DNA of 48,401 nt from a virus: positions 1 through 48,401 of the IMG/VR virus record IMGVR_UViG_3300046004_001843. One strand, written 5' to 3'. Shown piece after piece: positions 1 through 48,401 of this stretch (position 1 is its first letter; the number at the start of each line of letters is the position of its first letter). The translations under genes and the position numbers were made by a program. Under the pieces are notes generated by a model. That model was not told where the DNA came from and searched no databases. It was given only the letters and a program-made list of their open reading frames with translations.

Positions 1-566
1 TGGAAAGAATAAACACGATCTTGTTTTGTTTTTAATAGTAATGATGGTCCTACAAAATTTACAATGTTATCTTCATCAAACCCAGCAGTACCACCAATGT
101 ATACTTGTGTCTTAGGTAATTCTTTTACAATAGTGACATCATGAATTGTTTTTTGCTTTATTGAAGCACTCCATAATCTACCTATAATTTTATTTTGAGA
201 AACTGTATCAGTTATAGCAATTGTTCCTCCATCTTCATCTAAGTTTAAAGTATCTTTATATACTATTTTAGAGTAGTATTCTTTAACTACAGCTAATGAA
301 TCTATTTGTGTTGGTGGTGTTATATAGATTGGGGGATCTTTAAAGATTGTTTTTCCTGGACGGTATTCTACTTTAGTTTTTATAACTGTAACAGTATCAA
401 TAGTATGTTTTAACAGTTCATATTTTTTTCCATCTACTTTAATTATTGGGTGAGAACTTTGATCTCCTCCAGAACACATTCTCATTAGCAGTATTAATAT
501 AATTAACCCTATTATTAAAATTGATTTGAAATCTAATCCTAATATAAAATTTTTAACTTTATCCAT
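1..566 (-). CDS. Membrane-anchored protein, C-terminus cut off by window edge
   Basis: Reading the minus strand from the ATG at 564-566 gives 188 codons with no stop before the window edge, so the C-terminus is missing. Residues about 15-29 form one hydrophobic segment (SILIIGLIILILLMR) followed by CSGGD; the rest is polar with many Thr, Val and Lys residues. The start overlaps the end of the holin gene by 8 nt, which suggests translational coupling. A single N-terminal anchor with a long periplasmic-type domain, next to holin and endolysin, would suit an inner-membrane spanin, but no spanin family is recognised and the role is inference from position. Confidence 0.75.
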   Translation of the reverse strand, partial: MDKVKNFILGLDFKSILIIGLIILILLMRMCSGGDQSSHPIIKVDGKKYELLKHTIDTVTVIKTKVEYRPGKTIFKDPPIYITPPTQIDSLAVVKEYYSKIVYKDTLNLDEDGGTIAITDTVSQNKIIGRLWSASIKQKTIHDVTIVKELPKTQVYIGGTAGFDEDNIVNFVGPSLLLKTKQDRVYSF

Positions 567-984
567 TTATTTCTCTATCTCCTTTATGTTTATCTAATCT
601 ATCTAATATTTGTGTAACTAATTCATTTTTAACTATACCTACCATAGAAGCATTTTTTAATATAGAAATTAGCTGGAATATCATAAAAGGGGCTATAATT
701 GTTTCACTTAACCAAGAAGTCCCAGTAAATCCTTTTTCTATTGATAAGATAGCTGCTAGCATTACCATCCAAAAACCAAATGTTTTTAATACTTTAATTG
801 CTTTACAAGTTTGAAAACCTTCTCTTTTTACTCCTGCCCATACTCCAAAAAAACCATCAATAAATACAATTAAACCTACTGCTAGGAATTGATCTATATT
901 ATCTGCTGTTAGATGCATAAAATATGTACCTATAAATGCTAATGCTGTTGTCAATGATAATGTAATTAATAGTGATGTTTTCAT
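559..984 (-). CDS. Phage holin (holin 4_1-like)
   Basis: This 141-residue protein has about four hydrophobic segments (near residues 5-24, 33-50, 68-83 and 92-108) and a charged C-terminal tail rich in Lys, Asp and Arg. The pattern IDGFFGVWAGVKREGF followed by a Lys-rich loop and a third helix resembles the toxin-secretion/phage-lysis holin family (TcdE-like, holin_4_1). A holin would form lesions in the inner membrane that let the endolysin reach the cell wall. It lies directly downstream of the endolysin gene (11-nt gap) and overlaps the next ORF by 8 nt, a compact lysis cassette. The family call rests on topology and a short motif. Confidence 0.75.
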   Translation of the reverse strand: MKTSLLITLSLTTALAFIGTYFMHLTADNIDQFLAVGLIVFIDGFFGVWAGVKREGFQTCKAIKVLKTFGFWMVMLAAILSIEKGFTGTSWLSETIIAPFMIFQLISILKNASMVGIVKNELVTQILDRLDKHKGDREING

Positions 985-995
985 CTTATAGCAAC

Positions 996-1607
996 TTATT
1001 TAATGTATTGGTAATATTTTTTAGTTTTTTCTTGTCGGTCTTCTAATCCATGAGTACCACCATTAATTCTTTTTGTTAATGCTAATATAGCGGCATCGTT
1101 AATTCCTTGATCACATATTAACCATAATTTGTTTTTATCAAAGAAGAACATTGCTGATTCAAATGAATATTCTGTAGCTACTAAATCAGGAGTAGTCATA
1201 ATTTCTGGTTTTTGTAAATATTTAGCAAAGGCAGCATAATTATCTTTTCCAGTTAATTGAAGAGCACCTCTACCTCTATATTTCCACCCATCTCCTGATT
1301 TCTCATCCCCATTACCCATTCTAGAAGCATAAACTCTATTAGCTATTTTTTCAGGATTACGAGCATATAAGTCACTTAGATTACCTGGAAAGTATTTTTT
1401 AAATATGTTTTGAAGCCCCTGAGTAGAGTAGTTAAGATTTTCAGCAAATAATTTATAATCACCTGTTTCATGAGCTGTTTGAGCAAAGAAGTGTGCTGCT
1501 CTAACCGGAGTTAATTTATAAAACTCCATTGCTTTTTTTATTGTACCAGGACCGAATACTCCATCTGCTGTTACTCCTATTTTAGCTTGTAAACTTTTTA
1601 AACTCAT
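996..1607 (-). CDS. GH19 chitinase-type endolysin
   Basis: This 203-residue protein has two parts. Residues about 1-30 (SLQAKIGVTADGVFGPGTIKKA) resemble the start of a peptidoglycan-binding-1 repeat. Residues about 35-203 are a glycoside hydrolase family 19 domain. The likely catalytic Glu is in HFFAQTAHETGDY, and the substrate-cleft signature YRGRGALQLTGKDNY is intact. GH19 phage enzymes cleave the glycan strand of peptidoglycan. There is no signal peptide, so export would depend on the adjacent holin. The ATG at 1607 sits just upstream of the repeat motif and is well placed. Confidence 0.92.
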   Translation of the reverse strand: MSLKSLQAKIGVTADGVFGPGTIKKAMEFYKLTPVRAAHFFAQTAHETGDYKLFAENLNYSTQGLQNIFKKYFPGNLSDLYARNPEKIANRVYASRMGNGDEKSGDGWKYRGRGALQLTGKDNYAAFAKYLQKPEIMTTPDLVATEYSFESAMFFFDKNKLWLICDQGINDAAILALTKRINGGTHGLEDRQEKTKKYYQYIK

Positions 1608-1620
1608 AGCTTATCTATAT

Positions 1621-1941
1621 TTATTTTTTATTAGGGTCTCCATTAGTTTCTACACCTTCTTTAGTTCCAAAGTAATAAGAAAAAATCATAAGAACCAAGG
1701 TTTTAATTAAATCAAATAGTTGAGAATTTTGTTCCTCACTTAATAATTTAACCTGCCAAGCAATTACTTTATCAACAATAAATAATGCAACTAATGAGGT
1801 AAATATTAATAAAATAAAACGAACTAGGATTTCCTGAGTATGTGTGGCAAACATTTTATTAACATAATAAACTGATCCACCTATTACACCTAATCCTAAT
1901 AGGATTCCTGCAATCATTACTATTCCACCTTCACTAAACAT
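1621..1941 (-). CDS. Small two-helix membrane protein
   Basis: The reading frame opens at 1971, but I prefer the internal ATG at 1939-1941 (MFSEGGIVMIAG). It overlaps the preceding gene by 8 nt and lies just after AAAGGAG, a possible Shine-Dalgarno sequence. The product of 106 residues has hydrophobic segments near residues 8-28 and 40-60, then an amphipathic region and a polar tail (EGVETNGDPNKK). It is in the lysis region between the endolysin gene and another small membrane protein, so an accessory holin or antiholin is possible. No family is recognised. Confidence 0.65.
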   Translation of the reverse strand: MFSEGGIVMIAGILLGLGVIGGSVYYVNKMFATHTQEILVRFILLIFTSLVALFIVDKVIAWQVKLLSEEQNSQLFDLIKTLVLMIFSYYFGTKEGVETNGDPNKK

Positions 1942-2179
1942 CCTGCTCCTTTTGCTTATCTGTTGATGCAAATTTTTCTAATCCGGCAATACCGAATGAT
2001 CCTAATGTAATATACATAAATGCATTAAATACATATTCATTTAGTGGGAGGTGTTGACCCATGAACCCAGTTACAAGATCTACAATCATCACTATTGTCA
2101 TTACTGCAAATGATATGAAGCCTACTACAGTTTTTTCATTGTAGTCGTTTGATTTTTTAAAAATGTCTTTAAATGCCAT
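1934..2179 (-). CDS. Small membrane protein
   Basis: The frame is open from 2242, but the likely start is the ATG at 2177-2179 (MAFKDIFKKSND). The 21 residues upstream look like translated AT-rich leader, and the 20 nt before the ATG are almost pure A/T, as before other starts here. The 81-residue product has a charged N-terminus and two hydrophobic stretches (VVGFISFAVMTIVMIVDLV and YVFNAFMYITLGSFGIAG). It overlaps the next membrane-protein gene by 8 nt. Its place in the lysis cluster suggests a holin-related role, but no family is recognised. Confidence 0.65.
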   Translation of the reverse strand: MAFKDIFKKSNDYNEKTVVGFISFAVMTIVMIVDLVTGFMGQHLPLNEYVFNAFMYITLGSFGIAGLEKFASTDKQKEQDV

Positions 2180-2248
2180 AATATATTTTATTAAATTAAT
2201 GAATATATAACTTACTTGGCAAAACATATTTTTCATAGACATTATTTG

Positions 2249-2260
2249 TAATAAATATCA
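2249..2260 (-). promoter_or_regulatory. Putative promoter, TGATATTTATT
   Basis: The minus strand reads TGATATTTATTAC here, a copy of the ATATTTAT element found in front of many clusters in this window. It lies just after a terminator hairpin and about 70 nt before the start at 2179, so it would begin the lysis transcript. The call is by pattern only. Confidence 0.35.
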
Positions 2261-2284
2261 AAAGTCCCTACAATGAGGGACTTT
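2261..2284 (-). terminator. Terminator hairpin overlapping a stop codon
   Basis: There is a perfect 9-bp inverted repeat, AAAGTCCCT at 2261-2269 and AGGGACTTT at 2276-2284, with a 6-nt loop. The minus strand continues with TTTTGATATTT, a modest U-tract. The TAG stop of the upstream 78-residue ORF (2268-2270) lies inside the hairpin. Confidence 0.75.
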
Positions 2285-2504
2285 CTTTTAATTTATTTTG
2301 AGCTTCTACGTATCTTTTCCTAATTAAGGCACCTAATTCAGTATCATTAGGATTATTTAAAACTTCATCATATGAAACATAAATAAAATCGTCAAATTCA
2401 TTTACAAAATCATAATCTTGCAACCTATCCCATTCAAAAAATTCAGTCATTACTTGATCTATTTCGTCATCTGTTAACTCTGGAAACTCTAAAAATTCGT
2501 CCAT
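2268..2504 (-). CDS. Small acidic hypothetical protein
   Basis: This 78-residue protein is very acidic (MDEFLEFPELTDDEIDQVM and several Asp/Glu/Phe/Tyr clusters) with a basic stretch near the end (IRKRYVEAQNKLKE). It has no membrane segment and I recognise no family. Small acidic proteins of this kind are common in phages and some mimic DNA, but nothing here proves that. It lies between two hairpin terminators, so it may be transcribed separately or by readthrough. Its stop codon is inside the downstream hairpin. Confidence 0.65.
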   Translation of the reverse strand: MDEFLEFPELTDDEIDQVMTEFFEWDRLQDYDFVNEFDDFIYVSYDEVLNNPNDTELGALIRKRYVEAQNKLKESPSL

Positions 2505-2528
2505 ATTTTAATAGTTTTAATTAATATA

Positions 2529-2546
2529 GCCCCTCTGGTGAGGGGC
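2529..2546 (-). terminator. Possible terminator hairpin
   Basis: GCCCCT at 2529-2534 pairs with AGGGGC at 2541-2546 around the loop CTGGTG. It sits between the 72-residue basic ORF and the acidic ORF. The following minus-strand sequence (TATATTAATT) is A/T-rich but not a clean U-run, so termination may be partial. Confidence 0.55.
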
Positions 2547-2559
2547 ATATTTGGATTGA

Positions 2560-2778
2560 TTAATTCGCAGATACTGCGCTGTTTTTTGCACGTCTTCGAG
2601 AAAGAGTGTACATAGCATCAGCTAATGAATCATTTACTTTTCTTTCACCTTTTTTTACATAATTGATGAAACGAGTTGTGAAACCTGTAGTTTCTGCTAA
2701 ACGATTTGTGTCGTCTTTACGCTCGCGAGCATTGTAAAATGCTAGCTTTGCCGTGCGATTTAGTTTGGTTTTTGCCAT
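2560..2778 (-). CDS. Small basic helix-turn-helix-like protein
   Basis: This 72-residue, Lys/Arg-rich protein begins MAKTKLNRTAKLAFYNARERKDD. The middle (TNRLAETTGFTTRFINYVKKGERK) can form two short helices joined by a turn, as in small DNA-binding helix-turn-helix proteins. The C-terminus is basic (LSRRRAKN). It starts 28 nt after the 3' end of the tmRNA and may be part of the same transcript. A regulator or nucleoid-type DNA-binding role is inferred from composition and the helix pattern only. Confidence 0.65.
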   Translation of the reverse strand: MAKTKLNRTAKLAFYNARERKDDTNRLAETTGFTTRFINYVKKGERKVNDSLADAMYTLSRRRAKNSAVSAN

Positions 2779-2806
2779 AACGATTAATTTAGAGTTAAAA
2801 AATTAG

Positions 2807-3163
2807 TGGAGGTGGGGAGATTCGAACTCCCGTCCAGACTGCGTTAGTCAATACAATTTATACAGCTTATTTGATACGGTTTTAAAGTTGGAGTATCATT
2901 CAACTGGGGCCAACTGTTAAGTTAGCGAAACCACCACTCTATTTAATCTAATAGAGAAATCTTGGGTAATTTAGGCTGCTGCCAATACTTCGTTTCTCAA
3001 TAAAGAGAATACTGTGTTCATGTTAGCTTCGATTTGTGCGTTGTCTCCTTGAGATACTACACCGTTTGTGTTTTTGCCATTTAATTAAATTCACCTTAGT
3101 TTACAGTTATCTCTCTGGCTGATTGTATTAATTAGTTGTAATCTGTCAAAACCAGGCACCCCC
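2807..3163 (-). ncRNA. ssrA: tmRNA (phage-encoded, one-piece)
   Basis: The 5' end reads GGGGGTGCCTGGTTTTGACA, the tmRNA hallmark. The 3' end has a T-arm (GGGAG, TTCGAAT, CTCCC) and CACCTCC. G1-G7 (3163-3157) pair with 2808-2814 to give a 7-bp acceptor with G3.U70 (3161 with 2810), the alanyl-tRNA synthetase identity pair. The long helix is seen as ATTGTATT at 3122-3129 pairing perfectly with AATACAAT at 2850-2857. Further helices expected in the pseudoknot region are CTCTATT/AATAGAG (2937-2943 with 2950-2956) and AGTTGG/CCAACT (2886-2891 with 2910-2915). Discriminator A is at 2807. CCA is not encoded, so it must be added. The length of 357 nt is normal. It would rescue stalled ribosomes together with host SmpB. 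Confidence 0.93.
2971..3078 (-). other. tmRNA tag-peptide reading frame
   Basis: The tag frame ends with TTG GCA GCA GCC TAA at 2971-2985. Reading upstream, the frame is open to an in-frame TAA two codons before GGC at 3076-3078. If GGC (Gly) is the resume codon, the tag is 35 residues, starting GKNTNGVVSQ and ending RNEVLAAA. The Gly start and the small hydrophobic C-terminus (LAAA) fit proteolysis tags. The resume codon is inferred; a later resume codon would shorten the tag. Confidence 0.65.
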
Positions 3164-3191
3164 GTTTTGTAATAAATAATAATTTATTTTG

Positions 3192-3277
3192 GAATCGGTG
3201 AGGGATTCGAACCCTCATCCAGACTTATCGTCCATGTTAACCCTAGCAGGAACTTTCCCGTTGACACTAACCGATTC
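3192..3277 (-). ncRNA. tRNA-like RNA without a normal anticodon arm
   Basis: AATCGGT (3270-3276) pairs fully with ACCGATT (3193-3199), and an extra G(3277)-C(3192) pair extends the acceptor to 8 bp. A perfect T-arm (GAGGG, TTCGAAT, CCCTC) adjoins it. The 86-nt length suits a class II tRNA, but I cannot draw a 5-bp anticodon stem. The middle folds better as GTGTCAAC with GTTAACAT (one mismatch) plus a small TGGAC/GTCTG hairpin. A CTGCTAG segment would be a tRNA-Ser(GCT) loop, but its flanks pair poorly. AGTCTGGA before the T-stem is shared with the tmRNA 29 nt downstream. It could be a divergent tRNA, a tmRNA-derived relic or a new tRNA-like RNA. Confidence 0.5.
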
Positions 3278-3568
3278 TTTTTTTACCAACCTTGGTCTTT
3301 CAGGGTTTCTGATTGAGTGCAATAAGTGACGCCTTCCTACTATAAACCCTTGTTCGGAAATTAATACACTCTACTTCTCAATTAACAGCGAGCATTGGTA
3401 ATTTTTTAGCACCCTCTTTCCTATAATCGTGCATTGTTTATCTACACTGATTCCCTTATTATAAGAGTAGGGTGACTATTTTATAAAACATTCCAGCCAC
3501 ATTGGGAGAGCCGCAGTTCCCACGTTGTTTAAAGACTTTCTTGGCGGACCTATCTACTGGGGTGTGTT
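3278..3568 (-). other. Non-coding stretch, possibly structured RNA
   Basis: No credible ORF is present on either strand between the lipoprotein stop and the tRNA-like RNA. The sequence is less A/T-rich than other gaps and contains local inverted repeats. AGGGTTT at 3302-3308 matches AAACCCT at 3344-3350. A bulged hairpin spans 3499-3525 with stem TGGGA/TCCCA. I find no tRNA T-loop, RNase P or intron signature. It may be a leader of the RNA operon or an unknown structured RNA. Confidence 0.35.
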
Positions 3569-3730
3569 TTATTTTACAGCTGTAGTATCAATTGAAGTTG
3601 AGTCAATACTTACTGAATCGACTTGTACTTTTGTTGAATCTACTGTTGTTAATTTAGATGACGGAGTCACCTTGTTACAACTTACTGCCACTAAAGCCAC
3701 TAAGGCTAATGTTAAAAATACTTTTTTCAT
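3569..3730 (-). CDS. Small predicted lipoprotein
   Basis: This 53-residue ORF begins MKKVFLTLALVALVAVSCNK: a basic n-region, a hydrophobic core and a lipobox-like VAVSC with the acylated Cys at residue 18. The mature part of about 36 residues is simple and Ser/Thr/Asp/Val-rich, with repeated VDS/IDS steps (VDSTKVQVDSVSIDSTSIDTT). It would be secreted and anchored to a membrane. A promoter-like TATATTTA lies 24 nt upstream of the ATG. Candidate roles are superinfection exclusion or outer-membrane lysis (o-spanin-like). Neither is proven, and it is not beside the spanin-like gene. Confidence 0.75.
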   Translation of the reverse strand: MKKVFLTLALVALVAVSCNKVTPSSKLTTVDSTKVQVDSVSIDSTSIDTTAVK

Positions 3731-3753
3731 TTTTGTTTTTATTAATTTCTATA

Positions 3754-3767
3754 CTTAAATATACGAA
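3754..3767 (-). promoter_or_regulatory. Putative promoter, TTCGTATATTTAAG
   Basis: The minus strand reads TTCGTATATTTAAG, 24 nt before the lipoprotein ATG. The same TTCGTAYATTTA string occurs before the genes starting at 5272, 14089 and 15899, and it resembles the Bacteroidetes -7 box TAnnTTTG. Confidence 0.5.
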
Positions 3768-3792
3768 CTTATTTTTTAATATCCTACTTTTT

Positions 3793-4716
3793 TTAGTAAG
3801 TTCTTGTTTCAGTCCACTTAACACCATCAGTTTGGGGTTGGTTATGTTCTGTTAATACTTTTTGAACTGCATCTCTTGCAGTCTCCCATGTTACTGGTCC
3901 TGTTTCGTCTGCATAAGCAACTGGATCTTTTCTTCCTAGTTTGATAAATGCTTCTATTCTTTCAACTGAAGATGCTGATTTATAATCTGAGTACCAAGTC
4001 ACTACAGGTGAAGTCCAGTTTGTATTTTCTGGGGATGTCTGTATAAATCCACTAGTTACTATTTTAATTGGCTTATACGAAGTATTAGTTCTTGAATAAA
4101 CTTCATCAAAATTTAATCCCAACTCTTTACATAATACTTCTCCATCTTTTAAGATATCAAATTTATCTCCTTGAAGATAAGGTGAGAAATAATTTACTCT
4201 TTCTGCATCCCAGTTTCCAATTCTAAAGGCTGCATCATCTGCATCTCTAAATTCTTGTCTACAATCAGGATAAATTGCATGATCACCTGCGTGAATACCT
4301 AAAGCAATGTCACAAGTCTCTTCTGTACGGTTTGCAATGGATAAAGCTACTGCTTGAGCAATAGAAGCAAACATTTTGTTTCTGTTAGGAACAACTGTTT
4401 CTTTCATATTGTCTTGCTCGTAATGACCTTCTGGTACATCTTTACCTCCTGTTACTAATGCTGAATCTAGTAGATCAACTAATCCGTCTAGTTTGATTTG
4501 ACGATAGTTTACTTTAATAGGTTCAAATGTTGAAACATTAATAGCACCGTTTAAATAATCTACCAACGATTGAGCTCTCTCTAGCTCTACTCTGTGTTTT
4601 TGACCATAGTCAAAGCTTATGGCCGTAACAGATGAGTATTCTTTTAAACAACGTAGTAACAATGTGCTACTATCCATTCCACCTGAAAGTGAAACCACTA
4701 CATGATTTTTAGACAT
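3793..4716 (-). CDS. queC: 7-cyano-7-deazaguanine (preQ0) synthase-like QueC
   Basis: The N-terminal SLSGGMDSSTLLL is the PP-loop ATP pyrophosphatase signature, followed by ISFDYGQKHRVELE, VPNRNKMF and LGIHAGDHAIYPDCR, all typical of QueC. QueC converts carboxy-deazaguanine to preQ0 with ATP and ammonia. At 307 residues it is longer than usual (about 220-230). In the usual C-terminal zinc region, TSCY..CGxCxxCxxRxxAF, the protein has TNTSY and SASSVERIEAF, so all four Cys are replaced although the flanks (VERIEAF, KDPVAYA) are kept. With DpdA and QueD nearby it should supply preQ0 for DNA modification. Confidence 0.92.
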   Translation of the reverse strand: MSKNHVVVSLSGGMDSSTLLLRCLKEYSSVTAISFDYGQKHRVELERAQSLVDYLNGAINVSTFEPIKVNYRQIKLDGLVDLLDSALVTGGKDVPEGHYEQDNMKETVVPNRNKMFASIAQAVALSIANRTEETCDIALGIHAGDHAIYPDCRQEFRDADDAAFRIGNWDAERVNYFSPYLQGDKFDILKDGEVLCKELGLNFDEVYSRTNTSYKPIKIVTSGFIQTSPENTNWTSPVVTWYSDYKSASSVERIEAFIKLGRKDPVAYADETGPVTWETARDAVQKVLTEHNQPQTDGVKWTETRTY

Positions 4717-4767
4717 AATTTATAATTTAATTTGTGCCAGGTATTTGAAACGTATAGGCAAACGTTA

Positions 4768-4995
4768 TTATTTTTTCTCTCCTTCGTATACTTTATTTCC
4801 AAAATATTCATCTAGAAATTCTCTACGATATAACATTACTTTTCCCGTGTATTTAGGATTAGAAATGTTGTGAGTGCTAATAGTTTCGCGCAATTTATTT
4901 GCAGTGCTATACACTTCTTTTCCTGTTTCAGTACCAGCGGCATAACCTAGATATTCAAACAAAGACATCATGTAAGGTTTTAATTCTTTTTCCAT
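4768..4995 (-). CDS. Hypothetical protein
   Basis: This 75-residue soluble protein begins MEKELKPYMMSLFEYLGYAAG and ends in charged residues (YFGNKVYEGEKK). It has no Cys motif and no membrane segment, and I recognise no family. Its start overlaps the end of the upstream 48-residue ORF by 16 nt, so the small genes between DpdA and QueC are probably one transcript. A link with DNA modification is only by position. Confidence 0.65.
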   Translation of the reverse strand: MEKELKPYMMSLFEYLGYAAGTETGKEVYSTANKLRETISTHNISNPKYTGKVMLYRREFLDEYFGNKVYEGEKK

Positions 4996-5126
4996 AACTT
5001 TAATTTTAATTTTGATTTAATGTACGTAAAATATCCAATTCCTCCAACTATAAATGGAGAACAATTTAAAAGACTAACATGACCTTCACCACATAATCCT
5101 AAACTATGTTTTATGATCTCAATCAT
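4980..5126 (-). CDS. Small membrane protein with GLCGEGH motif
   Basis: This 48-residue ORF begins MIEIIKHSLGLCGEGHVSLL, followed by one hydrophobic segment (SPFIVGGIGYFTYI) and a Lys-rich tail (KSKLKLKLWKKN). The order soluble N-terminus, membrane helix, positive tail suggests a single-pass inner-membrane peptide. Its ATG follows the stop of the upstream ORF by 2 nt and its end overlaps the downstream gene by 16 nt. That tight packing is the main support that it is real. Function unknown. Confidence 0.6.
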   Translation of the reverse strand: MIEIIKHSLGLCGEGHVSLLNCSPFIVGGIGYFTYIKSKLKLKLWKKN

Positions 5127-5128
5127 GA

Positions 5129-5272
5129 TTACCTGGCTCCTTGTTGTTTGTAATAATCTCCTTTAGAAAATTTAGTAGTTGATTTTTCTACTACGGACTT
5201 TTTAGATTGTCCTAAAGTCGGTAACCAAGCCATTAGTTGCTCGTACTTGTTTTTTGATGAAGTTTTGCTCAT
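5129..5272 (-). CDS. Small basic hypothetical protein
   Basis: This 47-residue, Lys/Ser-rich ORF begins MSKTSSKNKYEQLMAWLPTL and ends DYYKQQGAR. It has one short amphipathic stretch (YEQLMAWLPTLG) and otherwise looks disordered. It starts 24 nt downstream of a clear promoter-like motif and is separated from the next ORF by 2 nt. It is therefore probably the first gene of a small cluster running into the queC region. No family is recognised. Confidence 0.6.
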   Translation of the reverse strand: MSKTSSKNKYEQLMAWLPTLGQSKKSVVEKSTTKFSKGDYYKQQGAR

Positions 5273-5295
5273 AACTGTTTATATTTGTTTTACTT

Positions 5296-5310
5296 TATAA
5301 ATATACGAAC
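5296..5310 (-). promoter_or_regulatory. Putative promoter, GTTCGTATATTTATA
   Basis: The minus strand reads GTTCGTATATTTATA, 24 nt before the ATG at 5272. It nearly matches the element at 3754-3767, including TTCG just upstream of TATATTTA. Confidence 0.5.
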
Positions 5311-5328
5311 TTTATTTTATAAATCCAA

Positions 5329-6117
5329 CTATTTATTGCATAAATTTCTAAAACGTTGAACATTATATTTAATATCTTCTAATTTATCTTCTAAATCAGA
5401 TTCCATAAATTCTTCAATTTTATTTGTTGGTTTTTCTAATAAACCAATTTCGTTATATCTAATACCTAAAGCACCACATATAATAGGATTTGAAGTATCT
5501 ACTGAATTAATTATACCAGGTGTCCAATTATCCCTATAGTGAGTAAATTCTTGAGGTACCGAACATCCTAATAAATGGATATAATGGTGTGGTTTAATTA
5601 AATTTTCATGCTTCATATTCTCTAGAAGTAATACTCTACCAACAGCTTGATTAGCTATTAAATTTTCGGTAGGACATAATTCATGATATACTACTGATGA
5701 ATGATTAAATGCAAAGTGAGTATAACCCAGGTCAACACAGTGGTGGTATAGTTGATGAATTTCACTTATTGTAGTACCTTGCATTACTACCATTAAATTG
5801 GTGCGTTCAGGTAGCTCGTATTGCCTCCAATGTTTAGCATTTTTAGCTGTTATTGTTTTATTATTCCACTCATCAGGAACAATAAAGATATCAGGTTCAA
5901 TTAACTTGATTTTTTCTCTTAAATCTTCAATGGTGTGTGTTACACCCTCAAACAAACCGTTATCCATTATAATGAAACGGTCTCTTTCTCTAGAATCTAA
6001 GAAAAATTGTCTATAATCGGCATGTTTATCTAATAAATGAGGTAAACAATACTCATAATCATTCCATCCAAAACTATAAGGGAATAACGATAACGGTAGT
6101 TCGTGTGATATTTTCAT
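5329..6117 (-). CDS. dpdA: DpdA-like DNA 7-deazaguanine transglycosylase
   Basis: This 262-residue protein belongs by motif to the TGT-like transglycosylases acting on DNA: FIIMDNGLFEG (a DNGxxE-type motif), IFIVPDEW, LMVVMQGTT, a central FAFNHSS, and HLLGCSVPQEF. These enzymes exchange guanine for a 7-deazaguanine base such as preQ0. It is shorter than tRNA TGTs and lacks their zinc-binding C-terminus, as expected for phage-type DpdA. The start overlaps the thioredoxin stop by 1 nt, and queD lies just beyond, so the three genes form an operon. Whether the inserted base is preQ0 or a derivative cannot be read from sequence. Confidence 0.82.
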   Translation of the reverse strand: MKISHELPLSLFPYSFGWNDYEYCLPHLLDKHADYRQFFLDSRERDRFIIMDNGLFEGVTHTIEDLREKIKLIEPDIFIVPDEWNNKTITAKNAKHWRQYELPERTNLMVVMQGTTISEIHQLYHHCVDLGYTHFAFNHSSVVYHELCPTENLIANQAVGRVLLLENMKHENLIKPHHYIHLLGCSVPQEFTHYRDNWTPGIINSVDTSNPIICGALGIRYNEIGLLEKPTNKIEEFMESDLEDKLEDIKYNVQRFRNLCNK

Positions 6118-6368
6118 TATCCAATAAATGTTTTTAAGGCTTCTGCGCTCATATTTCCACTTTGTTTTCTAATAGTTCCGTTTGGCTCAATTACTACAGT
6201 AGTAGGAACATTTCTAATCCCATTCTCCATAATTGATTGGTGCCCTGAATCAACATCAACTGTTTCAAATTGTACTCCTGGTGTTTCTGCTGCTACTTTA
6301 TTAAATGTAGGAGCAAATACTTTACACGGTCCACACCATGCTGCCGTGTATCTAATTACTTTTTTCAT
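6117..6368 (-). CDS. Thioredoxin-like protein
   Basis: This 83-residue minimal thioredoxin fold has the active site AAWCGPCK near residues 9-16 and the cis-Pro loop NVPTTVVIEPNG. The dithiol would reduce protein disulfides in the cytoplasm. It is shorter than E. coli thioredoxin (about 108), as in many phages. It sits between queD and dpdA with 1-nt gaps or overlaps, and class Ia ribonucleotide reductase genes lie just upstream. The simplest role is electron donor to the phage NrdA/NrdB. An extra role with the modification enzymes is possible. Confidence 0.9.
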   Translation of the reverse strand: MKKVIRYTAAWCGPCKVFAPTFNKVAAETPGVQFETVDVDSGHQSIMENGIRNVPTTVVIEPNGTIRKQSGNMSAEALKTFIG

Positions 6369-6369
6369 A

Positions 6370-6831
6370 TTATTCTGTGTATATTGCTGAGTTTTTACTG
6401 TGTTCTTTAAATTCTACGCTTACTACTCGTACTCTGTTATCTGTTTCAATTCTAATAAACTCAGAAGTTTTATCATAGATAAATTTAGCAAATTGTTCTG
6501 CTCCTGTAGCTGGTACTACTCTAACTTGTGCTATACCTGTACCATGCATTTCTAATGCTTTTAATAAAAATGGGTCATCTTCGGCAATAATATAAGTGTG
6601 ATCGAACATATGGTCCATCCATGCTTTAGGAGGCATACCATCAATAGTGTTTTTGGCTCTTTTCATTCCTCCAAAGTCCCACACCCAGTTTCTTTCATCA
6701 AGTTCTCCTTCAAATACAATTTTAAAAGAAATACCATAACCATGAAGAAAACTACAGTGAGTGCCTTCTGCTCTCCATTGACGAAATACTGTTGAGTAAC
6801 CATCAAAGACTTTTGTTGATTGAAATTTCAT
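6370..6831 (-). CDS. queD: QueD-like 6-carboxytetrahydropterin synthase
   Basis: The 153-residue protein has the PTPS/QueD pattern: THCSFLHGY (catalytic Cys and a zinc-type His), WVWDFGGMK, MDHMFDHTYIIAEDDP and PATGAEQFAKFIYD. QueD makes 6-carboxy-tetrahydropterin from dihydroneopterin triphosphate, an early step towards preQ0. In E. coli-type QueD the zinc ligands are one His in AAH and the two in HGH; here the aligned positions read STVF and HGY, so only one of three is plain. I have the impression this variant recurs in phage QueD-like proteins. No queE or folE is in the window; they may lie outside it or be supplied by the host. Confidence 0.85.
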   Translation of the reverse strand: MKFQSTKVFDGYSTVFRQWRAEGTHCSFLHGYGISFKIVFEGELDERNWVWDFGGMKRAKNTIDGMPPKAWMDHMFDHTYIIAEDDPFLLKALEMHGTGIAQVRVVPATGAEQFAKFIYDKTSEFIRIETDNRVRVVSVEFKEHSKNSAIYTE

Positions 6832-6835
6832 AACT

Positions 6836-6991
6836 TTATTCTATTTTTGTTAATTGAGATACTAATTCTTCAAATAATTCAATTAAGCGAGATTCATATT
6901 GAGAAGCTACTTCAGGGTTCGCTTCTACTTTAGCTTGAATTTCATTTAATTCGCTTTCAACCGTTTTAAGATATTCATCTATTTCTTCCAT
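6836..6991 (-). CDS. Small acidic coiled-coil protein
   Basis: This 51-residue ORF begins MEEIDEYLKTVESELNEIQA and ends VSQLTKIE. It is rich in Glu, Leu and Ile with heptad-like spacing, so it is probably a helical hairpin or coiled coil. The ATG at 6989-6991 and the stop at 6836-6838 fit neatly between nrdA (12-nt gap) and queD (4-nt gap). That packing supports expression. Function unknown. Confidence 0.65.
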   Translation of the reverse strand: MEEIDEYLKTVESELNEIQAKVEANPEVASQYESRLIELFEELVSQLTKIE

Positions 6992-7003
6992 AATAACTTA
7001 TTT

Positions 7004-8716
7004 TTATCCGTCGCAAGATACACAATCTGCTTGGCGTGATCCTAAATCACCTTTAATTACTGAATCTGTTCTTAAATAATATAATGTTTTTATTCCCAAT
7101 TTCCAAGCTTCTATGTGAACTTGATTAATCCATTTAGGAGAATCTTGAGGATCAAACGATAAATTTAAAGATTGCGTTTGATCTATATATCTTTGTCTAA
7201 TTGCGGCTTGTCTAACTAATTCTAGCTGATTAATCTCGGGGAATGTTAAAAATAATTCTTTTTCATCTGGAGTTAATACAGTATCTGGTAGATTTAATAC
7301 AGAGCCGTTATCTCTTAGCATTTGATCCCACCATTTATCTTTGTTTTCGCCTTTAGTATCTAACATAACTTCTAATACTTTATTTTTACGAATAAATGTA
7401 CCTTTAGCACCGTTAAATGTGTAAATATTTGCGGGTAACGGCTCAATTCCTGCAGAGATGCCGCCTGTTATGACACTATTAGAGACTGTCGGAGCTATCG
7501 CAAGTAAATGCGTATTACGCATACCAGTTCCACGACACCATACTGGCTCTCCGTATTCTACTGCTAATTGTCTTGATGCAGCTTCAGCTTCAACTTTAAT
7601 TTTACTAAATACATTATGAGTATATGCTGTGGACGCTATTGAGTTGAAAGGTACTTGTTTTTGTTGTAGAAACGTATGCCACCCCATTACTCCTAAACCT
7701 AATGCTCTACCTTTTTTAGCATGGTTATTAGTTCTAACCATACTTTCTTTACCACTTGTTTTTTCAATAAACTCTTGCATCACGCCATCTAAAAAGTAAA
7801 TAGATAGTTGAACAGTATCTGTGTCTTTCCACTCATCGTATTTTGCTAAATTTAATGAAGATAAACAACATATAAATGAATGTTCTTCATCAGTATGTAA
7901 AGTAATCTCAGTGCATATGTTTGTCATAGATACATCAAGATTATTCATTAAATATGAAATTGGGTTTTGTTTATTTACATTGTCTTTAAACATGATGTAA
8001 GGTTCACCCGTTTCCATTCTTGCTTTTAGAATTTTAGTCCAACGCTCCATAGCTACTTGGTCTCTTGCTTCTAATTTTCTCATAAAAATATCATCTATAA
8101 CAACACACTGATGTAAATTTAAACACTGTCTGTTAGGATCACCTTTAGCACGACGAATTTCTAAAAATTCATCAATATCAAAGTGATTAATATCTAAATT
8201 AACAGAAGCAGCACCTCTACGTACAGATCCTTGATTTGTAGCGATAATAGTTGAATCGTAAATTTTAGCCCACGGCACTACACCTTCCGATTTACCATTC
8301 CCTTTAATTTCAGTTCCTCTACCTCTAATTCTAGATAAACTAATACCAACTCCACCTCCTACTGAGGTTAGCTTCATTAATTCGGCATTAGTTAAACCAA
8401 TACCTCTAATTGAATCTGGAGTGTCGATTCCAAAGCATGAGATTGGTAATCCTCTACTAGTACCCATATTTGATAATACAGGAGAAGCAAGTCCTAACCA
8501 TCCATTCCAAAGGATTTTAAAGAATTTATTTTCTAAATCAGGTCTATTTAATCTAGTTGAAGCCGCTACAGCTACTCTTCGATAAGCCTTCTTAGGTGTT
8601 TCTCCAGGTAGCAAGTACCCTTTTGAAATTGTAGCTAATGAGATTTCGTCGAAATACTCAGGGTAGTCTTTACCCCTCTCCCACTGTGTGTAGTCGATAG
8701 TTAAATTATTGTCCAT
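7004..8716 (-). CDS. nrdA: Ribonucleoside-diphosphate reductase class Ia, alpha subunit
   Basis: The 570-residue protein has the reductase core: LPISCFG (first active-site Cys), SVGGGVGISLSRIRGRG, MTNICTEI (Asn-Cys-Glu triad), CCLSSLNLA (second redox Cys), IAPTVSNSVITGGISAGIEP, LYYLRTDS (radical-transfer tyrosines) and the C-terminal CVSCDG pair used by thioredoxin. It starts straight into the core without the usual ATP-cone of about 90 residues, so dATP shut-off through that domain should be absent. It pairs with NrdB just upstream (6-nt gap) to make dNDPs for phage replication. The nearby thioredoxin is a plausible reductant. Confidence 0.97.
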   Translation of the reverse strand: MDNNLTIDYTQWERGKDYPEYFDEISLATISKGYLLPGETPKKAYRRVAVAASTRLNRPDLENKFFKILWNGWLGLASPVLSNMGTSRGLPISCFGIDTPDSIRGIGLTNAELMKLTSVGGGVGISLSRIRGRGTEIKGNGKSEGVVPWAKIYDSTIIATNQGSVRRGAASVNLDINHFDIDEFLEIRRAKGDPNRQCLNLHQCVVIDDIFMRKLEARDQVAMERWTKILKARMETGEPYIMFKDNVNKQNPISYLMNNLDVSMTNICTEITLHTDEEHSFICCLSSLNLAKYDEWKDTDTVQLSIYFLDGVMQEFIEKTSGKESMVRTNNHAKKGRALGLGVMGWHTFLQQKQVPFNSIASTAYTHNVFSKIKVEAEAASRQLAVEYGEPVWCRGTGMRNTHLLAIAPTVSNSVITGGISAGIEPLPANIYTFNGAKGTFIRKNKVLEVMLDTKGENKDKWWDQMLRDNGSVLNLPDTVLTPDEKELFLTFPEINQLELVRQAAIRQRYIDQTQSLNLSFDPQDSPKWINQVHIEAWKLGIKTLYYLRTDSVIKGDLGSRQADCVSCDG

Positions 8717-8722
8717 ATAAAA

Positions 8723-9703
8723 TTAAAATAAATCGTTTGCGTCCCAGTTTTGGACTCCTTTTGAATAATTAGTTACTCGGTTAGCGAAGAAATCTGTATG
8801 TTGTTTTCCTGCTGATAAGCTGTCAAACCATTTCATTCTCTTAATTGAAGCATCATCAATTCCATTGACAACGGGTTCATAACCTAAATCTTGCATTTTT
8901 GTATTAACTCTATATTTAATAAAGCTAACTAAATCGTATTTTGAGCAACCATCTAAATCACCCATTTCATAAACTTTATCAATAAAGTCTAATTCAAGTT
9001 TTAATGATAATAAAGCAGCTTGTTTAATAGCTTCTTTTAATTCGGGAGTATTTAATTCAGGTTTTTCAATTAATAATTGTCTAAATAACCAACATCCTGC
9101 TTCCGAATGCAAAGATTCGTCTCGAATTGACCATTCAACAATTTGTCCTACACCTTTTAATAAATTTCTTAGTTTAAATGAAAGAAGAATAGCAAATGAT
9201 GAAAATAAATTAACACCTTCAGTAAATGCTGAGAATATGGCTAGCGATTTGGCTCGTTCGCTCCAATCTGGTTCATCTTCGATTTTATCTCTTACATTCA
9301 TTAATGCTTGAATTTTAGCCATTGTTGATTCATCTTCTAAAAATTCAGAAAAATTATCTAATCCTAATTCTTCGTTCAATAATGAATAAGCTTCAGCGTG
9401 AACTGTTTCCATATTTGCAAAACACACAGCCATTGCTATAACTTCAGGTTTTCTAAACCATTTAGTAACTAATGTAGACCAATAATCGTTTACTACTGTT
9501 TCTGTTTGGGCAAATCCTTTTAGTATAGAACCTATAACATTTTTTTCGGATTCACTTAAATTTTGTTTCCAATCATTTACATCAGACATCATAGGGACTT
9601 CCGTATGTAACCAATGAGCTTGTTGTTGTTTCATCCAAAAATCAAATGCTTCTGGGTATTCAAAGGGCTTATAAACTACTCGCTCTTGGGTAATATTTCT
9701 CAT
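8723..9703 (-). CDS. nrdB: Ribonucleoside-diphosphate reductase class Ia, beta subunit
   Basis: The 326-residue protein keeps the di-iron and radical residues: QTETVVNDYW, ANMETVHAEAYSLL (Glu, His and, four residues after His, the radical Tyr), FTEGVNLFSSFAILLSF and IRDESLHSEAGCWLF (Glu and His). The C-terminus (VQNWDANDLF) is the type of tail that docks on NrdA. It makes the tyrosyl radical for class Ia catalysis. The gene is directly upstream of nrdA and has a promoter-like motif 28 nt before its ATG. Confidence 0.97.
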   Translation of the reverse strand: MRNITQERVVYKPFEYPEAFDFWMKQQQAHWLHTEVPMMSDVNDWKQNLSESEKNVIGSILKGFAQTETVVNDYWSTLVTKWFRKPEVIAMAVCFANMETVHAEAYSLLNEELGLDNFSEFLEDESTMAKIQALMNVRDKIEDEPDWSERAKSLAIFSAFTEGVNLFSSFAILLSFKLRNLLKGVGQIVEWSIRDESLHSEAGCWLFRQLLIEKPELNTPELKEAIKQAALLSLKLELDFIDKVYEMGDLDGCSKYDLVSFIKYRVNTKMQDLGYEPVVNGIDDASIKRMKWFDSLSAGKQHTDFFANRVTNYSKGVQNWDANDLF

Positions 9704-9730
9704 ATACGTTTTTAAATTTTAAATCGGGAT

Positions 9731-9740
9731 TATAAATACA
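9731..9740 (-). promoter_or_regulatory. Putative promoter before nrdB, TGTATTTATA
   Basis: The minus strand reads TGTATTTATA, 28 nt before the nrdB ATG. It is one of the recurring TATTTAT elements and would drive nrdB-nrdA and perhaps the Que/Dpd genes downstream. Confidence 0.45.
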
Positions 9741-11114
9741 TTAAAATGGGGCTTGATCTGTATTAAGGATGAAGTTTCTTAAAAAATCTTTTTCATCTTT
9801 ATCTACTGCGTTGTAATCGCCGACTTTACTATTAAAAGCAGGGGTTTCTATTTCAAGAAAATCTTCAAATATTTCAATTTTACCCATTGATGTATCTATA
9901 GTTGACGCAAATGTCATACCATCACCACCTAATCTATTTTTCATAACATGCCAACGTCCAATACCTTCTAATTTATCTTTTCTATTTCTAGCTAAAGATA
10001 ATACAATATCACCAATCATTAATTTAGAATATGACCCTGCTATGTTATCTCCTTCAATAATATCACTTTTAGCACCTGTTCTATTTGCTTGTGATGGTGT
10101 TACAATAGGTAAACCTAATTCAGTAGCTAATCCTCGAATACTGGTGTATATATCTTCAGTACCCTCTAATCTGTCTCGTGATGAATTTTTAAGTAAGTCA
10201 ATATAATCAATGTAAATTACATCAGGAACAAATTCATATTGAGTTCTAAGTTGTTCAATGTGTTGTTCAATATTATCTAATGTAGTTTTACCTGCTGGGA
10301 ATTCTTTGATTTTGATTTTACCAGGTATTTCATTAGCCATTTTCTCTACTTCTTCACGATGCATTGTAATTTGGTCTACAGGAATACTTAATAAATTAGC
10401 ATCCATACGTCTTGCTACATAAGTTTCACTTAATTCTAAAGTATAATACAATACATTAAATCCTAATTTAGCAGCATGTGTAGCCATATCAATAATAGCC
10501 CATGATTTACCACCACCCGGATTACCGAATATAATAACTAATTCACCTTTACCATAACCACCTTGTGTAATATTGTTCATAACAGCCCAAGGAAATGGAA
10601 TTGGTGATCTATTATCATCACGATATCTAGTTTCAATATCTTTTTCATATTCGTGACCAATAGATCTTATTTCACCTACTTTAAGTGCATTAAGAATTAA
10701 TTGTCTAATAGAATCGAAGTCATTAATACTCAACAAATCAGTAGAAGCAATAATAGCTTTTTTCATTTGTTGATTTCGACAGAAACCTAAAAATTCGTCT
10801 TTAACATATTGGACATCTGTTTGTTCTGATTCTCTGTAAGCTTGGACTAATTGTTCTTTAATAGCGATTTTTAGTACATCGTTTTCTATTTTTTGAACTT
10901 CAACCTTAAGAGCTTCCATTGAGGGAACAGTATGATACTTACTAAAGTATTTTAAGATTTCTTTTATAACCCATTGATGAGATGTATTTTCAAAATAATC
11001 ATCACTTAATGATTCGGAAATTGTAATAAGGAAATCTCGATCTGTTAATAAAGCACCAATTACTTTTGTTTGGAAAGTAGGTCCGTACTGAGATAATTTA
11101 CTCAATGTTGTCAT
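9741..11114 (-). CDS. Replicative DNA helicase, DnaB/gp41 family
   Basis: This 457-residue protein has an N-terminal helical DnaB-type domain (residues about 1-110, starting TTLSKLSQYGPTFQTKVIGA) and a RecA-like motor. Walker A is GNPGGGKSW near residue 200 and Walker B is DVIYIDYIDLL; PSQANRTG and IGRWHVMKNRLGG follow. It is the counterpart of T4 gp41, a hexameric 5'-3' helicase. Its neighbours (RNase H, UvsX, SSB and polymerase) form the replication block. No primase domain is fused, so priming needs a separate gene, not seen in this window. Confidence 0.93.
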   Translation of the reverse strand: MTTLSKLSQYGPTFQTKVIGALLTDRDFLITISESLSDDYFENTSHQWVIKEILKYFSKYHTVPSMEALKVEVQKIENDVLKIAIKEQLVQAYRESEQTDVQYVKDEFLGFCRNQQMKKAIIASTDLLSINDFDSIRQLILNALKVGEIRSIGHEYEKDIETRYRDDNRSPIPFPWAVMNNITQGGYGKGELVIIFGNPGGGKSWAIIDMATHAAKLGFNVLYYTLELSETYVARRMDANLLSIPVDQITMHREEVEKMANEIPGKIKIKEFPAGKTTLDNIEQHIEQLRTQYEFVPDVIYIDYIDLLKNSSRDRLEGTEDIYTSIRGLATELGLPIVTPSQANRTGAKSDIIEGDNIAGSYSKLMIGDIVLSLARNRKDKLEGIGRWHVMKNRLGGDGMTFASTIDTSMGKIEIFEDFLEIETPAFNSKVGDYNAVDKDEKDFLRNFILNTDQAPF

Positions 11115-11135
11115 AACTTTTATTTATTTTATTTT

Positions 11136-11148
11136 GTTAAATATACTA
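11136..11148 (-). promoter_or_regulatory. Putative promoter, TAGTATATTTAAC
   Basis: The minus strand reads TAGTATATTTAAC, 22 nt before the helicase ATG, inside the 31-nt gap after the RNase H gene. It is a TATATTTA copy of the recurring element. Confidence 0.45.
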
Positions 11149-12174
11149 CCTTAGGATGAGGGATCCAAAGGTTTCGGCAAGCCAAGTATGCGTATTTCCA
11201 ATAGAATTTCGCAAACCATCTGCTTCGTAAAGCATTACAAATCCTCCAACATTTAATGGAGTGATTTCTTCATTTAATGAATTAATTATATCTTCTTTGC
11301 TTTCATCTGATATATTAGGTGTGCGAATATTCATTAATTGGTAGTTAATACTCAACTGTTGTTTAGATTCTAATACAGCACCATGCATATTTTTAGCTCC
11401 TTGATTATCTTCACTTATCTCATAGATATCGTTTAAATCTAATTCGCTTTCTCCAGACAAATCAAACATTTTAAGGATTTTTTTAGGTCCTAATCCTCGT
11501 ATTCCTGGTAGATTATCTGAATTGTCACCTAATAATGCCTTGTATAATAGAAAGTTATTTGGGTGTACATTAAATTCGGCTACAACGTCATCAACTTTGT
11601 ATGTTTTGCGTTTAGTTGGTGAATACACATGTACTTTTTCACTAATTAATTGATAAAAATCTTGATCAGCCGACATAATGGTAACTTCATTGCATGTTTC
11701 ATCATTTTCATAATGTTTTGCTATAAGTCCAATACTATCATCTGCTTCAATCTTATCAATTGATATTAAACTAACAGGAAGTTGTTTTAAATAATGAATT
11801 AAACGGGACATTTGCCCAGACATTGCATCACTTTCTTCTTCTTTGTCATCAAATACATCCCAATTCATAATGCGGGTAATATTTCTATTTCCTTTATAAT
11901 CAGGGTATAAATTCTTTTTATTTTGCGTACTACCAGTACCATCAAACACAAGTATTACACGAGTAGGACGGAATGTTTTAATAGCGTAACCAACACTTCG
12001 TAGATAACCAACCAGACCACCTATATGGTGGCCTGCTGGGTTAATTGCATTTATTGTTGAGAAGTTTCTCATAAAAGTATTCATGGAATCTACAACAAGT
12101 ATTCTGCTGTTTCTAGTTGGTTTGTCTTCTCCTAATGTACTTATGAGTTGACTTAGAAATTTTTTATCAAACAT
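11146..12174 (-). CDS. rnh: T4 RNase H-like 5'-3' exonuclease (FEN family)
   Basis: This 342-residue FEN/PIN-type nuclease has acidic metal ligands in RILVVDSMNTF, VILVFDGTGS, DKIEADDSIG and TIMSADQDFYQL, and a helix-hairpin-helix DNA-binding motif in LLGDNSDNLPGIRGLGPKKI. T4 RNase H removes RNA primers and adjacent DNA from lagging-strand fragments. Its ATG overlaps the uvsX stop by 1 nt. The spacing and order among replication genes support this role over a repair nuclease. Confidence 0.92.
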   Translation of the reverse strand: MFDKKFLSQLISTLGEDKPTRNSRILVVDSMNTFMRNFSTINAINPAGHHIGGLVGYLRSVGYAIKTFRPTRVILVFDGTGSTQNKKNLYPDYKGNRNITRIMNWDVFDDKEEESDAMSGQMSRLIHYLKQLPVSLISIDKIEADDSIGLIAKHYENDETCNEVTIMSADQDFYQLISEKVHVYSPTKRKTYKVDDVVAEFNVHPNNFLLYKALLGDNSDNLPGIRGLGPKKILKMFDLSGESELDLNDIYEISEDNQGAKNMHGAVLESKQQLSINYQLMNIRTPNISDESKEDIINSLNEEITPLNVGGFVMLYEADGLRNSIGNTHTWLAETFGSLILR

Positions 12175-13274
12175 TAGTTATCATCTATTTCAATCATAGG
12201 AGATATACTTCTACTTTCATCCCATTCACTAGCGTCTTCAACAATTTGTAGTTCTTCTACATTTGTTCCTTCTGTAAACCACTCGTAAGCATATGTTTTT
12301 TTATAATCTTTTACGGCATCATTATCATCTGGTATAAATCCATGAGGTGTTACGATTATAGTTGAAGATGTTGCTATGCCACAATCAGCATGAATTTTAT
12401 CAATTGCTATTTTAGTACGTTTAGCGAATTCAACTTTTTTACCTTTATGCTGTACATTAATTTTAGAAGTACCACTATTGGTTACATTTCCAAATGTAAT
12501 TACAATTGAAGCATCCCAATACATTGCGTTTCCACCTTTATTTGTCATTCTAGGTTGTGACATCGGGGTTAAAGCCGGTTGTACTCCTGTTTTATTGATT
12601 ACAAATAATGTATTTGTGTAAGGATATTTTTCTTTACGTGATAATGGAAATTGTTGGTTGATAAAATTACCAAATTGAGTAGCCATAGCACCAGCATTCC
12701 ACATAGGATTATTATTTCCTTGTTTAACACTCATATCACACGGAATAGATCCAACTGAATCCCATAAGAATAATAAATCATAAGGTAATTTACCTTTCTT
12801 TTGTTCGTCCAATATATCAGCAATAAATGCAGATACATCTTCAATAGTATTTAACGATGATCTATCAACATATAGGAAAAATCCTTTATAATCCATAGTA
12901 TCACCTGTAATTCCGTCAGGAATAGCTTCTACTTCTAGTCCCATTTTCTTAGCGTGAGCAAAATCCCATTTCATCTCAGTAATAATAAATACAGGTAATA
13001 CCTCCATTTGTTGAGCGGACACTGCGGCCTCAATCAATAATGTAGTTTTCCCTGTATCGGAACCCCCACGAGCAATTGTTACATGGCCCATGGGTATTCC
13101 TGGAATAGAGAGTGCATCTTGTACAGCTGGGGAAAATGGGATCCATCGTTGTTTTTTAAACTTAGATGACTCCGATAGGAATTTTGATTTTTTAAAACTA
13201 TCTAAATCAAATGGCTTACCAGGAGACGATTTTATAGCGGCCGAAGCCATATCGTTTAAGGTTCTTTTAGCCAT
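12174..13274 (-). CDS. uvsX: UvsX-like RecA family recombinase
   Basis: The 366-residue protein has a RecA-type core: Walker A GGSDTGKTT near residues 69-77, Walker B LLFLWDSVGSIP, and MTNKGGNAMYWDASIVITFG further on. The C-terminal tail is acidic (SPMIEIDDN). UvsX forms filaments on single-stranded DNA for recombination-dependent replication and repair. It sits 2 nt after the gp32-like SSB gene, and SSB and UvsX act together in T4. The sequence is far from bacterial RecA, which supports a phage origin. Confidence 0.93.
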   Translation of the reverse strand: MAKRTLNDMASAAIKSSPGKPFDLDSFKKSKFLSESSKFKKQRWIPFSPAVQDALSIPGIPMGHVTIARGGSDTGKTTLLIEAAVSAQQMEVLPVFIITEMKWDFAHAKKMGLEVEAIPDGITGDTMDYKGFFLYVDRSSLNTIEDVSAFIADILDEQKKGKLPYDLLFLWDSVGSIPCDMSVKQGNNNPMWNAGAMATQFGNFINQQFPLSRKEKYPYTNTLFVINKTGVQPALTPMSQPRMTNKGGNAMYWDASIVITFGNVTNSGTSKINVQHKGKKVEFAKRTKIAIDKIHADCGIATSSTIIVTPHGFIPDDNDAVKDYKKTYAYEWFTEGTNVEELQIVEDASEWDESRSISPMIEIDDN

Positions 13275-13276
13275 GA

Positions 13277-14089
13277 TTAAAATAAGTCGTTAAATTTATC
13301 TGCTTTTGGTTGTTTTGTGCTTAAAGTATAATTAGGCGCTGGTGTTTCTGCTTTAGCATCCCAAGGCATATCATTAAGACCTTCTTCTTCTTTAGCAACA
13401 ATAGGTTCGTCAGTATCATCTTCTTCAGGATTAGCCCATTTTTGGAAGATTTCATTTAAGCTTTCATAGGTATGTTTTCTATTAATTGCAAAGATATCTG
13501 GTTGTTCGTCTAAATACAGTTGTAATGCTTCAGCATCATCTGTAATAGGTGTAGTTTTTACTCTTGGTGTAAGAAGACATTTAACTACTTTACGACCTGC
13601 TACAGTATCATCAACTCCTTCAACAATAAAATCACGTCCATCTTGAATGTCCGTAAAATCACCATAATCTTCGTTCATTGCAATATTCATTAATTGGGTG
13701 TAAATTTCTTTACCAAATTCCCATAAACGAACTCCTGATGCTTCTTCACCACGAACAATAACAGGTGCGAATACTCTCATTTTAGGAGTAATCTTTTTAG
13801 CCATTTGCCAATGATCCGGATTGTCAGATTTACGAAGTTTTTGTGCTGCTTCTAAGATTGGGTCAGCTTCACCCCAATTTGTTAAGGCCAAAATAGGTCC
13901 TTTAGTGTAACCATAGTGAAAATAAACTTCACGGAATGGTGTTGACTTGTTAAATTTTGACGGAATAATACGAACTTGGTGTTTTCCCACTTTCGGTTTC
14001 CAAAAAATTTTGGAATAGTCAATTTTGTCTTTGGTTTGCCCTTTGCTTTGGAAAGAGTCCAATTTTGATTTGATTAAAGATAAATCCAT
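13277..14089 (-). CDS. gp32-like single-stranded DNA-binding protein
   Basis: The 270-residue protein keeps the gp32 pattern: IFWKPKVGKHQVRIIPSK, PFREVYFHYGYTKGPILALTNWGEADPI, and a long C-terminal acidic tail (NPEEDDTDEPIVAKEEEG) ending KADKFNDLF. The N-terminus is basic, as needed for cooperativity. T4 gp32 has a zinc site of one His and three Cys; this protein has one Cys in total (VVKCLLTP), so the zinc finger is absent. It coats ssDNA and recruits replication proteins through the tail. A TACATTTA promoter-like element lies 32 nt upstream. Confidence 0.93.
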   Translation of the reverse strand: MDLSLIKSKLDSFQSKGQTKDKIDYSKIFWKPKVGKHQVRIIPSKFNKSTPFREVYFHYGYTKGPILALTNWGEADPILEAAQKLRKSDNPDHWQMAKKITPKMRVFAPVIVRGEEASGVRLWEFGKEIYTQLMNIAMNEDYGDFTDIQDGRDFIVEGVDDTVAGRKVVKCLLTPRVKTTPITDDAEALQLYLDEQPDIFAINRKHTYESLNEIFQKWANPEEDDTDEPIVAKEEEGLNDMPWDAKAETPAPNYTLSTKQPKADKFNDLF

Positions 14090-14120
14090 AACATTTTTTA
14101 ATTTTAATAATTATAAGTAA

Positions 14121-14134
14121 GATAAATGTACGAA
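14121..14134 (-). promoter_or_regulatory. Putative promoter, TTCGTACATTTATC
   Basis: The minus strand reads TTCGTACATTTATC, 32 nt before the SSB ATG. It shares TTCGTAYATTTA with the elements at 3754, 5296 and 15918. Confidence 0.5.
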
Positions 14135-14154
14135 AGGAAAATTAGGAAGCCAAA

Positions 14155-14610
14155 TTAGACTTCAACAATAGTGTGGATTTTTGTATGTACTTTTCTTAAG
14201 CCGCCTTCTTGAGTAAGTAATATAACATTACGGTGGTCAGGCCAGTTTACTTTGTAGTTAGTATCAAGTACACCTTGATTTAGTTCACGAATTAAAGCGT
14301 TTAATGCATTAATTGTGTATAAAGTATTAGATTCTTTTTTTCTATGTAGTAATATTGTGCTAGGTAGTGCATTTTTCGATGTAGTATTCATAACATCAAT
14401 GTTATATGTTAAAATCAACTCGTTAGTATCCGGAGAGGATAAAACGAATATTTTATTATATAAAATAGAATAGCGATTTGTAAGGGCACCTAGCACTTCA
14501 TCTAATCTATCTTGAGCAATAAAGGTGCAAAATAATTTATTTCCTACCATGTCATCAATAACAATGTCGTTAAATTCATAACTGGCCATAAATATGTGTT
14601 CTTGGGTCAT
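14155..14610 (-). CDS. Conserved-looking phage protein of unknown function
   Basis: The 151-residue protein starts MTQEHIFMASYEFNDIVIDD; a second ATG at residue 8 (MASYEF) could be the true start. It shows alternating beta and alpha patterns (LFCTFIAQDRLDEVLGAL, YNKIFVLSSPDTNELILTYNID) and ends VHTKIHTIVEV. There is no catalytic motif, membrane segment or Cys cluster. It lies between polymerase and SSB genes, where T4 relatives carry replication accessory or regulatory genes, but it does not look like RegA, clamp or clamp-loader to me. Confidence 0.75.
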   Translation of the reverse strand: MTQEHIFMASYEFNDIVIDDMVGNKLFCTFIAQDRLDEVLGALTNRYSILYNKIFVLSSPDTNELILTYNIDVMNTTSKNALPSTILLHRKKESNTLYTINALNALIRELNQGVLDTNYKVNWPDHRNVILLTQEGGLRKVHTKIHTIVEV

Positions 14611-14624
14611 AACCGTTTGTTTTT

Positions 14625-15899
14625 CTATTTTAAATTATTATAGTGTGTTCCTGTTTTTACTCGTGTTGGGTATTTTAATTTAGCTAGGATCTCCCCAATT
14701 TTCTGCGTTTCTTCGCGCGATACATCTATAAGCACGGAGTCATATGTATAGAGCACTATACGCGATTTTAACGGCCTAAACTCGCCAAATAATGCATGTA
14801 GTTGTTCTACGTTTTGCGATGTTTCGAAATTCTGGATATAGTAGTTAAGTATTTTTTGTGGTGTTGGGTTTTCAATATCTTTTAAATGAAATATTTTACC
14901 TGATGGTGTTTTAAATGAACCACCATATTGGATTTCATCCCATAAACTATCTGTAAACATGTCTACTTCCTTGAAGAATGGCTTGTTTTTAAATTCTTTT
15001 CGTATCCCTCCGTATAAATTTTGAAATGTAATTTCTTTTACTTTAGATATATCGGATTCGTTTAATATTTGGGCAATTTGAACATATACACTAGTATCGT
15101 AATCAAATTTGTATCCTACTATATCACCTAATAAACGAGGGTGATAACCATTAAAATCAAACTCCATAAATAAGTCATTGCCAGGAACAAAGCATTCTCT
15201 CTCCCCGTTTTCTTTATTTAGAGCAGCATAATTTATATTATTGAAGGAATTAGAAGGGCGACCAGTAAGAGTATATAAATTATAATTAGTATAAGCTCGT
15301 CCTTGTTTGATTGAAAAATGCGGCGTAGGATGGTTTTCATGGTATTTAATAAAGCATTCGCGATCTAATTTAATGCCTTCTTTTTCAATTTTAAAGAACA
15401 CATCAATTTGTTTATTTGTATAATCAGTATTTTTATCAATATATGGTTTTACTAACTCGTAAAGTAATTCGCAATATTCATAATGTTTAGAAATTGGAAT
15501 TAATTCATTAACATTCTTTATTGAACCGTGGTTACGATAAAAATCAAACATAATTTCAGGTTCACATTTGCTTAGCTCTAATTTAGCGCCTTTAGCAATA
15601 CTGTTTAATGTTATATCGTTTATTTTACCACTTAAAAAATATTTAGTGTGTTTTGCATCAATAGCATATAATTCCTTTTCAGACAGGAATTTTTTAAGTG
15701 GTTGCCATTTTAGACTTAGTGATTCGTTATGTTTAATACAGAATATATATCCTTTATCATCAAATGGTTTAACATAAACTAATGATACTTCAGATATAGC
15801 AGGGTGATAATTGTAATTGTTCGATATTACATGAACAAAACATTTATCAAAAGGCGGTAAAAACGGTAATTGAGATTCCTTCTCGATAATATAAAACAT
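14625..15899 (-). CDS. Family A (PolA-type) DNA polymerase, short form
   Basis: The 424-residue protein has the family A motifs. YNLYTLTGRPSNSFNNIN is the T-GR-S region, MEFDFNGYHPRLLGDIVGY is motif A with the metal Asp, KVKEITFQNLYGG is motif B, and YTYDSVLIDV is motif C (normally HDE, here YDS). The first 160 residues show no clear DEDD exonuclease residues, so proofreading is absent, degenerate or on a separate protein. T4 uses a family B enzyme instead. From memory, Rhodothermus phage RM378 is a T4-related phage with a split PolA-type enzyme. Confidence 0.88.
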   Translation of the reverse strand: MFYIIEKESQLPFLPPFDKCFVHVISNNYNYHPAISEVSLVYVKPFDDKGYIFCIKHNESLSLKWQPLKKFLSEKELYAIDAKHTKYFLSGKINDITLNSIAKGAKLELSKCEPEIMFDFYRNHGSIKNVNELIPISKHYEYCELLYELVKPYIDKNTDYTNKQIDVFFKIEKEGIKLDRECFIKYHENHPTPHFSIKQGRAYTNYNLYTLTGRPSNSFNNINYAALNKENGERECFVPGNDLFMEFDFNGYHPRLLGDIVGYKFDYDTSVYVQIAQILNESDISKVKEITFQNLYGGIRKEFKNKPFFKEVDMFTDSLWDEIQYGGSFKTPSGKIFHLKDIENPTPQKILNYYIQNFETSQNVEQLHALFGEFRPLKSRIVLYTYDSVLIDVSREETQKIGEILAKLKYPTRVKTGTHYNNLK

Positions 15900-15917
15900 A
15901 ACCTTATTTATTTATTC

Positions 15918-15931
15918 GCTAAATGTACGAA
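15918..15931 (-). promoter_or_regulatory. Putative promoter, TTCGTACATTTAGC
   Basis: The minus strand reads TTCGTACATTTAGC, 19 nt before the polymerase ATG. It matches the element before SSB in all but the last bases. Confidence 0.5.
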
Positions 15932-15938
15932 TAAATTT

Positions 15939-16412
15939 TTAGGAAACCAAGAAAGATGTCAATCCAGGCATTTGACTATTAACTTCTTCTAAAGTTTGAG
16001 TGTTTTGATCGTAAATTATTACTTGATAATTTGATGAAGATTGGTCAGCTAGTTGATTATAAGCGTTTTTATCTATTTCTTTAATTAAAATATTTGAAGT
16101 TCTTAAGTCTTTAGAAAAATAACGAGGAGAAGACAAGGAAACATTAGGATTTAATAATGAATCTTTTAAAGTAGGAACGGACCCAGCAGATAAAATAGAA
16201 GCAGTATTTTTTGATAAAACATTATAAGTTTCTAATGATTGAGAATTATTATCAAATGTTTTTCCTGTAGAATATTTAGTACCATTAACTATGTTATATG
16301 ATCCTAGATAAGGTTTTTTATCACTTATGTAACGTAAAGCAATATTTTGCCCTATACCAGTACCATTGGTATATAAACTTTCTTGAATTCGGCTTTTAGG
16401 TATTGGTCTCAT
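15939..16412 (-). CDS. Putative virion protein, unknown
   Basis: The 157-residue protein is rich in Ser, Asn, Thr and Tyr (LRYISDKKPYLGSYNIVNGT) and has no signal or membrane segment. The ending EEVNSQMPGLTSFLVS is compact and hydrophobic. It lies 12 nt downstream of the large baseplate protein gene and is the last gene of the structural block before the replication genes. The Ser/Asn-rich style matches the neighbouring tail proteins, so a baseplate-associated role is likely. No family is recognised. Confidence 0.7.
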   Translation of the reverse strand: MRPIPKSRIQESLYTNGTGIGQNIALRYISDKKPYLGSYNIVNGTKYSTGKTFDNNSQSLETYNVLSKNTASILSAGSVPTLKDSLLNPNVSLSSPRYFSKDLRTSNILIKEIDKNAYNQLADQSSSNYQVIIYDQNTQTLEEVNSQMPGLTSFLVS

Positions 16413-16424
16413 TAATTAATTAAA

Positions 16425-19400
16425 TTATTGCCAGTATAAAGAATCTCCAGATGTATTAAATCTATTATAATAGTTTTCAGCAAATGTGCTTCTTTCATAT
16501 GCTTGGAATCTTGTGCTATTTTGGTAGTCTGTTAAATTTCCGCAATCTGCACATACTTCTACTATTTTAGCAAAATTAAATCCTGCTGTATAAGGAGTTA
16601 CCGTACTAGGAGTTGCTTTTAAAAATCTAGCAGTATTAGGCCATTTATTAATTAAATAATTTGTTTGTTCTTCTACTGTTGTACCAATTATAGCAAAAAC
16701 ACCATTTGGATCTGTAGTGTTACCTACACCTTTTCCATTCCATTGGATTAAGCCTACAGAAGGATATCCATTAAGATCTTTAGCCCATACTGCTCCTGGA
16801 TCAAATGAACCTCCTGTTTCTTTTGATATATTACCTAATGCAGCTGCTACTTGTACCTTATTCCATCCTGCAGCTTTTAAAGTATTAAAAACTATTAATT
16901 CATTGGCGGCCGCGGCTGCTGTATTTGGTATCCTTATTCGATTTTTACCTACTTTAATAATTGTTCCTGGATATTGGTTATTATCCCATTGTTTCCAAAC
17001 CTTTATTCCTGTGGCATTTTCAAATACAACAGGATAAGCACTTAATTCTGTGGTCCAGTCATTTCCTGAGAGTTGGTGTCCTAGTCTAGTTACAATATAT
17101 GCAATTTCTCGGTTACCTATGTTTTTGTATCCTTTAGGTATAATGTCTTGATTAATTTTAAATAAATTTCCTATAATTATACCACCAATACCATCTAAAG
17201 TAATAGTTAATTCTGTTGGTATAATAGTTCTAAAACGGTTTTGTGGATCAAATCTATCTAAACTAGCTAAAAAGTCTCTATAAGCAAAATCTAACCCACC
17301 ATAAGCATAATTAAAATTATCATTTGTGCTATTTAAAGTACTAGAACCATTTATATATTGAAAATAATTATATATCTTAGTTAAAAAAGGTAAAAGAAAT
17401 GTAGCAGGACTATCAGGTTTATTAGGATCTTTTTTTAACTCTATAGTTGAATTAAAATTCTTTTTAGGTATTAATCTATCTGATATCCCTTCATTCCATG
17501 CAACTAAAGTAGCATTATCGTATCCTAATTTTCCTATACCTTCAGGATCTTGAGCAGATATAGCTATAATAGAACCCATTTCAGGAAATATTTTAGATGA
17601 AAATTTATAATCTCTAACTACAGAATTAAGATTATGCATTTGAAGAAGAAATAATTTTTCTTTTGTACTTCCAGTAAAATTAATATCAATAATTCTACCT
17701 ATAGCATTTCGATTATCTACTTGAATATCAAAATTATTTATATTTCCTAAACTATTTTGAACATCTCTCATAACTCCTTGAATATAATCCCTTATAGATA
17801 TAGTATTTTTATTTTGAGGATCACTAGAAGCAACATTTTTAGAAATTGCATGTTCATATAAGTAGTTTAAATTAACATATATATTTGAAATATATCCTAA
17901 TTGTTTTGTATCACCATTATTATCTTCTAAAAAAGGTAAAGCACTTTTAGATGATACATTTGAAGCTGCGTTAGCAACTTGATCTGCTACTACAGGGATT
18001 TGATTTATAAGACTTTGTTGTAATGCTCCTTGTATAGGAATACTAGAAAGAGATGTTTTAAGAAGATCAATTACTTCTTGTTTAGACCATTGTTTTTGAG
18101 TTTTATCAGTAGTTGAAACAGCTCCATCTTCAAACGGGTCTTCATTAAATCCTACAATATTTTGTTCATATATATCTGGTTTCCCTGGAGGGGCGGGATC
18201 ATAATCATAGCGAAATAGTTGATCATATAATTTATTAACATTTCCAAAGTAATCTAAAAGATTAACAGTACCCGATCCAGGATTTGTGTTAGGGGAAGAA
18301 AATCGGGTTCCATTCCAAAATTCAAGTTCAGGAACTCCACTAGGAAATGTAAATCCAACTAAAGCATTTCCTAAATCCGTAGCTAGTGTTGTTATGTCAT
18401 CTTTTAAATTACCATCATATTTATATTGTTTTGTATTTGTAAGGTCAAATCCACCTCCAAATGTAGAACCTAATGTTGTATCTCCTGTTCTAGTCATTTT
18501 AGAACCAATTCGTTCAACTACTGCAGGCAGCACAGAATTTTTTAATGTAGAAAAATTGGTATTAAAAACGGCATTCTGGATATCTCTAGAAGGTGTTATT
18601 CTTGCAGGTGGTGTAGGTGATGTAGGTGCTTGAATTGAGAGGTTATTCCAATTGTCATTTCTAACATAGCATACTCCTAGATTAGTTGATAGAGCTAAAG
18701 GACTAGCTATACATTTAAGAGATTTAGCATATGCATTAATTGGTTTTTGAGGATTAAATAATGATTCAGGAGAGTTAGTGCTATTTTTCTTATCGTATTT
18801 TATATAATTTTTAGATTTATAGTCAGTTTCATAAGTTACTAACTCAGAAAGTGGTTGATTACTAGCTCCTTTAGTAAACACATACGTACTAAGTAAATCA
18901 CAAAAACTACCTAATGTTATATATATTTCTGCTTTAGGATCGTTTTGTCCTAGGTTTTTAACTAATCCTCCTCTATCACCCTTATTCTCTCTAATATCTT
19001 GTCTATAAAGATAATAATAGTCTCCTGATCTGTCAGTTATAGTTGTTGATAATCTGTCTGATCTTCTATAAGCATAGTTCCATAATTCTTGGATTAATCC
19101 GGGAATAATTCCTTTTTCATAAGATTGAACAACATTTATATTAGAAGGAGCTCCTGGTATTTGAAGTATTCCTTTGTTAGAGCTATCAAATGCTATTGTT
19201 TCTCCAGGTACCCAATTACATTTAAGTGATTCTAATACTTCACCTAGTGATATAATAGAAGTAGTACAATCGTATCCACCATCATCTCTAGCAGCCCAAT
19301 TATAATTTTTAACATACCCTAATAAGGCATCGTATGTTCCTCCACTTTGATCAATTAATTCATAAATTTGAGCAAAAGCATCATTTAATTTTAGATCGCT

Positions 19401-19955
19401 TTTATTTAATATATCATAGCTAGGAGTATAACCATTTATTTTAGCAAAATCCCAACCAAATTCTAAAAGTACAGTATATCCCGGACGCATATAAAGAAGT
19501 TCTAATTCTTCTAATTGTTTAATATCCCAACAATTAAATGTTACTGTTGCTTCTTGAAGTGAACCGTATGCTCCCTTTGATTGTATAGCTACATTAGTAA
19601 TACCCGGCATAGGTCTAATACCAGTTCTGTTTAAATTGCCTCCTTGAGATCTGTTACTATAGGCATTTGATGCATTTCCTAAACCATTTTTTTGAGTAAA
19701 AACATCTACAATACCATCTTTAGTTTCTTTTGTAGAATGATTTAAGGTTCCACCTTGTAAAACATAGTTTTTTGCTAGTTCATTGGTTATACCCCCTTTA
19801 CTATCTCTAGTATTAACTCCTGAAGTCATTCTTACCCAAGCTGAGCGAGAATTTAATTGGTGGAGAAAAGCGGGAGTTCTAGCAGCCATCCCATCTTGTC
19901 TTCGTTTTAATTCGTTTTGAATAAATGTAGGGAAGGTTTCTCTAAATATTGACAT
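16425..19955 (-). CDS. Large baseplate protein with C-terminal tail-lysozyme domain
   Basis: The N-terminal part of this 1176-residue protein resembles baseplate hub proteins of T4-like phages of Bacteroidetes (ATVTFNCWDIKQLEELELL and the following residues to LEFGWDF). The last ~160 residues hold a phage tail-lysozyme domain: LKAAGWNKVQVAAALGNISK with the candidate catalytic Glu in the next residues (KETGG), then PSVGLIQWNGKG. In T4 this job is done by the gp5 hub lysozyme that opens the wall during injection. A stretch before the lysozyme (TRLGHQLSGNDWTTELSAYP) looks like a tail-domain fold common to hub proteins. The next upstream gene is a gp53-like wedge protein. Confidence 0.82.
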   Translation of the reverse strand: MSIFRETFPTFIQNELKRRQDGMAARTPAFLHQLNSRSAWVRMTSGVNTRDSKGGITNELAKNYVLQGGTLNHSTKETKDGIVDVFTQKNGLGNASNAYSNRSQGGNLNRTGIRPMPGITNVAIQSKGAYGSLQEATVTFNCWDIKQLEELELLYMRPGYTVLLEFGWDFAKINGYTPSYDILNKSDLKLNDAFAQIYELIDQSGGTYDALLGYVKNYNWAARDDGGYDCTTSIISLGEVLESLKCNWVPGETIAFDSSNKGILQIPGAPSNINVVQSYEKGIIPGLIQELWNYAYRRSDRLSTTITDRSGDYYYLYRQDIRENKGDRGGLVKNLGQNDPKAEIYITLGSFCDLLSTYVFTKGASNQPLSELVTYETDYKSKNYIKYDKKNSTNSPESLFNPQKPINAYAKSLKCIASPLALSTNLGVCYVRNDNWNNLSIQAPTSPTPPARITPSRDIQNAVFNTNFSTLKNSVLPAVVERIGSKMTRTGDTTLGSTFGGGFDLTNTKQYKYDGNLKDDITTLATDLGNALVGFTFPSGVPELEFWNGTRFSSPNTNPGSGTVNLLDYFGNVNKLYDQLFRYDYDPAPPGKPDIYEQNIVGFNEDPFEDGAVSTTDKTQKQWSKQEVIDLLKTSLSSIPIQGALQQSLINQIPVVADQVANAASNVSSKSALPFLEDNNGDTKQLGYISNIYVNLNYLYEHAISKNVASSDPQNKNTISIRDYIQGVMRDVQNSLGNINNFDIQVDNRNAIGRIIDINFTGSTKEKLFLLQMHNLNSVVRDYKFSSKIFPEMGSIIAISAQDPEGIGKLGYDNATLVAWNEGISDRLIPKKNFNSTIELKKDPNKPDSPATFLLPFLTKIYNYFQYINGSSTLNSTNDNFNYAYGGLDFAYRDFLASLDRFDPQNRFRTIIPTELTITLDGIGGIIIGNLFKINQDIIPKGYKNIGNREIAYIVTRLGHQLSGNDWTTELSAYPVVFENATGIKVWKQWDNNQYPGTIIKVGKNRIRIPNTAAAAANELIVFNTLKAAGWNKVQVAAALGNISKETGGSFDPGAVWAKDLNGYPSVGLIQWNGKGVGNTTDPNGVFAIIGTTVEEQTNYLINKWPNTARFLKATPSTVTPYTAGFNFAKIVEVCADCGNLTDYQNSTRFQAYERSTFAENYYNRFNTSGDSLYWQ

Positions 19956-19965
19956 AACATTTTAT

Positions 19966-20277
19966 TTAATTAATATTTCCGAATATAGTTAAAACATTAT
20001 TTATATCCGTAGGTATGCGTAATTGTGTTCCAGGCACAGGAAACATAGATCCTAATGTGCAATTATTATTTATAGCAGATATAACCCACCATAATGAAGC
20101 ATCTTGATAGTAAGTATAAGCTAATAAATCTAATCTATCCCCTTCTACAGTAACAACATATAAATCATTAGCCGTTGGTGGTATGATAGGAAATTGTTTA
20201 GCTTTATAGTATTGTTTTCCCGCACCGAATGGGGAATCAATAGTTGTTGTTAATATGTCTGCGTTATTGTATATCAT
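19966..20277 (-). CDS. gp53-like baseplate wedge protein (LysM-like)
   Basis: The 103-residue protein contains YVVTVEGDRLDLLAYTYYQD and SLWWVISAINN, the pattern of the short LysM-like baseplate proteins related to T4 gp53. Such proteins act as a structural wedge part and may contact peptidoglycan-like ligands. Its end is 10 nt from the start of the large baseplate protein and it abuts the 689-residue gene by a 1-nt overlap. Length is shorter than T4 gp53 (about 196), so only the LysM-like half is represented. Confidence 0.75.
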   Translation of the reverse strand: MIYNNADILTTTIDSPFGAGKQYYKAKQFPIIPPTANDLYVVTVEGDRLDLLAYTYYQDASLWWVISAINNNCTLGSMFPVPGTQLRIPTDINNVLTIFGNIN

Positions 20278-22346
20278 TATTGTGGTATATTAAGGGGAGC
20301 AACAATATCGTTTATAGTTGCACCTCCCGTTACGGGGGCTAATTGAGGCGTAGGTAATACTGATACAGGGCGGACTCCTGGTGAATTTTCTCCCACTGGT
20401 ATTTTATTATCACTTCCAAATATATCTGTTAACCATTTATTTTGATTACTTTGTCTATCACCCATAAATGCTGGTAGATTTTTCCAATCTGCTACTGGTT
20501 TTCCGTCTGAACCTGGTACTGTATTTAAAATTGTTGGAAATTTGCGAGGAACGAAGTCATGTACCGGAGCAAATGTCATTGTTATAGTCATTACGTGTGG
20601 TAATTCATATAAATCTCCACCACTTTCTGGTTCATCAATTGCTATCTCCCAAGGTGAATCGTTACCTATAGAATATGTTAAATTTTTAATTATTCCTGGT
20701 TGTCTGAACATATAATCACCTAATGTTAATCGCATATATGGGGCTCTCATTATATTATTACTATAATCAGGCATTGTATTTGAATATAGATAATTTAATT
20801 TTTGCCACATTGGTCTTAATTCTTCCTCAGACATTGCCGCTACTTGAAGAGTAAATGAAATATTTCGTTCAAATCCTTTGTAAATATAAAAAGGTTCTCC
20901 ACGTCCTATATAATTAACTGTACCCCAAGACGGATTTGGACTATCTGTAATATCCTTAAGGTACGAACGAAAGATCATCCAGACACTATTTGTTGGAGAG
21001 TCGTTATCGACTGCTTCAATTCTAAATTTGATTAAATCTCTTACTCTAGTAGGTCTTGCGTTTCCTGGTATTTTAATATATGATGAGCCCGGAGCGTCTG
21101 AAGCATAGTATAGTGGGGTTAAATTAACCTCATCTTTATAACCATCAGCTTGGCTTAAACCCAAGCGAGAATCTATATTAAATGTTTTTAAATCTAAATT
21201 TTTATATTTAGATCTCCCAGTTATATTAAAGCGAATAGGTGTACTAGCTTGATTAGCCTTATTAATTTGACTTACTCCAACTGTGGTACCTATATTTTTT
21301 TCAAAATATGTTGTTCCTATTTGATTTTTATTTGTCTGTCTATCAATAGCACTTTGTAATATTGAGTATGTTTTGGCAGCCCCGTAATTAATAGCATTTT
21401 GATCAATTTGATTACTTTGAGCTAGAGTATTTGTTAGATCTTCAGAAGGAGGAAGAATATTATTACTATATTCTATTAAAGCTTCAGAATTGTATAAGTA
21501 TTGTAATGATACTCCTTGAGCATTATAATAGTTTGGATTTAAAGCAGGGCGTACATATAAATAATCTTCATTCTCATCTACAGCGTTGTTAGTAAAACCA
21601 TCTTGTGAAATTTCAAGAGGTTTAGTTAAAGGTAGATATTGAGGATTACTTAATGTTTTGTAAATATATGGGATAGTAGTAATTCCTATACCATCAATAG
21701 AACCAGGACCACTAATGTATGAAGCTATATTGGCATCCGGGTTTTTTACTAATTTAGCTTTTAATCTAACTAATCTATTGTTAGCTCCTTGATCTTCTTG
21801 ATTGTTATTAAAGGCAACATTTTCATATTTGGCATCATCGGATTGAATCGGCAACAAACCATGTCTTGTTATATGACCTCCAAAAGCATTAAGTGGAACT
21901 TGAAGTAATGTATTAATACCACCATTATAGATACGAGTATTCCCTATATTAGCGTTAAAATTATCACCACCTCCAAAAAGTGTACTAAAGTTTCCTTGTA
22001 ATACATTATTTAATATAGCTCCAGCGCCTAGAGGTGCTTCCAACTGTGGATTAGACAACTGTAGTCCAACTTGTTTGATTACAAACAATGGACCTTGTGG
22101 TGCATCTTTTAAGAATTTACCAATACGAATGAAATCTTTTTGAGAAGCATTTGTTGCTCCTGTAAAACCTCCTCTAATTAAACCACCGTCAATTCCTACA
22201 GCGTCGTTAGGATCGGCTTGTTGGTCTAAAGCAGGTGGAATAGCAGTAGTAATATATGGAGCTCCACTATCACCACCACCTATTGTATCACGTCCGTATC
22301 TTAAATTCCTTAGATTTGTTAATGAAGCCTGTTGGAATATACCCAT
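20277..22346 (-). CDS. Large baseplate/tail structural protein
   Basis: This 689-residue protein is rich in Asn, Pro, Ile and Tyr with no membrane segment. The C-terminal third has a recognisable block (RNISFTLQVAAMSEEELRPM, then LNYLYSNTMPDYSNNI, MRLTLGDYMF and VMTITMTFAPVHDFVPRKF). It looks like the tube-cap or baseplate proteins found between hub and tape measure genes in myoviruses. A gp48/gp54-like role (starting the tail tube) is possible but not shown. The N-terminal two thirds is low in conserved signal, and alternating strands suggest a beta-rich fold. Confidence 0.7.
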   Translation of the reverse strand: MGIFQQASLTNLRNLRYGRDTIGGGDSGAPYITTAIPPALDQQADPNDAVGIDGGLIRGGFTGATNASQKDFIRIGKFLKDAPQGPLFVIKQVGLQLSNPQLEAPLGAGAILNNVLQGNFSTLFGGGDNFNANIGNTRIYNGGINTLLQVPLNAFGGHITRHGLLPIQSDDAKYENVAFNNNQEDQGANNRLVRLKAKLVKNPDANIASYISGPGSIDGIGITTIPYIYKTLSNPQYLPLTKPLEISQDGFTNNAVDENEDYLYVRPALNPNYYNAQGVSLQYLYNSEALIEYSNNILPPSEDLTNTLAQSNQIDQNAINYGAAKTYSILQSAIDRQTNKNQIGTTYFEKNIGTTVGVSQINKANQASTPIRFNITGRSKYKNLDLKTFNIDSRLGLSQADGYKDEVNLTPLYYASDAPGSSYIKIPGNARPTRVRDLIKFRIEAVDNDSPTNSVWMIFRSYLKDITDSPNPSWGTVNYIGRGEPFYIYKGFERNISFTLQVAAMSEEELRPMWQKLNYLYSNTMPDYSNNIMRAPYMRLTLGDYMFRQPGIIKNLTYSIGNDSPWEIAIDEPESGGDLYELPHVMTITMTFAPVHDFVPRKFPTILNTVPGSDGKPVADWKNLPAFMGDRQSNQNKWLTDIFGSDNKIPVGENSPGVRPVSVLPTPQLAPVTGGATINDIVAPLNIPQ

Positions 22347-22355
22347 TATTAAGTA

Positions 22356-22649
22356 TTAAGGGTGTGGGAAATCTACGTATTTAAGTCCAGGTGCGTTTCT
22401 GTAGGGTGCCGTATTTAACGGATCGGCTTCTTCTAAACGTGATGGTGTTGGTATAAATGGTACAAATCCACCTGCTATTACTTGAATAGGTGGGTTTCCA
22501 TTTACTGAATATTGATCATGGCGAGACCCTGGAGGATTTGGGTTAACGTTTGGTTGAAACGTTGGTGGTACTGCCCCTCCATTCCATTTAGGTACTGCAT
22601 TAGTGTACGATGTTGGATTTTGTAGTAAGGTTACTAATGATGTTGGCAT
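22356..22649 (-). CDS. Small proline/asparagine-rich virion protein
   Basis: The 97-residue protein is full of Pro, Asn and Gly (PKWNGGAVPPTFQPNVNPNP) and ends LKYVDFPHP. It looks extended or partly disordered, with no catalytic motif. It lies between the tape-measure-like protein and a baseplate protein, with a TATTTATA promoter element 24 nt upstream. A small baseplate or tail-tip part is the likely role. No family is recognised. Confidence 0.6.
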   Translation of the reverse strand: MPTSLVTLLQNPTSYTNAVPKWNGGAVPPTFQPNVNPNPPGSRHDQYSVNGNPPIQVIAGGFVPFIPTPSRLEEADPLNTAPYRNAPGLKYVDFPHP

Positions 22650-22672
22650 ATTATTTATGTTTTAATGTTTAT

Positions 22673-22683
22673 TATAAATATTA
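22673..22683 (-). promoter_or_regulatory. Putative promoter, TAATATTTATA
   Basis: The minus strand reads TAATATTTATA, 24 nt before the ATG at 22649. It is the recurring ATATTTAT element in the 36-nt gap after the tape-measure-like gene. Confidence 0.45.
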
Positions 22684-22685
22684 AA

Positions 22686-24998
22686 TTAAGCTAAGCTATA
22701 ATTACTTTTAAGCAATGAGGTCCCTACTTTATCTGGTCCCATATATATGTCAGATTTTTTATTATTGCTTTGCTGTACAAGTTGATTAGTAATTAATGTG
22801 TTTTTGTTTAAATCTTTTAATTCATTTAATAAGGCAGAATTATCTTGAACAACCGCGGTTTGTTGTTTTGGTCTATTAATCATATCTCCTAATCCTGGAG
22901 CAGCAGCAAATTCATCATTATCGCTTAATGAAAATAAACCACCTTCTTTAGGTGATATTATAGTTTTACCTTTAGCAGAATACATATCTCCAGCAGATGT
23001 AGGTTGAGTGGCATCAGTTTTAGCATCGTCAAATGCCCCCATCATAGCAGCAATTCCCGCTACTATACCAACAGCAGCAAGACCAAAAGATATAGCAGAA
23101 GCAGTAGCAATAGCGCCAGCAGCTGATAATTCTAATTCAATTGCTAAGGTTGCTAAAGTTGCTAGTGTTTTCCCTAGTGATACCCCAGCAATAGCTAACA
23201 TCATACCATATAAACCTCCAGCACTTGAAAGTGCACTAGCCATTGCTTCAACTAACTGTCCTAAAGGACCTCCTACTAAGCTTGTAACAATATCCTGCAT
23301 TTTTTCCATAGCAAGATTAAATTGTTCTTGAGCATTTAATGCTTCTACTTTTTTAGCTACTTCCTCACCACTCATAGAAACAATTTGTTCATGTGACATG
23401 CCCAAATATTGTTGTTTTAATAGCTGATCGGTAAGTTCATCTGTAGTTTTACCCATCATATCCGCTATCTTCTGTTGAGCAATAACGTTCATGTTAGAGT
23501 AGTTATTAAAATCAATTCCTTGATTTGCTAACTCTTTCATTTCTGTTGTTAAATCTCCAGTTAAAGCAGCAGCACGAGCACGTTCTAAATTAAATTGTCT
23601 TCCTGTAATTAATTCGGCTTGTAATTCATTTTCAATAGATGATTCAAAATCAAGTAAAGCAGATGCGGATTTTTTAGCGCTTTCTAAAGTAGTACCTAAT
23701 AATCTAGCTTGAACAACAGCTTCTGTTAGGGCAGGTACATTACCTTTAAACATTGCTAATGTTTGACCAGATATTTTACCAACTTCATCCATAACTTCTA
23801 CTTGATCTTGTTGAAGTCCATTTTGAACTGAGAGTTGTTGGGTAGTTTGATAAATGATGTTTTTAACATCTTTAAATTCTTGTCCAGATATCTTAGTAAG
23901 TTTTGCTAATCCTCCAGCAGATTCATTACTAATTCCAAGTGTTTTAGTTAACTTAATGAACTCAGTGTTCATGTCTTCACTAAACTGGGTGTTGTATCCT
24001 AATTGCTTTCCTAACTCAGCATTAGCAGCAACCATTCTTCCAGTAGTAACTGCTATATCTCCAGAAGCAACAGCAATAGCATTAAATTCTTGTCTTATAA
24101 CAAGTGCTTCATCATAAGTTTTAACTAAACCTCTTTGTATTTTTACTGTTTGATCAGATATGGCAAACGCCATTTGTTTAATAAACGCAAATATTGCAGT
24201 AAATGGGCTAAGTAATTTTGATATGTCTTTATATGTGTTACTTATTCTATTAGTTACTGTATCTTGTTCTTTTGCTAGTTTAAGAAGAATTTCATGTTTT
24301 TTTATTTCATCTTCATATTGTTTTTGGAGTCCTTTATGAGATTTTATTATATCTTCAACTTTATCTAAAGTTTGTTGTTTTTGAGCAGTAATTTTTGCTT
24401 CTTGATTTTGATCTTTTTCTAAAATCTTTATATTATCTTCTTGATATTTAATTTTTGCTTTAATATCTCGAATCGCTTGAGTTTGTAGGGCTCTATCAGC
24501 AGTTTCTCTAGTGTTTCTGCGGGCGACTTCAGTAGCAGCTAGTTGTTGTCGTAAATCATCAATTTTAGCATCAGCTTCTCCAATTCTAAGTCTTCTATTA
24601 ATTTCTTTATCTTCTAATTTAAGAAGTTCTTCTTGAAGGTCTTTTTGTCTTAAAGTAAATCTACCTCTTGCTTCAAATGACTTATTGTTTCGAGCCATAT
24701 AATCGGCATAAGTCTGCCCAATATTAGCAATAGATTTTTCTACATCTTTTACTTTTAATCGTCCATCAGTTAATTTTTTAGATAAACCAATGGTTTTAGA
24801 TAAAGCATCATTATATCTACCTAAATCATTATAAAGTTCACTATTAGCTCCTTTAGAAAGTTTAAGCTCATCCGTAACAGATTTAATATTTCTAGACAAA
24901 GATCTCGATAAATCTATAGATTCTTTTAAGGAATCATTAAATCTATTTAGTTCTTCATTATTTTTTTGAAAATCTGGATCGTTAGGATTGTTAGCCAT
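22686..24998 (-). CDS. Tape-measure-like tail protein
   Basis: The 770-residue protein is strongly helical. Residues about 1-250 are coiled-coil-like (EELLKLEDKEINRRLRIGEA, IKSHKGLQKQYEDEIKKHEI), and residues about 570-650 are hydrophobic Ala/Gly-rich helices (GLYGMMLAIAGVSLGKTLAT, SAISFGLAAVGIVAGIAAMM). This layout fits tape-measure proteins, which set tail length and form a membrane channel at injection. In T4 the counterpart is gp29. The gene is directly downstream of the candidate tail chaperone pair, the usual place for tape-measure genes. Confidence 0.8.
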   Translation of the reverse strand: MANNPNDPDFQKNNEELNRFNDSLKESIDLSRSLSRNIKSVTDELKLSKGANSELYNDLGRYNDALSKTIGLSKKLTDGRLKVKDVEKSIANIGQTYADYMARNNKSFEARGRFTLRQKDLQEELLKLEDKEINRRLRIGEADAKIDDLRQQLAATEVARRNTRETADRALQTQAIRDIKAKIKYQEDNIKILEKDQNQEAKITAQKQQTLDKVEDIIKSHKGLQKQYEDEIKKHEILLKLAKEQDTVTNRISNTYKDISKLLSPFTAIFAFIKQMAFAISDQTVKIQRGLVKTYDEALVIRQEFNAIAVASGDIAVTTGRMVAANAELGKQLGYNTQFSEDMNTEFIKLTKTLGISNESAGGLAKLTKISGQEFKDVKNIIYQTTQQLSVQNGLQQDQVEVMDEVGKISGQTLAMFKGNVPALTEAVVQARLLGTTLESAKKSASALLDFESSIENELQAELITGRQFNLERARAAALTGDLTTEMKELANQGIDFNNYSNMNVIAQQKIADMMGKTTDELTDQLLKQQYLGMSHEQIVSMSGEEVAKKVEALNAQEQFNLAMEKMQDIVTSLVGGPLGQLVEAMASALSSAGGLYGMMLAIAGVSLGKTLATLATLAIELELSAAGAIATASAISFGLAAVGIVAGIAAMMGAFDDAKTDATQPTSAGDMYSAKGKTIISPKEGGLFSLSDNDEFAAAPGLGDMINRPKQQTAVVQDNSALLNELKDLNKNTLITNQLVQQSNNKKSDIYMGPDKVGTSLLKSNYSLA

Positions 24999-25014
24999 AG
25001 TAGTGTATTATATA

Positions 25015-25024
25015 GATAAATATG
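25015..25024 (-). promoter_or_regulatory. Putative promoter, CATATTTATC
   Basis: The minus strand reads CATATTTATC, 17 nt before the tape-measure ATG and right after the terminator hairpin at 25025-25050. The promoter-after-terminator layout supports a new transcript here. Confidence 0.5.
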
Positions 25025-25050
25025 AAAAGCCCTACTTTCGTGGGGCTTTT
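25025..25050 (-). terminator. Strong terminator hairpin covering a stop codon
   Basis: AAAAGCCCTAC (25025-25035) pairs with GTGGGGCTTTT (25040-25050) over 11 bp with one G.U pair and a TTTC loop. On the minus strand the hairpin ends in TTTTC. The TAG stop of the gene ending at 25032 lies inside the stem. Confidence 0.85.
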
Positions 25051-25310
25051 GCTGTGTAGGTTGGGTTCATTGGAGGTTTGACAGTTGTTGATGAAGCTGA
25101 TTTCATAGATTTTTGTTGTTTTTCAGCATCAGCATTTTGTTTTTCAAAATGTTCTCTAATTTTATGATATATAAAATCACGATGCGAAATAGGCAAATTG
25201 TAAACTGTATTCCAATCGTATCCTCCATTTCCGTAAAATACAATTTCATGTATTCTAGAAAATAGATATTCTCGATATTTAGGCGTCAGGCCAAAAAAAG
25301 CTAATCCCAA
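25032..25310 (-). CDS. Putative tail assembly chaperone part (no ATG start)
   Basis: The frame encodes about 92 residues (GLAFFGLTPKYREYLFSRIH, then ISHRDFIYHKIREHFEKQN and a Lys/Thr/Pro-rich tail). No ATG precedes the conserved part; the first usable codon is TTG at 25308-25310, inside the end of the gp26-like gene (32-nt overlap). It lies one gene before the tape measure. It is either a separate gp51-like protein starting at TTG, or the extension of the gp26-like protein made by a +1 shift on a run of seven T. The composition fits tail assembly chaperones. Function is inferred from position. Confidence 0.7.
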   Translation of the reverse strand: MGLAFFGLTPKYREYLFSRIHEIVFYGNGGYDWNTVYNLPISHRDFIYHKIREHFEKQNADAEKQQKSMKSASSTTVKPPMNPTYTAKAPRK

Positions 25311-26034
25311 TAGGGATAGTTACGCCCTCCTGAACGTAGCCATCTTTGTTTAAAGTTATTGTAGTTTCAATATCTGGGGATATCTCGTTATAATATTTTT
25401 TTAATGCTCGTGAATCTGGTGCTAGTAAGTAATTATCTACGAAATCTACAATCGATACTAGGTCAGTCTTGCCGTTAACTGCGATTATCATGCGCTTTAA
25501 ACGCGTAGTATTCTCGAATGAGCCATTTGGGTCAATTTTTTGAAGTCCTTTAAGTTCTGCGTCAATTGCTTTATCGTCTTTGCCTGTTAGTAACTTAAAT
25601 GTTACGGTATTATTTGATTTAGGTAATTGAAATTCAAATTCGTTTTTACCTTTTTCGAATATATTTTCGTCTAAAGGTTTTTCATCTAATGTAGTTAAAT
25701 CTAAGGAATATTCATCATCGTTACCTGTTGATTCGTTTCTAAATTTGAATGAATATTCTTTACCATATCCCAAGATACGAGCAGCAAATAAAACTGCGTT
25801 TTTATCACCTGTAACCAACTCATCAATATCAATTGGTGTTACTATAAGTGATTTTAGTAATTTATCAATAGCAGTTCCCTGCTTAATGAAGTTAATGTTA
25901 GTTAAGATATCTTCATCTCGTGCACTCATGTAGCGCATTTCGATTTCTCCCTTAGCTAACAACGATGTTTCAGGGTAAACAAGACCTTTTGATGGTAATG
26001 TAACCGTTTCCGTTGGAATTTTTAAATCTGTCAT
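25279..26034 (-). CDS. gp26-like T4 baseplate family protein
   Basis: The 251-residue protein begins with TVTLPSKGLVYPETSLLAKG and EIEMRYMSARDEDILTN, the signature of the T4 baseplate hub family (gp26-like). Further on it has FAARILGYGKEYSFKF and an acidic middle. In T4, gp26 is required for hub assembly. In many related phages this family sits just before the tape measure, where tail assembly chaperones lie. Its last codons (FFWPDA) overlap the next ORF through a T7 run, so some ribosomes may make a longer fusion. A promoter-like element lies 23 nt upstream. Confidence 0.85.
   Translation of the reverse strand: MTDLKIPTETVTLPSKGLVYPETSLLAKGEIEMRYMSARDEDILTNINFIKQGTAIDKLLKSLIVTPIDIDELVTGDKNAVLFAARILGYGKEYSFKFRNESTGNDDEYSLDLTTLDEKPLDENIFEKGKNEFEFQLPKSNNTVTFKLLTGKDDKAIDAELKGLQKIDPNGSFENTTRLKRMIIAVNGKTDLVSIVDFVDNYLLAPDSRALKKYYNEISPDIETTITLNKDGYVQEGVTIPIGISFFWPDA
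25293..25299 (-). other. Run of seven T, candidate frameshift site
   Basis: The minus strand reads ATTAGCTTTTTTTGGCCTG. The gp26-like frame reads AGC TTT TTT TGG and stops five codons after the run. Skipping one T (+1, or -2) enters the 92-residue frame (GGC CTG ACG), which has no ATG. A shift of -1 would stop at once (TTG GCC TGA). Confidence 0.5.
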
Positions 26035-26056
26035 AAACTTATTTTAATTTTATATA

Positions 26057-26066
26057 TATAAATATA
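26057..26066 (-). promoter_or_regulatory. Putative promoter, TATATTTATA
   Basis: The minus strand reads TATATTTATA, 23 nt before the gp26-like ATG and just after the terminator at 26091-26114. It is the recurring element in its most regular form. Confidence 0.5.
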
Positions 26067-26090
26067 ATGAAACTATGTTTTTTGTAAAAG

Positions 26091-26114
26091 AAACCCGATA
26101 TTTCTATCGGGTTT
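26091..26114 (-). terminator. Terminator hairpin (possibly bidirectional)
   Basis: AAACCCGATA (26091-26100) pairs perfectly with TATCGGGTTT (26105-26114), a 10-bp stem with a TTTC loop. T-runs follow on both strands (TTTTTT on plus, TTTCTTTT on minus). It ends the transcript of the 86-residue ORF, whose stop is 6 nt away. Confidence 0.85.
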
Positions 26115-26119
26115 TTTAT

Positions 26120-26380
26120 TTAATTTCTAGGAGCATCTGTTCTATCTGAGAAATAGCGATCTATATACCCTTTTATTCCTGAGACAAACTCAGATTTCTC
26201 TCTATCTGTTAATTTACTATAATCTTTTAATACATCTAATTCACCAAGCATATAGGCAAAACCACGTTGCATGTTATCAACACTATTTCTATGTTGATCT
26301 ACATTTCCGTCAGAACCTACGTTTCCGTCAAGTGCTTCAGAAATACATTCTTGAATTAGTTGTTTAAGAATTTGATTCAT
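26120..26380 (-). CDS. Small hypothetical tail-region protein
   Basis: The 86-residue, mostly helical, charged protein begins MNQILKQLIQECISEALDGN and ends GYIDRYFSDRTDAPRN. It has no membrane segment or metal motif. It follows the tail tube gene by 1 nt and is closed by a strong terminator, so it belongs to the sheath/tube transcript. A tail-assembly role is likely from position. No family is recognised. Confidence 0.65.
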   Translation of the reverse strand: MNQILKQLIQECISEALDGNVGSDGNVDQHRNSVDNMQRGFAYMLGELDVLKDYSKLTDREKSEFVSGIKGYIDRYFSDRTDAPRN

Positions 26381-26381
26381 G

Positions 26382-26873
26382 TTAGTAATTTAAGATGCAA
26401 TAATCCATACCAATTGTCATAGTAAGATTAACTGCTTCTGTATATGTCGACCAATCGTAATCGTCAAAGTTTGCTGTTTTGATAAAAGCACCTTTAACAA
26501 CCCATTCTGATACTACATCACCAACTGGACCTAAAACATTAAATGTAATGTCTTTTTTATAGAAATCTGAGTAACCAGCTCTACCAGTGATTGATTCATA
26601 TGCTAAACGAGCCCATTCCATTACTACTTGAGCACCTGATGGAGCAATTGGATCAAATAATGTGAATGTCATATCACCCCATAGTCTTTTTCCACTACGG
26701 ATTTTTCTATAGGTGTTGATGTGATCTAGTATAATTTCTCCATCATCGAAATTTACGGCACTAACACCTTTAATGATATATGATGGAATACCATTTACAT
26801 ACATTATAAACCTATTTGGTACTTTAGGTTCATATTGAGTAAACATAATTTCGTTTGCGTTTAATATAGGCAT
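26382..26873 (-). CDS. Tail tube protein, gp19-like
   Basis: The 163-residue protein matches the T4 gp19 family layout: PKVPNRFIMYVNGIPSYIIK, DHINTYRKIRSGKRLWGDMT, LFDPIAPSGAQVVMEWARL and a final VNLTMTIGMDYCILNY. gp19 polymerises into hexameric rings that form the inner tube through which DNA passes. Length agrees with T4 gp19 (163). It sits directly after the sheath gene, the canonical sheath-tube order, and has its own promoter-like element 28 nt upstream. Confidence 0.95.
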   Translation of the reverse strand: MPILNANEIMFTQYEPKVPNRFIMYVNGIPSYIIKGVSAVNFDDGEIILDHINTYRKIRSGKRLWGDMTFTLFDPIAPSGAQVVMEWARLAYESITGRAGYSDFYKKDITFNVLGPVGDVVSEWVVKGAFIKTANFDDYDWSTYTEAVNLTMTIGMDYCILNY

Positions 26874-26900
26874 GTTATGTTGTATTTATTAATTGTTTAT

Positions 26901-26910
26901 TATAAATATT
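26901..26910 (-). promoter_or_regulatory. Putative promoter, AATATTTATA
   Basis: The minus strand reads AATATTTATA, 28 nt before the tail-tube ATG, in the 42-nt gap after the sheath gene. A separate promoter would suit the high tube demand. Confidence 0.45.
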
Positions 26911-26915
26911 ACTTC

Positions 26916-29054
26916 TTATGGGAATGATACACCAGTTGGTAAAATTGTGAAATCTAATATTACGAATTCAGCAGTTTTAGTTGGTTGGATGTAAATTTGA
27001 CCTACTAATTGGTTTCTATCTACAACACTTGGTGTGTTATTTGATTCATCCATAATTACTTTAAACGCGTATAAACCTTGTCTTTGTACTACTGAGTCTA
27101 AGTATGGGTTTACTTGGTTTAAGAATTTGTTTCTTGTAACCGCTGTATTTTGTTCAAATACTAATGAACGAGATACACCACTAATATATCCTTTTAAGGC
27201 AATTAATAATCTTCTAACATTTACTCTATCTAAAGCAGTTGCTTTTTGTTGTAATGTTTTCTGTCCAAATACTACAACACCATTTCCAGGGAATGTAGCT
27301 AATGGGTTTACATTATCTAAATATAAATTGTTTCTATCGCTTAATGATAATTTTCTTTCAACTTTTACTACATTTGGAATACCACCTCTAGTAATACCTG
27401 CTGGAGCAAACCATGGAGCTGCTACTTGATCTGTAAAGGCAAATACACCACCCATTAATACTGAAGCTGGAACCCATACTAATCTACCCATTGCGGAGCT
27501 GAATATTTGGCACCATGGCCAGTATGTAGCACCATAGCTAGAATTTGAAGCATTTGCTGCTGTTTTAGCACTTGTAACTGTACCACCATAAGGAACAGGG
27601 TCAATTACTGCTAAAGCATCTGCTCTTCCTTCACATAAAGCTATTGGATCAGCGCCGTTAGCACCAATATTAATATTTGAATTTCCACCGGCTAAGAATA
27701 AACCAGGAGTCATTAATATGTTAAATATATATTCGTCTGAGTTATTTAGTAAATTAATTGCTGGGAAGTAATCTTCTGTTGTAAATCCTTGAGCATTTGT
27801 TACACCTGAAATAATATTTTCATACATGAATCTTGGTAATGTAGTATCTATTAATCCACCATTAAATGCACCTGCTAAGCCTCCATCTCCATTTGCTGGT
27901 AGACTTCCACTAAATAGTGCTGATTGGTATAATCCGTTATTATCGAATGTACCAAATTGAGCTTGTGTTACTGTTGCAATTCTGATGTATCTTGATGCAT
28001 TTGGAAAATCTCCACTATAATCAATGTATCCTTGACCGTCTGTTACAGAATAAGTATAAACTGGTTTTGTATTACCTATTACTCTAGCTATGTAATTTGG
28101 TTGGTCAACATCTAATGATAAGTTAGTCCATGTTTCAAGAACGTTTGGTTGAGCATCGTTATCGTTACCGCTTCTTACAACTAAGGTAAATGTACCTTGT
28201 GTAGTATTTACGTTTTGAACCTGCCAACGAACATTAGTAGCGCTACCGCTTACTAAAGCTCCTGAAGATAATATTGAACCTGAGTTGTTCATTTGAGCAC
28301 CCCAAGCTAATGTTTCAACTTCAAAACATTGGGTTCCTGTTAAACCACCAGCAAAGTTGTTAGTAATACTTGATGACAATATTCTAAATGAATTTCCTAA
28401 TGATTCATTTTCATATACACTAGCTGTTACTGCTAAATCAGTTATAGATGACGTTGCAGCAATTCTAAATGTAGATTGTAATGAATTAATTTTATCAGTA
28501 ATATTAGTTGCTGTAGCTGTAGCTGTTGATCCTGTTGTAACAAAATATATTGGAGCAGCATCTACTAAAGTGCTACTACCTGTCATAACAAATTTACCAT
28601 ACGATGCAGTTGTTGATGTACCCGCAGCCGAACCTGTTAATAAGAAGAATATAGTGTTATTACCTGGGTCATTTACGTGAAGCCCTGCTACACTCATAGA
28701 AGAGGTTGCATTTAATCCTACTAAAGGAATACTTGCAGACGAGAATGATTCTAATGCTGAGCCTGTTCCTTGGTGTGTGATTCTTGTTACTAATAGAGTT
28801 GTACCTCCATTATCGAAATAATTTTTAGCTGTTAATGAGGTAAAATATTCCATAGAGCCACTTGCTCCATTGCTAAAAGTAGTTCCAAATTTCGCAATAT
28901 ACTCACTATATGAAGTGACTAATGTTGGAACATAAGGAATACCGTTAACCGTTGGTCCAATGATAGCTGCACCAGCTTCAATAGGGCCTTGTGTTACTGC
29001 GCTCTGGTCGTTTTCATTGGTGTATACACCAGGAGAGATAATTGCTTCTGCCAT
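26916..29054 (-). CDS. Tail sheath protein, gp18-like
   Basis: The 712-residue protein starts ISPGVYTNENDQSAVTQGPI, the usual sheath N-terminus (PGVYxxExD). It ends with the conserved sheath block: PWFAPAGITRGGI, LSLSDRNNLYLDNVNPLATF, GVVVFGQKTLQ, RVNVRRLLIALKGYISGVSR and VILDFTILPTGVSFP. The middle (residues about 100-420) is Ser/Thr/Gly-rich, variable and probably surface-exposed. The sheath contracts to drive the tube into the cell. T4 gp18 is 659 residues, so the extra length is in the variable middle. Confidence 0.96.
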   Translation of the reverse strand: MAEAIISPGVYTNENDQSAVTQGPIEAGAAIIGPTVNGIPYVPTLVTSYSEYIAKFGTTFSNGASGSMEYFTSLTAKNYFDNGGTTLLVTRITHQGTGSALESFSSASIPLVGLNATSSMSVAGLHVNDPGNNTIFFLLTGSAAGTSTTASYGKFVMTGSSTLVDAAPIYFVTTGSTATATATNITDKINSLQSTFRIAATSSITDLAVTASVYENESLGNSFRILSSSITNNFAGGLTGTQCFEVETLAWGAQMNNSGSILSSGALVSGSATNVRWQVQNVNTTQGTFTLVVRSGNDNDAQPNVLETWTNLSLDVDQPNYIARVIGNTKPVYTYSVTDGQGYIDYSGDFPNASRYIRIATVTQAQFGTFDNNGLYQSALFSGSLPANGDGGLAGAFNGGLIDTTLPRFMYENIISGVTNAQGFTTEDYFPAINLLNNSDEYIFNILMTPGLFLAGGNSNINIGANGADPIALCEGRADALAVIDPVPYGGTVTSAKTAANASNSSYGATYWPWCQIFSSAMGRLVWVPASVLMGGVFAFTDQVAAPWFAPAGITRGGIPNVVKVERKLSLSDRNNLYLDNVNPLATFPGNGVVVFGQKTLQQKATALDRVNVRRLLIALKGYISGVSRSLVFEQNTAVTRNKFLNQVNPYLDSVVQRQGLYAFKVIMDESNNTPSVVDRNQLVGQIYIQPTKTAEFVILDFTILPTGVSFP

Positions 29055-29094
29055 TTTATGTTGTTATTTTAAATTGTATTAGGGTTGTTCTAAT

Positions 29095-29104
29095 GATAAA
29101 TATT
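29095..29104 (-). promoter_or_regulatory. Putative promoter, AATATTTATC
   Basis: The minus strand reads AATATTTATC, 41 nt before the sheath ATG and immediately after the hairpin at 29118-29134. Confidence 0.45.
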
Positions 29105-29117
29105 CTAAAACCCTTAC

Positions 29118-29134
29118 AAACCTAAAATAGGTTT
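29118..29134 (-). terminator. Short terminator hairpin overlapping a stop codon
   Basis: AAACCTA (29118-29124) pairs with TAGGTTT (29128-29134) around an AAA loop. The TAA stop of the 97-residue ORF (29133-29135) overlaps the stem. The U-tract on the minus strand is weak (TTTGTAAGGGTTTT). Confidence 0.6.
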
Positions 29135-29426
29135 ATTTAAGTTCACCTGTTTCTAGATCAACTTGTCTATCTCCATATTTTTCGCCTAATTTAGCGGTTA
29201 ATACTAGACGTTTTTCATTAATTTCTTGAATATAGTTGATTAAATCGATTCTATTTCCATTTAATTCGTCTATTTTTTTCTTAGCTTCTTCAAGATTAAG
29301 AACTACTATTCCTAAATCAAATAATGCTTTTTGATATCCTTCATGGACACTTTTAAATTCTGCTAATTCTTCTACTGTTAATTGATCTAATGATTGTGTT
29401 TGTGTTTCTGCGTTTCCTTTTAACAT
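29133..29426 (-). CDS. Coiled-coil hypothetical protein
   Basis: The 97-residue protein is mostly helical, with heptad-like runs of Leu, Ile and Val (LNLEEAKKKIDELNGNRIDL, IQEINEKRLVLTAKLGEKYG) and ends ETGELK. It is likely a coiled coil. It lies between a Cys-rich small protein and the sheath gene, and its stop overlaps a hairpin. A chaperone or assembly factor for sheath or neck is possible but unproven. Confidence 0.7.
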   Translation of the reverse strand: MLKGNAETQTQSLDQLTVEELAEFKSVHEGYQKALFDLGIVVLNLEEAKKKIDELNGNRIDLINYIQEINEKRLVLTAKLGEKYGDRQVDLETGELK

Positions 29427-29449
29427 AACGTTGGTTTTTAATTAATTAT

Positions 29450-29692
29450 TTATTTATCCCATTTGTTTTCTGGGCAAGGGTTTGTTTTTAAATCTATTGG
29501 TGAGAATATTTTTTTGTCTAGTGGACACCCACATAAACTACAGTAGTAAAAATCTATTACTGCTGTATTTTTTTTACGAAACTCACACCCATTACATATA
29601 GCAGCTCTATTTTCTGCTAATTTTTTTTCTTCTGGTGTTGGGTTAGCTGCTGTTATCCAAGCTGATGATATTTCTTTAAATTTTTTAAACAT
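29450..29692 (-). CDS. Small zinc-ribbon-like protein
   Basis: The 80-residue protein has CNGCEFRKK near residue 33, then YYCSLCGCPLDKK near residue 51, and a last Cys in NPCPENKW. Two CxxC pairs of this spacing suggest a zinc ribbon. The N-terminus is a Lys-rich helix (MFKKFKEISSAWITAANPTP). Such small zinc proteins in T4-like structural regions have no clear role. It could bind DNA or RNA, or be an assembly factor. A promoter-like element lies 29 nt upstream. Confidence 0.75.
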   Translation of the reverse strand: MFKKFKEISSAWITAANPTPEEKKLAENRAAICNGCEFRKKNTAVIDFYYCSLCGCPLDKKIFSPIDLKTNPCPENKWDK

Positions 29693-29720
29693 TATTCATT
29701 TATTAGTTATGTTTCATTAT

Positions 29721-29734
29721 AATAAATATATTTG
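29721..29734 (-). promoter_or_regulatory. Putative promoter, CAAATATATTTATT
   Basis: The minus strand reads CAAATATATTTATT, 29 nt before the zinc-ribbon ATG, in the 58-nt gap after the 592-residue gene. Confidence 0.45.
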
Positions 29735-29750
29735 AGATATCCAAATGTTT

Positions 29751-31529
29751 TTAGAAAGGATTATCAGAACTCCAAGTTAATCCACTAATATTATTTACAG
29801 TTATATTTAGTCCACTTGAATCCGTCAATAACCCAGCATTGTCCGTAGCTAATAATAATAATTTAGTATTAGTTGATGGTGTTATTGGTGATGTTGGTGG
29901 AGTAAAGTCAGCAGTATATAATGCGGTCCCATTAACAAAATTAAAGTTAGTTATTTTTCCTGGGAATCTATAGCTTAATGGGAAATATTCTCCGATATTT
30001 CCAAGAGATAATTTAGATAATAGTGGAGCGAAATCTACACTTCCTATACTATTTCCAGGATTTGATAAAACACCATTAACATATATATTAAATGTTGTTG
30101 ATGTTCTAGATATAGCTATATGAGTCCAATCTAGTAATGTTGTTGTTGGTACAGAAGTAACAAATGAATAACCAATTCCAGAGTAACTTACAACTAATGT
30201 TAAATTAAATAATATATTAGAGTTATAATCAGCCATACTAAAGTGTAAATAATCTGTATTTGAATTATAAATAGAGAAGGGAATTATTGCTCCGTTAGCT
30301 GAACTGAATGTGCTTAATTTTTGAAACCACTCAATTGTAAAATCATTATATCCTAATGAATAATCTGTACTAGCTACATCAGTAATAGCATATCTACCAT
30401 ATTCATTACCAAAATCTATACTACCTCCATAAACTGGTGCTGATGATGGTGTAATAGATGGTGTAATAGATGGTGTTATGCTTATGCTTGGTGTAATTGT
30501 TATGCTTGGTGTTATACTTGGTGTAACTGATATAGATGGTGTTACACTTGGTGTGGCTGATATACTTGGTGTTAGGCCCGGTGTAGCTGATATGCTTGGG
30601 GTAATTGATGGGCTAGGGGTTGGGCTTGGTAGTGGTCTACCAGTTCCCGGATTAGCCGATGCTCCTACAGGTCCATTAGCATTTACTACGGTTTCTCCAG
30701 TAATAGAAACAACTGATTTAGAAAAAAATTGGCGTTGCCCATTAGTGGCTAAATCCCTATTGATTGTTTCAGGTATAATATACCCGTACAATGTTATACT
30801 TAAATTTGTTTTAGCTACACGTTGATCACTAATACCATATTCATTAGTAGAATCAAATCTATCAATATATGTTCTAAATTGATAACGATTTTTATTACCC
30901 CAATATGAATCTGAAGCAAATTCAATAGCTTCAACTATTTTATTATTTTCCTGTATAAAATTAGTAATAATAACACAATCATACGTTACATTGATGTAAT
31001 CTGGTACAGGGGTTAGGTAGAATTTTTCGGATGGTAAGTAATTATTTAAAATATCAAAATTAGTATATTGATTTTTTGAATTATATCGTCCTTGAGCAAC
31101 AGCAAAATTATTTACATTATTACCATCTAATTTATTTGCTAATGTTCTATTTTTTTCAAACCCTGTTCTTCTTACAATAATATATGGGTACATTGCTTTC
31201 CCATTTTTATCTCTAAAATATCCATCTTTTTGGACTGATACCCATCTTTCAGCGGACGCATAAGCAACAGGTACAGATATTTGGTTTCCATTTTGTACTA
31301 CTACAGGTTTAATAATATTGTTAAAGTAAAAAAATACAGCCTCATCAATATCTTGTAAACCAATTGAAAGTGGTGTGATGTCATTTTCAATATCAACAGA
31401 TATTTGGTTTGCACGAGTTATTCTATCTTCAGGTAAAGTAGGCACATCAGCAGGTGAAATATAAGGTTCAATCTGCTCATTTACTCGTCTAGCTGGTGTA
31501 TTTGGTAATATTGGGAGTTGTCTTGACAT
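29751..31529 (-). CDS. Structural protein with proline-rich linker and LamG-like C-terminus
   Basis: The 592-residue protein has three parts. Residues about 1-290 are a virion domain (PNTPARRVNEQIEPYISPAD, FASDSYWGNKNRYQFRTYID). Residues about 300-365 are a low-complexity linker of TPSIT/TPSIS units. Residues about 370-592 resemble a concanavalin/LamG jelly-roll (FTIEWFQKL, WTHIAISRTSTTFNIYVNG, YRFPGKITNFNFVNGTALY), a fold that binds sugars. It overlaps the gp14-like gene by 1 nt. I read it as a neck- or tail-attached protein displaying a carbohydrate-binding domain, perhaps whiskers or fibres on the outside of the virion. Confidence 0.78.
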   Translation of the reverse strand: MSRQLPILPNTPARRVNEQIEPYISPADVPTLPEDRITRANQISVDIENDITPLSIGLQDIDEAVFFYFNNIIKPVVVQNGNQISVPVAYASAERWVSVQKDGYFRDKNGKAMYPYIIVRRTGFEKNRTLANKLDGNNVNNFAVAQGRYNSKNQYTNFDILNNYLPSEKFYLTPVPDYINVTYDCVIITNFIQENNKIVEAIEFASDSYWGNKNRYQFRTYIDRFDSTNEYGISDQRVAKTNLSITLYGYIIPETINRDLATNGQRQFFSKSVVSITGETVVNANGPVGASANPGTGRPLPSPTPSPSITPSISATPGLTPSISATPSVTPSISVTPSITPSITITPSISITPSITPSITPSSAPVYGGSIDFGNEYGRYAITDVASTDYSLGYNDFTIEWFQKLSTFSSANGAIIPFSIYNSNTDYLHFSMADYNSNILFNLTLVVSYSGIGYSFVTSVPTTTLLDWTHIAISRTSTTFNIYVNGVLSNPGNSIGSVDFAPLLSKLSLGNIGEYFPLSYRFPGKITNFNFVNGTALYTADFTPPTSPITPSTNTKLLLLATDNAGLLTDSSGLNITVNNISGLTWSSDNPF

Positions 31530-32029
31530 TATCTAGATTGGGTTAATCCTAATGATTCTGGTGATACGTAATGAGCATTAACAATGATGGAAAAACTTGC
31601 TCCAAAATTATCTAAATAAGCACCATTGTAATTATATTCAGGTACTTTACCAACTATATCTTGATTTTCATTAACTAAATTTATTTCGTAATAATCATTA
31701 TTCCATAATACAATATCTCCGATTTGAGGTATAATGTTTTGTAGTACTAAGTCTTTACGTAAAAATCTAAATTTAAAATTTCTAGTAAAATCAGGTCCTA
31801 TTTGATTATCATAATCTCCTTCATAATCTCCTCTATCAATCAAACAAACTATTAATACAGGAGGAAAATACATTTTGGTTCCACCTTCAGCTTCACCATA
31901 AACGTTAGTTGTTGTTTCATCTAAGGATATTTGATAGTATCCCACGTTTTGTTCAATAATGTTGTGTAACAACTCAGCATTGATAACATGGAAAAAAGAT
32001 ATATCTCGAGAACTACCATATAAAGCCAT
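31529..32029 (-). CDS. Neck protein, gp14-like
   Basis: The 166-residue protein matches the T4 neck protein gp14 pattern: SSRDISFFHVINAELLHNII, EQNVGYYQISLDETTTNVYG, then KMYFPPVLIVCLIDRGDYEG. gp14 with gp13 closes the neck after DNA packaging and joins head to tail. T4 gp14 is about 256 residues, so this is a shorter member. It is followed by the LamG protein with a 1-nt overlap and preceded by a small protein and the gp13-like gene. Confidence 0.85.
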   Translation of the reverse strand: MALYGSSRDISFFHVINAELLHNIIEQNVGYYQISLDETTTNVYGEAEGGTKMYFPPVLIVCLIDRGDYEGDYDNQIGPDFTRNFKFRFLRKDLVLQNIIPQIGDIVLWNNDYYEINLVNENQDIVGKVPEYNYNGAYLDNFGASFSIIVNAHYVSPESLGLTQSR

Positions 32030-32031
32030 AA

Positions 32032-32364
32032 TTAGTAATTTCTAATTTTTAATATTGTTTTTGTTCTAACCTCAAATTTTACTAATCCTGGGATTTTTAG
32101 TGCTTCAGATTTGATACCCTTTATGGTTTCAATAGAATTTCCTTGAGAAATATATTTCATTTCTAACAGAGAATAATTATACAAATCAGATGAAGCTGCT
32201 TGGAGTTGATCATTATCAATTACTTTAACAACAATAACATTCTTAATACCACGAATTTGGTTATATATTTCAGTAAAGTTAACCTCATTCTTCATTTTTA
32301 AAATGATTTGAACGAAATAGGTTTCAAATGCTCCTTCGGTTAATAATTGTTCTAAGTATCCCAT
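32032..32364 (-). CDS. Small alpha/beta hypothetical protein in neck block
   Basis: The 110-residue protein alternates beta and alpha (ETYFVQIILKMK, TEIYNQIRGIKNVIVVKVID, LEMKYISQGNSIETIKGIKS, LVKFEVRTKTILKI), suggesting a ferredoxin-like fold. It lies between gp14-like and gp13-like genes with gaps of 1-2 nt, so it is co-translated with them. A part of the neck or head-tail connector is likely. I recognise no family. Confidence 0.72.
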   Translation of the reverse strand: MGYLEQLLTEGAFETYFVQIILKMKNEVNFTEIYNQIRGIKNVIVVKVIDNDQLQAASSDLYNYSLLEMKYISQGNSIETIKGIKSEALKIPGLVKFEVRTKTILKIRNY

Positions 32365-32365
32365 A

Positions 32366-33538
32366 TTAAAATATATAAAGTCCCATTGGAACGTCGTTTA
32401 ATGTTTTATTTAAGTTGTCAGAGTTAGCTGCTAATTTTTCTAATTGAGCTTGACGTCCTGTTTTTTCTAGCATATCTCTTAATTGAGTTAATAGTGCTTC
32501 TTTAGTTGACCTAGCATCAGTTAATAAATCTTGTTGATTTAATGTTACTTCTGAACCAGGAATAGGCACAGTGCTATATTTTCCTCTAACATATCCTAAA
32601 ATTTCTCTACATAATGCTAAAGTATATTGGTAAATCCACATTCTACCTATAGAATTAATGTAATTGTAATTAGGATTAATGTAAGGTACATTAGAAGGAT
32701 TAGTAATCAAATTAGTTGCCGCAGAACCACTCGCATTTCTTCCACCAACTACGCTATCTCTTTCAGACCCTTTAACGTATTCTATCCAAACATTATATTT
32801 TGCTGGTGGTACTGGGAAGAGTTTTAATTGATTGTTTTGTATTTCGAATGAAAATTGTGCTCTTCTAATCTGGTCATTTAATTTAATTGCTTGGATTCTT
32901 TGTAAATCAAAGAATAAAGGCATTAATAAAAATGTAATAGCAGGCGAATATGCTCCAAATCCAAAGCTGTTTAATAAACCTTCATAACTATATCCAATAC
33001 CAACGTAAGGATCAAAATATCTTACTGCAGCAGGTGGTGCTTCAAAAAATACTCGTTTAATTTCAATATAATCATTTGGTCCTATAGAAGCAGATTGTTG
33101 TGCCCATAAATTCATGTCGTATGATTGAATATAGGGTATTGTTTGTAGGGCTCCACTATAATAAGTGACATTACCTCCTACTCCGGCTTCAGTTCCATAG
33201 TTTTCTGCTATTCTAACAGCACCTCCTAATGAAGGTGTCATTAACAATTGATTAAATGGACCCGAACCTGTTGAATTTCCTTCCATTGAAAGCATATTTT
33301 CCTGTACTTGGAATTGATATACTTCATTTCCATATACAGTTACAGCTTCTTCAAAAGCAGTATAAATTTGAATAGGTTGAAGTTCAACCACCTCAATAGG
33401 CCATCCTAAACGTCTAGTAACAAATACTACAACGCTATCTGCATCGGTTTGAAAATCATATTGGTAATCATAGAATCCAAAAGGCGTATCGCCTGGGAAA
33501 AATTGAGAGGTACCATCATATACAGGAATATCAGCCAT
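32366..33538 (-). CDS. Neck protein, gp13-like
   Basis: The 390-residue protein contains VVVFVTRRLGWPIEVVELQP, followed by IQIYTAFEEAVTVYGNEVYQ; this RRLGxPxxxVEL...F..A...Y layout occurs in T4-type gp13 neck proteins. RSTKEALLTQLRDMLEKTGR near the end is helical. Position next to gp14 supports the call. It would complete the head neck after packaging. T4 gp13 is about 309 residues; the extra part lies in a Gly/Ser/Asn-rich middle. A promoter-like TATTTATA lies 14 nt before the ATG. Confidence 0.82.
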   Translation of the reverse strand: MADIPVYDGTSQFFPGDTPFGFYDYQYDFQTDADSVVVFVTRRLGWPIEVVELQPIQIYTAFEEAVTVYGNEVYQFQVQENMLSMEGNSTGSGPFNQLLMTPSLGGAVRIAENYGTEAGVGGNVTYYSGALQTIPYIQSYDMNLWAQQSASIGPNDYIEIKRVFFEAPPAAVRYFDPYVGIGYSYEGLLNSFGFGAYSPAITFLLMPLFFDLQRIQAIKLNDQIRRAQFSFEIQNNQLKLFPVPPAKYNVWIEYVKGSERDSVVGGRNASGSAATNLITNPSNVPYINPNYNYINSIGRMWIYQYTLALCREILGYVRGKYSTVPIPGSEVTLNQQDLLTDARSTKEALLTQLRDMLEKTGRQAQLEKLAANSDNLNKTLNDVPMGLYIF

Positions 33539-33551
33539 TTTTGTGTTTTAG

Positions 33552-33561
33552 TATAAATATT
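33552..33561 (-). promoter_or_regulatory. Putative promoter, TAATATTTAT
   Basis: The minus strand reads TAATATTTATAC, 14 nt before the gp13-like ATG, in the 21-nt gap between genes. Confidence 0.45.
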
Positions 33562-33883
33562 ATTTTCTCCAGGGAAGACCTTGTTTTATTGTTTGAGAGT
33601 CTTTTGCTACTTTTTGAGCGGCAACATTATCTTGAAGAGTATTTTCTATGGTAGTTACTTCTTCTTCTCCTAAAGAAGATTTAATCCATCCTAACACATT
33701 TTCATGTGTTAATTCAGAATAAGGTATAAATCCCTCTACAGAAGGATCTCCTGTTAATTCTAAATACCCAATTGTCCTATCAATATAGTTTTCCAATTGC
33801 ACTGTGCACCCGTAGTGTACTGCTATAATTAATCCATCTGCTGTTTGATATGTTGTATCAAAGATTTGCCAAGTTGTTGTCAT
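33560..33883 (-). CDS. Fibre-associated small protein (DUF7936-like)
   Basis: The 107-residue protein (TTTWQIFDTTYQTADGLIIA, GYLELTGDPSVEGFIPYSEL, HENVLGWIKSSLGEEEVTTI) resembles small proteins encoded beside tail-fibre genes in T4-like phages of marine and freshwater hosts. I recall these as DUF7936, from memory only. It has a beta-rich first half and a helical acidic part. It is 11 nt downstream of the fibre gene. A fibre-attachment or chaperone role is a guess from position. Confidence 0.65.
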   Translation of the reverse strand: MTTTWQIFDTTYQTADGLIIAVHYGCTVQLENYIDRTIGYLELTGDPSVEGFIPYSELTHENVLGWIKSSLGEEEVTTIENTLQDNVAAQKVAKDSQTIKQGLPWRK

Positions 33884-33894
33884 TTTTTTTTATT

Positions 33895-36800
33895 TTATAG
33901 TTCTATCCAAGTATTGTCTGGGTTAAATCTTATTATGACAACTCCGTTTGGTTGATTTGTTTCATTCCAAAATGTATGGCCTATTACTCTTACCACTTCT
34001 CCTGTACCTGTTGGTGGGTTCTCAGTTATTTTTCCTGCATTTACTGATAGATATAGTGGCGCACCTTCTGCTACATTGGCAGGGTCGCTTACATTTGCTG
34101 AAGAAACAAAACCATTTAGTAGTACGTTTATTGCTTCATCTGCACCACTAGTAGAGGTTAGTGTAATACCCAGTAAATGTGTTGATTTAGCATCTGCAGA
34201 TGATGCATCAGCTAATGACCATTTCCTGTTTGATTGCATTGCTACAATTTCTCCTGCAGCCAATGTTACATTTGAGATTTCTTCGCTTAGAATTTCACCA
34301 GTAGCATAATTTGCATCCCAATCATTAAGATTAGTAAGTATTGAACTAACTCCATCTATTATTTGGTAATCAGCAGTTAAACTACTTAACTTCCCAGCAA
34401 CAACACTTACTGTCTCTGCTAACAGACTACTACCATCAAACGTTAAATTAGATTCACCGTTTATATCACCACCGCCTGTTGCTGTAAGAATGTAATTGTC
34501 TGTGTTGTTTGAAACATTATTTGCAATACTTGAAACATTAACTGCATTTGAAGCACTTATTGCAAATGAAGCAGATAATATACTATTTGAACCGTTAGGT
34601 CCATATACATTTGAAGCTGTTACAAAAGAAGCTGTAGCTGCAGTTGTTGTGGCTGGTGCCCAAGAAGCACTTACCGCCCATGAAGCAGTTCCAAATAAAG
34701 AACCTGTTATACCTTGAGTTACTCTTAATGATCCTGTTACTTGAACCGTATTTCCTGATGCAAAGATTAAATTGCTTCTAGCTGCATCTGAGGTTCCATT
34801 CCCATGAATAAATGCAGATTGTATGGATGAAGATAGGTTATATTGACCCTGTACGTGTTGATATGTACCTGATGTTACTGTTTCCCATCCTTCAGCATGT
34901 GATCCTAATCCTAATGCTAAGGTGTTAAGTCCTTCAGCATGAGAAATACCTCCTGATGCAATTGTGTTCCTCCCTTCTGTATGTGAATAGTTTCCTTGTG
35001 CTTGAGTATTATCACCCTCTGCGTGTGCATAGTCTCCTGATGCTGTTGTAAGTCTTCCTTCAGCATGTGAGTACAGTCCTCCAGCAAATGTCTTATCTCC
35101 TTCTGTATGTGAATAATTTCCTGAAGCTGTTGTAAGTCTTCCTTCAGCATGTGAGCCTGTTCCTAATGTTAGTGTAAACTCTCCCTCTGCATGTGAAAAA
35201 ACTCTTGATGCTAATGTTCGTCTACCTTCAGCATGTGAGTAGTTTGCTAATGCTACTGTAGTATCACCTTCGGCATGTGAACCTTCTCCTGATGATGTTG
35301 TAAAAAATCCTTCGGCATGTGAATTAGTTCCTATCGCTCTTGTGGTATCACCTTCGGCATGTGAATACTGTCCTACTGCTCGTGTAGTATCTCCTTCAGC
35401 ATGTGACCAGTTTCCTTGTGCTACAGAAGAATTACCTTCAGAATGTGAGTGTAATCCTTGTGCTGTTGTAAGTCTACCTTCTGCGTGTGAGAAGTTTCCG
35501 GATGCTGTAGAACCTGAGCCTTCAGCGTGTGAATAATCTCCTGATGCTATTGTATCATAGCCTTCTGCATGTGAAAAATCTCCTGATGCTGTTGTGAATC
35601 TTCCTTCAGCATGTGAGTACAGTCCTACTGCTCGTGTATTACGTCCTTCTGCATGTGAGAAGTTTCCTAATGCTATCGTTAGGTATCCTTCTGCATGTGA
35701 ATACTGCCCTGATGCTAGTGTAGTCGAGCCTTCTGCGTGTGAGAACTCTCCTGATGAGATTGCAAAGCCTCCTTCGGCATGTGACCAGTTTCCTGATGCC
35801 GATGTAGATGATCCTTCAGCATGTGAAGCTAATCCTAATGCATGTGTATTCTGTCCTTCTGCATGTGAGTAATCTCCTATTGCTCTTGTAATGTTTCCTT
35901 CTGCATGTGAATATTCTCCTGATGCTAGTGTATTACGTCCTTCAGCATGTGATCCTACTCCTGATGCTGTTGTGTAGTATCCTTCGGCATGTGAATTATC
36001 TCCTGATGAACGTGTAGCAACGCCTTCTGCATGTGAGGATACTCCTGATGATACTGTGCTCTCTCCTTCGGCATGGGAATATGTTCCTTGTGAGATTGTG
36101 AATGTTCCTTCAGCATGTGACCAAAATCCCGATGCTATTGTATTCTGTCCTTCTGCGTGTGAATGATCTCCTGATGATGTTGTATAGTATCCTTCTGCAT
36201 GGGAGTAGGAACCGGATGCTAGTGTATTCTGTCCTTCTGCATGTGAGTAATCTCCTATTGCTATTGTATTGACTCCTTCAGCATGTGAATAATCTCCTGA
36301 TGATATAGAGCCTGAGCCTTCAGCGTGTGAGAACTCTCCTGATGATGTTGTATAGTATCCTTCTGCATGTGAGTAGTTTCCTATTGCTCTTGTTAGACCT
36401 CCTTCTGTATGTGACTTTTGTCCAAATGCTACTGTACCTCCTCCTTCGGCATGTGAAGCTTGTCCTAATGCTTGAGTAGTATCACCTTCGGCATGTGAAG
36501 TTTCTCCTGATGCTACAGCACCTACTCCTTCTGCATGTGAATATTCTCCTAATGCCCATGCGTTATAACCTTCTGCATGTGACCAGCTTCCTGATGCCCA
36601 TGTGTTATAACCTTCTGCATGTGACCAAAATCCTGATGATGTTGTATATTGCCCTTCTGCATGTGAAGCTTCTCCTGATGCTATTGTAAGGTTTCCTTCT
36701 GCATGTGAGTAGTTTCCTCCTGCTACTGTAAAGCCTCCTTCTGCATGTGAACCATCTCCTTGTGCTAGAGTACCTCCTCCTTCAGCGTGAGAATACTCTC

Positions 36801-37947
36801 CTATTGAGTTTGCAAATTCTCCTTCAGCGTGTGAGAATAGTCCTGATGATGTTGTGTATCTTCCTTCTGCATGTGAATAGGACTGGATTGTTGTTGTGGC
36901 ATATCCTTCTGCATGTGAGTAATCTCCTATTGCTATTGTAAGGTTTCCTTCTGCATGTGAATATGGTGCTGATGCTGTTGTATCACGCCCTTGGGCTAGA
37001 GAACCTGTTAATCCATAAGATCCAGTTAATTGTTTAGAATTAATCCAAACACTACCACTTTTAACAAGTAAATCCCCATATGATGAAGTCGTAGTAGTAT
37101 CCACTACATCATGTAACTCTCCTAATTCATATCCGTTATCAATACGAACATACATTGAACCATTATTAAGTTGTACTCTTAATACTTGTCCTAATCTTAC
37201 AGCATGTAATGGTGCTACTGGTGCTGTTCCTATTATAGATCCAGTTGCTCCTAAATAAAGTAATTGTCCCGCTGAAAAGGCATTTGTGTTTATTCCTATT
37301 AATGTACCTTCTGTTATAATATATCCAAAACTATCATTAGGAATATCTTGATTAGTAATACCTAATGTATTAGCTGATACTTCATCACTTTCATACGAGG
37401 CTGTTGCTATTAAAGCATTGTCACCTGTTGCTCCTGATATTCTTACTACTTTTCCTTTATCGATTTGAGCTCCAGTTACATTTTTAACATATATTAAAAT
37501 GTCTTGAGCATTTAAAGAAGAAGATGCATTTGTAGCATATGAAGCACTAATGGCAAATGAAGCACTGTTTGCATTTAAAGCATAAGATGCTGTTATAGCT
37601 TGAGAGGCACTTGTTGCAAATGAGCTTGATATTGCTCTTGAAGCAGAGACAACAAATGATGCTGTACCTGATAAATTTGGAACAGTTAAAGTATTAGTAC
37701 TTGGATTATAAGTAAATGTTGTTTCAGAGTCTTGATATAAGTCATAAGTTCCAGTAGTGGAAACAGCTGTAGCTGCGAAAGGTACTTTAAATGCAACAGC
37801 TTCTGCATTGGTACTTACTGTTACTTTTGAAGCATTTGTAGCCCATGAAGCGGTTCCAAATAAAGAACCTGTAATTCCGTTTATAACGGTAAGAGTATTT
37901 AACGAGGCATCAGAGCCACTCGTTATGATTTTTTTCCAACTTGGCAT
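33895..37947 (-). CDS. Trimeric tail fibre with YadA-like SHAEG repeats
   Basis: The 1350-residue protein has a virion-attachment N-terminus (PSWKKIITSGSDASLNTLTV) and an Ala/Ser-rich coil (SASFAISASYATNASSSLN). Then come 50 consecutive 14-residue units of the form SHAEGxxTxASGxY (residues about 330-1029), a degenerate 51st, and a C-terminal part with repeats like FGTASWAVSASW. YadA/Hep_Hag head repeats of this length form left-handed beta rolls in trimers, so the region should be a long rigid shaft. The last part (about 1180-1350; EGAPLYLSVNAGKITENP and GVVIIRFNPDNTWIEL) may be the receptor-facing or folding end. Confidence 0.88.
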   Translation of the reverse strand: MPSWKKIITSGSDASLNTLTVINGITGSLFGTASWATNASKVTVSTNAEAVAFKVPFAATAVSTTGTYDLYQDSETTFTYNPSTNTLTVPNLSGTASFVVSASRAISSSFATSASQAITASYALNANSASFAISASYATNASSSLNAQDILIYVKNVTGAQIDKGKVVRISGATGDNALIATASYESDEVSANTLGITNQDIPNDSFGYIITEGTLIGINTNAFSAGQLLYLGATGSIIGTAPVAPLHAVRLGQVLRVQLNNGSMYVRIDNGYELGELHDVVDTTTTSSYGDLLVKSGSVWINSKQLTGSYGLTGSLAQGRDTTASAPYSHAEGNLTIAIGDYSHAEGYATTTIQSYSHAEGRYTTSSGLFSHAEGEFANSIGEYSHAEGGGTLAQGDGSHAEGGFTVAGGNYSHAEGNLTIASGEASHAEGQYTTSSGFWSHAEGYNTWASGSWSHAEGYNAWALGEYSHAEGVGAVASGETSHAEGDTTQALGQASHAEGGGTVAFGQKSHTEGGLTRAIGNYSHAEGYYTTSSGEFSHAEGSGSISSGDYSHAEGVNTIAIGDYSHAEGQNTLASGSYSHAEGYYTTSSGDHSHAEGQNTIASGFWSHAEGTFTISQGTYSHAEGESTVSSGVSSHAEGVATRSSGDNSHAEGYYTTASGVGSHAEGRNTLASGEYSHAEGNITRAIGDYSHAEGQNTHALGLASHAEGSSTSASGNWSHAEGGFAISSGEFSHAEGSTTLASGQYSHAEGYLTIALGNFSHAEGRNTRAVGLYSHAEGRFTTASGDFSHAEGYDTIASGDYSHAEGSGSTASGNFSHAEGRLTTAQGLHSHSEGNSSVAQGNWSHAEGDTTRAVGQYSHAEGDTTRAIGTNSHAEGFFTTSSGEGSHAEGDTTVALANYSHAEGRRTLASRVFSHAEGEFTLTLGTGSHAEGRLTTASGNYSHTEGDKTFAGGLYSHAEGRLTTASGDYAHAEGDNTQAQGNYSHTEGRNTIASGGISHAEGLNTLALGLGSHAEGWETVTSGTYQHVQGQYNLSSSIQSAFIHGNGTSDAARSNLIFASGNTVQVTGSLRVTQGITGSLFGTASWAVSASWAPATTTAATASFVTASNVYGPNGSNSILSASFAISASNAVNVSSIANNVSNNTDNYILTATGGGDINGESNLTFDGSSLLAETVSVVAGKLSSLTADYQIIDGVSSILTNLNDWDANYATGEILSEEISNVTLAAGEIVAMQSNRKWSLADASSADAKSTHLLGITLTSTSGADEAINVLLNGFVSSANVSDPANVAEGAPLYLSVNAGKITENPPTGTGEVVRVIGHTFWNETNQPNGVVIIRFNPDNTWIEL
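34861..36960 (-). repeat. 50 tandem 42-bp repeats in the fibre gene
   Basis: Fifty back-to-back 42-bp units each encode a 14-residue SHAEG unit. The first SHAEG codon starts at 36960 and the last full unit ends at 34861. There is no insertion or shift between units. The TCACATGCAGAAGG core is best conserved at the DNA level; the rest varies. Four units deviate in the motif itself (SHTEG, SHSEG or AHAEG), and the 51st is QHVQG. Short identical blocks make copy-number change by slippage likely. Confidence 0.95.
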
Positions 37948-38014
37948 AGATAAAATTTATTATGATTGGTTACAAGATTGCTTGCCCACTTCCCATACGG
38001 GTCTATAATACACC

Positions 38015-38028
38015 AATAAATATACGAG
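38015..38028 (-). promoter_or_regulatory. Putative promoter before the fibre gene, TCGTATATTTATT
   Basis: The minus strand reads TCGTATATTTATTGG, 68 nt before the fibre ATG, a longer leader than elsewhere. It keeps the TCGTATATTT core seen at 3754 and 5296. Confidence 0.45.
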
Positions 38029-38037
38029 GATAAATGA

Positions 38038-38077
38038 GTATTCCAAGCAAATTTCTAAAGAAAGACGCATGGAATAC
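38038..38077. repeat. Imperfect 11-bp inverted repeat in the fibre/adhesin gap
   Basis: GTATTCCAAGC (38038-38048) pairs with GCATGGAATAC (38067-38077), one mismatch, with a smaller TTTCT/AGAAA pair in the loop. It lies in the 214-nt gap between the fibre and the 569-residue adhesin, just upstream of the fibre promoter element. There is no U-run, so it is not a classic terminator. It may be an operator, a processing hairpin or a recombination scar. Confidence 0.45.
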
Positions 38078-38161
38078 ACAATGATAAAATATTAGGTGTA
38101 TGGGGTATTGTTTTATATATAATACGCGTTAATTTGCGCGTTATATGCTAAATTTTACAGA

Positions 38162-39871
38162 TTATTGCGTCCATAATATACCACCTTCTCCAGCTTCAGT
38201 TGCATCATCAAAGAATCTAACTATTACTTGCCAAACATATGTATTTGCTGGAAGTATTAGGTCGGGTGGAGGAGATTCAGAAAGTATATTTGGAAAGATT
38301 GCTTCAGCATATCTACCTTGTGCACCTATAGAAACACTAGTAAGTACAGAACCGTCACTAGGTCCTAAAAACGACCAAAATCCATAAGCTTTAAAAGTAA
38401 CAGGATCTCCTATTATTTCAACAGTTCCATTTAATACAACTGTATATTCACCACCACCACCACCACCTGTGCTATAAGCAACATATTCATCACCAAACCA
38501 CTCTACAGAATTAACAGGTATTAATGGACTAGTAGGTGTTGGTGTTATTGATGGTGTTATTGATGGTGTTTTAGATGGTGTTACAGTGGGTGTTGGAGTT
38601 GGAGATGGTGAAGCAACTACAGTACAACTATCTCCAAATATTGGTTGTATACTAAGAGCAGCACCAGTTATTATAGTTAAAGGAGTTCCAACCTTCATAC
38701 AAATATTTAAAGAACTAACATCAACAACATTTATACCTGTAGGTAAATAAACATTAAATATCTTTAGGGCCCCAGCACAATTTGTGTATTGAATTCTAAC
38801 ATAATTACCTCTTTCTACATTACAACTAAGTGAATCTAAAAATCGACATAAACCAGGAGTAACGGATGGAGTAGGGGTTTGGGTTGTTGTTGGAGTAATA
38901 GTTCTAGTTGGTGTGATCGATATAGTTGGCGTAACAGATGGTGTTCTGCTAGGAGTTCTTGTAACTGTAGGTGTTATAGATGGTGATGTTGATACAGGTA
39001 CAAATGTTATTGTATTTGAATAGTTACTTTGTAAGTTATTTGGACAGCATTGTTTAATTCTAAAATACCAATTCCCACTACAAATAACACAACCATACAC
39101 ATCAGCTATAGTTACTTGAACAGGTGATATGCATCCAAACCCATCAGCGCATTCATCATAACCGCATGAGGTCCAACTAATTCCGTCGCAAGAATATTCA
39201 TAAATAACATCATTACAATTAGGTAAAGAAGTAAAAAATAAACCAAATGTATATTCACTTAAATGACGTGAAACTAAAGTAACATTATTTAATACCGGAG
39301 CACTACATATTTGAGAAGGTGTTATAGATGGTGTAGGAGTTATAGTTATACCTGGTGTTACAGTTGGAGATGGTGTTGGTACTAACCCGCATGGTGCTAA
39401 TGTATTGGTTAGCTCAGACCCATTATTTATAACACTATTAAGTATCCCAAGTGTGTTGTCTACGCAGAAATCTATCGGATCTTCTCCATATAAAATTATT
39501 CTTGTTTGTAAAATTAAACTACAATCATAATATTCAACCCATGAAATATCGTATGGTTGATCTGTAGGTGCTGTTAAATTCCAAGTAGTGCATCCGGTTA
39601 CACCAGTTGGTGTTGGTGTTGGTGTTGGTATAGGACAGGCCCCTAACACTACATTAAATGTTGCTGTTAATGTTGTATTATCATATAAAGCCCACCCCGT
39701 TGTTGGGTTTAGGGTATTGTTATAATTTCTAGGTTCTCCATCGTAAGGCCACCCATACATTACCCAATAAGTCCCAGTCCAAAGAATAGTTAATAGAGTT
39801 GTTCCATCATATCCTATCCAAGAAGGATACCCATTAATAGTACCATTATATACAAAAGTAACATTTATCAT
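38162..39871 (-). CDS. Proline-linker adhesin / tail fibre-like protein
   Basis: The 569-residue protein is a string of small Cys-containing domains separated by Pro/Thr/Ser linkers (PTPTPTPTG, TPSITPTVTRTPSRTPSVTP, SPSPTPTPTVTPSKTPSITP). The N-terminus (MINVTFVYNGTINGYPSWIG) is a small beta domain; the C-terminus (TYVWQVIVRFFDDATEAGEG) is another. It has no signal peptide, as expected of a virion protein. The linker style is shared with the 592- and 2338-residue proteins. It probably displays several binding domains on the virion surface. It starts 3 nt after the protease stop. Confidence 0.78.
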   Translation of the reverse strand: MINVTFVYNGTINGYPSWIGYDGTTLLTILWTGTYWVMYGWPYDGEPRNYNNTLNPTTGWALYDNTTLTATFNVVLGACPIPTPTPTPTGVTGCTTWNLTAPTDQPYDISWVEYYDCSLILQTRIILYGEDPIDFCVDNTLGILNSVINNGSELTNTLAPCGLVPTPSPTVTPGITITPTPSITPSQICSAPVLNNVTLVSRHLSEYTFGLFFTSLPNCNDVIYEYSCDGISWTSCGYDECADGFGCISPVQVTIADVYGCVICSGNWYFRIKQCCPNNLQSNYSNTITFVPVSTSPSITPTVTRTPSRTPSVTPTISITPTRTITPTTTQTPTPSVTPGLCRFLDSLSCNVERGNYVRIQYTNCAGALKIFNVYLPTGINVVDVSSLNICMKVGTPLTIITGAALSIQPIFGDSCTVVASPSPTPTPTVTPSKTPSITPSITPTPTSPLIPVNSVEWFGDEYVAYSTGGGGGGEYTVVLNGTVEIIGDPVTFKAYGFWSFLGPSDGSVLTSVSIGAQGRYAEAIFPNILSESPPPDLILPANTYVWQVIVRFFDDATEAGEGGILWTQ

Positions 39872-39874
39872 ATC

Positions 39875-41191
39875 TTAAGGGCAAGGATTAATTAAACTTG
39901 TTGTCCCTACTTGCCAATAAATATTACTAGCACAAGGTAATGTTTTATCAGGGCTACCTCCAATAGTAGTTATGTATTGTCTTGAACCAGTATTAAAATA
40001 ATTTTTAGTTGTACCATCCCAAGCAGATATATTTAATTGAGCTGCTACATTATCTATTCTATTAGCAAATCCAAACATTTGAGATCCAGCAAATACTAAT
40101 CCTATAATTTTCCAAACACCTCCAATATAAGCACACAATGCTGATCCTGAGTCCCCTCCATATATTGGAAAAGGGCATGATGGATCTCCGTTTGGTTCAA
40201 GATCTGTTCTGGTGAATTGGATTTGGTTGGTAAAATTAGCTCCTGTTGGTGTTCCATTTAGATTATATCCTCCATATGGTACAGCGGGTGGTGCTGGTAC
40301 TACTACTGATAATGGTACGCTAACATTAGTATCCTTAAGTCTTATTCCACAAGATGTAGATGATTTAACACCCGATGATCTACCAGAACTAACTAGTAGA
40401 GTAGTTCCAATTGGAAGATCATTTATTTCTGTTGTTGTAGCAAACGGCATAGGAGTTAAAATACTTGTTCCATACTGTTTAAATGATTCAGCGTTTGTTA
40501 CTTTACTAGGATCAATTGTAACTAAAGCTCCATCTACTTGATTTACAGAAGGTTGAGGAACTATAGGAACATATCTTACTACTTCACCAACCATATAATC
40601 TGAATTTGGTCCTACTTCTCCTGGTTGGTAGTATTGATCTTGGTATTCGTTAGAATTAGTTACATTTCTATAATTGGTGTAAAATGCAGTATCTACAACA
40701 ACATGATTATTTGTAACTCCAACTAATGCATTCTTTGCATTATCTACAGCTAAAAATCCTAAAGTACCTACTTTAGTTCCATTATTAAAAGATGTTATTG
40801 AAATACCACCTTTCATAGGGCGTATAACACCTCTATTTCCTGGGGGTGTATTTCCAGCAGGGTAAATAGGACCTCCAGCGGGATATTGAAATTGAAACCA
40901 AGTCCAAGTATAACAAGTATTTAATGTAGTTTGAGGACATGATAAAGGTACAACGTGCCCAATTTCAATAACATCTGTTTTATAAGCAACACCATCAATT
41001 TCAACTGTTGAGGGTAAATGTTCTTCTTCAGGTATTTCACTTAATGGTAGTTTTTTAGGTACGTTAAATACTATAGTAGGCTCTCCAATAGGTTGATCTT
41101 TACTAATTTTATGACTCCATCCTACTCCTACATAATCGGGAGTAGATTGAAATAAGTCTTCTATTTTTTGTTTAATTGGTTCTGTTAACAT
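39875..41191 (-). CDS. Trypsin-like (S1) serine protease
   Basis: The 438-residue protein keeps the chymotrypsin-fold triad in order: VGVTNNHVVV (His), NQVDGALVTI (Asp) and YGGDSGSALCAYIGG (Ser in GDSGS), with VWKIIGLVFAGSQ as the strand after the nucleophile. The N-terminus (YVGVGWSHKI, EPTIVFNVPKKLPLSEIPEE, then an AYKTDVIEIGHV-like strand) matches the leading region of bacterial S1 proteases that begin with a VGIG-KLP segment. There is no signal peptide. The gene is between two adhesin genes with gaps of 1-3 nt, so it is made with them and may be a virion protein. Its target is unknown. Confidence 0.88.
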   Translation of the reverse strand: MLTEPIKQKIEDLFQSTPDYVGVGWSHKISKDQPIGEPTIVFNVPKKLPLSEIPEEEHLPSTVEIDGVAYKTDVIEIGHVVPLSCPQTTLNTCYTWTWFQFQYPAGGPIYPAGNTPPGNRGVIRPMKGGISITSFNNGTKVGTLGFLAVDNAKNALVGVTNNHVVVDTAFYTNYRNVTNSNEYQDQYYQPGEVGPNSDYMVGEVVRYVPIVPQPSVNQVDGALVTIDPSKVTNAESFKQYGTSILTPMPFATTTEINDLPIGTTLLVSSGRSSGVKSSTSCGIRLKDTNVSVPLSVVVPAPPAVPYGGYNLNGTPTGANFTNQIQFTRTDLEPNGDPSCPFPIYGGDSGSALCAYIGGVWKIIGLVFAGSQMFGFANRIDNVAAQLNISAWDGTTKNYFNTGSRQYITTIGGSPDKTLPCASNIYWQVGTTSLINPCP

Positions 41192-41192
41192 A

Positions 41193-44100
41193 TTATTGAA
41201 TATCTAAATATTTGTATATTGTTCTAAAAGCAGTTGATGGTGCTGATGGAGATGGTGTTGGTGTTGGCGATGGTGATGGGTTTGGATTTACATTTAAGTT
41301 AACTGTATTGCAATTAATTGATGAATTATATGATGCAAACCATTGATTGGGGTTAGTAGTAGTCCGAACCGGTGTAAATGTATAAGGGCTGTTTAAGTTA
41401 ATATTGTATATAATTTCATTTGGGTATGTTGAACTAACAGCTACATATAAATTTCCATTTGATTCGAATAATTTAAAGGAATACGTACTATTCCCGGCAG
41501 GAATTGTTGATGATAAATCAATATCTAATTCTAAAGCCCCATCTGGGTATGAGTATTGGGATAAGTAGTAGACGTATTGGGTTGATGAGGTTGCTCGTCT
41601 TCCAACTGTTATTACTTTATTAGTGGCTGTTAACATAAGGGCATCCAATCCCGAAGGAGCATATATGTTAAACATAGTTGTCATTTGAGTAGCCGTAACA
41701 GTATTATTTGTTATATTTAATTTAACTAAAGGATTAACAAATGGTCCCGCAGGATTATATGTTGAACTATAATTAACAAGCGTAGTAAGCAAATTAGTAT
41801 TATCTATTGCTTGTAAATAATTAAACTGGGGTCCTGAATATCCAGAAATTGATATGGTTCTGTTAAATGTTAATGTTGTTGGATTGTTTGATACATTCCA
41901 TTCGTTAATATAATTAGTTTGGTTTCCTTTCCAATATTTAGTTGTTGTGTGAGCTTCAACCATATTACTTGTATTATCTCCGGGTAACGTAATTGGTGTT
42001 GAGGTATTAGTAGTAATATTATAATTGTATGTAGAAGCACCACCTGTGCTATAATAAACACATCCTAATGAACTAATATCTTTAATTAAACGTACGGAAT
42101 ATCCACTAGTTTTAGAGAATCCTTTAAGGTCAAGTAATGAATTATTATAATATAAATCAGCATATATTGCTAGATTAGTATATCCAGGGGTTGAGATAGC
42201 TGTAGAAGTCCAGAAAGGCCCAAATGATTTTATACCCCCAAATTGGGCATTTTCTCTTCCTCCTCCTGGTAGTCCTGTCCAACCTGTTTCATTTGTTGCT
42301 CCTGTATTAGGACTATTCCAAAGTGTAGTTCCTGTTCGTTTTAATTTACCTCCGGCTACATTTGTACCCCCCAAATACTGGCGCAATGTTTCAATTTCAG
42401 CCTCTGTTGGTACATGATAACCGACAGGAGCTAATCCACGAGGATCATTTACAGCATACCAGTTGTATAGTTTATTATATGTACAACCATTAGTTGGGTT
42501 GTTGTCGTAGTAACACCAAGCTCCTGTAGTTAGAGTATTCCAAGCTGTTGGATCTGTAACTTGTGGTATGACATCACCATTTCTATAAGTAGTAACATCT
42601 AAATTACATGCTGTCCATGTTTGTGTTCCTATTATTACATTAGGTAAAGCACATGGTGTACATGGAGGTGATGGAGATGGTGTTGGACTTGGTGATGGGC
42701 TAACAGCTGGTGCTGGTAATACAGAAGCGGCACATATACCAAAAACTGTACCTTGTATTCCACCAGGACCCGAAATAGTTAAAGTAGTATACAAACTGCT
42801 TGCATGTACTTTAAGAAATCCACCTCCTGTAATATTTTGGTTTAAACTATTGAGCCCAAAAACAGATCCAGTTACCGTATTTGCATTAATATTATCAAAA
42901 CATCCCTTACATGCTGTAAGAGAAGGAATCCCACCATTAGTATTAAAAGCAAAAGATTCATAATGACCTCCAGTAGCTATAGGACTATCCCCCATACCGG
43001 TTAGTAATAATACTATGTCATTAACGGGTTGGCTAAATGTTAGAGTATAAGTAAAATCACCAGGATACCAACCTAACCAGACTGTATTTGAAGCATTAAG
43101 TACTGTGTTAGTCCCGGAACATCCTATATCACTATATGGCATTGAATTAGGAGTAATCCCAGTAAATGATGGGGTTAATGTAACTCCACCATACGTAACA
43201 GGACTAAATTTAGGGAGTAACGCTGGGGTACAAGTATCGCAATTATTAGGTATTATAAAGTTAGTATTAATACAATTGGATAGTTGAGAAGCATTAATTA
43301 AGGCTAGTCCTGGGTTTTGGACTAACGTTAGAGCATACGGTGTAGCAGTATCTATTTTATACATGTTGTACCCGATAATGTATATATTTCCATTTAATTC
43401 AACTAATCCACTAGGAGTTGTAATAGTTGGTGATAATGATTTATATAACTCTAAATCCCCCGTAGTATAATTGTACTGAAGGAGGATAATGATAGTAGGA
43501 GTATTTGTATCTCTAACTAAAATGATAAGTTTTGGATTAACACCATTAGTTACTACCAACCCACCAACAGGTTCTGTTTGTATTGGTAAAAAACATTTAG
43601 TAACAAAAGTAGCTATAGGATTTGAGGTGCCATCAGCCGGTATATTTATTTCAACTATAGGTTGAGAATATAAATTTCCACTACTGTCCGGACTAGTTAT
43701 TTTGTATGAACCTACTAAAGTAGAATTATTTAGAGCAAATAATCCATTATTTGGTTTAAGACCAGTTGGTAAAGCTATATTTCTATTAAAGGTAGAAGAA
43801 AATGGAGATAATACTATATTACTTTCTCTTAAATTAACTTCAGAAGTAGCAGCTCCAGTAGCATATACCCACATTTTATTGCTTGTATTAGCAATAACTG
43901 TAGGGAGATTATTTGTATTATCATTAGCAGGGTATGGGTTTGCTGTTACACTAAGTACTGCGGATGTATTAGTTGTAAAGTTATATGAACCATATCCCTT
44001 GGTTTGAGTTCTATACAACATAGTATCACACCCACTAGCATTAGGCCCTAATAATTTACCTTTAGAACATGATAATAATGAATTTGATCCACCCGAATCT

Positions 44101-47100
44101 AATATATTATTTACTAAAGTCCAGTTATATGGTGGATTTGGATTTATTGAATAAACCCACCCAGTTAAAGCAGGTAAATTAGGATAACCATCCTTAAAGA
44201 AAACATATATTATATTATTAAATTGAGCAATACCAGCTATAAGACCGGCTGTTGGTGAGGTTGTTGGGGGTATTAATGTAATTTCATATTCAAAAGCTCC
44301 AGTATTATAATCGTATTGTTGAAGAGCAATTATGCTATTTGTAGTACCTGGGGTTGGGTTAGATACAGCACATGCTAATAAAAGTTTATCAGGATTACCA
44401 TTTGCATCTGAGGTTAACATTAGATCTCCTTGACCTTGAAAATTGCTATTTAAGTTAAATTTAAACGTTGTTGTTAATTGTGTTGCCGGAGCGGTAGGAA
44501 TATTTAATTCATAAACTTTCCATACTGTTTGCCCATTTACAATAGTAGAAGCAACATCTACAAGTGTATTATTATCTTTTGCTGTTAGTCCTGGACTAGC
44601 AGTGTATCCTGAAGGGTATAGAAGTGTTCTATTAAAAGTTGCTGTGTATGGAGGGTTTCCAGAAAGGTTCCATTCATTGATATTATAGCTATAGGTTTGA
44701 GCAATAGGATTAAATACTCCCCAGCTTTTCCATAATTTAGTTTCAGTAGAGGCAATGTCATTACCTACAACATCATTAGATAATATTATTTCTTGTTGAA
44801 CATTAGTATTAGGGTTCCAAGTATAATTTTTAGTATAATAACCATTAGTTAAACTAGTTCCATTATATGATTGAAGAGCAGTAGTATAAATTAAAGGACA
44901 TACATCCGACGGTAAAGAAGGTGACGGCGTTACACTTGGCGTACGAGACGGACTAATTGTTATACTAGGAGTAACAGTTATCGATGGTGTTACGCTTGGT
45001 GTAGCACTAATAGAGATACTAGGTGTAGCAGTTACTGATGGTGTTTTACTTGGTGATACTGTTATTGATGGTGTTGCAGAAGGAGATGGTGATGGTAATG
45101 GTGTTGCTGTGTCTAAACATAAACTAAACCCGGAGCCATCTGCTCCACCGTTTCCTGTTATTATTATTTGAGTATAAGGATTAGTTGCATTTACTTGAGT
45201 TAAAGCACCACCCCCGTTAGGTGAAACATATTCTAATGTTATGACATTATTGTTTATTGTAGTACCACATGATGGTCCACAAGTAGAGAGTGTAGGGGTT
45301 CCTCCGCTTGTATTAAATGTAAAAGTTTCAAGTGCTGTTGGATTGTAAGTTGTTCCGGCTCCCGATATTAAAAATTTTATATTATTAACAGGTTGGTTAA
45401 AGTTTAAGGTATAAATAAAAGCCCCAGGAGTTGCTCCTAAAATTACAAAGGGTAATGGAAGAGATACATTTGTACAAGTAGCAAAAGGAGAACCATTAGC
45501 CGGACCAAGAACTAATTCCGGGCCACTATATGTTGTACTAACTGTTAAATTTCCATTAGTTATAGTACCTGTTCCAGTTGGAGGCATTGCAATTGTATTA
45601 CACGAAACACAATTTGCCGGTGGCGCTGGTAGGATTGAAGTACAATCAATACCAAATAAAGAACCACCACTTCCTCCTTGACCTGTTATGGTTAATGTAT
45701 TAAATGAGCTAGGAGAAGAAATAGTAAATAAACCTCCACCATTATTAGTGTCTTCTGTACCATTAGAGGAAATTTGATTTCCTGTTATTGCGCTAAAGCA
45801 ATTATTAGGACTTGTTATTGTTGGAGTTCCTCCACTTGTAGTAAATGTAAAAATTTCAAAAATATTTTCATCAAAATCAGTACTTAAACCAGTTATAGGT
45901 ATTCTAATATTATTAACAGGTTGACTAAATGTTAAAATATATGTAAAAGCTCCGGATAAACCTAACCATGCTGTGTTAGCAGGAGTTGTTGTGTTACACG
46001 ATGCCCAAGCATTAGGATATAAACTAATATTTCCCGTTCCTGATATTGTTATAGTAACTCCATTATAGGTAACATTATTTCCAGGTAAAGGTAGTGCTCC
46101 ATTTCCAGTACACGGTATATTATTTGGTGGTGATTTTGATGGTGTTGGTGTAGGCGTTCTAAACGGTGTTGTACTTGGTGTTGGTGTTATTGACGGTGTT
46201 ACTGTTTTAGTAGGCGTTGGTGTCGGTGATGATGAGACACCTATTACATTTGGTTGAAATGAAACATTACAACAACTTGGTACTTGTGATGCTCCGGCTA
46301 ACGCGTTACCAATATTATTTACTTGAGTAATAGTATATGGAAATGTAGTACTTATTTGTTTAAGATTACTCCCACTAAAAATATAAATACCACCATTTAT
46401 TGTAGCTAAACCATAAGGAAAAGGAGCAGTTGAAGTAATAGGTAAATCAAATTCTAATGTTCCTCCTAAAGTATATTGAGAAATCCAATATGAATAAGGA
46501 GCATTTCGCGTTTGTGTTGTTACAATAACCTTCCCATCTGTTGTGTATAATAAATCTCCGGATATTACTCTTCCAGAAGATAAAGTAAATAAATTTGTTA
46601 TAACAACAGTATTATCCGGTGAAGGATTTAATGTAATTTGAATAATTTGATCATTATTAAATTGATCTGAGGATAATAAGGTTGTATTATCAATAGCGCA
46701 TATACCTGATCCTAAAGCAATTCCTACGGGGATATTAATAGCTCTATTATATACAGATGTAAAAGGGCTTAATGTTATATTATATTCAAAAATAGTACTA
46801 GTAGCACCATTTAAAGAGGCATATAACCACAATTTTGTATTAGTATGAGCAATATCAGATGAACCTACTTGTAGTGGAGACGTACCTAAATTTAATAAAG
46901 TAGAAACATTAGTAGTACTGTTATAAGCATAAACTTGATTAGGTCCCCCACCATTATATATTACAGAACACTCAGATACTATTAAAGCATTAGAGGACGG
47001 ACTAGGTGTAGGTGTTGGTGTTTTACTTGGTGATACTGTTATCGATGGTGTTTTACTAGGAGTAACACTTGGTGTAGCCGTTTTTGTTGGTGTCACACTA

Positions 47101-48209
47101 GGAGTAACACTTGGTGTTGATGAAACACTAATAGACGGTGTTTTAGTTGGCGTAATACTAGGAGTAACAGATGGTGTCGATGTAGGTGTTAATGAAGGAA
47201 ACTCTGGATATCGTGATGTACTTACTGTTACAGATGGTGTTGCTGATACTGTTATAGAAGGAGTTGCACTAGGTGATGGTGCAGGACCAAACACTACATC
47301 CATACATAAAGGCTCTGGTTCAAATACAGGAACAGTAACTAAAGTAGCTGATGGAGTTGGTGTTGGTGATGGGGAAATGTCAGGAGCAACACATTCTTCA
47401 TTTTGGCAATAACTTCCTGTATAAAATGTTACGGCAGGGTTTCCTGCAGATGGATTGCTACCACATATTTGAATTGTTTGTTGTGGAGCTATTGTAAACT
47501 GAGCTCCAACAAATCCATCACAAGTTGTATAAAAACTTTGGTATGAACTAAATTCACTAGTATTAATATAAGTAATACATTTACATTCAGGGGTTCCAGG
47601 AGATGGTGTTACACTAGGTGTTCTACTAACAGTTACTGTTGGTGTTGGACTAGGTGAACTATTAACAAACGTAACAGGAGATGGTGATGGTGTAACCGTT
47701 ACAGAGGGCGTTATACTAGGAGTAGGAAACGGTGACTGTGTTATAGATGGTGTTGGTGTAGGTGATGTTGAAACACAAGGTTTACAATCTTCACATGTTT
47801 TATATATAGTTTCATCTATTATTACTATAGTAGGATTGCCTTCGGTAACTGTTAATACAGTATAACAATCACCTAATGAGTCTTGAAATATATCTCCAGG
47901 GATTATATTATTATTAACAACTATTTGGGTAATTGCTTTATCACAGCAGCTTTGAACTAACCAAACTGTAGTAGGTTCTTTAGGATTACATGGTGGTAAA
48001 TCGATTAAACAATCATCACAAGTGTTATAAAGAGGTACAAGGTCTGGGAGGGATATATTTGGTGTAGCGTTAGTTGGAGCTATTACTTGATAGCAATTAC
48101 TTAAAGAATCTTGAAAAATTATACCTGTATATAGAATACGGGTATATTTAATAACTTTAGTAATAGAGGGATTGCAGCAACTTTGGACTAGCCAGTTATA
48201 TAGAGCCAT
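41193..48209 (-). CDS. Giant multidomain adhesin with FISUMP domain
   Basis: The 2338-residue protein is a chain of modules joined by Pro/Ser/Thr linkers. It starts with two Cys-rich repeats of about 70 residues (WLVQSCC..IFQDSL..CY..YxTCxDC). Then follow about four copies of a propeller-like module (FTSVYNRAINIPVGIALG, TLLSSDQFNNDQIIQI style; near 416-650, 1090-1360, 1360-1610 and 1990-2290) and three copies of a beta module (FTYILTFSQPVNNI). Near residues 1785-1990 lies a Fibrobacter-succinogenes major paralogous domain (QTWTACNLDVTTYRNGD, LYNWYAVNDPRGLAPVGYHV, FWTSTA, SVRLI). It is probably a fibre or virion adhesin. Positions are rough. Confidence 0.85.
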   Translation of the reverse strand: MALYNWLVQSCCNPSITKVIKYTRILYTGIIFQDSLSNCYQVIAPTNATPNISLPDLVPLYNTCDDCLIDLPPCNPKEPTTVWLVQSCCDKAITQIVVNNNIIPGDIFQDSLGDCYTVLTVTEGNPTIVIIDETIYKTCEDCKPCVSTSPTPTPSITQSPFPTPSITPSVTVTPSPSPVTFVNSSPSPTPTVTVSRTPSVTPSPGTPECKCITYINTSEFSSYQSFYTTCDGFVGAQFTIAPQQTIQICGSNPSAGNPAVTFYTGSYCQNEECVAPDISPSPTPTPSATLVTVPVFEPEPLCMDVVFGPAPSPSATPSITVSATPSVTVSTSRYPEFPSLTPTSTPSVTPSITPTKTPSISVSSTPSVTPSVTPTKTATPSVTPSKTPSITVSPSKTPTPTPSPSSNALIVSECSVIYNGGGPNQVYAYNSTTNVSTLLNLGTSPLQVGSSDIAHTNTKLWLYASLNGATSTIFEYNITLSPFTSVYNRAINIPVGIALGSGICAIDNTTLLSSDQFNNDQIIQITLNPSPDNTVVITNLFTLSSGRVISGDLLYTTDGKVIVTTQTRNAPYSYWISQYTLGGTLEFDLPITSTAPFPYGLATINGGIYIFSGSNLKQISTTFPYTITQVNNIGNALAGASQVPSCCNVSFQPNVIGVSSSPTPTPTKTVTPSITPTPSTTPFRTPTPTPSKSPPNNIPCTGNGALPLPGNNVTYNGVTITISGTGNISLYPNAWASCNTTTPANTAWLGLSGAFTYILTFSQPVNNIRIPITGLSTDFDENIFEIFTFTTSGGTPTITSPNNCFSAITGNQISSNGTEDTNNGGGLFTISSPSSFNTLTITGQGGSGGSLFGIDCTSILPAPPANCVSCNTIAMPPTGTGTITNGNLTVSTTYSGPELVLGPANGSPFATCTNVSLPLPFVILGATPGAFIYTLNFNQPVNNIKFLISGAGTTYNPTALETFTFNTSGGTPTLSTCGPSCGTTINNNVITLEYVSPNGGGALTQVNATNPYTQIIITGNGGADGSGFSLCLDTATPLPSPSPSATPSITVSPSKTPSVTATPSISISATPSVTPSITVTPSITISPSRTPSVTPSPSLPSDVCPLIYTTALQSYNGTSLTNGYYTKNYTWNPNTNVQQEIILSNDVVGNDIASTETKLWKSWGVFNPIAQTYSYNINEWNLSGNPPYTATFNRTLLYPSGYTASPGLTAKDNNTLVDVASTIVNGQTVWKVYELNIPTAPATQLTTTFKFNLNSNFQGQGDLMLTSDANGNPDKLLLACAVSNPTPGTTNSIIALQQYDYNTGAFEYEITLIPPTTSPTAGLIAGIAQFNNIIYVFFKDGYPNLPALTGWVYSINPNPPYNWTLVNNILDSGGSNSLLSCSKGKLLGPNASGCDTMLYRTQTKGYGSYNFTTNTSAVLSVTANPYPANDNTNNLPTVIANTSNKMWVYATGAATSEVNLRESNIVLSPFSSTFNRNIALPTGLKPNNGLFALNNSTLVGSYKITSPDSSGNLYSQPIVEINIPADGTSNPIATFVTKCFLPIQTEPVGGLVVTNGVNPKLIILVRDTNTPTIIILLQYNYTTGDLELYKSLSPTITTPSGLVELNGNIYIIGYNMYKIDTATPYALTLVQNPGLALINASQLSNCINTNFIIPNNCDTCTPALLPKFSPVTYGGVTLTPSFTGITPNSMPYSDIGCSGTNTVLNASNTVWLGWYPGDFTYTLTFSQPVNDIVLLLTGMGDSPIATGGHYESFAFNTNGGIPSLTACKGCFDNINANTVTGSVFGLNSLNQNITGGGFLKVHASSLYTTLTISGPGGIQGTVFGICAASVLPAPAVSPSPSPTPSPSPPCTPCALPNVIIGTQTWTACNLDVTTYRNGDVIPQVTDPTAWNTLTTGAWCYYDNNPTNGCTYNKLYNWYAVNDPRGLAPVGYHVPTEAEIETLRQYLGGTNVAGGKLKRTGTTLWNSPNTGATNETGWTGLPGGGRENAQFGGIKSFGPFWTSTAISTPGYTNLAIYADLYYNNSLLDLKGFSKTSGYSVRLIKDISSLGCVYYSTGGASTYNYNITTNTSTPITLPGDNTSNMVEAHTTTKYWKGNQTNYINEWNVSNNPTTLTFNRTISISGYSGPQFNYLQAIDNTNLLTTLVNYSSTYNPAGPFVNPLVKLNITNNTVTATQMTTMFNIYAPSGLDALMLTATNKVITVGRRATSSTQYVYYLSQYSYPDGALELDIDLSSTIPAGNSTYSFKLFESNGNLYVAVSSTYPNEIIYNINLNSPYTFTPVRTTTNPNQWFASYNSSINCNTVNLNVNPNPSPSPTPTPSPSAPSTAFRTIYKYLDIQ

Positions 48210-48261
48210 TATAGAATATTTTATTATTTACTATGATTTATTACACGACAGTGTTTCATAG

Positions 48262-48271
48262 TATAAATATG
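48262..48271 (-). promoter_or_regulatory. Putative promoter before the giant adhesin
   Basis: The minus strand reads CATATTTATACT, 53 nt before the adhesin ATG, in the 75-nt gap after the partial upstream gene. Confidence 0.45.
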
Positions 48272-48284
48272 GCGGTACGATTAG

Positions 48285-48401
48285 TTACTTTTTACTTTGT
48301 GGTGTAATTTCGTTTTGAGATTGCTCTTTTTGAGCTACTAATTCTTCTAATTTAGTTTGAAGTGAAGCAATTGCTTTAGCATCTTTTCCTAAAATTTGCT
48401 C
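48285..48401 (-). CDS. C-terminal end of an upstream gene (partial)
   Basis: The minus-strand frame is open from the window edge to the TAA at 48285-48287. It gives 38 residues: EQILGKDAKAIASLQTKLEE, then Gln/Glu/Lys-rich sequence ending QSKK. It looks like a helical or coiled-coil tail. The start lies outside the window, so no identity can be given. Confidence 0.65.
   Translation of the reverse strand, partial: EQILGKDAKAIASLQTKLEELVAQKEQSQNEITPQSKK

Follow-up and report, generated by a model that had tools for sequence, protein, structure and literature searches.

The stretch of DNA described here (the window, 48,401 nucleotides) is a virus record with genes for a ribonucleotide reductase, a DnaB-type helicase, a recombinase, and tail and baseplate proteins. 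Of the named phages, those closest to it at whole-genome level are the Flavobacterium immuto phages, with 82% identity over 10% of the first 25 kb; the one immuto phage record searched has no match to RF00023, the tmRNA family of Rfam. Near one end of the window, on the minus strand, lies a tmRNA gene with the following parts:

2807..3163, minus strand: one-piece tmRNA gene, 357 nt including the discriminator base A, scoring 77.9 bits with RF00023
3157..3163, minus strand: 5' strand of the P1 acceptor, GGGGGTG, with 7 of 7 pairs to 2814-2808, G3.U70 among them
2808..2814, minus strand: 3' strand of the P1 acceptor, CACCTCC, pairing with 3163-3157 and followed by A73 at 2807
2815..2831, minus strand: T-arm, GGGAG-TTCGAAT-CTCCC
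3122..3129, minus strand: 5' strand of an 8-bp P2 segment, AATACAAT, pairing with 2857-2850
2850..2857, minus strand: 3' strand of the 8-bp P2 segment, ATTGTATT, pairing with 3129-3122
3090..3121, minus strand: PK1 region, CAGCCAGAGAGATAACTG...AAACTAAGGTGAA, the DNA signature of the phage tmRNA family, which served as search seed
2971..3078, minus strand: tag reading frame, from the GGC resume codon (3078-3076) to TAA (2973-2971), 35 codons and a stop
2998..3036, minus strand: conserved tag core, QIEANMNTVFSLL, residues 15-27, within the predicted helix of residues 10-34
2974..2988, minus strand: tag C-terminus, LAAA with V before it, an SsrA-like end
2931..2961, minus strand: post-tag motif, GATTTCTCTATTAGATTAAATAGAGTGGTGG, with a hairpin at 2956-2937, also present in other phages
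2872..2905, minus strand: candidate H-type pseudoknot, AGTTG..GATAC..CAACT..GTATC, from a by-eye reading of the sequence

An earlier note, made from the letters of the window, had described this locus as a complete one-piece tmRNA with an unusually long tag, and had proposed checking it with a tmRNA covariance model or ARAGORN. The RF00023 model matches 3163-2804 (minus strand) with all 374 of its positions covered and a score above the gathering score of 47, and the 7-bp P1 with G3.U70, the T-arm and the 8-bp P2 are where the note had placed them. ARAGORN, the other program proposed, misses the gene and calls nothing in the window. The 35-residue frame also reads as the note had read it, ending in VLAAA, and the encoded peptide is GKNTNGVVSQGDNAQIEANMNTVFSLLRNEVLAAA. 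Bacterial tmRNA tags mostly have 8-20 residues.

A blastn search with the window's tmRNA gene finds matches in Cellulophaga and Flavobacterium phages. The tag is GNNTNAVNAQIEANMEAVNAILNLEVAVGV in the Cellulophaga phages Calle and phi40:1, GNTNNSVVSLEDNAQVEANMNMAFSLIREDVAVAA in FpV4 and GNDTDNTQLKANMTVVHNILNGSDALIGSSVQKLAMVA in phi14:2; among relatives, RF00023 scores of 87.6, 86.6 and 58.2 bits lie above the cut-off, and that of phi14:2, at 46, just under it. Many Vibrio and Lactococcus records in the same list were rejected; they match over short stretches and do not have the same gene; the Lactococcus stretch is a shared motif described below. Among the records opened, only that of Calle carries a tmRNA annotation (Calle_1, MT732432.1 43002-43361, the same as L003 2562-2921), and it sits some 50 nt away from 42950-43311, where RF00023 places the gene.

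To widen the sample, IMG/VR was scanned with the PK1 seed CAGCN{1,3}AGAGAGATAACTG, which gave at least 120 loci, 116 of them with a phage-type tmRNA. The working set of 128 rows combines the IMG/VR matches listed, the isolates and the window, and includes repeated loci (L001 and L002 are the window; L010-L013 repeat L003-L006). A complete tag is present in 124 rows, duplicates included, and these reduce to 84 distinct tag genes and 80 distinct peptides among the matches listed, with lengths of 26-49 residues and a median of 35. New loci from a later seed scan add three tags, of 35 and 25 residues with the ANM motif discussed below and of 33 residues without it (L248). The P1/T-arm pattern is matched in 103 of the 128 rows, the other 25 being incomplete loci or off-pattern. 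A row entered the full-length set when at least 6 of the 7 pairs in P1 and 4 of the 5 in the T-arm could form, and 74 distinct tmRNAs, the window's included, make up this set.

The structural and identity elements of this family can be compared across the full-length set. All 74 (matches listed) have G3.U70 and A73, in a tRNA-like domain of alanine identity that has a T-arm and no anticodon arm. P1 occurs in 12 sequence types; pairs 4-7 vary with pairing kept throughout, and every pair is Watson-Crick except that at position 3, which is always G.U. Pairing is thus 100%, against a mean of 77% and a maximum of 89% when 3' halves are shuffled among the 12 types; this level is partly built in by the entry rule of at least 6 of 7 pairs, whereas 7 of 7 in all 74 is not. 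P1, P2 and the T-arm all appear in the consensus fold computed for 23 compact relatives; pseudoknots lie outside the models of both RNAalifold and minimum-free-energy folding, and pseudoknot stems are given here as by-eye candidates. Around the stop codon (P5), a local hairpin is found in 2 of 74 phage tmRNAs and in 240 of 1480 shuffles, and a helix of at least 7 bp in 60 of 74 and in 1124 of 1480. The energy of the stop-codon duplex has a z of -0.23 in the phages, in a test that is powerless, as it gives 0.12 for 32 true host tmRNAs. In none of the three comparisons do the phages show a signal over shuffles.

The earlier note had left room for a resume codon further downstream. The covariance model alignment places the consensus resume codon, GCa, on the window's GGC at 3078-3076. 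All 74 distinct full-length phage tmRNAs (matches listed) have TAA at -5 to -3, G at +1, and A at +4 and +5; in 32 host tmRNAs, A at -4 together with G at +1 is found in 32, T at -5 in 31 and A at -3 in 28. The distance from the 5' end to the resume codon is 83-90 nt in the phages and 93-98 nt in the hosts. Model register, upstream TAA and 5'-end distance all point to GGC 3078-3076 and lend no support to a downstream start. A true tag that begins later and is shorter would follow the ARAGORN calls for many relatives, since in most relatives that it detects the program starts at AQIEANM, DNAQIEANM, ANMNK or other internal codons. Those starts vary by locus inside one conserved frame, however, and TAA at -5 to -3 followed by G at +1 is found only once, where host tmRNAs and the covariance model agree; moreover, ARAGORN itself begins at the upstream G or D in L027, L042, L067, L080, L108, L117, L120 and L130. 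We consider a shorter tag very unlikely.

The tag frame behaves as a coding frame throughout the sample. ANM is present in 79 of the 80 distinct peptides (matches listed), within a core that can be written QxxANMxxVxx[IL][IL]; because the seed lies upstream of the tag, the search did not select for this conservation. Long tags without ANM are those of L056 (49 residues) and L248 (33 residues, GEITNEVGTRADVEAVIRFIAPVAQEVELELAA). When 68 distinct 15-codon cores are aligned on ANM, all 68 have Q at -3 and 67 have V at +5, with I, L or M filling positions +8 and +9. An in-frame stop occurs in 0 of the 68 cores, while the two other frames have stops in 67 and 68 of them. Third codon positions are the most variable (heterozygosity 0.47, against 0.32 and 0.22), an excess reached by 177 of 20000 column shuffles, and in the four cores with least freedom several codons are in use for A, N and V. 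The pN/pS ratio is 0.40 in the cores and 0.52 across the whole tag (27 aligned 35-residue genes), both rough values with synonymous differences close to saturation. Judged by this pattern of substitution, the tag frame is protein-coding.

Outside the core the tags are less uniform. ANM begins at residue 7, 9, 10, 11, 13, 14 or 18 according to the length of the lead, and the tail varies in length as well; some tags resemble joins of two classes, as in L034, where the lead of one class is followed by VVHNILNGG of another. The C-terminal end of the 80 peptides (matches listed) is AA in 74, VA in 5 and GV in 1, so that the family has the hydrophobic Ala-Ala end of the SsrA type. None of the 80 fits the nine residues of the GENNYALAA type (G-x-x-N-Y-A-L-A-A), and the window's tag has 35. 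Taken together, comparison among the relatives establishes, short of experiment, a tag that is long and under selection, carried on a tmRNA of standard type.

AlphaFold, run with 35 tags, predicts a helix over residues 10-34, with a mean pLDDT of 76.8 and a pTM of 0.40; pLDDT is 88 over residues 11-20 and 89 over residues 21-30 (about 88 for the two together). The core is amphipathic, with a mean hydrophobic moment of 0.37 against 0.24 for shuffled cores, a mean exceeded by 78 of 79 tags. Searches for a source of the peptide gave no PDB match at a useful score, and in Pfam and PHROGs no family was hit by two or more of 35 tags (best E-values 0.054 and 0.083). A tag profile run on 27 phage records finds a tag-scale match in each, with a second copy in G124 and an extra weak match at 9368-9418 of the window (E 0.09). 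The same profile gives weak matches in 4 of 11 host genomes, the best with E 0.006 (G012), which we read as an unrelated hydrophobic open reading frame.

Carriers of the family belong to several groups of phages: Calle and phi40:1 are Pervagoviridae, phi14:2 is a crAss-like phage of the Steigviridae, FpV4 is a Fipvunavirus and the window phage is immuto-like. We count at least three groups, because FpV4 and phi14:2 share many proteins pairwise and are not fully independent. A match to SmpB is absent from 31 carrier records (27 and 4, the latter being those counted as carriers in a second search that gave 0 of 6, with L290 and L291 left out), and ClpP has a sub-threshold match in 1 of 27 (G130, 18.1 bits). 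Among the open reading frames of at least 40 codons in Calle, FpV4, phi14:2 and the window, none is common to three phages (blastp, 1e-4), in a comparison where the window is a 48-kb fragment from which a gene could be missed, and where a very small or fast-evolving partner escapes blastp. The lack of a protein common to three of these phages favours a partner from the host. A gene that moves between unrelated phages with its peptide kept suggests a partner encountered by every one of them, which would be a host protein.

The surroundings of the gene have several further features. Just upstream of the tmRNA, at 3277-3191 (minus strand), is a tRNA-like element with an 8-bp acceptor (GAATCGGT/ACCGATTC), a good T-arm and no regular anticodon arm, which is called neither by ARAGORN nor by Rfam at gathering. 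In the immuto phage a counterpart annotated as tRNA-Cys (L007 3247-3332) agrees with it at both ends but not in the middle. In L026 a weak tRNA match lies some 100 nt upstream of the tmRNA. The motif GATTTCTNTATTAGATTAAATANAGTGGTGG, at 2961-2931 (minus strand) in the window, comes after the tag, as it does in many relatives; in L222 and probably in L008 it comes after other tags. In Lactococcus phages such as AM1 it lies upstream of the tmRNA and outside it, where no Rfam family matches; L220 1511-1541 is among the motif sites. L008 (crAss-like phage cr128_1, about 1202-1868) appears by eye to hold a tmRNA with the short tag GNTYRAAA, missed by RF00023. A group I intron comes next, at 1599-1868 (RF00028, 86.1 bits). 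Elsewhere in the window, 3793-4716 and 6370-6831 (both minus strand) encode QueC and a PTPS-family, QueD-like protein, part of the preQ0 pathway, and 7-deazaguanine DNA modification in this phage is possible. A 102-residue protein at 1934-2242 (minus strand) weakly resembles the type VI secretion protein TssN (24.5 bits, below the Pfam cut-off of 30.3).

For contrast with the hosts, a search of 120 genomes from the family to which a Flavobacterium MAG belongs found a tmRNA above the cut-off in 113. Tags were read in the best 30 of the 113 by score and in three further MAGs, and all 33 of these chromosomal tmRNAs have a 9-residue tag of the GENNYALAA type (by ARAGORN in 32; the last, miscalled by the program, reads GENNYALAA by eye). 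The phage tag is three to four times as long. The stretch after the stop codon has a median length of 169.5 nt in the phages and 271 nt in the hosts, as if tag length were traded against the post-stop stretch to make room in the RNA. The hosts score 117-162 bits with RF00023, against 77.9 for the window. The comparison of tag lengths called for in the earlier note thus sets 26-49 residues (matches listed) against 9 in the 33 chromosomal tmRNAs, and the note's suggestion that the tag may have phage-specific properties is supported by a long tag conserved across phages and absent from those 33. As for altered protease targeting, the example given in the note, the phage tag still has Ala-Ala at its C-terminus. 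A bacterial reservoir is not apparent: none of 46 genome-contig stretches with the exact seed, from which diverged copies would escape, has the ACTAAG continuation.

Starting from the RNA, its frame, the conservation of that frame and the contrast with 33 chromosomal tmRNAs, all of which are observed, we infer a mechanism in which charging, use of host SmpB, degradation and a helix partner would each play a part. The phage tmRNA would be a working one-piece RNA of standard type, served by the alanyl-tRNA synthetase, the EF-Tu and the SmpB of its host. Stalled ribosomes would be rescued by ordinary trans-translation from GGC 3078-3076, with 35 residues added where the host adds nine. The tag may be divided into three parts, namely a short variable lead, the conserved amphipathic helix QxxANMxxVxx[IL][IL] and the SsrA-like end, [LVIM]xAA. 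The end would still act as a degron of the ClpX type, and the helix would dock on another protein, most probably one supplied by the host, for example an adaptor or an unfoldase domain, which would steer tagged chains into a route preferred by the phage. We think it most likely that the tag joins an Ala-Ala degron to a docking helix, and to this reading as a whole (working phage tmRNA, host factors, three-part tag) we give a probability of roughly 0.55. Weighing against it are the two long tags that lack ANM, the short-tagged tmRNA read by eye in cr128_1, the sub-threshold ClpP match in G130, and the Pfam, PHROGs and PDB searches, in which the tag matched nothing at a useful score.

Other readings of the same data have to be weighed. 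The gene could be a decaying, non-functional copy of a host tmRNA, as the ARAGORN miss and the score below those of the hosts might imply, yet the compensated changes in P1, the invariant identity elements and the open, conserved frame in 84 distinct tag genes (matches listed) make this exceedingly improbable. The tag could also be a plain degradation tag of incidental length, the pseudoknot region having been partly lost and a longer frame filling the space. An Ala-Ala C-terminus that is kept and a post-stop stretch shorter than that of the hosts, as if length had been traded, are consistent with this, as is the dependence of survival on rescue rather than degradation (Huang et al., Chadani et al., as cited in PMC8012679). 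Mere filler, however, would not hold Q, A, N, M and V across 68 distinct cores amid codon drift, whereas the parts on either side of the core, lead and C-terminal segment, do differ in length (ANM positions 7-18). We think incidental length unlikely, and of the three readings of the tag (degron with docking, effector, incidental) it is the weakest, because codons drift while residues stay.

In the effector reading, the helix is a payload placed on many truncated chains, where it would inhibit or recruit a host protein (a protease, a ribosome factor or a defence protein) or make the chains self-associate. Such a role would suit a conserved amphipathic helix in which the polar residues Q and N, next to M and V, are invariant, and the tag is carried by several phage groups and by none of the 46 genome-contig seed matches. 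Against it, a degron-like end, found in 79 of 80 peptides (matches listed), would destroy an effector, and we regard an effector as the tag's main role as improbable too, although the same evidence fits a docking helix and an effector helix alike. A tag so much longer than that of the hosts, with a conserved helix in it, suggests that these phages alter the fate of proteins made on stalled ribosomes. More tentatively, every chain released by the phage tmRNA might carry a conserved helix that binds a specific host protein, in which case trans-translation would serve, beyond disposal, to deliver or sort proteins as the phage directs; we offer this as a possibility that we would not bet on.

Phage tmRNAs are already catalogued in databases, and what the present family adds is a long tag with a conserved peptide in several phage groups, which shows selection on the tag itself, beyond ribosome rescue. 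It also makes a question testable, namely what QxxANMxxV binds. In practice, tags of this class are easily misread: the window's gene goes undetected by ARAGORN, which in many relatives places the tag start too far downstream.

Several published data sets allow a comparison with known systems. The tmRNA database of 2025 holds 79 bacteriophage sequences among 97,179, with a commonest tag length of 10 residues and tags of 2 residues at the low end (PMC11915505); a class of long, conserved, helical tags is not part of the description given in the sections of that paper available to us. A tmRNA is reported in mycobacteriophages and Bacillus phage G (PMC4131195), in 402 of 18,146 phages, with phage-directed tagging of host proteins for degradation proposed as a possibility (PMC9004378), and, as one gene, in Calle (PMC8776804). 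The tmRNAs of the mycobacteriophage Bxz1 group, Bacillus phage G, DS6A and the OM43 phage Melnitz resemble the window's in being phage-borne rescue RNAs that are proposed to use host factors; unlike it, that of DS6A extends scarcely beyond the tRNA-like domain, that of Melnitz is in two pieces, and the passages on these tmRNAs make no mention of a long conserved tag (PMC4131195, PMC9004378). Within a limited open-access literature we found no account of the tags of the present family.

The closest known relatives are the tmRNAs of Cellulophaga phages Calle, phi38:1 and phi40:1, of phi14:2 and of the Flavobacterium FpV phages, which belong to the same family, with the PK1 signature and the ANM core, and have tags of 30, 38 and 35 residues. 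The chromosomal one-piece tmRNA (ssrA) of the Flavobacteriaceae is like the phage RNA in its one-piece order, G3.U70, T-arm and hydrophobic Ala-Ala tag end, and in its resume codon, which has A at -4 and G at +1 and lies at a similar distance from the 5' end. It differs in its PK1 sequence, in a post-stop stretch that is longer than that of the phages, and in a tag of 9 residues, where the phage tag has 26-49 and a conserved helix core.
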